This document shows positions 1 to 64,000 of a stretch of 64,000 bases of DNA, one piece after another (within the stretch, counting starts at the first letter, position 1; every line of letters begins with the position of its first letter). This DNA is from Puccinia triticina (taxonomy: Eukaryota > Basidiomycota > Pucciniomycetes > Pucciniales > Pucciniaceae), in assembly GCF_026914185.1 (NCBI RefSeq), contig NC_070561.1, forward strand, positions 5,146,001 to 5,210,000, read 5' to 3'. The notes beneath the pieces were generated by a model. It searched no databases. It was not told the origin of the DNA and worked only from the letters and a program-made list of their open reading frames with translations. Both the position numbers and the translations under genes were made by a program.

Positions 1-1458
1 CTCAACGGCATCGGGATGATCTCGAGAGACGTCGCGCTCGAATCTAACCTTGGGCTGAGTACCCGGGATCTTAGAAGGGGTGACTGGTTGGGATGGGGCT
101 TCCTTGGGCGGCGCTTGCTGCCGGGGCTCGGGATCGTTCATGATGCGGTCAAACAATTCGGGCTCATCGACTGGTTCAACGTTAGCAGGGCCGCTCGGAG
201 TCGCGTCAGGCTTACGAAGTGGCCTCTTTGACTGAGAAGAGGGAGCCAAAGGAGCCTTATAAGGCCTGGCTTCCTCGTGCCGCTTCCTTCCCGCCGGATC
301 AGCCTCATAAGACCCTACAAACGACTGGGATGAGATGGCTGGAGGGTACCACTGCTCTAAGGACCCGCAGCTCGCCTTGAACTCCACCGAGGCTGACTGA
401 GCTGATGGTCGAGGTCCAGGAGACTGCGCCCTTGAATTCAAAGGTTGACCGGGTTGAAAAGAGGCCACTACGTGTCGAATAGGGCGGCTGCGGTCAAACG
501 GAATGAGGGCACCGTTGGGCAGAAAGTAGTTGTTGCCCCTCTGTTCCACCAGACCGGCTTCCTTGTCCTTCTGAAGCTTGGCACAGCGCATCGTCCCGTG
601 ATTTTCTCGGTGACAATAATAGCAGATCATTGGGCCCCTCTCCGTCAACGGCCCGCCTTTCCCGCCACCTTGCTTCATGAAGTGCTTGAACGCCTTGAAC
701 ATCCTGGTGAGCTCTTCCATGGAGGGGTCGTCTTTAGGAGCTGCGGGTGCTGCCGGAGGCCGCTGATCGGCGTGCATCTTCTTCATAGTCTCATTCGCTT
801 CCTGGAAAGGCGATGCTACGGGCGCGGAGGAACGAGTGTCTTCGAAAGATAGGGAAACCTGGCTCTTCATAACCGTGTCTACAGCGCTACGAAGGATCTT
901 GAAAGTTGGCAGCCGGGCTCAATTGTCGGCTGTCATCACAAGGGTATTGTCCTTGATCAGTTGATCACGAATCCGACCTTGGAAGCCAGAGGAGAAAACC
1001 TGGTAAAACTGCTTTTTCAACTCCTCCTCCGACTCAACATGCTCCTTAGCGACAAGATAAGCCTGGATTGGGTCCCAGGCTTTGCGGAAGTGGTGGTAGT
1101 CGGAGACCGAAGAAACTCCGCCTTTCTGAGTCCACTTCTCTACCAGACTAACGATATCCCTCTCCGTGAACTGCGCGGTGTCGACGTCTGACCAATAGCT
1201 CAGCATAGCCGCCTTCAGCTTTGGCCACTCCGGCGGGGTGTTTCCCTCCAACGTCTCGAGGATGTCGCGGATTTCGCCATTTTCGACGAAACGGACAACT
1301 TGACGAGCCTTGTCATAATCCGAGGCGTTGTCCAGCTCTGCCGCCAGTTCGTAGTCGGCTAGAAATCGCTTGATGTTGGATCCATCGAAATTAAGCCCAT
1401 CTTGAGGCTTGATCTTCTTCATCTTTGCGGGTCTCACGCCACCAGCCACGTCGGCCAT
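1..1458 (-). pseudogene. Ty3-like gag-pol fragment with one in-frame stop, truncated by the window edge
   Basis: Reading the minus strand from the ATG at 1458, a Gag-like N-terminus (KPQDGLNFDGSNIKRFLADY) is followed by a TGA at 919-921. The same frame then stays open to base 1. Downstream of the stop it carries a CCHC zinc knuckle, CYYCHRENHGTMRC, near 595-640, and then a stretch of the type YFLPNGALIPFDRSRPI that follows the knuckle in fungal Ty3/gypsy polyproteins. So this is nucleocapsid and the start of Pol, with protease and RT expected left of the window. The stop could derive from CGA by a C-to-T change. It may be a nonsense mutation or a readthrough site; its place between capsid and nucleocapsid favours mutation. 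The Gag N-terminus is clearly homologous to that of the ORF at 23717-26368. Confidence 0.8.
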
Positions 1459-1470
1459 GTCAAACAAGAA

Positions 1471-1580
1471 CTAGGGAAAAGATTGCAAACGGTGTGGGGG
1501 CGGCTCACAGAGTGGCGATGATGTTTTTCGACGAGAGAGGGTAGAACTTCGGAGGTGCAACTAATGTGGTGGGGACTTAC
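1471..1580 (-). other. Putative intron in the retroelement 5' leader
   Basis: On the minus strand a GTAAGT donor at 1580 and a pyrimidine-rich CCCTAG acceptor ending at 1471 bracket 110 nt just before the gag start. The second element has the same arrangement (26490 to 26390), with the shared context AGAAGTAAGT/AAAGTAAGT and GTGCACCTCCG-like sequence downstream. Conservation of the arrangement between two otherwise diverged leaders supports a real leader intron or a conserved packaging region. Confidence 0.45.
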
Positions 1581-1854
1581 TTCTACAACCCAAGTGCCCC
1601 GCCGCTGAACCCTAAGAAATAAAACAGAAAGAGAGAGAGATTCGAACGATCCTAAAACGGCTTGATCCAATGAAACAAGGACTAGGCCAGCTTGAAGAGC
1701 GGCAAGAGATGAGAGCGGTCGAAACTTGCAAATTGAGGTGAGAGAAGAACCAAATAGGTTCAGCAGCGATTATTGGAACTTCTGGATGGATGATAATATG
1801 AAGGAAAAAAGAGAAAAGAAATATAACCGCCAAACAGCCTCAAAACCACAGTGA

Positions 1855-1904
1855 CGAGACTGTAAATCTTGAGGTCGCTGGTTCAATCCCGGCTCGGGGG
1901 ACCA
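1855..1904 (-). promoter_or_regulatory. Extended primer-binding site, complementary to the tRNA-Tyr 3' half
   Basis: The plus strand reads as nucleotides 27 to 73 plus CCA of a tRNA with a GTA anticodon: anticodon arm CGAGA-CTGTAAA-TCTTG, variable region, T arm with GGTTCAATCCC, acceptor strand and CCA. It lies 2 bp inside the LTR, where a primer-binding site belongs for a minus-strand element. Fifty nucleotides is far beyond the usual 8-18. The second element has the same block with one substitution. Confidence 0.75.
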
Positions 1905-1906
1905 AA

Positions 1907-2817
1907 TGAGGGACTCCTGTCCATACAAGCGGAGGCAGTCGTGTGAGGGGATGGGTGCTGTTTAGGCTGCCCTCAAGGTGGGTGTTCCGTGAGGATTGAG
2001 CGCTGAAATGGGGGGGATCTGGGATAGCTTTTTGGTTGGGGTGGTTTTGAGAGGTTTGCCGGGGTTTTTGGATCCTCGGCGGCGGTTGTTTTTGTTGTTG
2101 ATGGGATGAGAAGTGATCTCAAAGAGGGGAAGGAAAAGGGATCTGGAATTCTGGATGAAAGATGATCGGCGGGCGGAGCCCGTAAGTTGAAACTCTGAAG
2201 GTATGATCTATAAGCTCAGTGATGGTCCGTATTCTGGGGATCAGAATGCCATGCCTCCCCCATCATCCAAGTTCAGCGAACTTGGACTCCGGGAGAGCCA
2301 CATGTCACATGTATTTCATCATCTCCTCCGCGCGCACACACAACAGACAACAGAAGCAGGAAAAAAAAAAAAGAAAACACAACACAAAGAAATGAGGAAA
2401 TCACAGTGAGATGAGACAGAGGGAGAAGAACCAGAGAAAAGAAAGGGAAAGAGAACAGAGGAGAAAGAAACACTCAAGACAGACAAAAATCAAACAAAAG
2501 AGAAAGAGCCAGAAACAAAAACAGGGAATAAACCCACAGCAGATGCTGTGTTAGGACCAAGAAAGATGAAACAGGGATGGAGACTGAGGAGAAGGGGGAT
2601 TTGGGAAGGGAAGAGGAGATGGAAAGGTGGAAAGGAGGAAGAAGGAAGAAAGGGGGAAATATCTTGAAGGAGGTTGGAAGATGAGGAGAGATGGGGAGAG
2701 GTGAATTCTTGAGGTCTTGAGGATCTTGAAGTGAAATCCTGATGAGAGAGGGACCTTGATGCTCTTGCTGGCGGCGGTGTTGTTCCTGACTAGCTGGCCA
2801 CGAGAGGGGCCACCACA
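1907..2817 (-). repeat. 5' LTR of the truncated gag-pol element
   Basis: Begins TGAGGGACTCC next to the primer-binding site and ends GGCCACCACA (plus-strand reading), so on the element's own strand it runs TGTGGTGG...CTCA. It shares ends and internal blocks (ATGCCATGCCTCCCCCATC, then CACATGT...TTTCATCATC, an A/G-rich stretch, CCTGACTAGCTGGCCACGA) with the solo LTR at 9821-10695, and its terminal CCACCACA with the LTRs at 22710 and 26634. The matching 3' LTR must lie left of the window. Confidence 0.75.
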
Positions 2818-2888
2818 ACGTGTGTGCTGGCCGGTCATTGGGGGAGTGTGTAGACGCCGCCCAATGACCGGGCTGTGCCGGCCATTGG

Positions 2889-3275
2889 AATGGCAACTGG
2901 AGCTTCTGCCCCTTGAGCTTTGTTTTTGAGGGGCTGTGTACCCAACCCGTGAGTATTTGGCAGGTTGGAAGCCCCGGAGGAGCGTTCCCGGGGGAGCGGG
3001 AGCCTGCGCTCAGTTTATTTTATGTATTTCTTTTTCATCCTTTTTTTGTGTCAAGCTGAGGGCTTCAAATACTGCAAGAATTTGGTGGAGGGGCAAGGAA
3101 AATCCCCTCTGCTGGCTGGCAGAGAAAAAAAAGGTAATTTTAAGGTTTTTAATCTGCAGTGCGCAAAGCGTTTTGAGCTGCCGTGCACTGTGGCCGGGAC
3201 ATTGAGTGGACACCCCATGCAGTGCGCAATGAGTTTTTTGCAGTGCGCAAAGTACATCCGTTTTTTTTTTATGTC
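2889..3275 (+). repeat. Dispersed repeat, copy 1 (partner at 46765-47075)
   Basis: Shares with 46765-47075 the ordered blocks GAGCTTTGTTTTYGAGGGGC, TTTGGCAGGTT, CCCGGGGGAGC, CCTCTGCTGGCTG and GTTTTTTGCAGTGCGCAAAG, ending in poly-T. Both copies directly follow a short run of ACCGGTCAT-type minisatellite. It contains no convincing ORF. It may be one end of a larger TIR element; superfamily unknown. Confidence 0.6.
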
Positions 3276-3403
3276 CCATCAGTCTAAAAACTCCAGGTAG
3301 TTACAATTGGTAGTATGCACAGCAGCAGGTGTTACTCATCAATCAGTGCAACTCATCTTTTCTTTCAAAAAAAAATGATCATAAACACCTTAAACTTTGT
3401 GCT

Positions 3404-3435
3404 AAAGTTTAGTGAATTTCAATTGTGAACCCCCC
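3404..3435 (-). other. Possible 3'-end relic of the secreted-protein family
   Basis: The minus strand contains GTTCACAATTGA followed by AATTCA, matching the last codons and stop of the gene at 53724-55974 and, more loosely, the flank of the gene at 47206. It follows the same dispersed repeat (2889-3275) that sits beside the 47206 gene. The match is short and may be chance. Confidence 0.2.
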
Positions 3436-3527
3436 TAACACAAACTTGTCAGAATTCTGACTTCATCTTCCGCTCACATTATCTGTCTGGCCAAGTGGCC
3501 CTGTTTCCTGTCCAACCAAGTGGTCAA

Positions 3528-3690
3528 ATCCTGTCCTGTCCTATTGTCACCTGTTCAGTACCCTGTTCCTGTCCCCTGTTCCTGTCCCCTGTCCCTGTCC
3601 CCTGTCCTGTCCTGTCCTGTCCCTGTCACCTGTTCAGTTACCTGTCCAGTACCCTGTTCTGTCCTGTCAACTGTTCTTTCATATCCTGTC
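3528..3690 (+). repeat. CCTGTCC-type low-complexity tandem repeat
   Basis: About 160 bp dominated by variants of CCTGTTC, CCTGTCC and CCCTGT in tandem. ORFs across it are compositional artefacts. Confidence 0.8.
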
Positions 3691-3699
3691 ACTTGTCTA

Positions 3700-4419
3700 G
3701 GCCCCCTTTGGATCTTGTTGAGGGGGCTCTCTAGTTGTCTTCTTAAGTTCGCTCCTCACATTTGAAATAAAGTATCGAGTCTGAGCCCCAATCAAAGTGA
3801 CCAACCTGAGCCCCTAACCAGTCAAGTCACCGGCTCCTCTTTCACCTCCCAATACGCCTCCATTGCCTCATCACCTTGAGCTGAAATCCTAACAAAACTT
3901 AGGTTCGTTGTCTTGTGTCTGCTACGGCCACTGGTTGCTTGCTTGTGTCTTACACACCTCCAAACGCGAAAAGAATTTTGTCTCATAAGAAACCCATGAG
4001 GAAGTAATCAGGGGAGCAAAAAAGGCACCCCGCCCAACGGTTGCCCGTCTCTTGTAAAAAAGATATGGTTCCTGGCCATGAAGCATCCCAGCCAGTCGGG
4101 ATCACAATTTCTTGATGTTTTTGATAAACTTGGTGTGGGGTCTTGTCAGTTTGGCCCGAGATGCTATAGATACCAAAGATCCCGGCTGTGGCAATTCTCG
4201 TTGGTCCTAGCTTCAGCCTTGTGAACAAGACTCCAAACTGGATAGCACCCGGGCCTTATCTCTGCTAGTACATACAGATAGCGAGACCATCGGGTCTCAA
4301 GCTCCCTGGAGCCCATGCCCCGCATGACGGCACTGTTGGTACCGCGGCGGAATTCTCAGGCAAAGCGGCGGATTTAGCGGTTTAGATTCTGATTATCAAC
4401 ACTCCGGTGATCAACGCGG
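3700..4419. other. Stretch without a recognised gene
   Basis: Short ORFs on both strands only. No protein motif, TIR pair or RNA gene recognised. Confidence 0.5.
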
Positions 4420-4740
4420 TATACATAGTGATGAGTTTCCGCAAGCGGTGCCAGGGCCCTCTCCTTGAGTCCAGAGAAGCTCGAATAGCAGTGCACAGTC
4501 ACGCTGGAATAATTCTCAAAGTTTGTTTCAACTTTTTTTCTTCAAAGCCAAGTTTTCTTGACGGTGGAACCCATGTGTAATGGCGTAGTCTCCACGTGTA
4601 CTAGGAGTTTGTTTCTTGTTTCTTCTAAACAACGACAAAAAAGGCTGTTTCCTTTGCAAGTTTCACAGCTTGGATGGAAGTAGCGCTCCTGAAGTCAAAC
4701 ATAAATCAAGTTCCTCTGAATTCAGAGGGTACGCCGGGGG
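4420..4740 (+). repeat. Dispersed repeat, copy 1 (partner 15047-16170)
   Basis: Contains ATAGTGATGAGTTTCC, GGGCCCTCT, AGAGAAGCTC, AAGCCAAGTTTTCTTGACGG, TGGAACCCATGTG and GCTTGGATGGAAGTAGC in order. The same blocks occur at 15047-15102 and 15801-16170, where a hAT element has split the copy. The uninterrupted copy here therefore shows the empty site. Confidence 0.7.
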
Positions 4741-4903
4741 CATTTCATTATCCATGGTGGTTTTTTGTCATCTTTTTTACTGTATTTGTATTCTTGTTTT
4801 GTAAGGTTTTTCTGTGAAATGTAGCTATATGCACTTGCATTGCTGTGCACTGGAAAGAGTGTGGCTTGGGTGGAGTTTCCAAGTTGGAAATAAAGAGCAC
4901 GAT

Positions 4904-6476
4904 TCAAATTTCGAAGACTAATGCATTTCCATCATCACTACAAGAGATCAGTTTTTTATGATCACTCGTCAACTTTGCCATGTGAACGACGTCTTGGTGT
5001 CCCGAGTGAACCTTCAACTGTTCAGCTGTTTTTAGGTTCCATGTAGACAGTGTCTTATCCAGGGATCCAGTCGTCATTTGGCCAGTTGCTCGATGGATCA
5101 CTAAAGTGGTAATGGCATCCTATCATACCGAAAGACAATTTTTTTCGCATCAGTTTGATCATTAACCCTTTGTTGTTGTGGGCGCGCGTGCAGCAAAGAT
5201 AGTTCGTAAATCGAAGGCATTTGACACTTACCTGGTGGCGAACGGAATTTCGTAACTTGAACGAGGCAGCATCGTGGATGAAAGCTGTACCATCTGTTCC
5301 TGCACTGATCAGCAACGGTACACCTAGACCTGTGGGCTCAAAAATTTCTACTTCTACCGTCGCATGGCTTTCGTGTTCATCTAGAGCGGCTACCGTGGTT
5401 CCCATCTTCAAGTTGACCAGGCGCACTCCGCCGTTGGCAATACCACCCAGGACACACATAGTGCTGGCTTGGTTGATGACGAGGGAATTGACGCCAGATT
5501 GATCTGGCTGGGGCCTGAAAGCAAATTTTCCTTCGTTTAGGTTGATCTTATGCTGCGTTTTACCAGTCATGGGGTCCCAAATGAAAAGCATCCCTGAATC
5601 GGTAGCACTCAAAATTTTCTGACCTAGTATCAAAAAATGGACAATATTCAGTTACGTCGAGGTTTGTGTGGAGCAGGGGTAGGCGAGAGAAAGGCCGAGT
5701 GGGCGACATACCATCCGGGGTAAACCTGCCACAAGTAGTCATTGAATTGTGACCTGCAAAAACTCGCATCGAGCCCGAAGGGACTGAAAACATGTAGATC
5801 ATTCCATCGGAAAATCCAGCCAGTAAGTCTGTCTGTTTAGGGTGCCATGTAAGCCACTTGTTGTTTATTAGCCAAAAAAAAGGGGGAAAAAGGAGATTAA
5901 TCAGTGAGTGAGCAAGTTGGAAAACTTGAACTTTGGAGGATATGATCCTACTGTGACTTCTTCGGAAGCTTCGAGGTCAAGAAGAAATTCCCATTTCGAG
6001 AATCCCTGAGCATCCAGATTTTTCCAGATTTTGATGGTGGCGTCCACGCCGCCAGTTGCCAGATATTCCCCATCGTTACTGAATTCGATGGACGAGAGGG
6101 AATCTTGATGACCTTCGAGTTTAAGAATTTCTTCACCAGTCGATGTATTCCAAATGTAACCTAGATCGTCCGCCCCGCCGCTGGCGCAGATCTGAGGATT
6201 GCGCGGATGAGTGGCCAGACAGAAGACCGGTTCCTGGTGCTTGGTAAAGCGTGTAATCGAACTATCGAAAGGTGGCTCGGATTGTTCGTTGACTTCCGCC
6301 ATCTCTTCATCAGTGTCTTCGTCTTCCATCGGAACTTCTCCTTCAACGACCTGGCAATCAATGCATTCCGCGATATCTTCTTCGTTTATTTCTATTTCCT
6401 CTTCAGGATGCTGGTCGTCATCTTCGGCCAGCTCCACTGCGGCCATTCCTGGATTTGATGGGTCGCTTTCATCCAT
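4904..6476 (-). CDS. AAMP/Sqt1-like WD40 repeat protein
   Basis: Four exons on the minus strand: 6476-5952, 5856-5712, 5623-5232 and 5119-4904, giving 1278 nt and 425 residues, close to the usual size of AAMP/Sqt1 proteins. The start is the ATG at 6476 (MDESDPSNPG); the upstream in-frame extension runs into repeat sequence. The N-terminus is acidic (EEEIEINEEDIAE). WD40 repeats follow: SGGADDLGYIWN, TGGVDATIKIW, GFSDGMIYMF, SATDSGMLFIWD, SAGTDGTAFIHD, TGSLDKTLSTWN and SCSDDGNALVFEI. All junctions have GT/AG and keep frame. In yeast, Sqt1 is a chaperone for ribosomal protein uL16; the orthologue is expected to act in 60S subunit biogenesis. No key repeat appears broken. A Mutator-like MITE lies about 210 bp upstream of the start. 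Confidence 0.88.
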
Positions 6477-6685
6477 GATGTCTGGTTTGTTCACCTCAAC
6501 CCTTAAGCCAGTATCCCGCGTGGTATATCCGGTAGATACTCCGGGATATCTGGTAAGGGACCGCGGATCACACCATATATCTGAGACCCGAGGTTCCGAG
6601 GCCTGTGGATATGGACGGATACTTCTGGGTCGCACATACTCACACCACGGAGCGCGCCCAACCGCGGTCTGACGTGGGAGGCAAC

Positions 6686-7262
6686 CAAACTTAACCAAGT
6701 CCCTCTCTTGCCTGAGGCTTTGCCGGAGGGACTTATGACTAATCAGGGATTCTCGCATGAGAGATATTTTTGTTTTGGTGGTGTTTTCCTTTGAACCACC
6801 AGAACTAAACTCTGACCATCGCAAACCTTCTAAGTTTTTTTGTGGATGGTAGGCCTGCATCTGCCCCTCCTTCTCATGTAATATCAGGCTCCCTTGCCTC
6901 AATCTTCATCCCTCTTTCATTTTTTGAAAAGTCTCATTTTTGAAGAAATCAACCGGATCACACAGAAAAGGTCCGAGCGCGCTCAGCCAAAGCGCTGTAC
7001 TTTTATTGAATTATCATTTTCTCAATCAAATGTTTAAAACTTTGAGTTAAGAAATAGAGAATCTGAAAAATGGGTAAAATATGAGAAAAAGCATGCAATG
7101 TATAAAAAGTTGGTCTTGTGAATGATGGTTGAGAATTACATGAGATACGGCGGATGTAACAAAACAAGGGCTGAAATATCTGGTTCTCTCACGCAAGAAT
7201 TCCTGATAAGTCATAAGTCCCTCTGGCAAAGCCTCAGGCAAGAGAGGGACTTGTCAAGTTTG
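6686..7262. mobile_element. Mutator-like MITE with long terminal inverted repeats
   Basis: Flanked by the perfect 9-bp duplication GGAGGCAAC (6677-6685 and 7263-7271). Ends read CAAACTTAACCAAGTCCC at left and CAAACTTGACAAGTCCC at right (reverse complement). Inverted similarity continues for about 80 bp through TCTCTTGCCTGAGGCTTTGCC. No transposase. Related ends occur at 38704-38845, 49714-50040, 56233-56280 and 61241-62311. Confidence 0.85.
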
Positions 7263-7677
7263 GGAGGCAACACAGCACTAACCTTCCTGCCCCCCAAGCT
7301 TAACTAAGCCTCTTGATTGGAGGGTTGGGGGGGGGGGGGGGGGGGGGCAACCCCGCTTCCTGAAGGGAGATGCTTACTTTAGCATGTCCACCACGCGGGA
7401 CTATCTGAGAGCATCCGCATCTGTGGATAAGTTAGCCCGGATGAGGGCACTTGGTCCACCACCTCCGCATCCTCATTGGCTTGGATTAACTCAGGATCAA
7501 CTTGACTTGGAGCTCCGTTTGGAGCTAGTGGGGTCTACATGTAGAACACAGCCCAGCTTGCGGGGGCAATGGTTGAAGTCAAGGACCAAACCGCTGGATC
7601 TGAAGTGGCCAAAGCCAACACAACCAGGGTAATGGGATGATCAGATTTTCCCAACACCAACACGGCCCAGGTAATTG
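7263..7677. other. Intergenic stretch with a G homopolymer
   Basis: Holds a near-pure G run (7327-7348) and, at 7293-7312, a CAAGCTTAACTAAGCCTC block like the ends of the Mutator-like family. No gene recognised. Confidence 0.5.
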
Positions 7678-8177
7678 CACTGTGAAAAAAACTCAAGAAA
7701 GTGCTCTCAGTTGACATGCGCAATCCAGGTTCAGACTTCAAGTTCATCCAGGGTTATTCCATGATTTATTGCGGAGTAGCTCAGCTTCAAAATAAAATAG
7801 TGAGCTTTGGCTCAGACAGTAGTTCAGTGTTGGACTTGGTGCACAGTCTTTGCATGTGCCAAGCATATACCTCAACACCTGCTCAGTACTGCTCACTTTT
7901 CACCAACAAGGGGATGTATGTACATACACAGCGGGGAAAATCAAGGAAAGGTGGTGCGCCACATCCAAGCCACATCCAGTCAACGCCACGGATGCGCCAC
8001 TGAGACCTTGGGATTGCCCAGCAATTGCGCCAACATTAGGGGCGCCCCCATACCATCATCGCGGCGCTGTTGGGATGTCCCCAGCACGCTTTGGGTACCG
8101 TTGTGCAAAATCGGCATCCGGATGGGCGGCCCCGGGCGGCATGATGCGTGTGACCAATCAATGACCCAGACGAGCCA

Positions 8178-9430
8178 GTGACGCTTTGGTCCCAGAGCTC
8201 GCATCTGACTCCTACCGCCACCAGGCTGGGCCCATGGCGGCCCTGTGACAACACAAGTCTGGCATCTGTCTTCCATGATGATGAACGGACTTGTGAACAT
8301 TGCCATGTATGTACATATTGCTTCTATCATCAACTGAAACCTAACCCGCTTCATATCCCCGGACACCTCACAACCAATTCCTCAGGCAACCTCCCTTCTT
8401 CCCTCCAACCGACCATCATTCACCATCCCTTCTTCCCTCCGACTCCCCCTCCAACTCACTTTCTCTCCCCACCCTCAAGCATCAGGCCCTCGGCTCCTCC
8501 CCCGGACTCTCTCTTTATTATTAGCAATGTTGTTCAATCAATCTTGCCCATCATGCGCACAATTAACCAACTGCAAGGCATGATGGGCGGTGGAAGCTTC
8601 AGCATCTCAATGGCTAGCCAACTCATGATCCTCTGTCTCTTTCCAGCAGGTCTTGTTGTCCCTTCTGATGCTGACGTACAAGAAGAATTGGCCACCCGCG
8701 GGATTGTTTGGCCGCCGGTAGCTACTTGGTCCAGTAGCTAGTCACCGACTAACTCAAAGTAGAGATACTATGATTCTTTTCTTTATTTATAGCAATGCAA
8801 TGTTATGGGGGGCCATGCCCACCCCCAAGAACCTATTATATCATATGTGTGTGCCCTGACCCTTGGTCAAGTGCCAGTACCAAAAGCCCCACCCACGTGA
8901 GTCCCATGGGCCCCGCAGTTGCTTTTGCCCCATCAGAGTTCCGCAGAGCATCCACCTGCCATCAGTCACCAGGATGATCCAATTGATTTGGATCCCAATG
9001 GATCTGGCATACACTGTTGGTGCCGGATCAAATAGCCGCGGGTTGCTGCTGAACGCCTCAAGGGACCCGGGTCAAATATCCGCAGGTCGCCGCTCAGCGC
9101 CCCAAGGGTACCGGATCAACTATCCGCTGGCAGCGGCTGAGCGGTCCCCAACCTTGCCATATCCAGCAACCGGGACGCTCCAGCAGCGTGGTCCTCACCC
9201 CCATGGGAAGATCAAGGGCACGTCGCTGTGGCGCGCCAATCCCATTTCCGCAACAGGTGCGTGATCAGATTGTGCAACGGGGACGTTTCGTGATGCCTCA
9301 GGTGCGTCACGGTGGTGCGCCCCTGGGACATGTCGAGATTGAGCGCCACCGTTGTGGTCATTGAATTGCAGGGTCCCAGGGGCGCAACCCAATTGCCCTC
9401 CGGGCGGTCCATTGGCCCCGGGGTGTACAC
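8178..9430. other. Interior of the composite element, no gene recognised
   Basis: Includes a pyrimidine-rich stretch at 8385-8515 and an open frame ending at 8741 (SMASQLMILCLFPAGLVVPSDADV). The frame has no recognisable domain and probably is not a gene. Confidence 0.4.
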
Positions 9431-9439
9431 ATACATACA

Positions 9440-9820
9440 TACAAGCCCTTGGAAGGAATCCCTCCATGTCGACAAGGATACACGCCCATGTCAACCAGGA
9501 GGAATCTCTCTCGGTTGACAAGGGCATACATGCGCGCATAAGTATGTCAACCAGGAGGAATCCCTCCCGGCTAACAACCATATACAACAGTGTCAACCGG
9601 GAGGAATCCCTCCCGGACAATAAAAATACACATTGGTTGAAAACTATCTACAAACGTGTTGACCAGGAGAATCCCTCCCGGTCAACAGCTATTCACAACA
9701 TTTGACTGGGAGGAATCCCTTGTGGTCAATGAATCTATACTCTAGTCGACCGGGAGGCATTACTAGTTAACCAGGCGGAATGCCTCCCGTATGATGACTA
9801 TACACACTAGTTGACCGGTA
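9440..9820. repeat. Self-complementary minisatellite, left part
   Basis: Repeats of TTGACCGGGAGGAAT followed by CCCTCCCGGTCAA-type sequence, with spacers such as CTATACACACTAG between units. Each unit is an imperfect palindrome. The array resumes right of the solo LTR at 10696, so the LTR inserted into it. Confidence 0.85.
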
Positions 9821-10695
9821 TGGAGCTCCGCTTGGTGCTAGGCCGGCGGCAGCGCTGGGAGGGGAAAAAGTGCCTGGTGGCTGCCCTCTTGGATGGTCCG
9901 TAAAGGAGTCGTAGGGATTTGAGGTGATAGCATTGGGGGGAAGTGGTTTTGAAGTATTGTCAAGGTGTAGATTCTTGAAGGCGGTTGTTGGTTTGGATAC
10001 TTGAGGATTCTGGGAAAGGAAATGGATTAGATAGGACTCTTGACTCGGGATTCTTGATGATTGATCAAAAAGGTGATGCCCTTATTCTTGGATCAGAATG
10101 GCATGCCTCTCCCATCCTCCAAGTTCGACGAACTTGGACTCAGGGAGGCGACCTGTCACATGAATTTCATCACATCCTCCTTGCGCGCTACACGCGCGCA
10201 CACACACACACAACAAAACAGCAGAGAGAAGCAGAGAAACAGAGAAAAGACAGCAAGACACAGAAGAAGGGATGAGACACAATGAGATGAGACAGAAAGA
10301 AAGAAAAGAACCAAAGGTAAAGAAAAGAGCAGACAGAACACTCAGGACAAATAAGAACAAACAGAAAAAGGGAACAATGAATAAAACAGAGGGATAAACC
10401 CACAGCAGATGCTGTGTTAGGACCAAGAAAGGTGAAAAGGCTGGGGAACTGAGAGAGAAGAGGAGTGGAAAAAGAATTTGGGGTAGGAGAAGTGGAAATG
10501 AGGGAAGGAGAGGAAAATGATATTAAGAGGGGGGGGGGGAGTTAGAGAGATGAGCAGGATGAATCTTGAGGATCTTGATGCTTCTTGAGGGTGAATTCTT
10601 GAGGCTTGAGGAATGAAATTTAAAACTGGACTCTTGATGACAATCCTGGCGGCAGCGATGCTCCTGACTAGCTGACCACGAAATAGGCCACCACA
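9821..10695 (-). repeat. Solo LTR inserted in the minisatellite
   Basis: About 875 bp, from TGGAGCTCCGCTTGGTGC to GGCCACCACA. It shares GTGCTAGGCCGGC with the LTRs of the element at 22710-27442 and long blocks with the LTR at 1907-2817. A 4-bp CCGG occurs near both ends but is ambiguous because the minisatellite itself contains CCGG. No internal coding region adjoins it. Confidence 0.75.
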
Positions 10696-11590
10696 CCGGG
10701 AGGGATTCCTCCCGGTCAATTGGGAGGAATGCCTTCCAGTCAATGATTATACACACTAGTCAACCGGGAGGAATCCCTCCCGTTTGATGAATCTATACTC
10801 TAGTCAACCGGGCGGAATGCCTCCCGGTCAATGACTATACACACTAGTCGACCAGGAGGTATTCCTCCCAGTTGATGACTATGTATTCTAGTTGACCAGG
10901 AGGAATTCCTCCCGACCGATGACTATGTACTCTAGTTGACCGGGAGGAATGCCTTCCGGTTGACAGCTATTCGCAATAGTTGACCGGGAGGAATCCCTCC
11001 CGGCCAAAGACTGTATACTCTAGTTGACTGAGCGGAATGCCTCCCGGTCAATGACTATACACACTAGTCAACCTATTCCTCCCGATCAATGACTACGTAC
11101 TGTAATCAACTGGGAGGGATTCTATACGCACCTCCCGGTTGATGACGGTTGATGACTATGTACTCTAGTCAATTGGGAGGAGTGCTTTCTGGTTGATTAT
11201 TATACACACTAGTCAACCGGGAGGAATCCCTCCCGTTTGATGAATCTATACACTAGCCGACCGGGAGGAATCCCTCTCGGTCAACAGCTATTTGCAACAG
11301 TTGACTGGGAGGCCAGTCAACAAGTGTGTACAGTCGTTGACCGGAAGGGATTCCTCCTGGTCAACAGTTGCAAATAGCTGTCGATTCCTCCCGTTTGACT
11401 AGAGTATAGATTCATTGACCGGGAGAAATTCCTCCCAATCAACGGTTGTGAATAGCTGTCAACCGGGAGGAATCCGGTCAACTGGGGTATGTAGTTGTTG
11501 ACCAGGAGGGATCCCTCCCGGTTGACTGTTGTGTATTATCATGTCAACTTGGAGGGATCTATCCTGGTTGACTGTTTTATGGAAAACTCA
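10696..11590. repeat. Self-complementary minisatellite, right part
   Basis: More than fifteen variants of TTGACCGGGAGGAATCCCTC and its complement, spaced by ATGACTATACACACTAGT-type spacers. Units alternate and drift, so the array is old. The palindromic arms would fold as hairpins in RNA or single-stranded DNA. Confidence 0.85.
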
Positions 11591-11632
11591 TGACAAGGGC
11601 CGGTATTACATCATCAACCCTGTGTATACAAT

Positions 11633-12108
11633 CAACGGTGGGCCAGCTACGCTAACTGTAGCGTTAGCGTGGCGTAGCGTAGCGGAATTCCGCTAACTTT
11701 TAGCGTAGCGTTAGCGGAATTGTGCCTTTCTGCGCTAATGCTACGCGCAAAGGGTGCGCAGCTAATTTAGCTGTTAGCGTAGCGTTAGCGCAGATGCGCG
11801 CAATTGCGCTAACGCTACACACGCAGGGCGCAAAAGAGCGCGCGCTACGGTGCGCCACAGTGCTTTTAGCTGAAAAAAAGGCCTTTTTTCCGCTAAAAGC
11901 GCTGTAGCGCAGCGTAGCGTAGCGTAGTGAATGTAGCGGCGCGCTAACACTAACATACAATTGGCGCGCTGTTAGCGCCGCTGAAACGTAGCGCAGCATA
12001 GCGGCGCTAACAGCGCGCTAACGCTACTCAAAATGAGCGGGCGCTTTTTGCCGCTACGCTAACGCTAAGTGGCCCTGTAGCGTAGTGTAGCGTAGCGGCC
12101 CACCGTTG
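11633..12108. mobile_element. hAT-like element built of TAGCG/CGCTA motifs, copy 1
   Basis: Ends are CAACGGTGGGCC and its inverse. The flanks are TATACAAT and TATACAAA, a 7-of-8 match to an 8-bp duplication. Almost the whole interior is TAGCG and CGCTA in mixed orders, so it is strongly self-complementary. A near-identical copy is at 32178-32648. No ORF is meaningful. Confidence 0.8.
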
Positions 12109-12369
12109 TATACAAAATATGGCTTAGCCTGGAGGGGCTGGGCTGCCCAGCTGGCTTGGCAAACCTTGGGTGTCCCAGCTGAGTGTTTTCCTGAGGGCTC
12201 AGAGTCTTCTGTTTTGTATACCTCAGTCAAGTGCAATATGCACTAAAATTAAGTTGAGCACCTTCCAAATATTCCTGGAATTAATTTGTATGGGACTGGT
12301 ATCAACTATGAATGGACTCAAGTATGCTGCATGTCAACTGACAGCAGTTTCTTGAGTTTTTTTATGGAA

Positions 12370-14188
12370 TGATCTGATGTTCCCAAAGCCAACACAGCCG
12401 GGGAAATTGGATACTTAGTGGTGGGTGTGCCACCTTGGGCGGCACTCACTGGCATTGGGAAGTTAATTTTTCTTAAACCATCTGGTACCAAAGAACAAAC
12501 AAACTTTGTTCTTGAGATTGGGCAAAAAAAAATTGTTTTTATCAAGTCCCTGATTTTTAATCCTGCAAACTTTGACCAATTTAAGTTAGAGCTGACTTGT
12601 TGCTCAAATAACTTATTTTGCATCTAATTTGTATTCTCATGGCTGCGTGAGAAGAGTTTTCACCAAAATTATTTTTGAATATGAAAGGAGAGCTCAATCT
12701 TTCTTGCCTATACCATCAATTTTATGAATTTACTCACAGTCTAAAGTTACACCAATTCAAAAATTGAAAAAAAAGATAACTGATATGTAACTTCCCAGTG
12801 CTGCGGCGGCAGAGGATCTTGAAGATGGTTGTCCAGGTGCCCCATGCCCCTGGACATAGTTTGGGATCAATTCCTGGGAGCCATTGAATAGCTGGCATGC
12901 TATCACAAAGGGGAATCAAAACATGTCTTCTAATTTGTGGGCGGACACGCTCAGAAAAAACTCCCATGTTCTGATGTGGTACAGCAGCATCAGGCCACAA
13001 GTTATCAGATCTTCTTTGGGGAATTGACAGGCTTCAAGGAAGCCTTCCATTGCAAGAGCCTGGCCAACGTGGTTGAGTTGATAGTAGGCTGTTAGGTTGG
13101 TCTTGCTGATCCAGGATAATAACAAATCCATGTGGGAGCGTGACCCGGGGGTCTTACGAGTAGTCAATCCAGGTACAGCTCAGATAGGCAATTGTTCATG
13201 GGCAAAAATGAGGGGACTGATAGTGTTGGCAATCCCCTTTCCATAAGGACTGCACTCAATATTGTGCCCCCCCCCCTGGTTTGGCCCGCGTGATATGATG
13301 GTGGGGGAAAGAACCTCGATCTTGGTGTTTGCCAGGCTGGAGGAGCGGGTAGAATACGCAGGCACAGACGGCATTGGGCTGAGGTCATCTAGAACGCGGA
13401 GGGGTTTGGTCTGATTACCCTGTTGCAGTCATTGTCCACGTAGTGGGAGAGCCCATCCTCTTTATGGTCACTGTCCAGGTCTGGGATTATAGGTGCGCAG
13501 GCCTTATTGTGGCTTACTGTGGGAGGCTTTGGAGAAACAGGTGGATTGGCAGCATGTATCTAGCGCGGGGCTCTAAATCTCCCCGCCAATTCGACACGAA
13601 CCGGCGTAAACTTGGGGACCGCGGGCACCGGGGACAAACATTGGGCGCTGGTCAGATGACTTGGAGGGCAATAATTCTGAACCGGCCTGCATTATTGTTA
13701 GTATGGATACTTGTATCTGAGGAAACAAATAACATGAATTTGGGAGTCAATAAGATGGCTACACTAACAGTTATTTTCCAATAACGTTAGTGTAGTGCAG
13801 TGGCCCATTGCTGGCCCAAGTGGGCTTTCTCCACGCGAGCGGGCGGATCTAATGCCTTGAGGACAGCAGCACCCACAGGCTTTGGACCTGAGATCCGCGC
13901 AGACGCCTGTGCCGCCATATTGGGCCAGGTCATGGTCTTTGCAGGGGGCTGGCTGATCAAACCAAACACTGCGGCACCTGGGGGCACACAATTGCCCACC
14001 GGAGAGGGCAGAGCTGCAGAAAAACAGCTCAGAGCAACCGGACCTTTTGATGGCCCAGCAGGGGCGCAAGTGGGTGCAGGGGAGTATGAGGCGGGGTGAG
14101 GGGGAGCACACTGGGTCAGCTTTGACTGGATGACTGGGCCTCCAGGCGCTAGGGTAGGAGAGCCGGCTCCACTGTGGCCAGAGAGTCA
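12370..14188. other. Region with unassigned ORF fragments
   Basis: On the minus strand, overlapping frames between 13390 and 12734 (for instance SHMDLLLSWISKTNLTAYY and VRPQIRRHVLIPLCDSMP) look like a broken coding region, perhaps of a transposable element, but I recognise no family. A plus-strand frame at 13800-14099 is GC-richer and also unassigned. A direct repeat of the sequence flanking 7640-7676 occurs at 12362-12405. Confidence 0.3.
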
Positions 14189-14189
14189 A

Positions 14190-14760
14190 TCAGATAATAT
14201 TGCCGGAGGCATATCTCATAATGGTGGATGCACTATTCAGAGTGCGGGACACACTTTTCATAGTGGGACACACTTTTGATACGGACACACTTTTGATAGT
14301 GGCGGACACACTTTTGATAGCGGCGGATGCACTTTTCATAGTGGCAGGCACACTTTTCATAATGGCGGACACACTTTTCATAGTGGCAGACACACTTTTT
14401 GTAGTGGCGGATGCACTTTTCAAAGTGCCAGAGGCAGATTTTTTTTGTGTTGCACCAAAGGGGCTGGTAGAGGGCCTGTGCAAACTCATCTGGGGCCTTT
14501 GGGCCCCAGAGAAGCTTGCATTGGCCCTCTACGCGCCCCTTTGAGCCATTATTTGAATTTATTCAAATATTCAAGCTTATATTTGCCCACACATTATTTG
14601 ACTTGAATTGAATTCAAATACAAATAATCAAATCAAATTGGAATACAAATACTTGAATCGAATTTGAATATGAATACTTGAATCGAATTAGAATACAAAT
14701 ACTCAAATCAAATTCAAATACAAATACTCGAATTGTTCTGATTCAATGTGCTATGCCCTG
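14190..14760. mobile_element. Truncated hAT-like copy, inverted relative to 15103-15800
   Basis: Mirror image of 15103-15585: same 21-bp tandem unit, the same TTTGGGCCCCAGAGAAGCTT block, AT-rich segment and terminal CTATGCCCTG at 14751-14760. The other end (about 110 bp in the intact copy) is absent, so this copy is truncated at about 14190. Confidence 0.75.
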
Positions 14761-15102
14761 CCATTTGCCATGGTCAAAGGCTTGTCCAACAATGACACAT
14801 GAGCTTCAAATCTGCAAGAGACGTCAATGGAAGGCATGATAAAAACACTTGTCTTTTCAAATTCTCTTCCTTCTTCATTTCTTTTATCTAAGATATTGTA
14901 ACCTCAAGTAAAAAAGATGTGGGAACTCTCCAAATGAATAGTTGTCTTTTTTAGCCTACAGATGTTTTTTTTGTACTTCCAACATGAGGATATACACCAT
15001 AGTTTGCAATGCCCAAGCAAATCTGCACTTTTTTCAAAAAGAGAAATAGTGATGAGTTTCCCACAAGGAGTGCCGGGGCCCTCTTCCAGAGTCTAGAGAA
15101 TC

Positions 15103-15800
15103 CAGGGCATAGCATATTGAATTGAATAGATTCAACTATTTGTATTTAAATTTGATTCGAGTCAAATAATGCCTGGGCAAATTTAAGCTTGAATATACTT
15201 GAATAAATTCAAATAATGGCTCAAAGGGGCGTGTAGAGGGCCAATGCAAGCTTCTCTGGGGCCCAAAGGCCCCAGATGAGTTTGCACAGACCCTCTACCA
15301 GCCACTTTGGTGCAACACCAAAAAAATCTGCCTCTGGCACTTTCAAAAGTGCGTCTGCCACTACAAAAAGTGTGTCTGCCACTATGAAAAGTGTGTCTGC
15401 CACTATGAAAAGTGTGTCTGCCACTATGAAAAGTGTGTCTGCCACTATGAAAAGTGTGTCCGCCACTATCAAAAGTGCGTCCGCCACTATGAAAAGTGTG
15501 TCCGCCACTATGAAAAGTGTGTCCGGCATTCTGAATAGTGCATCCACCATTATGAGATATGCCTCCAGCATTATTGTAAGCGTCTTTGGCACCATGATAT
15601 TTTTGACGGATGACCTCCTCAAAAATGTATGGCCCAGAAATGGGCCAAAAGAAGTCAAAAACACAAAAAATGTAATTTTTTGGTGTTTTTAATGTATTTT
15701 GGAAGTTTTTCCATCAAGAATCTCCGAGTACTCGAATACTCAACATATCAGTATTCGGGGGGCCCAAAAAACGTGTTGAATATCACCGTACTATGCCCTG
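15103..15800. mobile_element. hAT-like non-autonomous element with internal 21-bp tandem repeat
   Basis: Ends CAGGGCATAG and CTATGCCCTG. Flanks AGAGAATC and AGAGAAGC form an 8-bp duplication with one mismatch. It interrupts the dispersed repeat known intact at 4420-4740. Inside, 15345-15535 holds about nine copies of a 21-bp unit (CTGCCACTATGAAAAGTGTG plus T), which reads as a seven-residue repeat SATMKSV on the plus strand. No transposase. Confidence 0.85.
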
Positions 15801-16170
15801 AGAGAAGCTCAAATAGCAGTGCGCAGTCGCTCTGGAATAAAAATCAGCACAGCGAGCTCTGCTTTTCGCCAGCTGCTTGCGGCGTGCGCGCTGTCAGTTA
15901 CAAAGCCTCCCAGTCACCGTTTGTGTCATGTGAGTTGATTTTTTCGCAAAATTTGTTTTAAGTTTTTTCTTCAAAACCAAGTTTTCTTGACGGTGGAACC
16001 CATGTGCAACGGCGTAGTCTCTACGTTTACCAGGAGTTCGTTCCTTTTTTCTTGTAACCAACGACGAAAAATGCTGTTTCATTCGTCGGTTTCACGGCTT
16101 GGATGGAAGTAGCACTCCTGAAGTCAAACATACATAAGCAAAGTTCCTCTGACTTCAGAAGGGTACGCCG
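15801..16170 (+). repeat. Dispersed repeat, copy 2 (right part)
   Basis: Continuation of the repeat begun at 15047-15102, matching 4465-4740 through CCAAGTTTTCTTGACGG and TTGGATGGAAGTAGC. A roughly 80-bp segment (CAGCACAGCGAGCTCTGC onward) is present here and missing from copy 1. Confidence 0.65.
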
Positions 16171-16550
16171 TCCGCAGGCACCCTCCGTAAAGCCAGCGGA
16201 CGGAACTCCCGAGGCAATCATTAGTTGAGTTAGTTCTAACTTCTGAGGTGTAGCAGATGGTTCGGACAGGTTGGACACAACCTCATCCTAATATCTTCTT
16301 CCTCGAGATGTTTTCCTCTGAGCTCCAAACATCGCGCATCAGCCCACATCGAATTTGAAAATGGTGTTTGGACGAGACCGTCAAAACAAGTGCAAGCTCC
16401 TCATAGAAGCACCAAATATCAAGCGGGAAAAATGAACCCAAATGCAAAATCTTGCCAGTTACAGAGCCAAACCTATGCACGACATGCTTGTCAAAAGTAA
16501 GTTCCGGTCATGGGGGAGGGTAAATTTACAACATAAGCACTGACCTCAAC
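16171..16550. other. Unassigned stretch
   Basis: Short minus-strand ORFs only. No recognised motif. Confidence 0.4.
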
Positions 16551-16554
16551 TTCT

Positions 16555-17100
16555 ATTAGGTTAATCTTCACTAAACTCAATGTGAGGCCCGGTGTGGGAG
16601 CTGCGGCGCCTCGGGGCACGGGACCTTGCGGGACGTTTTGTCTCCGGTAGGCCTGCGCGAAGAGAATTTGATGCACTGGACATCTGCAAACCAGGCGAGA
16701 TCCAGTTGAGGTTTGTGAGCTTGACCTGTCTTGTCTTACTTTCAGTATTGTCCGCGTGAAGAATTTGTCGATTTTGGCTGATCACCTAGTTAATCATGTG
16801 ATTGTCGTCGTCATCAAATCCTCAACCCTGATGATCAATGCGATCGTGGGGTTTGGAGAGAGTAGTTCCAATTGATTTGGCAGTTGGGACCTCTGATCAA
16901 AGCTGCGGAAATCAACACTTATGGCGCGTCTGAGGAGTGCCGGGGGTACAGATATGGCAAGATGTCCCAAAGGTACCCGAAAAAAGAATTGAATTTCATA
17001 TTCTTGATAGTTCAGTTGCACGCAATGACGGTTGACACTTGATCTGAAAAGACCAATCCGGCTAACCTCTAGCTCTTTCAAGGGCATATGTCATGAAAAA
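16555..17100 (+). repeat. Dispersed repeat, copy 1 (partner 29625-30720)
   Basis: Shares with 29625-29980 and 30611-30720 the blocks TTAGGTTAATCTT, GGGAGCTGC, GTAGGCCTGC, GGACATCT, AATTTGTC and TATTCTTGATAGTT in order. The partner is split by a 628-bp TIR element, so this copy is the empty-site reference. It is GC-richer than its partner. Confidence 0.65.
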
Positions 17101-17331
17101 ATAAAACTTTATTTTCAGGGACTGTCAATAGCTGTCAAATGTTTCCCTGCAAAAAGAGTGTTTATGGCAGCATGTTGCGATATGATAGGTTTTTATGTTT
17201 TCAACTTTGAGGGCCCCAGTTCTCCCAGTATCAGCATGCTGAACCGGTATCCGTTCACACGCAAGGTGTTTTGCAGCTGGTGCGGGGTTGAACTTGCTTA
17301 TTCCATTTCAGTTCATTTGTCATATTGACGC

Positions 17332-17339
17332 TATATAAG
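17332..17339 (+). promoter_or_regulatory. TATA box candidate
   Basis: TATATAAG lies about 153 bp before the ATG of the small cysteine-rich ORF, with a pyrimidine-rich stretch after it. Position fits a core promoter; no experimental support. Confidence 0.4.
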
Positions 17340-17491
17340 TGGTTCTATCTGTTGTCTTTTCCCCAGCTTTATACAAATTCAGACACTGCATTTCTGTGCC
17401 TTAGCCCAATTTGTCTGCGGCCAACCCATTTACAAAAAATTATTTGCTATCTAGTGCAATTTAGCTTGTCAAATATTCCTAAAACCTTTCC

Positions 17492-17746
17492 ATGTTATTT
17501 TACCCTTTTAAACCCTCCCAGTTTCTCAAGTTGGCTCTCTTCCAAGTTCTATTAGTATATCTAATTGTTGGAATCACCTGTTCACATGATGTAAATTGTC
17601 CTGGAAACCTAAGAACAACTTACGAATATTTCTCTTGTTGTGGTAGAAGACAAGAACGCAAGGAAATGGTTAAATGCACGACTTGTAGTTACACTGAAAC
17701 CAACACTTTAAGTAACTCATGTGTTTCATGTCGCAAGAGCTGTTGA
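17492..17746 (+). CDS. Small cysteine-rich candidate secreted protein
   Basis: 84 residues. An N-terminal hydrophobic segment (about residues 11-29, LKLALFQVLLVYLIVGITC) looks like a signal peptide or anchor. The remainder has eight further cysteines, including CC, CTTC, CVSC and CRKSC spacings. Such proteins are typical of rust candidate effectors, but I recognise no family and there is no functional evidence. The start is the first ATG of the frame; a TATA-like box lies 5' and the surrounding DNA is AT-rich and free of mobile-element ends. It could be a terminal exon or a chance ORF. Confidence 0.5.
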   Translation: MLFYPFKPSQFLKLALFQVLLVYLIVGITCSHDVNCPGNLRTTYEYFSCCGRRQERKEMVKCTTCSYTETNTLSNSCVSCRKSC

Positions 17747-17749
17747 ATA

Positions 17750-19110
17750 TTAAAAAAACAAAGGCACATACAATTAAAGAGGCACAAAAATCTAGCTTTT
17801 ATTTAACAACAGCATGATCAGGCTTCCCTGAACCACAGCATTCATTGTTGAAAAATATATTATTCACAAATCTTCTGCCAACACCAAATCAATAAATCCC
17901 TGAAATCCATACTTGACTCTCCCCTATATACAAGACTAAACCTGCATGAATTCAAAAACAAAATGGTTTTCCATTGAATTTCAACAATGAAATACACAAA
18001 TTTTCAAAGGAATATATTTCACCAACAAATTTCAACCAAAGGCTAAACCAATAGCAGATACACGCATTGTTGGAATTTCATCTCTTCCTGTCTCTTAGTC
18101 TGACTTCTTACTCAATCCCATGATTTATCTACCCTCTTTTATAACTTTTTCCCCCTGTTGGATCTACTGTCTCATCACCTGGATATACTCCCTTTAAAGT
18201 CTGAGTTTCTTTCTTTACAGATTTGCCTCAATAGTGCCTGTAGTCATGAGAAATCTATTGATATAGCCATGTTGAGTTTTCAACCAAAGGGCCCAAAAAA
18301 GGGGCGGAGAAGCGGCAAGGATATTCTGGACAGTGAGAGGAGGATTTTCTCAGTGGAACAGCTCAAGGGCGGAAAAAGAAGGAGAGAACCAATGGGTTGA
18401 TGGCTTTGGACTAGGCTATGGTTAAATAGACTATGTACATGGCATCAACTTGTGGTTTGAGAATAATAATGAATTTGAAACTTCTCAACTCAGGGTAACA
18501 TGTCAAAAGGTACATTGATATCCCCATCAGAGATGCGCGCAATCTAGAGGATAAGCAGTAAACAAGGAAAGCTAACAGTCTAATCTGAGCAGGGATCAAA
18601 GTCTACAAGATCAGTAAGAAAGAAGCATGACCATGAATAAAATACAGACCACATAGAAAGGGGGCAACATAAGTGTTGGATAGCTTTAATCTGAAAACAA
18701 GCCCATTGAGGAGGATAAAGTAGGTGGAATGGAGGGAGAAGGGAAAGTGAAGGGGTTTTAGGGATGAGTGGAAAGACAGAAATCCAACAAGCCATTATCA
18801 TCTTTGTGTTATATATAGATACTTATCTTCATTGGTAGGATGCTTCCTAACCTTGCTGTTGTTGATATTTGATTTCTCACTTGATTGATTTTTTTTCTAT
18901 CTGTTATTCTTATTCACTTTATTTGTGAAAAAATCTTGACCACATTTACTTACTCTATATAAACACAGTCCAGTAAAGTGACACCAAGCCTGCTTGGTTA
19001 ATTTAACAGACCTACTTTGCGCAGCAGCAGAAATCTCTTTGTGCACAGAATTGACTGTCCCCTGACGTCAATCCTGCTGTGCGCGCAAGCCAAAAATTAT
19101 TCGCGCACAG
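17750..19110. other. AT-rich stretch without a recognised gene
   Basis: A plus-strand frame at 18158-18400 ends in a basic tail (KGPKKGRRSGKD, GGKRRREPMG) and could be an exon, but lacks a recognisable domain or clear splice context. The rest shows nothing convincing. Confidence 0.35.
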
Positions 19111-19455
19111 TTTGAGCCTGAGTCTCTATAGTGACAGCAGGACACAAGAAATTGGGTGGGCACTATTTGGATTTCTTGGGATAAAGAAATTACAGATAGT
19201 AGAGAGAGAGAAAGAGAGAGAGAGAAAAGAAGCAGATTCAAGATATTCAGAGTTTCAATGATATTCTGGTGGGTACTAACTTCTACTGGCAATGCTACCT
19301 CCTTAAGGGAGTGCTGCCAAGCTGTGCTAGAGAGTGCAAAAGCCTCCTCTCACCAAAGAAACATGGAGGGCTCCTGGATTAGATAAGTTTAATCCAGCCA
19401 CAATTTTTTAGACTTCTCTCTGGATAGCCAAGGTTCTTTGAAGGGAAACCTATGT
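19111..19455 (+). repeat. LTR fragment, same family as 57160-58141
   Basis: Starts TTTGAGCCTGAGTCTCTATA and follows the 57160 LTR through GTGACAGCAGGACACAAGAA, a GA-rich run, GGCAATGCTACCTC, GTGCTGCCAAGCTGTGCTAG and GGGAAACCTATGT, where similarity stops. Truncated at about one third of the LTR length. Confidence 0.75.
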
Positions 19456-20170
19456 AATTATGCTGGCAGTGTCAAGAGACAGTTGATTCTGTGTGCAAAG
19501 AGATTTTTGCTGCTGCGTGGAGATCTGTAATTTAATTGATTTCTCAAATTGTGAGCCAATTCAATTGGAAGTTGGAAATGCATTAGGACCTCTGCGCTGC
19601 ATCACACAGAATACAGTGCATAGCAGCTAATAGTGTTCAAACCACAACTTTTACTTATTGAAATCTGTGCAAAAAAGATGTATCCTGGCACTCTCAATCC
19701 AGTGGCTGTGAGCCTTTGTTCAATGTTGCAGCAAAGTGCCACATTTGATTTTGAGCTATATACTTGCAGCTTTGATTTAATTTTTAATTTTAACTTTCCT
19801 AATGCAAAAATTGTGTAAAAAAAGATTTTCTAGATTTAGTGGTAGCTTTAGCAATTGTTGTGGCAGCTAAAATTAAATAGGAGGGTTCAAAGGTCTATTT
19901 CATGGATTTTTCATGGATTTTTTGACTGCTCATGCACCTTGAAGTAAGATTTATTCAAGGAAGCTTCCAACAACAATGTAACCATTACAATACATGTATT
20001 TTAGCGGCATATAGATTGTATTGTGAATGGGGCCCGTTACACACTAATTGAAAAGTAATTTAGCACATTGGCGCACCTATGCTGTAAGACTCAAAAGTTG
20101 TAATGAAACCCTTTTTCTGAATTTCAAAGGGTATGATGGAGTTGCAAGCTCCGCCCTTCTTTTATCAGTC

Positions 20171-20202
<32 letters not shown>

Positions 20203-20332
20203 TTATTAAGTGATAGGTCTGGTCTGTTCCAGATGAAATCTGTTTGACTTGCAACATGTAAGTGTTTTAATTACTTTGTTATAAGGGTTGAATTCCTTGA
20301 TTATAAGGGTTGAATTTCTGTTATAAGGGCTT
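19456..20332. other. Unassigned stretch
   Basis: No gene, tRNA or element ends recognised. Confidence 0.4.
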
Positions 20333-20361
20333 TAGGGCCCTGTTTGGCACCAATATAATTA

Positions 20362-21999
20362 GGGTCAGCCTAAATGCACTCCAAAAGTGAGTTGATGGAG
20401 CATGCACTCCAAGAAAGTTGGAGTGTGGGCCCCAGCAAGCCAAAGAAATTGGAGTAAGCCACCATGCACTCCATTTGCCACCAAATTTAATGAGTGTCCC
20501 AATAGTTCCCTCCATACAATTGGAGTGCATGGACCCAGCACTCCCTTTCTGATATTTTACTCCCTGAAAAAGGAGTGCCCCCTGCACACTCCAGCATCCA
20601 GTGGAGTACACTTGATGCCAGCCATCAATTGTGTATGTACACACCCCAATCAATGACCAACCATCCATTGGAGCACACCCCTCCGCTTGACCAGTCATCT
20701 CGTCATGTGAGGTACACACACCACTCTATGGTTAGTCGTGGAGTGGGATGTGCACTCCTAGAGTGACCATACTGCTCAATGGCTGGCCATCAACAGACAC
20801 ATTCCACTCAATGGCCGGTCATTGGGCAGAGCACACGCTTGATGACCAGTCATTGAGTGGGATGTGTACCCCAATGACCGGTCATCAAGCGGAGTACACA
20901 CCTTGTTTGCTGACCGGCCATTGAGTGATGTTCACACTTGATGGCCGGTCATCGAGCAAGATGTGTATTCCGCTCAATTGCCGGTCATTGAGCCAAGAAC
21001 ACACCTCACTCTCACCAACCTCAATTGATGATCGCCAATCAAGTGCACATCACACTTGCCGGTCAACCAGCGGGGTGTGCTCCGCTCGATGACCGGTCAA
21101 CCAGCGGGATGGGTACCCCACTCGATGGCCGGTCATTGAGCGGAGCACACACCCTGCTGGTTGACCGGTCATTGACTGGGATGGGTTGACCGGTCATTGA
21201 GTGGGATGTGCACTTGATGACCGGCCATTGAGAGGAGTGCACACCTTGCTCAATGACCAGCCATCTAGTGGGGTACACATCCCGCTGGTTGACCGGTCAT
21301 CAGATTCGAGTGGGATGTGCACTTGATGGGCGGTCATCGAGCAAGGCGTGCACTCCGCTCAATGGCCGGTCATCGAGTGGGGTAAACATCCCGCTGGTTG
21401 ACTGGTCATTGAGTGGGATGTGCACTTGATGGCCGGTCATCAAGCAAGGCGTGCACTCCGCTTGATGGCCGGTCATCAAGCGGAGCACACACCCGGCTGG
21501 TTGACCGGTCATCAAGTGGGATGTGCACTTGATGGCCAGTCATTGAGGGATGTGTACCCCACCCAATGACCGGTCAACCAGCAGGATGTGTCCTCCGCTT
21601 GATGACTGGTCATCAAGTGGGGTCTCTAGTACTACTCCTCTTGATGGCCAGTCTGGGGCCAGGTGGGCACTCCAAAAAAGAGTGGAATGGAGTGTACTCC
21701 AATGCACTCCAGTTGAAATTGTGCCAACTGGAGTGCAGAGCCAAAACCCTTTGCTCAAAAAGTGAGTGCTTGGGTGTATACTCCATTTTTTTTGGAGTGT
21801 ATCTAGCTGCACTCCCTTATTTTGGTAAGTTTTGGCTTACCCTGGCCTGTAATTCAACATAAATGGAGTGCCCATATGGAGACTCCATGAATTTGGAGTG
21901 CAAAATCACAGCACTCCAATATTTTTGGAGTACCCATTCCCCAAAGCCAAAAATGTGGAGTGCATGAAGTAAATTTTTGGAGTGCATTTAGGCTGACCC
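20362..21999. mobile_element. TIR element carrying a palindromic minisatellite
   Basis: Ends GGGTCAGCCTAAATGCACTC and its exact inverse, with a perfect 8-bp duplication TATAATTA (20354-20361, 22000-22007). Subterminal regions contain many GGAGTGCA and TGCACTCC motifs. The centre is the ACCGGTCAT minisatellite. No transposase. A relative with different interior is at 28037-29601. Superfamily uncertain (Mutator-like or hAT by duplication length). Confidence 0.85.
20800..21640. repeat. ATGACCGGTCAT palindromic minisatellite
   Basis: More than twenty GACCGGTCAT, GGCCGGTCAT or inverse cores with spacers such as CAAGCGGAGCACACACC and GAGTGGGATGTGCACTTG. The core dodecamer is a perfect palindrome. 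The same core recurs in arrays at 30205, 34690, 38316 and 46560. Confidence 0.85.
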
Positions 22000-22221
22000 T
22001 ATAATTATAGGTAATATAATCAACCAATATGAAGTGATATAATGGTATTATGGTGCTGAAGATGGCTGAATCAGTTGAATATGATTTCAAAGTTGAATAG
22101 AGCAGCACTGTAGGTTTCCTACAAGAAAGATTTGGAGGCTTCATGTTGAATTTTGTACATTTTATTGAATTAATCAGTGATTATATTACCTATACTTATA
22201 TCGGTGCCAAACAGGGCCTAG

Positions 22222-22704
22222 GATTAGAGTGTGGATGAGTGTTGGGTGACTTGTGAGTTCTGGGTGAGGAACTGGGGAGCAGGCCACTGGGGGTGGAGAG
22301 AGCTCCTTTTATAGACAAAAGGGGAGCCCCAGAGGGGGCTTGTGGGTTAGGTTTCAGCTAATCTAGACAACAGGGTGAGGGATTTTAGCTGGTGGGAGTA
22401 GATACAAATGATGTCATAACCCCCCAGGGGTGCATGAATGGTGTCAGAATATACAACAGAACATTCTAAACATGCCAGGGGTGCAAACGTGATGTCAGAA
22501 TATACAACAGAACATTCTAACACATGCATAAGGTGACAGTAGACTGCATGAGCTTTCATACAGGGGTAATTAGTGTATACACAAAGTCTGAGGCTGCAGA
22601 AACAGTGTAAATGATGTCATACTATGTATATAGAGGAGTGTATTTAGCTAATATGTAATGAGTGTAGCCTGACAGGGAGATGCATTTTTTTATCCTGTGA
22701 TATG
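22222..22704. other. Unassigned stretch with an approximate duplication
   Basis: The phrase GTCAGAATATACAACAGAAC occurs twice (about 22442 and 22493), an imperfect short tandem duplication. No gene recognised. Confidence 0.4.
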
Positions 22705-22709
22705 TATGG

Positions 22710-23519
22710 TGAGGAACTCTGGCCGGTGCTAGGCCGGCAGCAGTTCGTGGAGGGGAAAAGGAAAATGAAAGTCTGAGATATGTATGCCCTCCGGTTATGA
22801 TTGGCCGTAAAAGAGCGCGGTGAGTCGTGTAGCGTTGAGTAGGGATTGATTTTACGACGGCTGGAGTTGCGCGTCGGCGGTGTTTGTGTTGAGAAGGGGG
22901 CCGGGGATACTGCCGGCGGGATGAGGGATGTGATCTAAACCAGTAATGTGGAGGAGATCGGCGTTTTGCGGGGTAAAGAACTTAAAGACGTGAGATTCGG
23001 GCAGACAAGTGCCAAGACGTGAACTTTGAATTTTGATGGTTAACTGAGAATTTTATGGTTCAGAGTGGGTCCATGCCGCTCCAAAGCCTGAGTTCAAACT
23101 GAACTCAAACCTTGGAGTTGGTGACATGTAGCAGACATCTCATCACAACCTAGCGCGCACGCGCGCGCTACAACAAACAAAACAGCAGACACAAAACAAA
23201 ACAAAAGGAAACAAGACAAAAACCAACCCTCCTCATCCAAACCCTATCCAACGCGCGCAGAATGAAAGAGGAAAATAACAAAACATGATGAAAGTGAAAT
23301 AGAAAGGGAACAAAGACATAAAAACAGAAACAAAAAGAAAGAAGGAAAAGAAAACCTGAAACGTCTTGAGGATGCGCGCCACGCCGCGCCATTGAATCTT
23401 GAGGAAGCCTTGAGGGCCGGAAAATTGAAGTCTTGATGTCTTGAATCCTGACGTCCTCTGGCGCGCGCCATGCGCGGAAAAAAGCTTGATCCTACGCGTG
23501 TACCAGATTGTCCACCACA
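22710..23519 (-). repeat. 3' LTR of the young element
   Basis: Begins TGAGGAACTCTGGCCGG and ends TGTCCACCACA on the plus strand. Contains CTAGCGCGCACGCGCGCGCT (alternating GC) and a GTTTTGTTTTGT-type run on the minus strand. Nearly identical to 26634-27442. Confidence 0.9.
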
Positions 23520-23716
23520 TCCACCCACGACTTGCAGTCTGTCCCTAGACTGCTTGTCCAATGCCCGTGCCTAAAGAAAATCCAAGCCCTGAAAAGGAAA
23601 GAGAAAGAAACCAGGCGCGCCCGCGGTGCTCACGAGCGTGGCAAGAAGTAGAGTTTTCAAGAATTGCGGTAGTAACTACCCAGGAGATGCATACTTGGAG
23701 GGGAACTTACTTCTGG

Positions 23717-26368
23717 TCAAGAATGTCCCCGCGAGAAAAGAACCTCTTCATCTGATCCGCCGTGAAACCAACAACTAAGAACAGCGCCGTCGCTCTCTTG
23801 AAGCATGTAGAGATTGTCCAAAGCTTGATGATCGATGTTATTGATATTCTGGAGACTCTTTGGGTTAAGAACGAAATGACTGCTAGCGTTGGTCTGAGCG
23901 ATTCGACGGACAGGAAGCTTGATTTCTACTTTCTCAAACTCCGCAAGGACAAAGAATTCCAACCAGATCGGATGACAATCAACAGCATAAAAAGTCGAGA
24001 AGCTCCACCCGTCGTTCCTTTGACCGCACGCCAACTGGAAAGAATCTAGTTTACCCTCGTTGCGGAGACGATGGTGAAATGAAAGATCTTGAATGAATTG
24101 AGCAGCTGAGGAGAGACGTGTTTGATGAAATAGACCCTTGTTCTGAAATTTGGTCCAATCTGATGAGAGAGATTGTTCCAGAAGAATAGAGCTGAATAGT
24201 CCAAGTAGGTTGTCACCGATAACGCGTGGATGAGATCCCAAAAGGAGAGATTGTGATTGGGAACCGGGCACAAAGCCTGCAGTGTTGAATCCTTCGCCTA
24301 GACCACCGGACGGCTCCTTCAACACTTCCAGCTTGTTTCCAACTCGCCGATGAGAAAACCGCGCCCTCCTTCGACCAATGACAAAAGGAATGGCTGCCAA
24401 TGCATCCAAGCCACTCTCCCAAAACGAATTCGCAACCTTCTGTAGATGATACAACGGTCCTTGTATCTCGCTATGACAATCAAGAACGGTCGGCCGTAAT
24501 AGAGCCAAACTAAACAAAAAGAAGGGCGACCAGGCGTCGCTCACAAAAGTGGCAGAACGTAGGGTTTTGACAAGATGATGGGTATCTACCCAGAGGTGCA
24601 TACTAAGGAGGGGACTTACTTCTAGTCTTTCCACCTCCGCAAGAAAACAGGATTCTGACCTGATCAGATAAAAACCAGCAGCTAAGAGAGGCGCTGTCGA
24701 GATCCTAGAGTCCGTGAGATCCGCGCTGAATTTGACGATTGATCCAATAGATCCGGAGATTTTCCTGCAGTTTCCTCGCCCTAGCTCCAATTGAATACAT
24801 AGTAGTTTACCCTCATTGCGGAGACGACCTTTGGATGTGAGAAGTCGATCGGGGCCTACTCCTGTTCGCCTCTGCGCATAACTTAGATTCACCTTGCCGG
24901 TTGTGATCAAAAAGCAAAACGATTTGCTGGTATTGATGTGCGGGACCGAACCCTCACAAGTGTTGATAAAGTCGTAAGAAGAGAGAAGGTCGAGGGGGAT
25001 TAAAGCCCTGTTTCCGCCTCGAGTGACATTCAAAAGCTTTGGATGGTTGGGCAGTTGAACGAAAACCGTTGTAAGACGTTGCGGAACCTCAATTAGGGGC
25101 TCGGAAAGATCCAGGCGGAGGACTTTCTCTCCTACATCAGCAGGGCGACTTTCCTTCTTGACCAAAGGCGCCATCGTCGACGGCTTGAAATCTAACATCT
25201 GAGTGATTTCGAGTTCCATGCTAGATCGAAGGCCTCCATCCAAAGAATCCATCTGATTATTTGGGGCCTGTCCTGCTAAGCAAGATTCCAAAGGAAAAGA
25301 GGAAGGACTGGACGACGACGTCGATTCTGACTGGACGACTTCTGGATGACTGAACTCTTCAGTCAATTGCTTGAAGATCTCGGAATTAGCGCTCCTATCT
25401 TCCTCCATATCAGGGATTGTACACGCGGACACCTCAACAAAACCAAGGCCTGGAGGAAAGGCCAAAGGAAGAAATTCCATATAATGCAGCTTCTTAGCTG
25501 ATTCGGTAGCCATACGCGTAAACTCCTTTAAGGGACCGAGACCTGGAGGGAAGGACGCAGAGAGAACCTTGGATGACTTGAAATTTTCATATTGTTCTCG
25601 AGCGGGATTGTGTTGATTGACTCGAGCAAAAGGATCGAATGCGACTACGGCGGGAGGATCAATGACAAAGGGTTGCCAGCTTCCGCAACTCACATTCAAC
25701 CTGACCGGCGGCTGTGAGAGCTGGGAGAAAGTGTGATTTGACTCTGCATGTGCCTGATCAGAAGGCTCCGATTCGACGTCCCAATCTTCTTTATTTAATT
25801 CAAGAAATTCTTCGGGTAAGACGTCCCCAAACCGAGTTGCAGATGGCTCCAAACGAGTAGTAATAGTCGCTGGTGGTGGTCGATCGGTCTCTTCCAACGA
25901 ACTAGATGAGCTGAGCAATGAACATCGATAAGCCAGACAGAACGCTTTGTGTGCAAGGGTTTGAATTCCTTCTTCATCAATGTTTTCATCCTTGAGCAAA
26001 TAGCAGGCAATTGATTCGAACGATTGACAAAAACTTGGGTAATCTTCAACGGGAGAGATCCCTTCCCTCGCCGACCAGTGCAAAAGCAAGTCTTCCAAGT
26101 CCTGAACCGTGAACTGAGCAACATCCTCTCGTCCCCAGTACAAAAGCATTGAGGCCTTGAGCCTCTCCCAATCATGATCCTCGAATCCATCCAGCGCCTC
26201 GACAACGTCCATCAACTCGTCCGTACGCATGAAGAAACAAATTTGATGGGCCATGTCGTAGTCGGACGCTCCATCCAGCTCTGCTGCGAGCTGATAGGAA
26301 TCCAAGAACCGTTCAACATTCGTGCCATCGAAACCAAAGTCCTGATCCTGTGGTTGGATCTTGACCAT
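23717..26368 (-). CDS. Gag-like protein of a non-autonomous LTR retroelement
   Basis: About 883 residues from the ATG at 26368. Residues 1-170 align with the Gag of the element at 1-1458 (KIQPQDQDFGFDGTNVERFL against KIKPQDGLNFDGSNIKRFLA, then DGASDYDMAHQI against DNASDYDKARQV). A serine-rich linker follows. The C-terminal half has no recognised domain and includes an internal duplication: RLRNEGKL occurs twice, about 270 residues apart, each followed by related sequence. No CCHC knuckle, no RT YXDD motif and no integrase motif. Three copies of a leader-like motif lie in the element (see 24585 and 23680). Presumed role: capsid assembly; the remainder may be captured or degenerate sequence that stays open. 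Confidence 0.75.
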   Translation of the reverse strand: MVKIQPQDQDFGFDGTNVERFLDSYQLAAELDGASDYDMAHQICFFMRTDELMDVVEALDGFEDHDWERLKASMLLYWGREDVAQFTVQDLEDLLLHWSAREGISPVEDYPSFCQSFESIACYLLKDENIDEEGIQTLAHKAFCLAYRCSLLSSSSSLEETDRPPPATITTRLEPSATRFGDVLPEEFLELNKEDWDVESEPSDQAHAESNHTFSQLSQPPVRLNVSCGSWQPFVIDPPAVVAFDPFARVNQHNPAREQYENFKSSKVLSASFPPGLGPLKEFTRMATESAKKLHYMEFLPLAFPPGLGFVEVSACTIPDMEEDRSANSEIFKQLTEEFSHPEVVQSESTSSSSPSSFPLESCLAGQAPNNQMDSLDGGLRSSMELEITQMLDFKPSTMAPLVKKESRPADVGEKVLRLDLSEPLIEVPQRLTTVFVQLPNHPKLLNVTRGGNRALIPLDLLSSYDFINTCEGSVPHINTSKSFCFLITTGKVNLSYAQRRTGVGPDRLLTSKGRLRNEGKLLCIQLELGRGNCRKISGSIGSIVKFSADLTDSRISTAPLLAAGFYLIRSESCFLAEVERLEVSPLLSMHLWVDTHHLVKTLRSATFVSDAWSPFFLFSLALLRPTVLDCHSEIQGPLYHLQKVANSFWESGLDALAAIPFVIGRRRARFSHRRVGNKLEVLKEPSGGLGEGFNTAGFVPGSQSQSLLLGSHPRVIGDNLLGLFSSILLEQSLSSDWTKFQNKGLFHQTRLSSAAQFIQDLSFHHRLRNEGKLDSFQLACGQRNDGWSFSTFYAVDCHPIWLEFFVLAEFEKVEIKLPVRRIAQTNASSHFVLNPKSLQNINNIDHQALDNLYMLQESDGAVLSCWFHGGSDEEVLFSRGHS

Positions 26369-26389
26369 CACGTGCCGTCGAACAAGCTC

Positions 26390-26490
26390 CTAAAAAAAAC
26401 CACGATTCCGAGAGGCTCACAGCAGTGGCAACGTAATGCTTTCGACTATGTAGTAGGAGCCCTCGGAGGTGCACGATTGGAGGAACTTAC
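26390..26490 (-). other. Putative leader intron of the young element
   Basis: Donor AAAGTAAGT at 26490 and acceptor TTTTTTTTAG ending at 26390, 101 nt, 22 nt before the start codon. Parallel to 1471-1580 in the other element. Confidence 0.5.
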
Positions 26491-26581
26491 TTTTATCCTC
26501 TTCTGCCTCCGCTGCTGAACACAAAAAGAAACTTTAAATGAAGACAAAGACCGCCAAGCGTCTCGAAACCGTTCAAATCGG

Positions 26582-26631
26582 CGAGACTGTAAATCTTGAG
26601 GTCGCTGGTTCGATCCCGGCTCGGGGGACCA
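26582..26631 (-). promoter_or_regulatory. Extended primer-binding site, complementary to the tRNA-Tyr 3' half
   Basis: The plus strand equals tRNA nucleotides 27-73 plus CCA with the GTA anticodon in the loop CTGTAAA and the T arm GGTTCGATCCC. It is separated from the LTR by AA. Only one base differs from 1855-1904, while the neighbouring leader sequence cannot be aligned. Confidence 0.8.
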
Positions 26632-26633
26632 AA

Positions 26634-27442
26634 TGAGGAACTCTGGCCGGTGCTAGGCCGGCAGCAGTTCGTGGAGGGGAAAAGGAAAATGAAAGTCTGA
26701 GATATGTATGCCCTCCGGTTATGATTGGCCGTAAAAGAGCGCAGTGAGTCGTGTAGCGTTGAGTAGGGATTGATTTTACGAGGCTGGAGTTGCGCGTCGG
26801 CGGTGTTTGTGTTGAGAAGGGGGCCGGGGATACTGCCGGCGGGATGAGGGATGTGATCTAAACCAGTAATGTGGAGGAGATCGGCGTTTTGCGGGGTAAA
26901 GAACTTAAAGACGTGAGATTCGGGCAGACAAGTGCCAAGACGTGAACTTTGAATTTTGATGGTTAACTGAGAATTTTATGGTTCAGAGTGGGTCCATGCC
27001 GCTCCAAAGCCTGAGTTCAAACTGAACTCAAACCTTGGAGTTGGTGACATGTAGCAGACATCTCATCACAACCTAGCGCGCACGCGCGCGCTACAACAAA
27101 CAAAACAGCAGACACAAAACAAAACAAAAGGAAACAAGACAAAAACCAACCCTCCTCATCCAAACCCTATCCAACGCGCGCAGAATGAAAGAGGAAAATA
27201 ACAAAACATGATGAAAGTGAAATAGAAAGGGAACAAAGACATAAAAACAGAAACAAAAAGAAAGAAGGAAAAGAAAACCTGAAACGTCTTGAGGATGCGC
27301 GCCACACCGCGCCATTGAATCTTGAGGAAGCCTTGAGGGCCGGAAAATTGAAGTCTTGATGTCTTGAATCCTGACGTCCTCTGGCGCGCGCCATGCGCGG
27401 AAAAAAGCTTGATCCTACGCGTGTACCAGATTGTCCACCACA
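26634..27442 (-). repeat. 5' LTR of the young element
   Basis: Same sequence as 22710-23519 apart from about two substitutions and a 1-bp deletion (TTTACGAGGCTGG against TTTACGACGGCTGG). Followed by ATGG, part of the target duplication. Confidence 0.9.
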
Positions 27443-27446
27443 ATGG

Positions 27447-28027
27447 GTGTACTACGGTGAAACTTGGGTTGAGGCAGGTGACAGCTGGGTTACTGGGGCT
27501 GGCCGTGTGATAGGTGTCCATGAGGTGTAACTTCCACACCAGAGGGGGCCCAGGGGTGCTTCCAGTGGTGTCTAGGGGTGAGATTGGCCGTAGAATCCAT
27601 TTCTGGGGTCCATTTGGTGGTATCTTGAGGCCTAGTATGTATGAGTAATTATGTGGCATAGAAAAAATGTTTTATTTTTCCACTTTTCCGTCTACCACAA
27701 TGCACTACCAATACAATGTATCAAAGGCACCAATACATCATTTCAAAGCTCAATGTAGCACATTGGCCCCTCAATAAATAAATTCCAAAAAAAACTGTAG
27801 TGCATTGGCGTGCTGTTATACAAAACAAAACTTCCTGTGTAACGGAGCGGGTGCATGTTACAATACTGTTACAGTGTAGCTTTGATACATTAAGATACAC
27901 TACACACCGCTACAAATAAATTTAATTGTAATGGTTAAATCATTGCTTCCCAAGAGGAGCCTCCCACCAAGCCTAAATGTTCTTTCAGCATAAGGAAACA
28001 ATAGTTTTAGGAAGGTATCACAACCCA
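27447..28027. other. Unassigned stretch
   Basis: Repeated short phrases such as GTAGCACATTGG and GTAGTGCATTGGCG at 27680-27810, and no ORF of interest. Confidence 0.4.
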
Positions 28028-28197
28028 TTTTGAAATGGGTTGGCCTAAAGGCACGCCAAAAAATTACTCAAAGCACGCCATGTTTTTGGCGTGCGGGGTT
28101 GGGTGCGCCAAGAAAATTGGTGTGAACTTCCAAAAAAAGCCAATTTATTGGCGCTCTGGGCCGTGTACGCCAACATTTGTGGCGTTTGGGTCCCAGC

Positions 28198-28593
28198 TCA
28201 GGGTGTAAATGGGTCGGGCTGACCCAAAACCAACCCAAGACCCGTCGGGTTTTGGGTCGGGTTCAGGCACGTTCTTAAAGAAAATGGCATGACCCAAACC
28301 CAACCCGACCCGTCTTGTAAAATCATCGGGTTGGGTCCGGGCAGCCTATTTCCTAATTGGGTCAGCCTGCAACCCAAATATAGCGCCTCCAACAGTCAAG
28401 TTGGGGGGTTTTGGCGCCTAATAGGTTGGGTTGACCCAAGACCCAAGCAGACCCAACCCAAAAAAGTATGACATCGGGTTGGGTTTGGGCAGCATATTTT
28501 AAAATCTGCCCCGGCCCAACCCAACCCGCGCTAAACGTTGGGTTGGGTTTGGGTGCTGTTTTTTGAACCGAACCCGACCATTTTACACCCTGA
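28198..28593. mobile_element. hAT-like element rich in GGGTTGGG motifs
   Basis: Ends TCAGGGTGTAAATGG and, inverted, TCAGGGTGTAAAATGG, with a perfect 8-bp duplication GTCCCAGC (28190-28197, 28594-28601). The interior is largely GGGTTGGGT and ACCCAACCC in both orientations. Nested in 28037-29601. Confidence 0.9.
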
Positions 28594-28739
28594 GTCCCAG
28601 CACACCAATTGTGCAGGTAAAATTGGTGTGCTGGCCTCAGGACGCCAAGAATTGGGGCATAGAAAATTGGCACGCCCACCCTTTTGGTGTGTGACCAATC
28701 TACAAGCCCAATAAAATGGGGTGCTCACAACATTTTGCG

Positions 28740-29330
28740 AAGAGGGAAGTTCCTCCCTGCGAGCTGGTATGTGTATACCAACTCACCAAGAGGGACTCTC
28801 CTTCTGGCGAGCTGGTATGCGTATACCAGCTCGCCAAGAGGAAATCCCCTCCCGGCGAGCTGGTATGCACATACCAGCTCTCCAAGAGGGGAATCTCCTC
28901 CCGGTGAACTCCTCTCTTGGTGAGCTGTTTGTGTATACCAGCTCTCCTAGAGGGACTCTCCCCCCGGCAAGCTGGTATACATATACCAGCTTTCCGGGAT
29001 GGGATAGTTCTTGGAGGGACTCTCCTCCCAAAGATTTCTCTTGGAGAGCTGGTAAAAATCCATCTCCAGGCGATCTAGCAAACTAGAAGAACACCCTTCC
29101 TTTGGGCTGGCTCTCCGGGAGGAATATGTACCTCTTGGCAAGCTAGACCTTTGAACGGCCCACCAAGGGTGTTAATCCCAGCGAGCTGGTCAAAGTTCAG
29201 CTCTCCATGAGGTAAGTATTCCTCTTGAAGAGCTGGATTTGTACCAGCTCTCCAGGAGTTTATGTACCTCTCCAGCTTGCCAAGAGCTCTCCAGGCAAGG
29301 AAAAATTACCTCCACCTCACTGAGAGCTCT
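28740..29330. repeat. GAGCTGGTAT/ATACCAGCTC palindromic minisatellite
   Basis: About ten degenerate units of the form GAGCTGGTATGCGTATACCA with spacers like GCCAAGAGGGACTCTCC. Each unit is a hairpin. The architecture matches the ACCGGT arrays, but the core sequence is different. Confidence 0.8.
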
Positions 29331-29982
29331 TGACAATCTGGAATTTTAATGGAGTGCCAGAATTGGTGTGCTAAGCCTGGGGACGCCAAAAATGCTGGCG
29401 TGCCCAGCTGGTATACGCCAACATTTTTTGGGGGATTGGCGTCTCCAGTCCCGTATGCCTGCAGACTTGGCGTATGAGAGTTCTCACACCATTCTTTTTG
29501 GCGTAGTTGAGCCACACACCATTCAAATATGGTGTGGCTTCCCTGAGCATGCCTTTTTGGCGTGCTCCAAGTAAAGTTTTGGTGTGCCTTCAGGCTGACC
29601 CTTTTGAAATCCACATAACATGAAACCCTCTAATAGGTTAATTAGGTTAATCTTGGCTATACTCATTTTGAGTCCTAGTTTGGGAGCTGCAGCACCTTTT
29701 AGCAAGGGATCCTACAGGATGCTTTGCCTCTCCAGTAGGCCTGCACAAAAACAGTTTGATGAAATGGACATCTTAAAACCAGGCAAACTCTGGTTGAGGT
29801 TTCTCAGCTTGGCCTGTATTTTATGACTTTCAATATACTATTATACATGTGAATAATTTGTCAATTTTGGCCAATCCACCAAACCCTGAACACTAATGAT
29901 CAATGAAATAATGGTGTTTGGAGATATTAGGATTGACAGATTTAGAAATTGGGAAATCCAAAACAAAACTGCAGAAAAAAAC

Positions 29983-30610
29983 TAGAGATCGCCAAGTGGA
30001 CCCGTGCTCGGGTACCCGGGACCCGCGGGTGGGTACCCGCCACATGGCGTTGGGTACCTGCGCGCGGGTGCCGTGTACGGGTCCGGGTGCGGGATTTTGG
30101 GCAAAAAAGCACCAGGTACCCAGATACCCGCCAAAAATACCCGCGGCAGGCGGGTCTTCCAGGTACCCGGGTACCTGCTGTTACAGTCACCGAGGGGGTT
30201 GATTCCTCAAGATGACCGGGACAGATCCTGGTCATCAAGGGGAATCAGCCCTCTCGATGACCGGGCCAGATCCCGGTCATCGAGAGGAAACAACCCTCTC
30301 GATGACCGGGACAGAACCTGGTCATCGAGAGAAAACAATACTCTCAATGACCGGGACAGGACCCGGTCATCAAGAGGAAACAACCCTCCCAATGACTGGG
30401 ACAGAGCCCGGTCATTGAGAGGAACCATCACTCCTGATGAACAGTCTGTAGCTGTCATTGAGTGAGGGTGTTGGATAAAAAAAAGCACAAGTACCCGCGG
30501 TACCCGCAAAAAGTACCGCCGGTACCCGCCCGCGGGTGCCATGTACGGGTACGGGTGTCTGAATATCACGAAAAACACCGCGGGTACCCGGGTCCACTTG
30601 GCAATCTCCA
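29983..30610. mobile_element. TIR element with GGTACCCG repeats and ACCGGG minisatellite
   Basis: Ends TAGAGATCGCCAAGTGGACC and, inverted, TGGAGATTGCCAAGTGGACC, flanked by the 8-bp AAAAAAAC on both sides (29975-29982, 30611-30618). Subterminal GGTACCCG/CGGGTACC repeats. The centre is a GATGACCGGG minisatellite (30205-30470). A truncated relative may start at 34632 (CCAAGTGAACCCGGGTGCGG). Confidence 0.8.
30205..30470. repeat. GATGACCGGGACAG...CCGGTCATC palindromic minisatellite
   Basis: Six units of ATGACCGGGACAGA, then CCCGGTCATCGAGAGGAAAC. Each unit is a hairpin with a short loop. Same ACCGGK core as 20800-21640. Confidence 0.85.
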
Positions 30611-30874
30611 AAAAAAACAGTCACACTGTGTCTGGGGAGGGTAAATATCTCCCAAAGTTCCCCAATAAAAGAGTTGAATTTTATATTCTTGATAGTTTGG
30701 GCTGAAGCTTGAGCTAAAAGGATGAATGTCAGCCTCAGAGTCAGCACAGCTGACCTAAAGTCTGCCTTTTCTACACTCTTACATATGAATCACTTCATTT
30801 TTTTTAATCTTAAGAGTTACACTTATTTTGACTTCATATTCTGTTTTTGCTTGCAATTTTAACCCTAGTTACAA

Positions 30875-31596
30875 TGTCAGGGTGCGTCTCTTATGTGATG
30901 GTACCCTGAATGAAATCGGCTACTCAGTTGATGAGACTTGCGCTGGCGAGGCAAACTAAACTTAAACTTCAGACCGGATTCTGTCTCAATTCTACCGTCG
31001 ATGCGGGAAGAGGAGCCACACCTCTATAAGAGGGGCCCAGTAGAGCGGACTCTTACTGGAATCTAGAGGATTCTGGCGCCGAGGATAACAGAGAGAAGGA
31101 GAGGAGGAAACCTTTCTGGCTTACCTTGTCAGTGACTTACACAGACCAAGTGGTAGGCTAGAAAGGATGAACGCAAGGAGGTTGGGAGGAAAAGTGGGAT
31201 AGAGATATGAGGGGAGGTTGTAGGAAGCAGATAAGTAGGATTTGAAGTGGTAGTTTAGTTGGAAAGGCCCCAATCGTTGGCAAACAACAATGTCGGCGGG
31301 CTTGGTACCAAATGAACTCTGGGGAAAACTCTCCTTGACTGAGAGCCCCGTACTATATGTGAGAAGTGATGGTTGGTTCTTCGACCTCCACTTCTCCAAT
31401 CTTCTTGCCCGCTGTTAAGCGGGCATAATTCAACTCAACTAGACAACAGTTTCTGGGTGAGTCACCGCAGTGATCACTGCTTTATGGCTGACTTGCCCAG
31501 CCTTTGTAATCTAATTTCCGCGCTTCTTGCCGGAGGGCTGCCTGCGCGGCTTCTTTGTTGGCTCTCCATGCCGTCTGAACTAGCGGAGGGCTGACA
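30875..31596. repeat. Second LTR-like element nested in the first
   Basis: 722 bp from TGTCAGGGTGCG to GGAGGGCTGACA, flanked by TACAA and TACCA (four of five). The host LTR reads continuously when it is removed (compare CTAGTTACACCTTACC at 57160-58141). Contains CTCTATAAGAGG, which could be its TATA region. Likely a solo LTR of a different family. Confidence 0.7.
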
Positions 31597-32177
31597 TACC
31601 ACTTACCAATTTTTTGTAACTCCATTCCTTCCCTCAGTTCTTGAGTTGTGGCGCGCATGCGCAGTTGTGATGTGTAAGCGCTATCAGGCGCGCCAAATTA
31701 CATGTACATATGTAATTACATAAGCAAACTGTGAAAATTTTTGGAGTCAGGATCCCCCCTTACCTGAGGAGGATCTACAGACTTCAGACACCCAGAACCA
31801 CACCCCCAGATAACCCAGGATCACCACCAAAGAGGATACCACACTCCCAGTACACCTACCGTCACAGGCACCTAGGATATTGACAGTAAGTATCACTCTT
31901 TCACTGAATCTCAGAGGTACAACTCTGTGTCTCTTTGATTGCTCTCTATTTTTCTTGCTTCTGCCCAATCTTTGATCACAGGTCTTCTTAAATCTTGACC
32001 TCATAACCAAATGATTCTGCTGCTTCACATCCTTCTTTTTCTGTGGTTTTTGTAAGAAACAAACCACATAGGTTTCACTTTAAAGAACCTTGGCTATCCA
32101 GAGAGAAGTCCAAAAACTTGTGGCTGGATTAAACTTGTCTAATCCAGGAGCCCTCCACATTTCTTTGGTGAGAGGAG

Positions 32178-32648
32178 CAACAGTGGGCCAGCTACGCTAA
32201 CCGTAGCGTTAGCGTGGCGTAGCGTAGCGGAATTCCGCTAAATTTTAGTGTAGCATTAGCGGATTGCGCCTTCTCTGCGCTAACGCTACGCGCAAAGGGT
32301 GCGTAGCTAATTTAGCTGTTAGCGTAGCGTTAGCGCAGATGCGCGCAATTGCGCTAACGCTACACACGCAGGGCGCAAAAGAGCGCGCGCTACGGTGCAC
32401 CACAGTGTTTTTAGCTGAAAAAAGGCCTTTTTTCTCCGCTAAAAGCGCTGTAGCGTAGCGTAGCGTAGTGACTGTAGCGGCGCGCTAACACTAAAAAACA
32501 ATTGGCGCCCTGTTAGCGCCGCTGAAACATAGCGCAGCGTAGCGGCGCTAACAGCGCGCTAACACTACTCAAAATGGGCGGGCGCTTTTTGCCGCTACGC
32601 TAACACCAAGTGGCCCTGTGGCGTAGTGTAGTGTAGCGGCCCACCGTT
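32178..32648. mobile_element. hAT-like TAGCG/CGCTA element, copy 2
   Basis: Ends CAACAGTGGGCC and GGCCCACCGTT, with a perfect 8-bp duplication GAGAGGAG (32170-32177, 32649-32656). Very similar throughout to 11633-12108. It sits inside the LTR at 30727-32876, which gives its relative age. Confidence 0.88.
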
Positions 32649-32876
32649 GAGAGGAGGCTGTTGCACTCTCTAGCACAGCTTGGCAGCACTCCCTTAAGGA
32701 GGTAGCATTGCCAGTGGAAGTTAGTACCCACCAGAATAATCTTGAATATCTTCTCATCTTGAATCTGTTCAGTTTCTCTCTCTCTCTAATATTTGTATTT
32801 TATTCATCCAAAGAAATCCAAACATTGCCCCCCATTTTCTTGTGTCCTGCTGTCACTATAGAGACTCAGGCTCACA

Positions 32877-33691
32877 AATACATGTCTCCTGGAGAGCTGG
32901 ACTTTGACCAGCTTCCAAGAGGGATAATTGGACTCCAGAATTGTTCTGGAGTGGATGTGCCAAACAAACAAATGATAAATTTGATGGTGGCATAATTAGT
33001 TGTATGACACTCAAAATTCATTTTGAGTGTTATGTAATTTATTATGCAATTTACAATATCATACCAGGCGCCCAAGCAGGGCCTTATTAGAGATGGCCAC
33101 TTTGAACTCACTGCAAGTATCCACTATCCGCTGGTGGGTATCCCCTCAGGCAAGCAGGTATCTGCCAGCGGATGTGAACGTCTGAAATTGTGGGAAAATC
33201 AAGTTGGTATCTGGATATTGGTCAGCCACATCTGCTTGCTTCCGCAGGTTCTTTGTGACCACCAGCTGTGCAGCACACAATTCCCGGCTGGTACATATCC
33301 TTTGAAAGGCATCACATATCCTCCAACAGCCACCACATATCCCCCAACAGCCACCCCATATCCTCATAGCTACATCACGAACCAACATACAAGGCTCTGC
33401 CAACAGCTCTCAGAAGAAAAATCTGAAAGGCAGCTGTGGAATCAAACAATGAACAGGACAATGACAACTCAACAACCCCAAGCCCTACAACTGGGGGAAC
33501 TGATTTGACCAATTAGCAGTGTCTTGGTCAGTTTTGAATAAATTTATCTTACATCCCTGAATGTAGAAAATGCAGAGAGACTCACACATAATCAAGTCAG
33601 TTCAGAGTAATCTTATAATTATCATCTGCCAGAGCTTTCCAACCAACAGGATAAATTCAGATGTTATATGATCCCTTGGAAATTTAATGTG
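32877..33691. other. Stretch with an uncertain ORF
   Basis: A plus-strand frame at 33044-33508 has a short TYPPTAT repeat, and a minus-strand frame at 33146-33403 contains LCAAQLVVTKNLRKQADVAD. Either could be a remnant exon; no family recognised. Confidence 0.3.
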
Positions 33692-33694
33692 TAA

Positions 33695-33956
33695 GGCCCC
33701 GTTTGGCACCAATACAAATACAGGTGATATAATTGCTGATTAATTCAATAAAAAATACAAAATTCATATGAAGCAATATAATGGTATTATGGTGCTCAAG
33801 ATGGCTGAATCAGTTGAATCCAAGTTATCATTTGAAGAGACCAGCAATGTAGGTTGCCTACAAAAAGAATTGGAGGCTTTATGTTGAATTTTGTATTTTT
33901 TATTGAATTAATCAGCAATTATATCACCTATATTTATATGGGTGCCAAACGGGGCC
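33695..33956. mobile_element. Harbinger-like MITE, intact copy
   Basis: 262 bp, ends GGCCCCGTTTGGCACCAATA and its inverse (TATGGGTGCCAAACGGGGCC at the right). Flanked by TAA on both sides. No ORF. Matches the interrupted copy at 20336-22218. Confidence 0.85.
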
Positions 33957-34178
33957 TAAAAGTGTTTCTTCTTTTAATTTCAGAGAAGTAAAAAATCTAA
34001 GGAGGTGAATCTCAGGTGTGGTAGAACTATTAATTAACCCAATTGTGCAGTAATTTCCTTGCTCATGCTGGCCAATGTCTGAGGAAGAAGCAAATACCCT
34101 TTCATAACAAGACACTTGCACTGCAGAGGTTGGGTTGTCTGGCACAGGGGTGTAAATGTTCAATGAAGTGAAAAGAAT

Positions 34179-34253
34179 TGTGTGTTATGGGATTTGAACC
34201 CATGACCTTCTACATTCATGAGAGCTGCTCTAATACCACTGAGCTAAACACAC
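34179..34253 (-). tRNA. tRNA-like sequence, anticodon arm degraded (possible pseudogene)
   Basis: The minus strand folds with a perfect acceptor stem GTGTGTT/AACACAC, D stem GCTC/GAGC, A-box TAGCTCAGTGGTA, T arm ATGGG-TTCAAAT-CCCAT and a discriminator A, at a canonical total of 75 nt. The anticodon arm GCTCT-CATGAAT-GTAGA has two mismatches and lacks U33, so no anticodon can be assigned safely. It may be a tRNA pseudogene, a SINE head, or a tRNA with a local sequence error. Confidence 0.55.
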
Positions 34254-34639
34254 ATTGGTCTTACAGGTAACTGTTGGATGATACAATGATAAGGCTCAGC
34301 CACAAATATTGGGCATGAAGCACATATTCCATCAATTCCAACAGGGGGAAATTGAACCGGGGGAGGTAGCTGTTATTTTTGTTTGATTTTTCTTACTCAT
34401 CTGACCAGTTGTGTCTCCTTAGGTTTTGCAACAATGTGCTATTTGGTGTGCCAAGGAAGTAAAACTGTTTTCAGCCTTGGAAGAACCCAGCTTGATTAAT
34501 ATACTTCATCCAACAATCCTCCAGCATCTCCCCAATTGAAAGATGGTTTCACAGGACATTCACATGTTATACTTGTCCGTTCAGGATGAATTATACCGCA
34601 AATTAAAGGTGTGCCTATTTCTTTTTCTAAGGATTACCA

Positions 34640-34850
34640 AGTGAACCCGGGTGCGGGTACTGCCTGGTTTTTTTGCCCAAAACAGATGTGCCTTCTCAAT
34701 GACCGGTGTGTTCCGGTCATTGAGAGGGAGGTGTGCCTTCTTGATGACTGGTGTGGGCCGGTCATCAAGAGGGATGTGTGCTGGTCATCGAGGGGGTTGT
34801 GTACATACCCTCTGGATGACCAGCACGGACCATCAAGAGGGGTGCTGCGG
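34640..34850. repeat. ACCGGTCAT minisatellite in a truncated TIR element
   Basis: Three to four GATGACCGGTGTG...CCGGTCAT units with AGAGGG(A/G)GGTGTGCCTTC spacers. Preceded by ACCAAGTGAACCCGGGTGCG, which resembles the ends of 29983-30610; the other end was not found. Confidence 0.6.
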
Positions 34851-34941
34851 CACCTTTGTTATCTTACCCCCGCAGATGTTGGTTTAGACCCAAAAAGTCT
34901 AGATTTTTGCAGGGAAATCTAGCTTTTTTGGGCTCTTGAAT

Positions 34942-34986
34942 GAGCCTCCCAGAAGGGATCAAGACTTGATCCCTTCTGGGAGGCTC
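34942..34986. repeat. Perfect 45-bp palindrome
   Basis: Two 22-bp arms, GAGCCTCCCAGAAGGGATCA plus AG and its inverse, around a single central A. Extremely stable hairpin potential. It lies in a dispersed sequence also marked by TTTTTGCAGGGAAATCTAG, which recurs around 52500, 59090 and 59420. Confidence 0.85.
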
Positions 34987-34989
34987 GCA

Positions 34990-35760
34990 GATCTTGACGG
35001 AAATTCATCCAATGGCTAGCAGGAGATCTAGGATGCTTCAGACCTTTGAATATTTCTAGAGCTCGGGTTCCCCCGTGGACCTACCAAAAATCTGAAATCT
35101 GGGGGGTCAGATCTGACTTTCCAGATCAACAGGAGGTCCTCCAGATAATTAAAATTTTATCTTTGCGTGCTTCAACTGGCTTCAAGGGGGATGTATTTAT
35201 TAACGGAATTCTGAAGGTTCTCAAGTCACAGCAAATCGATAGAAATTATTGCTTGATACCAGTCAATTTGTTAAGGAAAGTCTGGGGGACATAATCCAAG
35301 CGTTACTGGTCAAGAGATATCACCTATACATCGGTCCAACTTCCAAGGCTCACCTCAACGCTGTGCATATGTAACTACCGGAAGGAAAACCTGACGAACT
35401 GGAGGATGTGCGAGGTAAAGCGCTGTGTCATTGTCGTTTTCGCGGCAATAAGTCTCACTTATATGCTTGTGCTGATTTGATCTTGGCAAAAGGGTTTCCG
35501 GTGAGGTGCAGTGTAGAACACCTGACATCCACCAAGCTCCTCTAGGGGCTCATGAGTCATATCCACGGCCCGTTTTAAATTTCCTGCTGTGTGCATATGA
35601 ACAGAAGTTTTTTACACCGGTGGTGGTCGAATTTGAAGGTCAGGTTGGCTGGGAATGCACAGGCTTGGCTTTCATCATGGAATCTGTGTCTGTGGAATAT
35701 GAAGCATGGCTCACAATTCCGCTGGAATGGTTCGTGTCCCGTTCCGCTGGCAGGCATTTG
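34990..35760. other. Upstream region of the thaumatin-like gene
   Basis: No gene recognised. GGGATAAATAGCAGC at 35760-35774 is a TATA-like candidate about 120 bp before the thaumatin start, in a plausible promoter position. Confidence 0.4.
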
Positions 35761-35890
35761 GGATAAATAGCAGCTGGTTCTTGCTATCATCCACCTCACT
35801 CTTCATCCGCCTTCAGTGAGCTGAAAAACAATTGACACTTCAGAAAAAAAGCTTCTTACTTCACCGACTCAATTTTTATCCAACTCTACA

Positions 35891-37287
35891 ATGAAGCAAG
35901 CTTTTGTGTTCATCGCTCAGCTGTTCTTAGCTTCCAGTATCGCCGCAAGAACATTCACCATAAAAAATAACTGCCCTTTCACCATTTGTTGAGTCCCCTT
36001 TCAAGGTATCCTTGATTTGATCCGCGTCTCAATCTTATGATATCTTAAATTGCTCTCACATGAATGCATAATAGGGCCAGCTCATTTTACCAACCCGGAC
36101 TCGCCTGGTGAGTTTTGCTGGCAAGATTTGTCAATGGCAGCATCGAAGTTTTTCCTGATTTTTTTTTTGTATTCTCTCATCGAACAGCCAGACTTACCAG
36201 TCAACCCGCCGGTTGGGAAGCTCAACAGTCCAGCCAAAAGAGCTTTCAAGTCCCCGATGGTTGGGCCGGAAGATTCTGGGGAAGAAGAAACTGTGACTTC
36301 TCCAAACCCGGTCCCACCTCTTGTGCGGTAAGATATCGCGCTTCAACCCACACGTTGATGTAGATGTCTAATGGGTTTCTGATTCTTTTGTCGATTTTCT
36401 ACTTAAGACTGGAGGTTGTAACGGAGGACTGGTGTGCGATTCAAACACTGGTTCGGGAGTTCGTAAGTGATAGTTATAGGCTCAGCGGCGTCTTGAAGAT
36501 TACGTTGGTACTCAAATTTGTTTTTCTTCAGCCCCGGCAACTCTTGCGGAGTTCAAGTTGAATGGTGATGGCGGAAAAGACTACTATGATGTTTCGAACG
36601 TCGATGGCAGCAACCTTCCAGTGCTCATCAGCAACAACAAGGGTTGTCCGAGCCCCTCCTGTGGAAAGGACTTGAATCCTGGCTGTCCCGATGATCGATT
36701 GAAAGTGAGAGATGGTAACGGGGTGACCATCGGCTGTCTTTCAGCGTGTCAGGTTTGTCAAATGAACATCGCCACATCAACCGCTTGCCTCTTCGAAAGA
36801 CAAATATATAACTGTTTGTTGAATTTTCTGAGGAAACAGGCAAACTTGGATGGAAACCACGGTGATTCAGCAAACTGCTGCACTGGCAGTCACAACACAC
36901 CGGCCACCTGTCCCAAGGATGGAGTCCAATACTACAACTTTTTTAAGGGGTCAGTAGCATTTTTTTCCCTTTGGGCCGAGTGGAAGCTGATCAACTTTGA
37001 CAATGGCACTTACAGCAACTGCCCAGACGCTTATGCTTATGCCTACGATGTACGGATCACATTTTCTCAACAAAAATACTTGATGTGAGGAGCTCACGCA
37101 AAGACAATACTTCCATTTCGTTTTCCAAACTTCACTAAAACAGGAAAGCAGCCAAAGTGCGCTCTGGACTTGCAATCAACCTGCAGACGTAAGTGTTTAA
37201 ATTGATTAAGTTACCCTTTGATTTGTACATTAACTGATGATTTGCTATTTTCTATAAATCCAGTACACCGTCACATTCTGCCCCTAA
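35891..37287 (+). CDS. Thaumatin-like (PR-5 type) secreted protein
   Basis: Nine exons: 35891-35987, 36075-36107, 36188-36327, 36408-36462, 36532-36752, 36840-36949, 37016-37049, 37144-37188 and 37264-37287, totalling 759 nt and 252 residues. All introns are GT/AG, and codons split by introns rebuild the expected family residues (for example the W of FTIWPAHFTNP). Signal peptide MKQAFVFIAQLFLASSIAA. Family motifs in order: TFTIKNNCPFTIWPA, QPAGWEA, GRFWGRRNCDF, CATGGCNGGLVC, PPATLAEF, DYYDVSNVDG, CPDDRL, NCPDAYAYAYDE and YTVTFCP. The usual GDC of the family signature is GGC here. Thaumatin-like proteins act outside the cell; some bind or cut beta-glucans. Role in this fungus (wall remodelling or antagonism) is inference. 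Confidence 0.92.
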
Positions 37288-37666
37288 ATGGAGCCGTACT
37301 CACGTACCAGAGCCAATCGCCTCCGTCAAACCCAAAAGGGGGTAGTGTTACTTTTGGTGCATGTTTCTCAAAGAGTAGCCTTTTCCTTTTCCTATCTGTC
37401 TCGAATCGCCTCCAAGGACGCCGAAAATATGTTATAGCTGTGTACTATTATTAGTCTCCTCGACTCAAGTGAAATGCAAATGGTACTTTCTTTCGAAAAC
37501 AGTGGCCTTAAGATTGAGGATGCCGGGAGCCCAATAACATGAGAGTCAAAAGACGCCCAATCCCAATTGTGTTTCTTGGTACGTGCCACGAGTCGAAGGG
37601 ACTTTTAAATCTCCAAGCCGTGTCATGCTTTCAGAGTATAAGACACTCAGGGGAGTGAATGCAGAT

Positions 37667-37890
37667 CTGACGGAAAGAAATGTGTCACGGGTAAGCTCAT
37701 GTACGCTCGGTATCGGTCCAATCTCGGTGATTGATTACGCTTACCTGACGGAAAGAAATGCGTCACGGGTAAGCTCATGTACGCTCGGTATCGGTCCAAT
37801 CTCGGTGATTGATTACGCTTACCTGACGGAAAGAAATGCGTCACGGGTAAGCTCATGTACGCTCGGTATCGGTCCAATCTCGGTGAGGAA
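37667..37890. repeat. 78-bp tandem repeat, about 2.9 copies
   Basis: Unit starts CTGACGGAAAGAAATG and repeats at 37667, 37745 and 37823 with almost no divergence, so the duplication is recent. The unit is a multiple of three, hence long open frames on both strands. It lies about 380 bp after the thaumatin-like gene. Confidence 0.9.
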
Positions 37891-38315
37891 AAGAGAGGAC
37901 CGGTACCGGGTGCAATGATTAGACTAAGTACAAGAGCTGCACAGCCGCAGTTATGCATGTATGTACAATGGTTGATATATGCATAACTCTAGCCTAAGAT
38001 GATTAAAGTTTACCACCTTGGTCATCCCGGCCTCCAACACAGAGCATCTCCAACGGACTCGCTAAAGCGGGACTCGCGACCCCAATTTAGCGAGTCGGGC
38101 GAGTTTTCGGGGTCCAACGGACTCGCTACACGACTCGCCAAACGCCTCCCGAGTCGCCTCAACTCGCCACAGCCCTCCACTTGTGGCGAGTCTGCTCCAA
38201 CCCGACACTCGGCCCTCGTGGGCCGCACCTCGCACCAGCTCGCACCCCACGCACACTATACCGCACGCTACCTCACCTACCGGCCGATCCTCTTTTCATT
38301 CAATTGGATCTCGCT

Positions 38316-38620
38316 GCCGATGACCGATCATCAATAGGATGACCGGGCATCGATGCCCATGACCGGTCATCAATAGGATGACCGGTCATCAAGACCGATG
38401 ACCGAGCATCAAGACTGATGACCGGTCATCGAAACCGATGCCCGGGCATCAAGACTGATGGCCGGTCATCAAGACCGGAGACCGGGAATCGAGACTGATG
38501 ACCGGTCATCAAGACCGATGACCGGGCATCGAGAATGATGACCATGACTGGATATCCTATCGATGACCGGGCATGATGCACATGGCCGGTCATTGAAAGG
38601 ATGACCGGCGGGTGTTCGAG
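38316..38620. repeat. GATGACCGGTCATC minisatellite
   Basis: About ten units of GATGACCGGTCATCAAGACC and GATGACCGGGCATCGAGAC with small variants. Core is again the palindrome ATGACCGGTCAT. Confidence 0.88.
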
Positions 38621-38703
38621 AATCGGAAGGATGACCAGAAGGTGGTCATCTGTCTGTGTGGCTCGACGGGCGAGTTGTGGTATTGCCGACGATAAGTTGG
38701 TCC

Positions 38704-38845
38704 CGAGCTTAACAAAGCCTCACTGTGAGAGCCCCGAAGGGGCAGCCCCGCAGGGTCTCCGTCTCACAGAGACGGGAGGTCGCACTTCGTGCGAGGCGCT
38801 TCGCGCCCCTGCCCCCCGGCAGGCGAGGGACTTGTGCTAAGTTCG
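38704..38845. mobile_element. 142-bp multi-hairpin MITE of the Mutator-like family
   Basis: Ends CGAGCTTAACAAAGCCTC and, inverted, CGAACTTAGCACAAGTCCC, flanked by a perfect 9-bp duplication AGTTGGTCC (38695-38703, 38846-38854). The interior is a row of short hairpins: GCCCCGAAGGGGC, GTCTCCGTCTCACAGAGAC, TCGCACTTCGTGCGA and GGCGCTTCGCGCC. Same terminus as 6686-7262 and 61241-62311. Confidence 0.88.
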
Positions 38846-39022
38846 AGTTGGTCCAGCCTCTTGTCGGGTCTCTATTGCTGGCGAGTCCGCTGTGGACCAA
38901 GCCTGGGATACCCCGTTTACATGTGGTCCAGGGCCGCGACCCAGGGTCTGCGCGATCCAGGGACCGTTGGAGATGCTCTCAGACATCAGTGCAGCCTTCA
39001 CAAGTAGCAAGTTCCGGGACAT

Positions 39023-39460
39023 TTGAGGCGAGTCAAGGGTATACCATACCCTCACCGCCACGCACTCACGGCTGACAAGGACCTCTCAAGTAGAGAAAAT
39101 TTTGCAGCTGTCCTTCACCTTCCACCTCTCAGTGGCTCTTGGCCACAAAACCTCTGCAACCCTATCTGCACACGAAGAATTCTACTACGTGAGAGACCGT
39201 GGATTTCAGATCTTTTGGACTACAAAGGAACGTTACCAAACGGTATTTTTGAAGGTTATTTCCGCAACCTTCTTTTTGATACAAAGAACCGAAACTGTAT
39301 CTTGAGGGTCTCACGACATCCCAGCTCCCTGGTAGTTCATCCACGCCGCAAGGATGTTGTACAGAAAGACTTTGGCACTTTTCCATCCCGCGGATGGGGC
39401 TGTGCCCTTTTCCGAGTTCTTCTTACAGCATTGGGTATAGTGAGAAAAGCTGATGGATGA
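39023..39460 (+). other. Open frame of unknown status
   Basis: 145-codon frame, with ILLRERPWISDLLDYKGTLP and SRHPSSLVVHPRRKDVVQK. No recognised domain, no strong splice context, and it starts in repeat-derived sequence. Probably not a gene, or a remnant exon. Confidence 0.2.
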
Positions 39461-39570
39461 TTGCGGCTAGATGATGATAGTGTACAACAAGCAGGAAAAA
39501 AAGAATGATCCGAGAGGTTGAAGGTTTGGAGTGACTAGGAAGAGGTAGATGATTAAGATGGAGTGACGGC

Positions 39571-42500
39571 TCATCCTAGCCCTGCTAATGATTGAATGCG
39601 GGTAGCTTCTTCGTCGCTGAGCAGGCATTGGAGGTAGGTTTTGTGGATGTTCTTGGCCAAGGCACTGTACAGTTGCTTTTGACGTTTCTGCCATGCGTTG
39701 ATCTGCTCTTGTACGACATAACATTTCACGACGATTAACGTTAAAGGACTGCCACCACGTTCGGTTTCGCAAGTACAGGCAATCCGCTCGCGAGTGATTT
39801 GTTTCTCCAAGTGGGTTCGTTTTGCTTGGACTTTCCGGAAACGACCCACACGTTGGGAATTCGTTCGCAGGAATTTGTTGAGCTCGCCACAGTCTGGACA
39901 TCCACAATGCACTTGAGGGTTTTGGGCCAATACACTTCCTGGTCCGCAAGGGATTGCTCCGACAGTTTTATCATCCAAGTGTTTGATAAAGTGACGTGTC
40001 AGCTGCTGATAAACCGGTGCGTTGAGCGAGACGGAGCGAGAGACTAGAGCGGGGATGAGTTGATAGAGAAAGGGCATCCAAAAGTCGCGCATGTGTTCCG
40101 TGGAGTAAGTTTTACATTGCGCAATGATTGCTTGAATAAATGAACTCGCTCCATCGGTTCCCATCTCAAAGAGATCGCAGGCGAACTGCACCAGATCCTG
40201 CGGAGTGATCAAGAGGCCGGTGCAATGTGACCAAGTAGATCCGTTCGGGGTAATGATCTCGGAGAGCTTCCTCTGGCGGTTGAAAACATGCAAGCTAAGG
40301 TTTCGGTAGAGTTCCACGGTGTTCGGGTTTGGGCGATATGTCCCTATCCCTTGAGTTTTGAGCCGAGAAAGCAATCCGAGTAGGAATGCGATAGAATGGG
40401 CATGTGTAAAGTGCTCGAATATGGAGGTAAGACTGGGTAGGTCGGAGAAAAATAGACGTCTCAGACATTTCAGATCATCAAAGATATGAGTATCATGGAT
40501 TGAATACTTACAGCACAGGTGCGGATGCTTCATTGACATGAAAGAGGGCAGACATAACCAAGTCTACATCGCTTCTCTCGGGTCTCTGGGTGGTCTTGAG
40601 GAAGGTTTGGATGCAGCGATGTATCTGGTCTTGCGCCCAGCTAGAGCTTGCGAGTGTTGCGGCGTCGCCCGCTGAATTTATTGAAAGCTTCGCAATAATG
40701 TCGATCCGATCCGCCACCGATGGGTAGCCCTCAATAACTGATGGTAACCTACGAGACATCCAAACAAGACACGCGTTAGCTGCTGATTTGATCAATGATG
40801 ATGACCCAGTTAGGTTTCATAGCTACTTACCATCCCTGGTACTTCTCAATGCGCTCTGATTCTGGAAGTGTGGCGAACCATTCCTGGACCCAGTCAAAAA
40901 AATCAATTGGCAGGGCGCCATTGTGGCGGGATCCGACCGCCCGAAATAGTTTGAGGTGATTGCATTGAAGGGCAGTCTTCAGGATATCGGTTGGTGTACC
41001 TCGACAGATGGCACCGTCGGGCGCCGATTCGTAGAGTGCGGACATTGCATCAAGCAGTGCGTTGCGATCTGAAGGGTGGGAAAGAACTTTTTGGATGTAG
41101 TCTAAGGCTGCGTCCAAGTTGTTTCTGGATTTGGACGATGTGCTTTGGGCTAGAAACTCTCCTAGTTTTGCACGTGGAACAATAAGCAACGCTGAGCGGC
41201 GATACCAATGGGTGGCAGAGGGACCCTGGAAGAGTGAGTGGGCTTTCGATTAGTTGCTCTCTTTCTTGAAGGTTAGCCAGAAAGACAACTCTTAAGGAAG
41301 GTAGACATACCGAATTTCCCATGTAAGGTTCGTATTCCTCCTGGTCAATCTTCGCTGACTCGAAAGGATCGGCGACTAGACAGCAGCCGGTATCAAAGGG
41401 GAACTCGCTGGCGAGGGTGGCGCCATCGAGCGTACAAAGTGACAGCACAGTGTATTCAGTATCGAATATATCGGTCATTTTGTGATGGCCGGTCTCCTCT
41501 CGCTCATCCTCCTCGTCCGTGTCATTAGAGTCGGAGTAGTAATCTTCTTCGACGCATCCCCAGCCGCGGTAGCCGCGGCGATGTTCGGGCCCGGTGAACT
41601 CAACACCTCCATTTAGTTCTTTCTCCAATAACACCAGGAAGATTTCGAAGGGAAGTTCGCGTGTCAATTGTTGTAAGGCGTGTACGCGCGCCGAGTCCTT
41701 GGCCTTGAGCGCGTTGAGAGACACGGAAGCTTCGGTGTATTCGTGATCGAGAGTATGATAGAGGTGACTTGGCGCGTTGTTGTTAGACAAGTCTCGCAGC
41801 CAGCGTTGGAGTGCGTTTTTGAGTGGTTCCTTTTGCAAGCCAAGTGCACCAGCTGCTGGGCGGGTTTGATCGGGCCAGGTGGCGAGGTTGTAAGTCAAGA
41901 CGCACCGATAGCCGGACTGAACTGGCAAAACCTCATGGGACACATCCGAATACCAGCACGCGAATGACTGAGGTGCGTCTGATGTGCTCAAAACCATCAC
42001 TTCGCCGTTATGTCTCGCGACGACTTCACCGCCGGTATGCGCTGATGGCAAACAGATTATCATCGTCCCAAACATGCCCGGAGTCTTTTCAGTGCTATGC
42101 ATTCCCGTTATAACTAAAACCTGTGTGTGTCAGTTGCCGGGTTGACAATCAGGTATGCAGCAGAATGAGTTTATTTTTTTTATTTGTAAAAAGTGCCTCT
42201 TACTCGGTATGGGGCTTGAACATGGCCCCCGTTTGTAGTCGGGCAGGCTACAAGGCTATGAAAATGGGCCTGCGGCGGAGCAAAGCTACACGCGGCTAAA
42301 TGACAAAGAAGAGGTGTCTGGATTTCCAACGACAGGGGATGCATGCGGGAAACAGACATACAAGAGAGGCCCTTTTATAAGGGCCGACAATGGAAAAGAG
42401 AACCAAACAACAAGAAGAAAACGATGAATGATAATTCAACGGTACAGACAATATGGGCGTGTACAGGTCACGCCTTGTCTGAGAAAAGAAAGAAGAAACG

Positions 42501-43087
42501 AAACCAACAACCCCTTGCGTGCAGTACGCAGGGGCTTCGGCACCTCTAACTCCTGGCTCGTGCGGAGCCGGAGCCGGAGCCGGAAAAACCTAACACGCGT
42601 ACAGCGCGCCCCTAGTATGGGCGCCTGTCGCGTAGCCAATTGTAGCACGGCTACACGTTTCATATATAAGCATCTTGTATAGTTCGACTCGAATTGGCCC
42701 GTTGATGCCTAGTTTGCTTGCGACGACCTTACTCAAGTCGAGCAGATAACCTTGCCATGTGGGGTCGAGGAAGAACAGCTGATCACCGTTGATTTCCCAT
42801 GTGTTACGGACGGATAAGTCAACGAGTGTCTCGCTTCTGCGGCCGTATGGAGCCTGGTGTGCTTTCTTGATAAGGTTCCGAATCTGCCCTTCGCCGAGAG
42901 GCATGGTGATCTGCCCGACTCCATCAACAAATAGGCCGGCAGGTGGGGTTGTCGGAAGCGCCTCCCATGCCGCAAACGATCCAGGAGCGGTGATGGCTTC
43001 GAAAGACTGGAGCAAGCGAGCTTTTAAATCGACGTGCTGAGGTGGTTGGGGGGCTCTTCCATGGACGAAGAAGGAATAATCGACCAT
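39571..43087 (-). CDS. 2OG-Fe(II) oxygenase (prolyl 4-hydroxylase-like), interrupted by a MITE
   Basis: Minus-strand coding blocks: 43087-42656, MITE, 42229-42204, then exons 42094-41311, 41225-40831, 40748-40512 and 40459-39571. Without the 422-bp MITE and one copy of its duplication the blocks sum to 2763 nt, 920 residues, with GT/AG introns and intact frame. Metal site: H-T-D (near residues 151-153, split by the intron at 42203) and a distal His in CWYSDVSHEVLPV, followed by the 2-oxoglutarate-binding Arg of SGYRCVLTYNL. The C-terminal region has CGCPDC, which may bind zinc. Large fungal proteins of this family are soluble hydroxylases of unknown substrate. As it stands the MITE places stop codons in the frame unless removed by splicing. 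Confidence 0.85.
42234..42655. mobile_element. 422-bp MITE inside a coding exon of the oxygenase
   Basis: Ends TGTAGTCGGGCAGGCTACAA and, inverted, TGTAGCCGTGCTACAATTGG, flanked by the 4-bp duplication CGTT (42230-42233, 42656-42659). Removing it with one CGTT restores ...YE-TGAMFKPHT..., as expected for the family. Superfamily not assigned. It contains GGAGCCGGAGCCGGAGCCGG at 42562-42581. Confidence 0.85.
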
Positions 43088-43271
43088 GCTGGGTAATGAA
43101 GGTAGAGTGAAGGAAGCTTAAAATAAAAGTGCTTGCCGCCATCTGGAGACAGCCGAGCTGGGCTTGTGGGTCACTTCAGCATGCCCAGCGGGGGCTCTAA
43201 ACTGCGGCTGTATCAAAACTTGACCCCCACCCGGGGGGCTAAAATTGGGCGCTATTAAAGCTGGTCGCAAT

Positions 43272-43505
43272 CACTGCAAAAAAACGGTGTCAACTGTGAG
43301 CAGTTGACATGCGGAAACGCCAAGGAAGCTTGTGGTGTTACTCCAACCTTCCTCAAAGTTCAACTCAACCCAAGCTTCAATGCCCAGTCACTGTGCACAT
43401 TGCACGGTGACTGTGCTTCTGTAATCAGCCAGAGTTACAATGGCAGCATGGCTGGAGTATCCTGCATGTCAACTGTGAGCAGTTGACCCAGCTTCTTTTG
43501 CAGTG
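43272..43505. mobile_element. CACTA-like MITE
   Basis: 234 bp with ends CACTGCAAAAAAACGGTGTC and, inverted, CACTGCAAAAGAAGCTGGGT; inverted similarity continues through CAACTG..CAGTTGACATGC. Flanked by AAT on both sides. CACTG ends with a 3-bp duplication fit the CACTA group. Lies about 185 bp upstream of the oxygenase start. Confidence 0.8.
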
Positions 43506-43509
43506 AATC

Positions 43510-44290
43510 ACATTGCGTTGACTGGAGGGAGGGACTTGACCAACTCAACGGACGTACAGGCTGACAGCATTTTGTTTTTTGGTGGGGATTTTTTTTAAAA
43601 CTGCTCTCACCCACCCATCCTTTTCTGGACCAATTTCATTCTTGTTTGGATTTCTTCTTCACAAATTTTACACATTTTCCAGGTTCTCTCTTGACTCCAA
43701 GTTTCCCAAAAGCTTAATGAGAAAACAAAAAAGCAATAAAAATACAGGGCTTTGGCGGGGTGCGCTTGATGGACTTTTCCTTTGTGATCCACTCTATTTC
43801 TTCAAAGATGCAACTTTTCAAAAAATAAAAGAGGGATGGAGATGGAGGCCAGGGGGTCTGAAATTATAGCAGAGAACTGATACTCATTGTCTCTGAGTCA
43901 GGGAAGCTCCTTTCCTTTTATTCCTGCTGTCTTTCCTCTGCTTCTTCTCTCAGACAGAACAGATACTCATTCTCTCTGAGCCAGCCTTGCAATCCAAAGT
44001 CCCCCTGTTTGGTCCTAGAAGCTCTTTCCTGGCCTTGCCGCTCCGTCTCCGTCTCCGTCTCCAGTGACTGCAAACATTCTTACGCCGTAGCGTGTCCCAC
44101 CCCATGCTTATCCTTGTTTTTGTTCTGATGCGTATAAGTATGTATGTATATTATAAATTTTACAATGGTGAAAACAACAGCTTACAAGACCCAAGATCTT
44201 AAGTTTCGCAGAAAAAAAAACGGAGTTGAGGACTGGTATCTATATATAAACAAATCGTTCAGGACGTCTATCTTTATCTTTCGACCGACT
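43510..44290. other. Intergenic stretch with a dispersed repeat
   Basis: Contains GATACTCATTGTCTCTGAG and GATACTCATTCTCTCTGAGC about 90 bp apart; similar inverted phrases occur at 53220-53345. No gene recognised. Confidence 0.4.
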
Positions 44291-44293
44291 CCA

Positions 44294-46225
44294 CTAGGGC
44301 AAGAGATGGACGCCCAATGCGAGGGAGATTTTGGCGAATTGGATGAGGTTCAGTTGCTCTTTGATCGCCGAGAGTTCGTTGGAGATCTCGCGGTTGAAGA
44401 GGGCGAATTTCTCGAACTTGAGTGCAGAAGGCGGAGGCTGTTGGTCGTTGGAAGCGGCGAGAGTGGAGGGGCGAGGGGCAGAAGACGCCGAGAGGCGGGC
44501 ACAGTCGTCCTGCAGCGTGGCCACTCTAGTGCGCGATTCGGCGGCCTCGAAGCGGGCCGAATCGAGGGCGTTTTCGAGCTCGATGTTGGTCTCTTTGAGG
44601 TCGTCGAGCTCGGCCTCCAACCTGCGGATCTCGTCGACGAGCGCCGCTTCGCGCTCGGCGTCTGCGAGCGTCTTCTTTCCCCCCGGGTCCTGGGGGTCCG
44701 AGAGCGCGGCGAGTTGGGTCTGCAGGTCGCGTTCGCGTTGGTGGGATTGTTCGAGCGAGGCGGAGAGCATTGCGAGCTGCGATTCGTGTGCAACTAGTTG
44801 GCCCATTTGGGTCGTTGAGGTGCTGGTGGACAGCCGGGACCTTGAGAGAGGAGTCGCGGGGGGGAGGAAGCCGAAGGAGGGCCGCTTCTTGACCCTGGTC
44901 ACCGTCTTGGGCATGTGGGAGTCCATATTGTTGTCGTTGTTCTGCGCTTCGTTTTCCTGGACGATGTTGAGGAAGTTCGCGCGGGCAGAGGCGAGGGCGA
45001 TCGCGGCGTTCTGGACGGCGGGCTTGAGCGGGGTGAGCTTGCTCATGGAGATGTCGGCGACCATAGCCTCCGTCGAGTCCGGGTCCGTCAACAGCCCCTC
45101 CTCCCCGTCTGCCCCGTCCTCCCAATGCAGTCCGCCCAGGGAAGACATGGTCGAGTAGCGTAACATGTCCGTCACTGACGAGCGCGCCCGACTCAGTCTG
45201 TCCCGTTGCACGTTTTGCTTGCTCAGCGAGGCCGCCAGGGCGGAGATGTTGGGCGAGTTGCCGATGAAAGAGCCCGCGGGGGAGACGAGCGAGGTGTTGG
45301 AGGCACTGCTCGGACGGCGTTGCGGGGTGACCCCGAGCATGTTGTTCTTGCTGCTGGAGTGGCTGTCGCTCAGCAGAGCGTCCTGTTGGAACGCTTGTGC
45401 GAGCTGCATCACCCGCGACGGCCGCCGCTTGATCTGGGGGATCCCGCTGGGGTCCGGCGGCGAGACGCCGAGCGAGGAGGTGGAGCGGTCGAGGATCTGC
45501 TTCGAGCGTGCTCGGGTCATCGGCCGGCGGGGCGTTTGGTCCTCAACGATCGACGGGAACGCGATGCTGGTCTGTTTCTGGGTGGCCCGGGGGATAGGCG
45601 GAGGCACAGGGAGCTTGGAGCTGAGCGGATTGGCCGCGGCGCTGGTCAGTTGTCCGGGCGCTTGGGACGGCTTCTTTCGCGGGGTCGTGTCCGGATCGAT
45701 GTGCCCACTGGAGGAGCTCGGTTTGGATCCTGCTGGAGGGATCGAAGATCCGGGCGTGCGCGCAAGACTGGAGGAGGATGACAAAGGAGGGGCTGGGGTA
45801 GAGGCAGTCTGAGCCTGCAGGGTCAAGACTTTCTTCGCTCGTAATCTCTTGGTGCCCGCATTGGAGATCCCGGGCGTTGGGGCTGTGGGGGTGGGTGCGG
45901 CTCTAGGCAGACGACTCTTGCCATCACGCTTGACGGTCAGAAGGGGCGTTTGGGCGGGGGAGTTGAGGCCGGAGACGAGGTTGATGGTCGGATTGCCGCC
46001 CCGACGCATCAAGGTGGCTGGCGTGCGTGGCTCGGCGGGTAGGTTCTTGGTTTGGGCTGGCAGCCTTGAGCGTGATGGTTTGAGCTGTGAGAGGGATGCG
46101 TTGGTTTTCAGCAGGATGGATCGTGAGGGGTCATGAGGAGTGGCGGCTGGGGTTTGGGTGGGCCTCCGTCCGAGTGTCTGTGCATTCGAGCGAGAAGTGT
46201 TGAGGGTGGTGGTTGATCGGCTCAT
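44294..46225 (-). CDS. Ser/Pro-rich coiled-coil protein of unknown function
   Basis: 643 residues from the ATG at 46225 (MSRSTTTLNTSRSNAQ). An upstream in-frame extension to 46378 crosses a likely 5'UTR intron acceptor (CCCAATCCAG) and is not favoured. Residues 1-350 are low-complexity, basic, rich in S, P, T and R, with TPRKKPSQ, TPRRPMTR and RRPSR phosphosite-like motifs. Residues about 500-600 form a coiled coil (EAALVDEIRRLEAELDDLKETNIELENALDSARFEAAESRTRVATL). The DNA is far GC-richer than its neighbours. Layout resembles cytoskeleton- or spindle-associated proteins, but I recognise no family. Long antisense frames are compositional shadows. Confidence 0.75.
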   Translation of the reverse strand: MSRSTTTLNTSRSNAQTLGRRPTQTPAATPHDPSRSILLKTNASLSQLKPSRSRLPAQTKNLPAEPRTPATLMRRGGNPTINLVSGLNSPAQTPLLTVKRDGKSRLPRAAPTPTAPTPGISNAGTKRLRAKKVLTLQAQTASTPAPPLSSSSSLARTPGSSIPPAGSKPSSSSGHIDPDTTPRKKPSQAPGQLTSAAANPLSSKLPVPPPIPRATQKQTSIAFPSIVEDQTPRRPMTRARSKQILDRSTSSLGVSPPDPSGIPQIKRRPSRVMQLAQAFQQDALLSDSHSSSKNNMLGVTPQRRPSSASNTSLVSPAGSFIGNSPNISALAASLSKQNVQRDRLSRARSSVTDMLRYSTMSSLGGLHWEDGADGEEGLLTDPDSTEAMVADISMSKLTPLKPAVQNAAIALASARANFLNIVQENEAQNNDNNMDSHMPKTVTRVKKRPSFGFLPPATPLSRSRLSTSTSTTQMGQLVAHESQLAMLSASLEQSHQRERDLQTQLAALSDPQDPGGKKTLADAEREAALVDEIRRLEAELDDLKETNIELENALDSARFEAAESRTRVATLQDDCARLSASSAPRPSTLAASNDQQPPPSALKFEKFALFNREISNELSAIKEQLNLIQFAKISLALGVHLLP

Positions 46226-46559
46226 CTTGTCTGAGAATCTACTGTCCAGCTGCGCTATCCCACAGAGTTTACGACCAGCAAGCGCAAAGCGTGAGGCGTA
46301 CGAGAGTTGTATGTCCTGGATTGGGGAGAATATGGTTAGTGAACACTGGGCATGGATGAGGAAGATAGGGAAGTGCATACTTTACTGGCGAGTCAGACCA
46401 TCGTCTTTCTTGGATGTTCGGTGGATTTGTGCTGCTGGTGATCACCCTTGATGACCTCGGTTGGCAGTGGGACTGATTATGTCATCATCCCCCGCACACA
46501 GCGCGCAGAGCACAAAACCAAAAACAAAACTACCCAAAACAAACACCGTCAGTTTAAGC
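46226..46559. promoter_or_regulatory. Presumed 5' region of the coiled-coil gene
   Basis: Includes a possible leader intron on the minus strand and an A/C-rich stretch at 46500-46545. No TATA box identified. Confidence 0.3.
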
Positions 46560-46750
46560 CCATACTCCTCTCGATCACCAGAAAAAACTGGTCATCAAGG
46601 GGAGTGACTACACACTGCAAAGAACGGGTCATCAAGGGGAGTGCTCCTCTCGACAACCGAAACGGAACCGGTCATCGAGGGGAGTGTTTACTCCTCCCGA
46701 TGACCGGAACGGACTCGGTCATCGGAGGAATCTCCGCTTGATAACCGCCC
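46560..46750. repeat. ACCGG(T/A) minisatellite next to the dispersed repeat
   Basis: Units such as CTCCTCTCGATCACCAG, CTGGTCATCAAGGGGAGTG, CTCCCGATGACCGGAACGG and CGGTCATCGAGGGGAGTG. Immediately followed by dispersed repeat copy 2, the same order as at 2830-3275. Confidence 0.75.
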
Positions 46751-46764
46751 GGTGCCGGCCACCA

Positions 46765-47075
46765 GCATGGCGTCTTGCCGCCGGAGCTTCCGCCCCTCGA
46801 GCTTTGTTTTCGAGGGGCTGTGCACCCGACCAGTTGACGTTTGGCAGGTTAAAAATACCCGGGGGAGCCCGAGCGTCATTCAGCTCAGAGTATTATTATT
46901 TTTTGCCCTGAGTCGTGTCTCAAACAAAGGTTCCAAAAATTCCGAGAAATCAATGGAGGGGGTAGAAAAATACCCTCTGCTGGCTGAAGGCAAAAAGAAA
47001 AAAAAATTCAAGTTTTTTGTACTGCAGTGCGCGACGAGTTTTTTGCAGTGCGCAAAGTGCATCTGTTTTTTTTTA
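46765..47075 (+). repeat. Dispersed repeat, copy 2 (partner 2889-3275)
   Basis: See 2889-3275. This copy ends in poly-T about 130 bp before the stop codon of the gene at 47206. Confidence 0.6.
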
Positions 47076-47205
47076 TGAATTTGACTATTTCTTTGTGAAT
47101 TGAGATTTTTCTGATAGAACAATCCAATGTAAAAATCTGTAAACAAAACTATGGAAAATGATCCGGAAGTTTGATGAATTTCAATTGTGCCGTGCTAATA
47201 AAGAT

Positions 47206-49381
47206 TTAAAGAGAACCTTCTATATGCAGCTCCCTTCCTTGTAAAGTTTGGTCTGGATAAAACATATTCTCAAAATCCTTGGGATGATTGACTTGATACC
47301 AACTTGCCAGAACAAATGCAGCAGTATATACGACTTGAGGAAAATGGTTTTCTGTGGAGGTGGAGTAGTAGTGAATCAATGACAACTGAACAGCCCCAAA
47401 CACCATATTTCCAGCACGCATCTGTCCCACCAGAGTCAAATATTTGGTATCACTTGGGATTTGTCCAAACACAGGGTAGCCTTCCTTCGGGTTGGTCATT
47501 TCTTGACCAATCCAATTTATCACATTGATTCTTCTCCTTATCTCCTCATCAAGATTCAATTCCAACTGCTTCAAAATTTTCGCATGAAGAACCTCAACCA
47601 CCCGAACTAACTGTTTATAAGTCTTCAGAAATGGGCGAGTGCTGTACGGGAATTCGTGTGGATTTGGAGGAGCTTTCAAAACTTGCATACGATCTAGAGT
47701 TTCACTGTTCTTTTCCAAAAGCAAAATGATTGGCAAAAATTTATGCTTTAATTTAACTGTGCCTTGGTGTCTCTTTCGTTTTTTTGATATGAATTGGCTC
47801 TCAAAAACTTGAACGGTTTCTTTGAATATATTGTAGCTGACTTTGTCTGCAGGCCTTGATCCACCTTGATTAATGATCATTCTTTCTAGTGTCGTGTCAC
47901 CAGCTGATAGATCAAAAATATAGTCATATCTTGGTTGGAAATACGGGTCCATAAGGGTTTCAATGTATGCATCTGTTTTCTGGGTTGCTTCGACCTGGTT
48001 TATCAATGCTGATCGATCATCTATGTGTGGTTAGAACGCGACCAAGGGTTTCCAAAGGGAACAAGCAAGAGATTTCAGGATGTGCAGGAAAATATATCAG
48101 TCCATCAGGAATACCACATGTTTTCTTTCTTTGAGAATATTACTTACTTTCCTGGAATCCGCAGTAAGATCTTATCAAAAAAGATGCCAAACTCTCAACT
48201 TGAATCGGGTCCTCTGGATTGTCCGAGAAATATATTGCCAGAATTCCCTGTATTTCTCCCCACTGGTGTTTTGAAAAGTCTTCATGGAAAGATTTCCTTG
48301 TCTTACCCCAGAGCGGAACACCGCTACTAGGGTAGAAGATTTCCTGATTCAGCTGGTCGATTATTTGTCTTACATCCATTTCGTGCTCAGCTGGCGTCTT
48401 ATTCTGTCCTGAGCGGGAGATATATATCTGCAAAATCAACTTTCTATAAAGTGATTTCATAGTTTTGGGGCGCTGAGGTTGTTTTCCGGTTTTGTCGGCA
48501 ATTTTTATGGCAGTGGGCCCGTTTGTATCTTCCTTGAGCTTGCAAAGAATAGGGAATGGTGGATGTAGCCTTTTCCATTCTATTTTCCAATGAGGGCCTT
48601 TCATGTAGTTCATTTCAAGCTTCTCCCCCACTGCCTGGACATACTCGTCTATGATTGGTTTTGCGATTTCATTACCCATTCGAAGAGAACCAGTGGGTGG
48701 ACTAGATGGTAGCGCGAGACGAATGTGATTTCTTTCTAATTCATTCAAAGTTTGGCTCACATGAGGTTTCTTATTGTTCGTGGAAGTCGGCATTTCTGCC
48801 ACAGTTTGAGCATTCAATATATTATGCCACATAAATATTTCGTTCTGAGTTGGGATAAGGCCTTCATTCATTTCGCTCCTGCCGCTTGAGCTGGGACCGT
48901 TTCGAACTAGAGACTTTCCATGAGCAAGGGGTATACTTATTGCTTGATTAAAGAGGGTCGGTTGCTTACCTGACTGAAATTTGCCACCATGATCATGCAA
49001 CGAGCCTGACTTGAATATTGAATAAGATGGCGTTTCTTGGGGTGGATGTCCGTGACTATATTTTATGCGCTTTCGCGGGGGTAGTTCGTCGACAGTCGCA
49101 AAGGTCTGAGATGATTGATGAGTCTCCTGCCCGGTTAGTGTTGGCTTCCACATGGAATGCCCGGTGTAGATTGGAATCTCCGCTGTCATCCTTGACTCAT
49201 TGGGCTCAAAAGCCCAGTTGGAAAGAGGCCCGGCATTCAGAAAGAGTCCAGTGTTTGGATTGTTTGGTTCAGCGGAAGGCCCTAGCACCCATCGATTGTC
49301 TTCGAAGTCACGAAGATAGGTCGAAATCGAAAATGGTGCCCCCAAAGTGAGTAACAAAGGAAAAAATTTCAGAGAGATCAT
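47206..49381 (-). CDS. Secreted orphan-family protein with NLS-like motif, copy A
   Basis: Two exons, 49381-48148 and 48020-47206, 2049 nt, 682 residues. Donor GTAAGT and acceptor CACATAG keep frame (FQE-N-DRSALINQ). From the chosen start, MISLKFFPLLLTLGAPFSIS is a good signal peptide; an in-frame upstream Met (MVVCMCHG) conserved in copy B is an alternative start. RKRIK near residues 103-107 resembles a nuclear localisation signal. Conserved blocks with copy B include YLRDFEDNRWVLGPSAEPNN, FNREISNEL-like stretches absent, EIFYPSSGVPLWG, KHQWGEIQG, VINWIGQEM, EGYPVFGQIP and LIHYYSTS. No known domain recognised. Likely a lineage-specific rust family; candidate effector by architecture only. 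Confidence 0.78.
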
Positions 49382-49384
49382 ACC

Positions 49385-49713
49385 GTAGAGAGACCGAATT
49401 TTTGGGCAACAAAGGCTGATGCCGTGACACATGCAAACAACCATTTGCTCACAAACCCCTTGACTTTTTTTTTGCAAGTGCAGTTCATTCTGCACTTATA
49501 AACCCCTTTGACATGGAACCACCTCCGTCTGCTGTACGGCTTCTCCTACTTGATACTGTGGGCTAATGGATTTCCTGTTTCAGGAGAAGGAAATGGATAA
49601 GAACCGACCTGGATATGTTGCATGTCATGATGTAGGGAGACATTTAAGACCGCGTTCCAGAGATCGCACCTGATCGCGCACCATTTCTTAGGATCCGTGT
49701 TGTCCTCCGCTAT
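49385..49713. other. Upstream region of copy A
   Basis: No gene recognised. Shares short phrases with the region upstream of copy B at 55990-56200 (AGGAAATGGAT, GGAGACATTT, GAGATCGCAC), so the duplication included promoter sequence. Confidence 0.5.
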
Positions 49714-50040
49714 AGCCCGAACTTATACAGTCCCTCTCTTGCCTGGGGCTTCGTACACCTTATCAAAGAAAATACACAGTAAAGTTCCGAGCGCGCTCAC
49801 CCACAGCGCTGTGGTTTTACCATATTTTCTCCAAATGAAAGGTTTCAAAACCTTCGAGTCAAGAAAAAAACAATCTGGAAGACTTGTAAAACACGTAAAG
49901 AAGCGGACAATGTAGGAAAAGTTTGTCTGGTGGATGAGACCATGTGAGTCGTGAGGGATGGAGCCAAATGAGGAGAGAAGTATTTGGTTCTCTAACGGAA
50001 AAATTCCCATAACCACTAAAGGCCACAAGAACAAAAAACC
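49714..50040. mobile_element. Decayed copy of the Mutator-like MITE
   Basis: Begins CCGAACTTATACAGTCCCTC and TCTTGCCTGGGGCTTCG, then follows 6690-7200 through TCCGAGCGCGCTCA, CAGCGCTGT and GTATTTGGTTCTCT. The right terminus and flanking duplication are lost. Confidence 0.65.
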
Positions 50041-50149
50041 AACTACCACCAGTGGACATTGGGTCGCAGGGTCACTCGGCTGCGGCTCACTGCTGCGGAG
50101 AAGACGCCGTCTCCTCCGCCAGAGGCTTGGTCGAGCATGTTCATCATTT

Positions 50150-50470
50150 TAGACAAGTGAGATAAGTGATCCAACTTATGAGGAGCACACGAGCAAGACA
50201 CACAACAACCAACCTGAGACACAAGATGCGTGGATCAGTTGAGGAGAAATGCCGAGTTGAATGAATCATATTTCAAGCACACCTTTTAGATGAGTGAGAT
50301 AAGTGATCCGACTTATGAGGAGCACACGAGCAAGACACACAACAACCAACCTAAGAGAAAACAATGGTGAGAACCTGGTGATGATAGGAGATGGTGAAAG
50401 AACAATACCTGAGACACGAGATGCGTGGATCAGTTGAGGAGAAATGCCAAGTTGAATGAATGTAGAAAAA
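50150..50470. repeat. Imperfect direct duplication, about 120 bp
   Basis: GTGAGATAAGTGATCC followed by ACTTATGAGGAGCACACGAG occurs at 50158 and 50295, and GCGTGGATCAGTTGAGGAGA at 50228 and 50423. The second copy contains an extra insertion of about 60 bp. Confidence 0.75.
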
Positions 50471-50631
50471 GAGAACCGGTACAATGTGCCCGCGGGCTCT
50501 TGACTACATACAACTACACCACGGGTTGCGGTCGATTGGGTGCCAACGTAATGAATTGCGTCGGCCCGACCCCCCCGACCCCCACCCAAAAATTTGGGTG
50601 GCGGACCTAATGTTTCATAGCGGGATGTATC

Positions 50632-50800
50632 GGGGTTTTTTGTTGGCGGATCTTCTGACGGCGGGCCTACAGCATGCCGGCTGTCGGCTGATCTTCCGAC
50701 GGCGGGCCCACGGAAGGACAGCTGTCGGTGTATCTTCCGGCAGTGGGCCCACGGAAGGGCAGCTGTTGGCGTATCTTCCGACAGCGGCCGCACAAAACAG
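50632..50800. repeat. Short tandem repeat, about 48-bp unit
   Basis: Three to four units with ATCTTCCGACGGCGGGCCCA and CGGAAGGACAGCTGTCGG. GC-rich. Confidence 0.7.
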
Positions 50801-50899
50801 TGGGTGTTGGCTGGTCATCGAGCTTGCCCATCAAAAAGTTCACTCATTGGGACTCAGACGTCAGCCACGACCCTCGGCCAGGCCGTAACGTCACCACTA

Positions 50900-51600
50900 A
50901 CCACTACGGCACAAAGCATTGCTCCTTACTTCCCTGTTTGTCGTATATACACAGCAAAACATGTATTCCTGTAAAGTTTGGAGGCTTTTCTTCTTGACAT
51001 GTTTGTTTGTTTTACTTTTTTTTTTTGTAAAATTTTGAACTGTGTAGCCTCTTTCTTACAGCGAAAGAGGCGCATCCAGGTGACTTGATTAAAAAAAAAA
51101 AAGAAAAAGAAGCCCAACCAATTGTTTAGCTAACCCGGACGGCGAGCCGATCATGACTGAGGATCGACACAGGTCCAACCAGCTGGCGGTGTTGGCTTGC
51201 TCAATGAGACAAGCCTTCGTCCGCTGCGGAGTCCTGTTGGACTTGGATTTGACAGGTGATCAAGCTGACGGAGCCAATCAGGCATGTCCAACCTGATGAC
51301 ACCGTCGGTCTGCTCGCCAGGGCTGGATGGGGTTGGCTGGGCAATCCATGACCCCTGATTGACCCACGTGTCATGCCGACACAATGTGTTGGCGGTGTTG
51401 GCTTGACATGCGGGTCGGATGGGTCAGACCCACGTAGTTCTGACCCATTGCCGGTGTCGAACCGTCTCCGTCGTGAAAAGCAGGGAGAAGAGGTCATGCC
51501 AGACCTGTTCCTGACCCCGCAGCCGAGCCCACGCGCTGATTCAAAATTTATTGAGCGGTGGTGTTGGTCTTTGACTACTGCGGCAAAGCTACTTGAAACC
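50900..51600. other. Unassigned stretch
   Basis: GC-rich middle part (51120-51500) with GGCGGTGTTGGCTTG repeated at 51186 and 51391. No gene recognised. Confidence 0.4.
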
Positions 51601-51761
51601 TATGGTATTCAAAATTGCATAAGATTTTTTTACATAAAATCATAAACTGCAATTTTAGCTGGGAGATGTCACTTTAAGTTTTATGCACGCTGACATCTCC
51701 CAGCTAAAATTGGCTTCATGATTTTATGTAAACAGTGACATATGCAATTTTGAATACCATA
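51601..51761. mobile_element. 161-bp palindromic MITE, copy A
   Basis: Ends TATGGTATTCAAAATTGCAT and its inverse, with inner arms GCTGGGAGATGTCA. The whole is a near-perfect hairpin. The copy at 63378-63538 has the same length but opposite orientation. No flanking duplication is certain. Confidence 0.85.
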
Positions 51762-51764
51762 ACT

Positions 51765-53720
51765 ATAACAAGATGACTAACAGGAAAACCGCGGATAGTT
51801 CAATACATCATCAATTACCATCATACTTCACCACACCTCTGTGTCCCTCAAGCCCAAGTCTCAACAGACATGTGGACAAGTGTGAGCCCTGGGTGAGACT
51901 GGAGTGCATTCCTTGTTGGTACCCTGAGGTTGGGTATTCAATTTCCTTCTCCCAAGCAGTATCCACTGGATATTGGGATTTGGGTGCATGTATGTAACCA
52001 CTTCGCTGCAAAACACGTAGCAAGCGGCGAGCGTATATAGCACTTTTTGAGATCACTTTGCTGCGCTGTAAATTGGCGGATAAGGTCGCTGCGCTAGGCA
52101 CTTTTTCATCTCACAGGAGAAAAACCTTGAATTTTAGTGCGCAAAATAAACAGCCAAGCAGCAGAAACTGAAAAACACTGATTTTCAGTGGCAGTGTAAA
52201 GGTTGAAAAGCGCCAATGTGCCTACAACGGCGGGGCAAAACCCGCTGACAACATTGTTTAATTATTCTGTGTTAGCCATACTGCAAGATGAGGTTGAACG
52301 GGGAAATTGTTTATAGCAATGCCAGGATGTAAAAACAATCAAGTTAAACGCAAGTGGTCCAGTTGACGCAACATTGAAAAAAGCTTATGTGTGTTTGGGT
52401 GGAGCTAGAACAGCAGTTCCACAGCAGTAAACTACATTTCAACTGCTAAAAGTTGCTTGACTTCTTTCAGTGATACATAAATAGTACTCCATTTGTTTCT
52501 TTATAGATTTCCCTGCAATAATCTAGACTTTTGGGGTCTAAAAACAACATCTGCAGGGGTCACAGATTGCACAGGAAGTCTTCCAGTAAATTCAAGGTTA
52601 TTTGAGCATGTTTCTCTTCACACAGCCCCTGTAAAATTCTTCTACATTAAAATGTTCATGTACTTTGAGGGATACAGCTTGATAGCTTTTGAAATTTGTC
52701 TGGATGAGGTTTGTTTTTCAATTTAAATTTAAGTAGCAAAAAAAAGAATTTATAGAAAAATTTTTTTCTGAAAAAATAAGATATCTTCTGAGAGTGACTA
52801 GCAGCAAGGCAAGGTATTTTTTATGTTACAAATAATGATAAAGTGGCAGATTTTAAGCTGCTATTGTTACAGTTAATTGCAACAGTGGTCTGATATGTTA
52901 TTGCAACATTGCTCTTATTTTTCAAGCAGCCTGTTATTGTAATGTAACGGGGAGCTTTGGATAAAGCGGGTAGTTATGTTGCACAAATAACATGGTTAAC
53001 ACAAAATAACATAAATAATCTGTGTTGCTAGCAGTATTTAATTCTCAGAGCTTGTGAAAAGATTAAATTATCATATGTTCCTTTTGTGATCTTATATTTG
53101 AAGGGCTGGATCCCTTCACTGCAACATGGGGGAAATTTCAGAGAGAAAACAAGCTGCGGGACAGGGCCAGAAGCCTGCGTGAGTTCAAAGGCCAAACAAA
53201 TGGGACTTGTATTTCAATCTGCCTCAGAGAGAATGAAGCCAGTTCTCTCTGAGAGGAAAGACAAAGGAAATATAATATAGCAAAGAGGAGAAGAGCTTTC
53301 CTGGCTCATAGAGAATGAAGTCAGCTCTCTGCTGAGCCAGGGAAAGAAAGAAGCTTTACTATTTACATATCTGAGTATGAAATGACTTGTTTCAACTAGT
53401 GAAATCTTGTGAAACCCAAAGTAGGAGGAGAGTTTACACCTATTCAAATATTTCAGTGATGCAGATGACATAAGTGTTTTCTTTTTTTTGAATTTTTGGT
53501 TCTTTCAAAGATGCATGATTTGATCATTGAAACAAATGAATTCATGGAGTTCTTTATTGAGTTGAAAGCTTCCTAGAGAAAATTTAATTTTGTTTTTTCT
53601 CTTTTTTTCAGAAAATTGTGAGTTTCTACATAAAATAGGTTGCTTATCAAAAATCAGTAAGCTAATTCAATCAAAAGCTCTGTATATAAAAACTTTGAAA
53701 TGGATCTTGAAGGTTTATGA
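51765..53720. other. AT-rich stretch without a recognised gene
   Basis: Contains the TTTCCCTGCAATAATCTAGA and CACAGATTGCACAGGAAGTC phrases (52500-52590) shared with 59090-59490 and 34890. A stem-loop-rich part at 53220-53345 shares GAGAGAATGAAGCCAG-type phrases with 43890-43985. No coding region recognised. Confidence 0.4.
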
Positions 53721-53723
53721 ATC

Positions 53724-55974
53724 TCAATTGTGAACCCAGCTGCTTAAAATTTGATGTGGATGAAACATATCATGAAACTCCTTTGGATGATTGAATTGGT
53801 ACCAACTTGTCAGAACAAATGCAGCAGTATGTGCAACATTTGGAAAAGGATTTGTGGGTGAAGTAGAGTAGTAATGAATCAACAACAATTGAACCACCCC
53901 AAAAAGCGGACTTCCAGCAAGCATGTGTCCCACCAGAGTTGAATAATCAGTATTCTTTGGGACTTTTCCAAACAAAGGGTAGCCTTCCTCTGGGTTTCTT
54001 AACTCTTTGCCAATCCAATTTATCACATCAGTTCTCCTCTTTTGCTGCTCATTTCTTGGTAATTTCAAAGGCTCCAGAATCTTCACGTGGAGCATCTCAA
54101 CCACCTTAAATAAATTTTTATAAGCCACCAGAAATGGTCGAATTTGGTATGGGCAGTTATTTTCATTTGGAGGAGGTTGCAAAATTTGCAAATATTCTAA
54201 AGTTTCACTTTCCTTTTCCAAAAGCAAAATAATTGGTAAGTATTTATGCTTTAGTTTCACATTTGCTTGGTGTCTCTTTTGTTCTTTTGATCTGAATGCG
54301 ACCTCAAAAGCTAAAACAGTATCTTGAAAGATTGTGTAGCTGAGGTCATCTACCATCCATTTTTTTCCATCTTGATTGATTATTCTTTCCACTAGTGCAT
54401 CACCGGATGATAGGTTCAAAACATATTTATATCTTTGCTGGAAATAAGGCTCCACAAGAGCTTGAAAAAATGCATCTGTTTGCTGAGTTGTTTTGGGCTG
54501 GCTTCTCAATGCTGATGGATCATATGTGAAAACAAGAAACAGTTTCCAAATGAAACAAGCAAGAGATCACGTGATTTATAGGGAAATGAATCAGTTCATC
54601 AGAAATCCCACACTGTTTCTTTCTTAAATAAAATCACCTACTTTCATGAGATCCGCCATAAGATTTTATCAAGAAAGATGCCAAACTTGCAAGTTGAATC
54701 TGGTCATCTGGATTGTGGGAGAAATACCTCGCCAAAAATCCCTGTGTCTCTGCCCACTGATGTTTTGAAAATTCTTCTTGCCAAACTATGGTTGTATGTC
54801 CCCAGAGTGGAACAGCCTCAGGTTTACCAGGGTAGAAGATTTCTTGGTCCAGCTGGTTGAGTATTCCTCTTACATCCACTTCCTGCTCACCTGTAATCTG
54901 GAACTGTTCTGAGTGGGAAAGATATATCTGCAAGATCAACTTTTTATACAGTGATTTCATCATTTTTAAGTCCTGAGTTTTCTTTCCGGTTTTGTCAGCA
55001 ATTCGTATGGCAGTGAACCCATTTTCTTCCTTCCTGGTCCTACAAAGAATTGGTAATGTTGGATGTAAATTTTTCCATTCTGTTTTCCAGTGGCGGCCTC
55101 TCAAATAATCCATCGGAAGCTTCATCTCCACTGCCTTGATGTATTCGTCTATGATTGGTTTTGCAATTTCATCCCCCATTTGAAGAGGACTAGTGGTTAG
55201 ACTGGATGGTATTGTCAACCCAATATGATTTCTTTCTACTTTATTCAAAGGTTGGCTGATATGAGGTTTGTTGTTAGCCAGTAGTTCTGCCATAGTTTGG
55301 TCATTTTGAGGGGGGTGACCTGTCGTGCTGATTCCCAATTCATCAAGCAGCATGAATATTTCGTCTTGAGTTGGGATGTGGCCTTCATCAACTTCACCCT
55401 CACCGCTTGAGCTAGGGCCATTAGGAACTAGAGGATTTCCGTGAGCAAGGGTTATGCTTCTTGCTCGCTTAAAGAGGATAGGTTGCTTACCTGACTGAAA
55501 GTTGCCATCATATTTACGATCATGCAACGAGCCTGACTTCAATTTTGAATCAGATGCCATTTCTTGGGGCGAAGACGGATGCCCTTGACTATGTTTTACG
55601 CGCTTTCGAGAGCCTACCTCTTCATCGATCCTCCGAATCCGAGGATCAACTTGAAAATCAGGCCGGAATAGTTCGTCAATAGTGGCAGAGGCTTGGGACG
55701 AGTCGCGAATATCCTGTCCTGTTAGCGTTGACTGTAACATGGAATGCCCAGGGCAGATTGTAAACCCCGCTGTCATCCTTGACTCGTTGGGCTCCGAAGC
55801 CCAGTTGAATAGGGGACCGTCATGCCAGCTGGAAACAAGTTCAGTGTTTAGATTGTTTGGCTCAGCGGAAGGCCCTCGCACCCACCGATGGTCTTCAAAG
55901 TCGCGAAGGTAGGCCGAAATTGCACTTCGTGCCCGTAAAGTGAGGAACAAAGGATACAATCGCAGAGAGATCAT
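53724..55974 (-). CDS. Secreted orphan-family protein with NLS-like motif, copy B
   Basis: Two exons, 55974-54642 and 54511-53724, 2121 nt, 706 residues. Signal peptide MISLRLYPLFLTLRARSAIS; RKRVK near residues 123-127. Paralogue of 47206-49381 over its whole length. The intron acceptor used in copy A is lost here (CACATATGATCC instead of CACATAGATGATC). The next AG, in CCATCAG 12 nt further on, keeps the frame and drops four codons. It has an extra insertion around residues 103-120. No known domain recognised. Confidence 0.78.
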
Positions 55975-55984
55975 GTCGTAGAGA

Positions 55985-57150
55985 AAAAAACGGCTGAGAC
56001 CGTGACACAAGCAAACCACCAATTTATTTCTTCAAGACGAAGCCGCTTCTGTCCGCTGAGATAAGCTTATCCTACAAGAAACTGAATGAATTTCCTGTTT
56101 CAAGAACTACAAGAAGGAAATGGATGACAATCAATGACAATCGACCTACGTTACACGTATGGAGACATTTGAGGCAAACTTTAAGAGATCGCACACCATT
56201 GGTTGGCATCCATCCTGCCCACTTGATCCTTCCCCAAACTCAGCCAAGTCGCTCTTTTGCCTGCCTGCAGCTTTACCAAAGGTATGTATGAGAGCAACTC
56301 CACCGTGGGCGCCAAACTGGTTGCTATCCCAGGTTTAGTGGATGACTTCCTGTTGCCTAAATGGCTAGATTTAGCGGGAGCCGCTAAACCTTGTTTGCTA
56401 ACTCAATCTTGGTCAATTTTCACCAGAGTAAGGTTTAACCTTGCCTTCTAGATATAGCTTTTTGGCCCCCGGGAAATCATCCAGTGCCCCGCCGCAAGTC
56501 ATTTGGGTTGCCATTGACCTCGGGCTGAAGCTGGGGGAGGAGTGGATACTCCTGTAGGCTGTAGCCTCAATCCCGCCCGCAACACCTCACCCTCCCATGG
56601 CAACAATGGTTAGTTGCAATATGTTACAGTATTTGGCATATTTTGAATTGTAACTTGTCAGCCTTAGGCCTTAATTATGAACAATAATTGGGACTTAACC
56701 AGTGCTAAGTATAAAACAGCTGCACACCCAGACAATTTTTGCCCAGCTGTAATGAAATAATGGCCAACTGAACTAAAGTATCCAGTGCTAGGGGGCCACC
56801 AGATGCCAGGACAGCCGCTACCATCAAGAAACACATCTGGGATGCTTCGGATGGGTCGGCATGGCGGCTTCTGCAAGGTTAGGCATGCTAGTAGCCTTGC
56901 CCCGGCTGCATTGCACCAACCGCAGAGAGCGACTTGGGCCCAATCACCCTAATTTGGTGTGGATCCTGATGGTGGCAATTCACCATTTTTGGTGGTGCAA
57001 ATCTTTGGACCTGTTTCATCTCAGCATTCTTTCACCCAAAAACGCTGCCCTTGGGTTATTTTGAAGCCCTCCATCTGACCTTCAATCCTACATATTTTTA
57101 TTTTCATCATCCATCACATCACAAAGATACGGGGGATTAAAAACCCCCTG
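55985..57150. other. Upstream of copy B and intergenic
   Basis: CCAAACTCAGCCAAGTCGCT with TTTTGCCTGCC at 56233-56265 resembles the Mutator-like MITE terminus, but no second end was found. The rest has no recognised gene. Confidence 0.4.
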
Positions 57151-57159
57151 TTGGCCAAC

Positions 57160-57286
57160 TGTGAGCCTGAGTCTCTATAGTGACAGCAGGACACAAGAAA
57201 GAAGAGGGGAATATTTGGATTTCTTTGGATAAAGAAGATACAAATATGAGAGAGAGAGAGAGAGAAAGAGAGAGAGATAGAGAGAA

Positions 57287-57317
<31 letters not shown>

Positions 57318-58141
57318 AAGAAACTGAGCAGATTCAAGATTAAGCAGATTTTCAAGATTATTCTGGTGGGAATGCACATCCACTGGCAATGCTACCTCTT
57401 TAGAAGAGTGCTGCCAAGCTGTGCTAGAGAGTGCAACAGCCTCCTCTCACCAAAGAAACGTGGAGGGCTTCTGGATTAGACAAGTTTAATCCAGCCACAA
57501 TTTTTTAGCTTCCTTCTGGATAGTCAAGGTTCTTTAAAGGGAAACCTATGTGGTTTGTTTCTTACAAAAACCACAGAAAAAGAATGATGTTAAGCAGGGG
57601 CAGCCCTGTGATCAAGGATAAGGCAAAGGCCAGCAAAGAAGAGCAGATCAAGCAGACACAGAGTTGTACCTCTGAGATAAACAAGGTTCAGTGAAAGAGG
57701 TTACTTACTGTCAATATCCTAGGCGCCTGTGACGGTAGGTATACTGGGAGCGTGGTAATCTCTTTGGTGGTGATCCTGGGGTTATCTGGGGTGTGGTTCT
57801 GGTGTGCTGGAGTCTGTAGATCCGCCTCAGGCAAGGGGAATCCTGAATACAAAAATTTTCACAGTTTGCTTATTCAATTTAAATATGTACATGTGGTTTG
57901 GCGCGCCTGGTAGCGCTGACACGTCATGACTGCGCATGCGCGCTACAACTCAATAACTCAGGGAAGGAGTAGAGTTACAAAGAATTGGTAAGGTGTAACT
58001 AGGGTTAAAATTGCATGAGGAAACAGAATATGAAGTCAAAACAAGTTTATCTCTTAAGATAAAAAAGATATAAATTAATTCATATGTAAAAAGTAGAAAA
58101 AGGCAGACTTTAGGTCAGCTGAGTTGACTCTAAGGCTGACA
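57160..58141 (+). repeat. Solo LTR, 982 bp
   Basis: From TGTGAGCCTGAGTCTC to CTAAGGCTGACA, with a perfect 5-bp duplication CCAAC (57155-57159, 58142-58146). No internal region. A GA microsatellite (57246-57325) lies inside it. Other copies: 30727-32876 (inverted, interrupted) and 19111-19455 (fragment). Confidence 0.9.
57246..57325. repeat. (GA)n microsatellite
   Basis: About 80 bp of GAGAGA with a few AAAG and ATAG interruptions. The same position in the other LTR copies has shorter runs, so it is expanding within the family. Confidence 0.9.
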
Positions 58142-58510
58142 CCAACCTTCACCAGCATGGGGCTACAGGAGACCTGTCAACCTCTCCAATACATAGGGAA
58201 TAGTTCACCAGGCCATCCTCAGATCTTTGATGTTTTCATCAGATTTGGAAGTGGCCAGTTTTTCAAAGGAAGAGATGATAAATAGATGGCTAAATAAACA
58301 GCATGCAAAGTAGCAAGACCCTCAAACCTCCAGAGAGCTACACTTCAGTACACATTTCCATAGGTCATGTAGTGAAAAAACCAGTCTTTTTGGGTCAAAA
58401 TCCCACAGGATCCACACCCAATCTGGAGCTTTGGGGGCAAGCCTCTCTGCGAGACAGAGACCCCATGGGGCAGGCCTCTGGTGAGCTTGTGGAAGTCTCT
58501 ACTGCTACAG

Positions 58511-58700
58511 GAGCCGGACAGCCCTGGTTGCTAAGCAACCCCCCCGAAGGAGGGAATTGAGTCTAATAGAGACTTACTAAGTTACAAGGGCGTCACAGTT
58601 GGCCAGGTGGACAGCCCTGGTTACTGAGAAACCCCCCCAAAGGAGGGAATTGAGTCGAATAGAGACTTACTAAGTTACAACCATGTCACAGTTGGCCAGT
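58511..58700. repeat. 93-bp tandem duplication
   Basis: GGACAGCCCTGGTT..CCCCCC(G/A)AAGGAGGGAATTGAG and TAGAGACTTACTAAGTTACA occur twice with a 93-bp period and few differences. Confidence 0.8.
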
Positions 58701-58739
58701 TAGCCAACTTTTGGTTGGCTGCTACGCCTTTGTATCCAT

Positions 58740-61230
58740 CTCCGGAGAGGTAAAAAGTTTGGCAGGGAGCATCATGCAGGACTCTTCAAAGAAAAACCTT
58801 CAAAATTGCATCAGCAGGAATTTTTGTGAGATCACAAAAATCCAAAAATCTTACTCTTCAAGATTGAAATAAAGTTGATTCTTGGCCTCTCAAACAGGGT
58901 CCCTCCTTCAAAAAATTCCTCAAAGTTTTATCTATTTCCTATCCTGGGATGGCATTCTTGTCCTCTATTGATTAAACTAAAGCTTAGGGCGGCTGCGCCG
59001 CTGAACTTTCAGGGGAACAGTTAGATGATCAGATGAGTTCCTCTTGTGATTTGGAGCCCACAAAGCTAAATTACAATGCAAAAATCCACAATTTTTGGGC
59101 TAAATTTCCCTGCAAAAAACTGTAATTTTTGGGACCAAAAAAAACATGTGGGGGTCCAAGATTAGTCTAACCCACAATATCTGTGGATCCCAGATTTCAC
59201 AGGGAGTCCTCCATCAGCCTCATTATCTGACAATTCCAACTTTTCCAACCCCTTGCCATATGTTCAGTCTGGTGTGTATGGTGTGTGTACACACAAAGGT
59301 GATGATGATTGTGAAGGTCATGAGAGAAGACAAGAGGGAATACATAAAAAACATATTTATGTAGATAGTGGAGGACTTCCGGACAATCTGGGACCCCTTT
59401 CCAGACCAGATCTGAGCCAAAAAATTTCAGATTTTGCAGGGAAATTTAGGCATTAGGACTCTGGGAGCCTCACAGATTGCAACAGGAAGTCCTACAGTGT
59501 ATCCAAAAAACAAAACTAAAGGCAACCTAAGTAGAAACAGATAATATGCCACTGCCAGATGAAATCATATATGATCATGAAAAAGAAAGGAGAAGGGTGA
59601 TAACAAGCAGGTGATCACACTCCTCATCTGAAATAGCAACCACAAAAAAAAGGGCAAGAGGTGAAGACAGAAGAGAGAGAGTGTGGTAACAGAGAGAGGC
59701 AATAGAGAGAGGAATGGGGAAAGAAAGCCACACACAAAAACAGAAAACAGAGACAGCCAATTATATAGGAAGATGAGGAGTGTGCAAGTAAAGGCTCAAG
59801 GCCATGAAATTCTCTCAGATAGAGGAGTGTGGTCCCATCACTCAACCATGTCTCGGAAATAAGACACAATCCTTGTCCTTACAGCCTCCACAGGTCCTTG
59901 CAGACAACCCTTGAAGTCAGGCTCCGCAACACCAGCAACCTTGAAGACCAGTTCCTAGCTAGGAAAGAAAAAAAAGGAGCTGGTTGACAGTCACTCCACC
60001 AACTCAATCACCGGGCCAAATCCCTTCATTATGGTTTCCCTATTGATAAGCATCCAGCCTGTTTTGATCTCCTTTTTCACTGTCAGCCCTTCATACTTTT
60101 CCTCCACCTTGACCTGGACATTCTCCCTCTTGAGGACCAGTCACTCAAAGAGTATGATAGCAAGGCAGATGTTTTCCTTTTTCTTCTTGACACTTTTCTC
60201 AACAGTTGCGGCGATTAGTTGGGGATGCCGGGAGGGAGAGACCTTGTTGAAGGAGGAAAACGCTTTGGCAACCAAGCATGAAATAACTGAACAACTGGGA
60301 CTATCACAGCTCTCTGTACAGAGTCGTCTGACACCTCATCCGGCCTGTGCGCGCCTTCTTCTCCTTTCCTCTTGCCCGTTGTTGTGGTGAACATTGTAGT
60401 GGTTTCGCAGGGCAGAGGTAGAGTACGGTGGGATTACTTAAACTGTGAAACCTCTGCGCCCAACGACCAGCAGTGGAAAATCAACCTAAGCAAGCACAGC
60501 GTGGGGGACAGCACAACCTCGTAAGTGCACATTGAATTAACAAGAATTCTGGTTTTTAACCCCATCAAACTGAACAGTGGCTGGTGGTTTGCTGTGGTCT
60601 CAATAAACAAGAGCGTATTCCGAGATGAAGGGGAACTGTTAAATTTTGTTATCCAATCATATTTTGCTTATTCTAGACTGTTGTCTCCGCGCCTAAGCTG
60701 GAGTGACACCAAACAGCTGTGATCTCCTCAGACAGCACTCAAATCCACCCAGAAAATTGCTTGGAAATGTTGTTGCCCAGAAAATGTTGCATCATCTTGG
60801 CTTCAGGACACCTGCTTGGGTTGACTCATCAGTATTTCAACTCTACCAGGTGGAGGTGAAGGGGAAAATGAAGTTCCAACTGTTGATTTAATCTGGTGAG
60901 AAGACCAACGAGTTGCATGGTGTGAGCGCTGAGGGTGCGGGCCGTGGTTAGCGGCTTGGAATTGAAGAGCATGCGTCTGCGGCAATTGAGACTGTGGGGA
61001 GTACGTATGGGCCCGCAACGGTTGCGGCGAAGGCAGCAAAGCGCCTGCAGCCAAGACAGTCATTGTCCTGGGCTGTTGATGGGGTTTCTGGATGGGTGTA
61101 CTGGCCGTTGCGCTGGATGGGCGGAGTTACTGGGCTTGGGCAGGGGCTGGGGCGGTGATATTGGCGATGGCCTGGTGGTAGTGGGTGGCGGCGTGAGCGC
61201 GAATAGAGTGGAGACGGTGTTTGAGTACCT
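58740..61230. other. Long stretch without a convincing gene
   Basis: Contains TTTCCCTGCAAAAAACTGT and TTTTGCAGGGAAATTTAGG inverted relative to each other (59107 and 59433), possibly ends of a decayed element. A plus-strand frame at 60031-60390 has an internal hydrophobic segment (MFSFFFLTLFSTVAAIS) that could be a signal peptide, and one at 60935-61249 is glycine-rich; neither has family support. Confidence 0.35.
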
Positions 61231-61240
61231 GGGACATGGC

Positions 61241-62311
61241 CGAACTTAACACAAGCGTACCCTCCTTGGGGGAGTGTAGCGACCTCCAAAGGAGGGACTT
61301 GCCTCTAAAGTCGCATGTCTCGCCCTACAGGATTGAGACAAATGGCAGGGAGCAACAATGGGAAGTTACGTTATCCAGTTTGCTTAGGTGTGATTTAGTT
61401 ATCCAGTCCTCTGGGGTGTGAAATCCAACATAAATTCAATCTGTGGGTGTCAAAAGAAAGGCTGAATATTGATTAACAGTATGGTCCCACTTTTTTTCCA
61501 AGATACTCCTATTTTTGATGTTGAAATATCACTTTTGTGACCAAAAATCAGTTATCTGGGTAACTTAGACCAGATAACTGATATTTGGTCACAAAAGCGT
61601 TATTTTAACATCAAAAATAGGATTTCCTTGAAATGAATTGGGATCCATATTGTTAATCAACATTAAACCTTTCTCTTGACACCCACAGATTCAATTTATG
61701 TTGGATTTCACACCACATAGGACTGGATAACTAAATCACACTGAGGCAAACTGTATAACGTAACTTCCCATTGTTGCAGGGAGGACCCTACGCTCCCCCA
61801 TTTTCCCCAATATCTCCCTGTTTCCTTTTGATTCATCCCACGCCCTTTGCACCATTGGAATGGCAAGCTTCTTAGCTTATTTTCCCCCACTTCAAACTCC
61901 CCCGTATCCATCCCCCCTTGTAAGAAATGTCCTGTAAATGTTGTTACATGGTGGATTTCTGTACCCAATCCCCACCTTCGAGCCCGCGCGGGCTCAGGGA
62001 ATTTCAAATTTTGAGCTCAAAAACCGCTGGATCACCTCTCCAGAACCACTTCACAGTAGGTGGAGTGGGTTAGTAATTATGTGTGTCAGCTAGGTAAAAA
62101 AATGTGAAATGGAAGCTGAGATTGCAGGCTACAAGTCTGTCTACTCAGATTTTTTTTAAACTAAAAACTACATTTTTAAAAAAAAATTTGAAAATAAAAT
62201 ATGTGTTTTTTTGCCAAAAATTCTCAAGTCTGTGGGGCCAATGGTGTGACTTTAGAGGTAAGCCTCTCCTTCGGAGACGCTTTGCGCCTCCTCGGAGGCT
62301 TTGTTAAGCTT
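61241..62311. mobile_element. Mutator-like element with hairpin-rich ends
   Basis: Flanked by the 10-bp duplication GGGACATGGC (61231-61240, 62312-62321). Ends CGAACTTAACACAAGCG and, inverted, AAGCTTAACAAAGCCTCC. Inner inverted blocks (GGGACTTGCCTCTAAAGTC at left, inverse of GACTTTAGAGGTAAGCC at right). Terminal hairpins such as CCTCCTCGGAGG and TCTCCTTCGGAGA match the style of 38704-38845. No transposase. Confidence 0.85.
61353..61776. mobile_element. Foldback element, 424 bp
   Basis: Almost the entire sequence is one inverted repeat: CAACAATGGGAAGTTACGTT at left and its near-inverse at right, with arms of about 210 bp. Perfect 7-bp duplication CAGGGAG (61346-61352, 61777-61783). Nested in 61241-62311. 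Confidence 0.88.
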
Positions 62312-62366
62312 GGGACATGGCAAGTGTCTTCCGCAGAGAACCAGCCTGTGAAAGATTGATGAGGAT

Positions 62367-63190
62367 TAAAGCTGTGACCCAGGGTTCGGGACGGGGGGTG
62401 AGACTCATCCCGACGCCCGTATCCGAGTTTACCCGGGAAACACCTGGGTGTTCTTCTTTTTTTTTGTCTGTGTGTCACCAGCGCCCACCAGCGCCAGATA
62501 CTGCTTCTTGAAAAACCCTCAGAACATCTCCCTGAAGCTGCAACGTCATGAAGAGGAAGCAAAACCCAGCTCAACCTAGCCCCAAGCCAGAAACACCAGA
62601 TCCTACTCCGAAAACTGTGATTGAAGTCAACGGATATAGCAACTCAGACCAAGGTAACATTTCTAAAATGCAGAATTTGCACCGTAGTGGTAGTAAAATC
62701 CTTGCTTACTGGAGCGGTCAACAGCAAACTTTTCCAATCTTGTTGAGAATGGCTTGATGCTATCTAGCCATACAAGCTACAAGTGCTGCATTGGAACGTG
62801 TTTTCTCAAACGGACATTGGGTCTGCTCGTGGTCCCGCTCTTCACTCAATCCGGGTAACATCGAACAGCATCTCTGTTTCAAAGGCTGGAACAAATTCTT
62901 TGACGGCCCTGTTCTTTTTTTTTTTTTTTCTTTTCTTCCCTATTGATTGTTGTCTCTCGGCTTCCGCCAAAAAACCTGCAAAAAAAAGTTAAATGAAACT
63001 TAAGGCCCTAGGCTCAAAAAACAAGCACCCAAGCTCAAAAAACAAGGGCAATCTGCCCTTCCCCCCCAATTATTTGTTTCAACAAACACCCGGGTGTTCG
63101 GGTGTTTCCAGGGACCCATCCCGTAGACCAACACCCGGGTGGTACCACCCGTGAAAACACCCGAGGCTTGGGGTTCGGGTCACAGCTTTA
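62367..63190 (+). mobile_element. hAT element with transposase remnant
   Basis: Ends TAAAGCTGTGACCC and exact inverse, flanked by the perfect 8-bp duplication ATGAGGAT (62359-62366, 63191-63198). Subterminal ACACCCGGGTGTT repeats. Contains the transposase C-terminal fragment at 62548-62910. 824 bp in all, so internally deleted. Confidence 0.9.
62548..62910 (+). pseudogene. hAT transposase C-terminal dimerisation domain, fragment with a stop
   Basis: Translation gives ILAYWSGQQQTFPILLRMA, a TGA at 62755-62757, then CYLAIQATSAALERVFSNG and SSLNPGNIEQHLCFKGWNKF. This matches the hAT C-terminal dimerisation region (usual pattern: tryptophan-rich start, FP.L..MA..YLAIQATSA.SERVFS, then a leucine-rich IE..LCLK.W end). 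The first about 80% of a transposase is missing. It is not functional, but it links the flanking ends to the hAT superfamily. Confidence 0.85.
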
Positions 63191-63377
63191 ATGAGGATCT
63201 GGTGTTGCTTCCGTGGCGGTGGAGTTTTTGTTGTGGCGGTAGAAATGTTTTTGTGGCAGTGGTGTTGGTGTTGTTGGTGCCGAGTGAAAGGTCAAACTGT
63301 ACGGCCAGCACGCGGATATATAAATGTGACCTCTGGCCAGTCTGTTTTCCCCCCGGCCCATCCGTTTTTGCTGTAAT

Positions 63378-63538
63378 TATGGTATTAAAAATTGCATATG
63401 TCACTATTTACATAAAATCATAAAGGCAATTTTGGCTGGGAGATGTCAGTGTGCATAAAAATTAAAGTGACATCTCCCAGCCAAAATTGCAGTTTATGAT
63501 TTCATGTAAAAAAATCTTATGCAATTTTGAATACCATA
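63378..63538. mobile_element. 161-bp palindromic MITE, copy B
   Basis: Same length as 51601-51761 and close in sequence when inverted; ends TATGGTATT and AATACCATA, inner arms GGCTGGGAGATGTCA. It lies about 190 bp right of the hAT relic. Confidence 0.85.
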
Positions 63539-63544
63539 AATTCC

Positions 63545-64000
63545 AGCTGGTGGTGCGTCTCACGCTCTCCCGCTGTGGAATATGCATTTGCACAGCCTGG
63601 GGGGTTAAAGATCTGACCCCCCATTATGCATTCTGCCATTGGCGCTGCAGGGGGCCTTCCCCTAAATGTTGTTTGTCCCTCCCGGTGAGTTGGGCGGCAA
63701 TGTGGGCCTGGGTGCAGCAGCTTTGGCTGGTGTTGGGCTAGGTTGCTGTCTGCGATTTTTTGTCCATTTTCAATCTTAAAAGGTTTCAAGCAACTAAGAG
63801 TGTATTGCTGATGAGATGACAATCTCTAACTATAATGATAATTGAAGAAAATGTGGCCGAAGGCCTGAGACTGAAGAAGGGTGAGCTGAAGAAGATCAGG
63901 AGCACAGAATGCTCAGGGACTCAGAACAGCAGATCAGAAGTCTCCAGAGGAGCAAGTCTGACTACTATGGGCTCGGAACTAAGTGAGGGTTGTATTTCAT
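63545..64000. other. Unassigned right end
   Basis: No gene or element end recognised. Confidence 0.4.

What the first reader, a model, noticed from the sequence alone, without database searches (positions are those of the whole stretch)
20362..21999. One palindromic minisatellite core spread through DNA elements with unrelated ends
Arrays built on ATGACCGGTCAT or ACCGGGA lie inside 7678-12367, 20362-21999, 29983-30610 and 38041-38979, and near 2830, 34690 and 46560. Their TIRs differ (CACTG..., GGGTCAGCC..., GAGATYGCC..., AGAGCATCTCC...). Each unit is a hairpin. Shared cores with unshared ends cannot come from transposition of one element. Options: gene conversion or capture, a recognition site for a host or transposase protein, or a source of hairpin RNA. 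This could be an undescribed class of passenger repeat in rust genomes.
Basis: partly seen in the sequence, partly recalled or inferred. Interest (0 to 1): 0.78.

Follow-up and report, generated by a model that had tools for sequence, protein, structure and literature searches.

The report
Shared half-site arrays inside unrelated transposons
In what looks like a rust-fungus genome, the same 15-letter DNA word, repeated in alternating orientation, sits in the middle of non-coding jumping elements with unrelated ends, which points to a shared recognition sequence or to swapping of internal parts between elements.

Summary
ATGACCGGTCAT occurs 1,027 times genome-wide against 9 for the reversed word; the half-site YTYRATGACCGG 23,061 times against 69. 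The shared thing is less a hairpin than a 15-bp half-site, CCTCTCGATGACCGG, in alternating orientation, arm centres most often 21-22 bp apart (346 of 709). Of 54 arrays, 22 lie between matched element ends, 16 have one end, 16 none; of 1,000 random intervals 13 lie between matched ends. Of 32 candidate elements, 21 have exact target-site duplications: 8 bp (once 9) for three TIR types, 3 bp for four others, so more than one kind of transposase is involved. Outer arm bases are as alike between element groups as within them, while the bases between arms fall to near chance (20 arrays; PIFb and PIFc left out). Paired arms do not covary. I favour a recognition site for a common factor, with neutral exchange a close rival. 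The repeat in 7678-12367 is probably a different one. Kind: a new variant of tandem-repeat-carrying non-autonomous DNA transposons.

The parts
20362..21999 (.). Non-autonomous TIR element (hATa type), TIR GGGTCAGCCTAAATGCACTCC, carrying the array
   Evidence: TIR pair; exact 8-bp TSD TATAATTA at the ends; TIR 21-mer exact 154+137 times genome-wide
20354..20361 (.). Left 8-bp target-site duplication TATAATTA
22000..22007 (.). Right 8-bp target-site duplication TATAATTA
20811..21613 (.). Array of spacer-less palindromes (ATGACCGGTCAT and variants); 39 arm sites at <=4 mismatches in the whole element, shuffle mean 0.35
29983..30610 (.). Non-autonomous TIR element (hATb type), TIR TAGAGATYGCCAAGTGGACCCG with one further changed base at the right end, TSD AAAAAAAC
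30211..30424 (.). Array of 45-bp units: 15-bp arms in alternating orientation, 8-bp spacer, 7-bp linker
38042..38978 (.). Non-autonomous TIR element (PIFb type), TIR GAGCATCTCCAACGG; TSD imperfect (aca/tca)
   Evidence: its first 270 bp have relatives genome-wide at 81-99% (40 best candidates scored)
38317..38610 (.). Array of 12-bp palindromes every ~20 bp
34687..34802 (.). Short array of arms, no convincing element ends found
46540..46760 (.). Short decayed array, no convincing element ends found
2828..2890 (.). Two to three decayed arms, no convincing element ends found
20336..22218 (.). PIF-like MITE (TIR GGCCCTGTTTGGCAC, TSD TAG; 237 bp without the insert) into which the 20362-21999 element inserted

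Best explanation
SHOWN: a 15-bp half-site (consensus CCTCTCGATGACCGG), laid head-to-head and tail-to-tail, most often at about two helical turns, forms arrays in the interior of non-autonomous DNA transposons of seven TIR types and two TSD-length classes (8-9 bp: two hAT-like types and one unassigned long-TIR type; 3 bp: two PIF/Harbinger-like and two CACTA-like types; superfamily names are inferred). Outer arm bases are as alike between element groups as within them, while the short sequences between arms are near chance between groups and vary in length. INFERRED: the half-site is a recognition sequence for one trans-acting factor, more likely a host DNA-binding protein than any of the unrelated transposases. 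Arrays of it give the carrier some advantage in copying or survival, so array-bearing variants of many element families were amplified. Arrays also pass between families by recombination or nested insertion. After insertion the copies decay.
For: Element membership: 22 of 54 arrays between matched ends against 13 of 1,000 random intervals, or 3 if pairs enclosing an array are left out; exact TSD at the ends of 21 of 32 candidate elements. Constant arms: in one metric, the outer seven arm bases exceed shuffled identity by 0.220 within element groups (9 pairs of arrays) and 0.226 between them (181 pairs), while same-length gaps fall from 0.311 (9 pairs) to 0.051 (121 pairs). With only loci not picked by the hairpin or half-site pattern, the between-group values are 0.190 and 0.026 (20 arrays, PIFb and PIFc left out). 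The outer seven bases agree with CCTCTCG at 5 or more positions in 12 of 15 group consensuses, or in 7 of the 10 groups with no locus picked by the hairpin pattern. Orientation: among neighbours 12-32 bp apart in 27 elements, 667 alternate and 42 do not; 346 of 709 centre distances are 21-22 bp. Genome-wide, exact 14-mer pairs 2-10 bp apart number 291 and 163 inverted against 4 direct. Arms are not kept as hairpin partners: own-arm identity 0.619 against 0.649 for shuffled partners, and 0.273 against 0.364 for spacer-less units. In 9 of 17 pairwise copy alignments (four with L006, hATa L011/L018, the three PIFa and the LT pair) half-sites differ less than linkers.
Against: No factor has been identified. 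Spacer length varies, which a rigid dimer would not tolerate well. In the other 8 of 17 copy alignments, five among the hATa copies and all three PIFb pairs, half-sites differ more than linkers (for example L008/L012: 0.126 and 0.080), and in 14 of 17 they differ more than the element ends. The retention of the CCGG CpG relative to the TCGA CpG is largely matched by background context and by how loci were chosen. PIFb, PIFc and Y keep only 3-4 of the outer 7 arm bases. Some gaps are clearly shared between groups (excess 0.25-0.41 in the eight largest of 121 pairs), so part of the arm likeness is common descent. 16 of 54 arrays have no known end nearby, and of the nine arrays in L035-L043 only one has both ends.
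Confidence: 0.42

Rival explanations
1. Neutral passenger: one ancestral minisatellite spread between element families by nested insertion, composite mobilisation and gap-repair template switching at the arrays themselves, with no function. Arms look constant because detection and recombination both favour them.
For: Array replacement: the hATa_w array is nearest to that of hATb_L005 (TAGAGATGGCC ends; linkers 0.84 against 0.52 for shuffles one way, 0.61 against 0.39 the other) and not to its own TIR family; that pair has the largest gap excess of all 121 between-group pairs (0.41). PIFd and PIFe arrays are nearest to the long-TIR type. Nesting occurs: an hATa and a long-TIR element sit at the same site in two copies of one MITE. 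Half-sites diverge faster than ends in 14 of 17 copy pairs.
Against: Outer arm bases are as alike between groups as within, while gaps drop to near chance, also in loci that were not picked by those bases. For most subfamilies with several members the nearest array is from the same subfamily, so exchange is not free-running.
Confidence: 0.36
2. Hairpin or double-stranded RNA source: arrays are transcribed and diced into 21-22-nt small RNAs that act on copies in trans; the common 21-22-bp arm spacing reflects the small-RNA register.
For: 346 of 709 arm distances are 21-22 bp; the two spacer-containing units folded are stable (z -5.3 and -6.2) and two neighbouring palindromes pair with each other (z -4.7).
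Against: No covariation of paired arms, and no consistent excess of G.T over A.C mismatches. A single spacer-less palindrome does not fold. No Rfam family reaches its threshold on the arrays of the window. No small-RNA data were at hand.
Confidence: 0.1
3. Independent growth of similar palindromes in each element family by replication slippage (convergence).
For: Other palindromic minisatellites lie in the same window (10722-11284, 28740-28904), so palindrome-rich arrays arise here readily.
Against: Convergence is not expected to give the same 12-15 bases in seven TIR types: 23,061 half-sites against 69 for the control word.
Confidence: 0.03

Closest known systems
Tandem-repeat-carrying MITEs and Helentrons of bivalves (Pearl, DTC84, Cg_HINE; PMC7492417 and PMC5139131, passages seen)
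   Same: Non-autonomous DNA elements with a central tandem array that spreads through the genome with its carrier; related flanks can carry unrelated arrays.
   Different: In the oyster study each array cluster goes with one pair of flanks, the 11 elements are all Helentrons, and array orientation to the flanks is fixed. Here one 15-bp half-site occurs under TIRs of two TSD-length classes, in alternating orientation.
MITEs with hitchhiking (GTCY)n microsatellites (Coates 2011; seen only as a reference and table entry in PMC6947457 and as a reference in PMC4596501)
   Same: Short repeats riding inside MITEs.
   Different: Not read here; by its title, a simple microsatellite riding in MITEs, not a constant inverted half-site in elements with unrelated ends.
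Minisatellite-containing MITE of Porphyromonas gingivalis (PMC4596501, search listing and one reference-list passage)
   Same: Minisatellite inside a MITE.
   Different: Bacterial; described in the listing as one novel MITE.
Subterminal transposase-binding repeats of hAT elements (Ac/Ds; recalled, from no call)
   Same: Short repeated motifs as protein sites within an element.
   Different: Those belong to one transposase and lie next to the ends. Here the motif is central and shared across TIR types; the hATa element also has its own GGAGTGCA-type repeats near its ends (visible).

Membership tests
Non-autonomous TIR DNA transposon | Terminal inverted repeats flanking the array | tested here: met
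   22 of 54 arrays between matched ends, 13 of 1,000 random intervals; 16 arrays with one end and 16 with none do not meet it as fetched
Non-autonomous TIR DNA transposon | Target-site duplication exactly at the ends | tested here: met
   21 of 32 candidate elements; four of the twelve longer ones are homopolymer-like
Non-autonomous TIR DNA transposon | No transposase coding | tested here: inconclusive
   Longest stop-free reading 228 aa in the 13 arrays/elements examined. One reading (window 29986-30462) had no homologue at E<=0.1 among 246 candidates. The readings were not scanned with Pfam; Pfam was run on 10 window ORFs, one of them (8154-8738) inside 7678-12367, and showed no transposase
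hAT superfamily (hATa, hATb) | 8-bp TSD | tested here: met
   hATa: four of 8 bp and one of 9 bp; hATb: three of 8 bp, one of them (L005) assigned with doubt
hAT superfamily (hATa, hATb) | Mobilised by a hAT transposase with the same TIRs | tested here: inconclusive
   hAT dimerisation domain is common in the genome (150 scored matches), but no coding partner with these TIRs was looked for beyond that
PIF/Harbinger (PIFa-e) | 3-bp TSD, typically TWA | tested here: inconclusive
   A 3-bp TSD in 6 of 10 elements: TAA, TTA, TAA, TCA, TAA, TCA; L016, window 38042, L007 and L011 fail. TCA is not TWA. The superfamily label rests on the TSD and on recalled TIR types
CACTA/CMC (X, Y) | CACTR-type ends and 3-bp TSD | tested here: inconclusive
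   CACTG with TAA; CACCACC with CAT and TAG. CACCA departs from CACTR; the rule is recalled
Tandem-repeat-containing MITE (bivalve type) | One array type per pair of flanks (as reported for oyster) | tested here: not met
   The same half-site under seven TIR types with exact TSDs; hATa ends carry two array types

The most novel reading that the evidence does not exclude
A portable cis-module: one host DNA-binding protein recognises CCTCTCGATGACCGG, and arrays of that site have been recruited into non-autonomous elements of several superfamilies because they help any carrier (by opening chromatin, aiding end pairing or copying, or evading silencing), whichever transposase moves it.
Probability: 0.33. 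Interest if true: 0.86.

Novelty: new variant of a known kind. Interest (0 to 1): 0.64.

Why it matters
Internal sequences of non-autonomous transposons are usually taken as family-specific filler. One short half-site kept across elements that must use different transposases means either a shared selective requirement that I found no description of, or swapping of internal parts between unrelated elements on a large scale. The half-site count (23,061 exact matches to YTYRATGACCGG) makes this a large repeat class of this genome, and both readings can be tested with genome, methylation and small-RNA data.

Tried and rejected
Flawed or weaker versions. Searches paired arms too loosely and paired spacer-containing units wrongly; one search replaces them. 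One search counted a few array-derived inverted repeats as TIRs (window 9592-11526, L011 3129-4285, L018 3857-5802), so its 14 of 32 (TIR plus TSD) is approximate; searches are the cleaner counts. One search (generic TIR plus TSD finder) returned mostly array-internal pairs in array-rich loci. In its part not chosen by the repeat (window plus six places of my own choice) 2 of 12 pairs held arrays, and those two are one nest; its filters also drop 29983-30610 (homopolymer-like TSD) and 38042-38978 (imperfect TSD). So arrays are not a general property of TIR elements.

Hairpin selection: not supported as the main constraint. CpG retention as a sign of selection: 5-fold in the samples, but 2-fold in background contexts and 2.7-fold in arrays not used for fetching, so inconclusive. 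Post-insertion conservation of half-sites over linkers: seen in 9 of 17 copy pairs and not in 8. One search printed only the three best neighbours of each array, so the general statement on gaps rests.

Protein search with an array reading (none of 246 candidates at E<=0.1), Rfam on the window (only a tRNA) and Pfam on ten window ORFs (a WD40 match, a weak oxygenase match, nothing for the other eight) gave nothing on the arrays.

Literature: ten searches (open-licence PMC only) gave no title or abstract start that describes this repeat; most hits were seen as listings only. Passages were seen of PMC12210899, PMC6947457, PMC7492417, PMC4596501 and PMC5139131. Puccinia papers listed but not opened include PMC10977897 and PMC12129025. 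The 12-mer appears in one paper on a bacterium (PMC9241672, listing). PMC12210899, on rust transposons, has no occurrence of 'tandem', 'minisatellite' or 'palindrom' in its main text.

Other rust genomes could not be searched: G000 has no relatives here, and no eukaryote collection is offered.

Full report
WHAT WAS CHECKED. The window is C4:5146001-5210000 of a 122.8-Mb, 18-contig genome. ATGACCGGTCAT at <=1 mismatch occurs 26 times in the window (shuffle mean 0.09) and 1,027 times exactly in the genome, against 9 for the reversed word. The half-site YTYRATGACCGG occurs 11,492 + 11,569 times against 35 + 34.

ELEMENTS. I fetched the first 14 palindrome clusters on C1 (consecutive, so not hand-picked) and six places of my own choice, ten hairpin places and nine half-site places. 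Clusters of at least four half-sites give 54 arrays in the window and L005-L043; the six chosen places hold none. With a library of 11 element ends learned from these loci, 22 arrays lie between matched ends, 16 have one end and 16 none. Of 1,000 random non-array intervals, 13 lie between matched ends, 3 if pairs that enclose an array are left out. By sample the counts are 17 of 32 (window and L005-L024), 4 of 13 (L025-L034) and 1 of 9 (L035-L043). The last two samples were cut to 2.4-3.4 kb, so ends can be missed, and the library was learned mostly from the first sample, so 17 of 32 is favoured. One element of the last sample, L039 441-1487, has a TIR pair and a TSD but was missed by the library. 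The one that the library did find there, L043, has no TSD.

TARGET-SITE DUPLICATIONS. Of 32 candidate elements, 21 have an exact TSD at the ends with no shift. The long group: GGGTCAGCC (hATa; TATAATTA, CAAAAAAA, AAAAAAAT, TATTTAAT and the 9-mer TTTCTGCCC), TAGAGATNGCC (hATb; AAAAAAAC, GTAGACAA, and ATTGGAAC for L005, whose assignment is less sure) and CGGRYBTACTTCGCG with long TIRs (LT; TATAAATA, TTTTTTTT, TATTTTAA, TACTATTT). Four of these twelve are homopolymer-like. The 3-bp group: GGCCCCGTTTGGC (TAA, TTA), GAGCATC or GAGCTTC (TAA, TCA, TAA, TCA), CACTGCGGGC (TAA) and CACCACC (CAT, TAG). The 11 without are L018 3520 (an alternative inner end), L043, hATa2 L025 (cut by the locus end), L040 (one mismatch, shifted), L016, window 38042, L007 twice, L011 2192, L028 and L034. 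TSDs of 8 and 3 bp are not expected from one transposase. Superfamily names rest on TSD length and recalled TIR types, not on found partners; hAT dimerisation domains are abundant (150 scored matches).

NESTING. The window hATa element lies inside a 237-bp PIF-like MITE (20336-22218, TSD TAG), inserted at TATAATTA. In L017 an LT element, with unrelated ends, sits at the same position of another copy of that MITE (TATAAATA). An array-free copy is at window 33695-33956. Nesting of this kind gives a route by which one element's array can come to lie between another's ends (inference).

WHAT IS SHARED. In most of 15 element groups the arm consensus is CCTCTCGATGACCGG or close. The outer seven bases, which the scan for ATGACCGG does not use, agree at five or more positions in 12 of 15; PIFb, PIFc and Y are the exceptions. 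Five of the twelve rest in whole or part on loci picked by a pattern that holds CTCTCG. Among the ten groups with no such locus, 7 agree. The palindrome (spacer -4) is two arms overlapping by CCGG; other listed spacers run from 2 to 9 bp and listed linkers from -13 (overlapping arms) to 22 bp. Among neighbours 12-32 bp apart in 27 elements, 667 of 709 alternate, and 346 of 709 centre distances are 21 or 22 bp; overlapping palindromes are outside that range. Genome-wide, exact 14-mer pairs 2-10 bp apart number 291 and 163 in the two inverted arrangements and 4 in direct orientation.

ARMS AGAINST GAPS. Measured in the same way, as mean pairwise identity above shuffled, the outer seven arm bases score 0.220 within element groups (9 pairs of arrays) and 0.226 between them (181 pairs). 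Same-length gaps score 0.311 within (9 pairs) and 0.051 between (121 pairs). With only loci not picked by the hairpin or half-site pattern, the between values are 0.190 (74 pairs) and 0.026 (47 pairs). The set was 20 arrays; PIFb and PIFc, whose outer arms differ, were left out, which favours the arms. The largest gap likeness between groups is 0.41, for hATa_w and hATb_L005.

HAIRPIN OR SITE. If hairpins were selected, an arm should match its own partner better than other arms of the same element. It does not: 0.619 against 0.649 (sd 0.009) in 216 units with a spacer, and 0.273 against 0.364 (sd 0.013) in 173 without. Own arms are even less alike than shuffled ones, perhaps because units occur in both orientations within an array. 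G.T and A.C mismatches are about equal in most groups, but not in spacer-less PIFb (48 and 86) and hATa (91 and 67) units. Of four stretches folded as DNA, two spacer units and a pair of neighbouring palindromes are stable and a single palindrome is not.

ARRAYS AGAINST ENDS. In most subfamilies with several members the nearest array belongs to the same subfamily, and hATa gaps match at 0.91-0.99 among three copies against 0.65-0.73 for shuffles. So arrays descend with their ends at close range. Exceptions point to transfer: the hATa_w array is nearest to that of hATb_L005 (65% over 407 bp; linkers 0.61 and 0.84 against 0.39 and 0.52) rather than to four other hATa copies whose right ends it shares at 82-83% over about 340 bp. 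PIFd and PIFe arrays are nearest to LT arrays. Among 17 pairwise copy alignments, half-sites differ less than linkers in 9 and more in 8, and differ more than the ends in 14 (for example L008/L012: half-sites 0.126, linkers 0.080, ends 0.028; PIFa L014/L016: 0.098, 0.219, 0.022).

CpG TEST. Within the half-site, the TCGA CpG is intact in 286 and decayed in 268, while the CCGG CpG is 554 and 102. Background contexts already differ two-fold, and arrays not used for fetching give 2.7-fold. I draw no conclusion from it.

READING. The anatomy of the 21 TSD-bounded elements is secure, apart from the few with homopolymer-like TSDs; what share of all arrays lies in elements is not. That arms stay alike while gaps change between groups argues for a recognised half-site. 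The mixed post-insertion conservation, the variable spacing and the exchanges leave a neutral passenger close behind. I put the recognition-site reading at 0.42 and the neutral exchange reading at 0.36. The check that added one search did not move these odds: it strengthens the arm-gap contrast, while the recount weakens other points.

KNOWN RELATIVES. Tandem arrays inside MITEs and Helentrons are known. In oyster, each array cluster goes with one pair of flanks (PMC7492417, passages). The case here is the converse: one half-site, many unrelated ends. I found no description of it in the searches listed under Tried and rejected, which cover open-licence papers only and were mostly seen as listings.

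Noticed in passing
window 20336-22218; L017 5647-8823: Two unrelated array-bearing elements (hATa and long-TIR) are inserted at the same TATAAWTA site, 26 bp from the end of two copies of one PIF-like MITE: perhaps an insertion hotspot.
   Followed up: yes
window 10722-11284 and 28740-28904: Two further palindromic minisatellites (44-bp and 48-bp units); the second has no half-site, the first only weak likeness.
   Followed up: partly
   Followed up: partly
window 14196-15595: Large inverted repeat (289-bp arms at 94%) with 21-bp tandem repeats TCATAGTGGCGGACACACTTT.
   Followed up: no
window 61352-61777: 208-bp inverted repeat with only 10 nt between the arms, 87% complementary.
   Followed up: no
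window 37667-37886: 78-bp tandem repeat, 2.8 copies at 99% matches, 155 bp before the 38042 element.
   Followed up: no
window 34179-34253 (-): tRNA gene by Rfam.
   Followed up: no
window 20362-20660 and 21640-21999: hATa ends are rich in GGAGTGCA/TGCACTCC repeats, like subterminal transposase sites, and nearly free of CpG (0.03-0.10 observed/expected outside the array in the three copies measured, against 0.63-0.93 in the array).
   Followed up: partly
G000:C3:4079398-4090940, C4:4519676-4531258 and others: Some neighbouring opposite hATa TIRs lie 10-13 kb apart: candidate long or nested members not examined.
   Followed up: no
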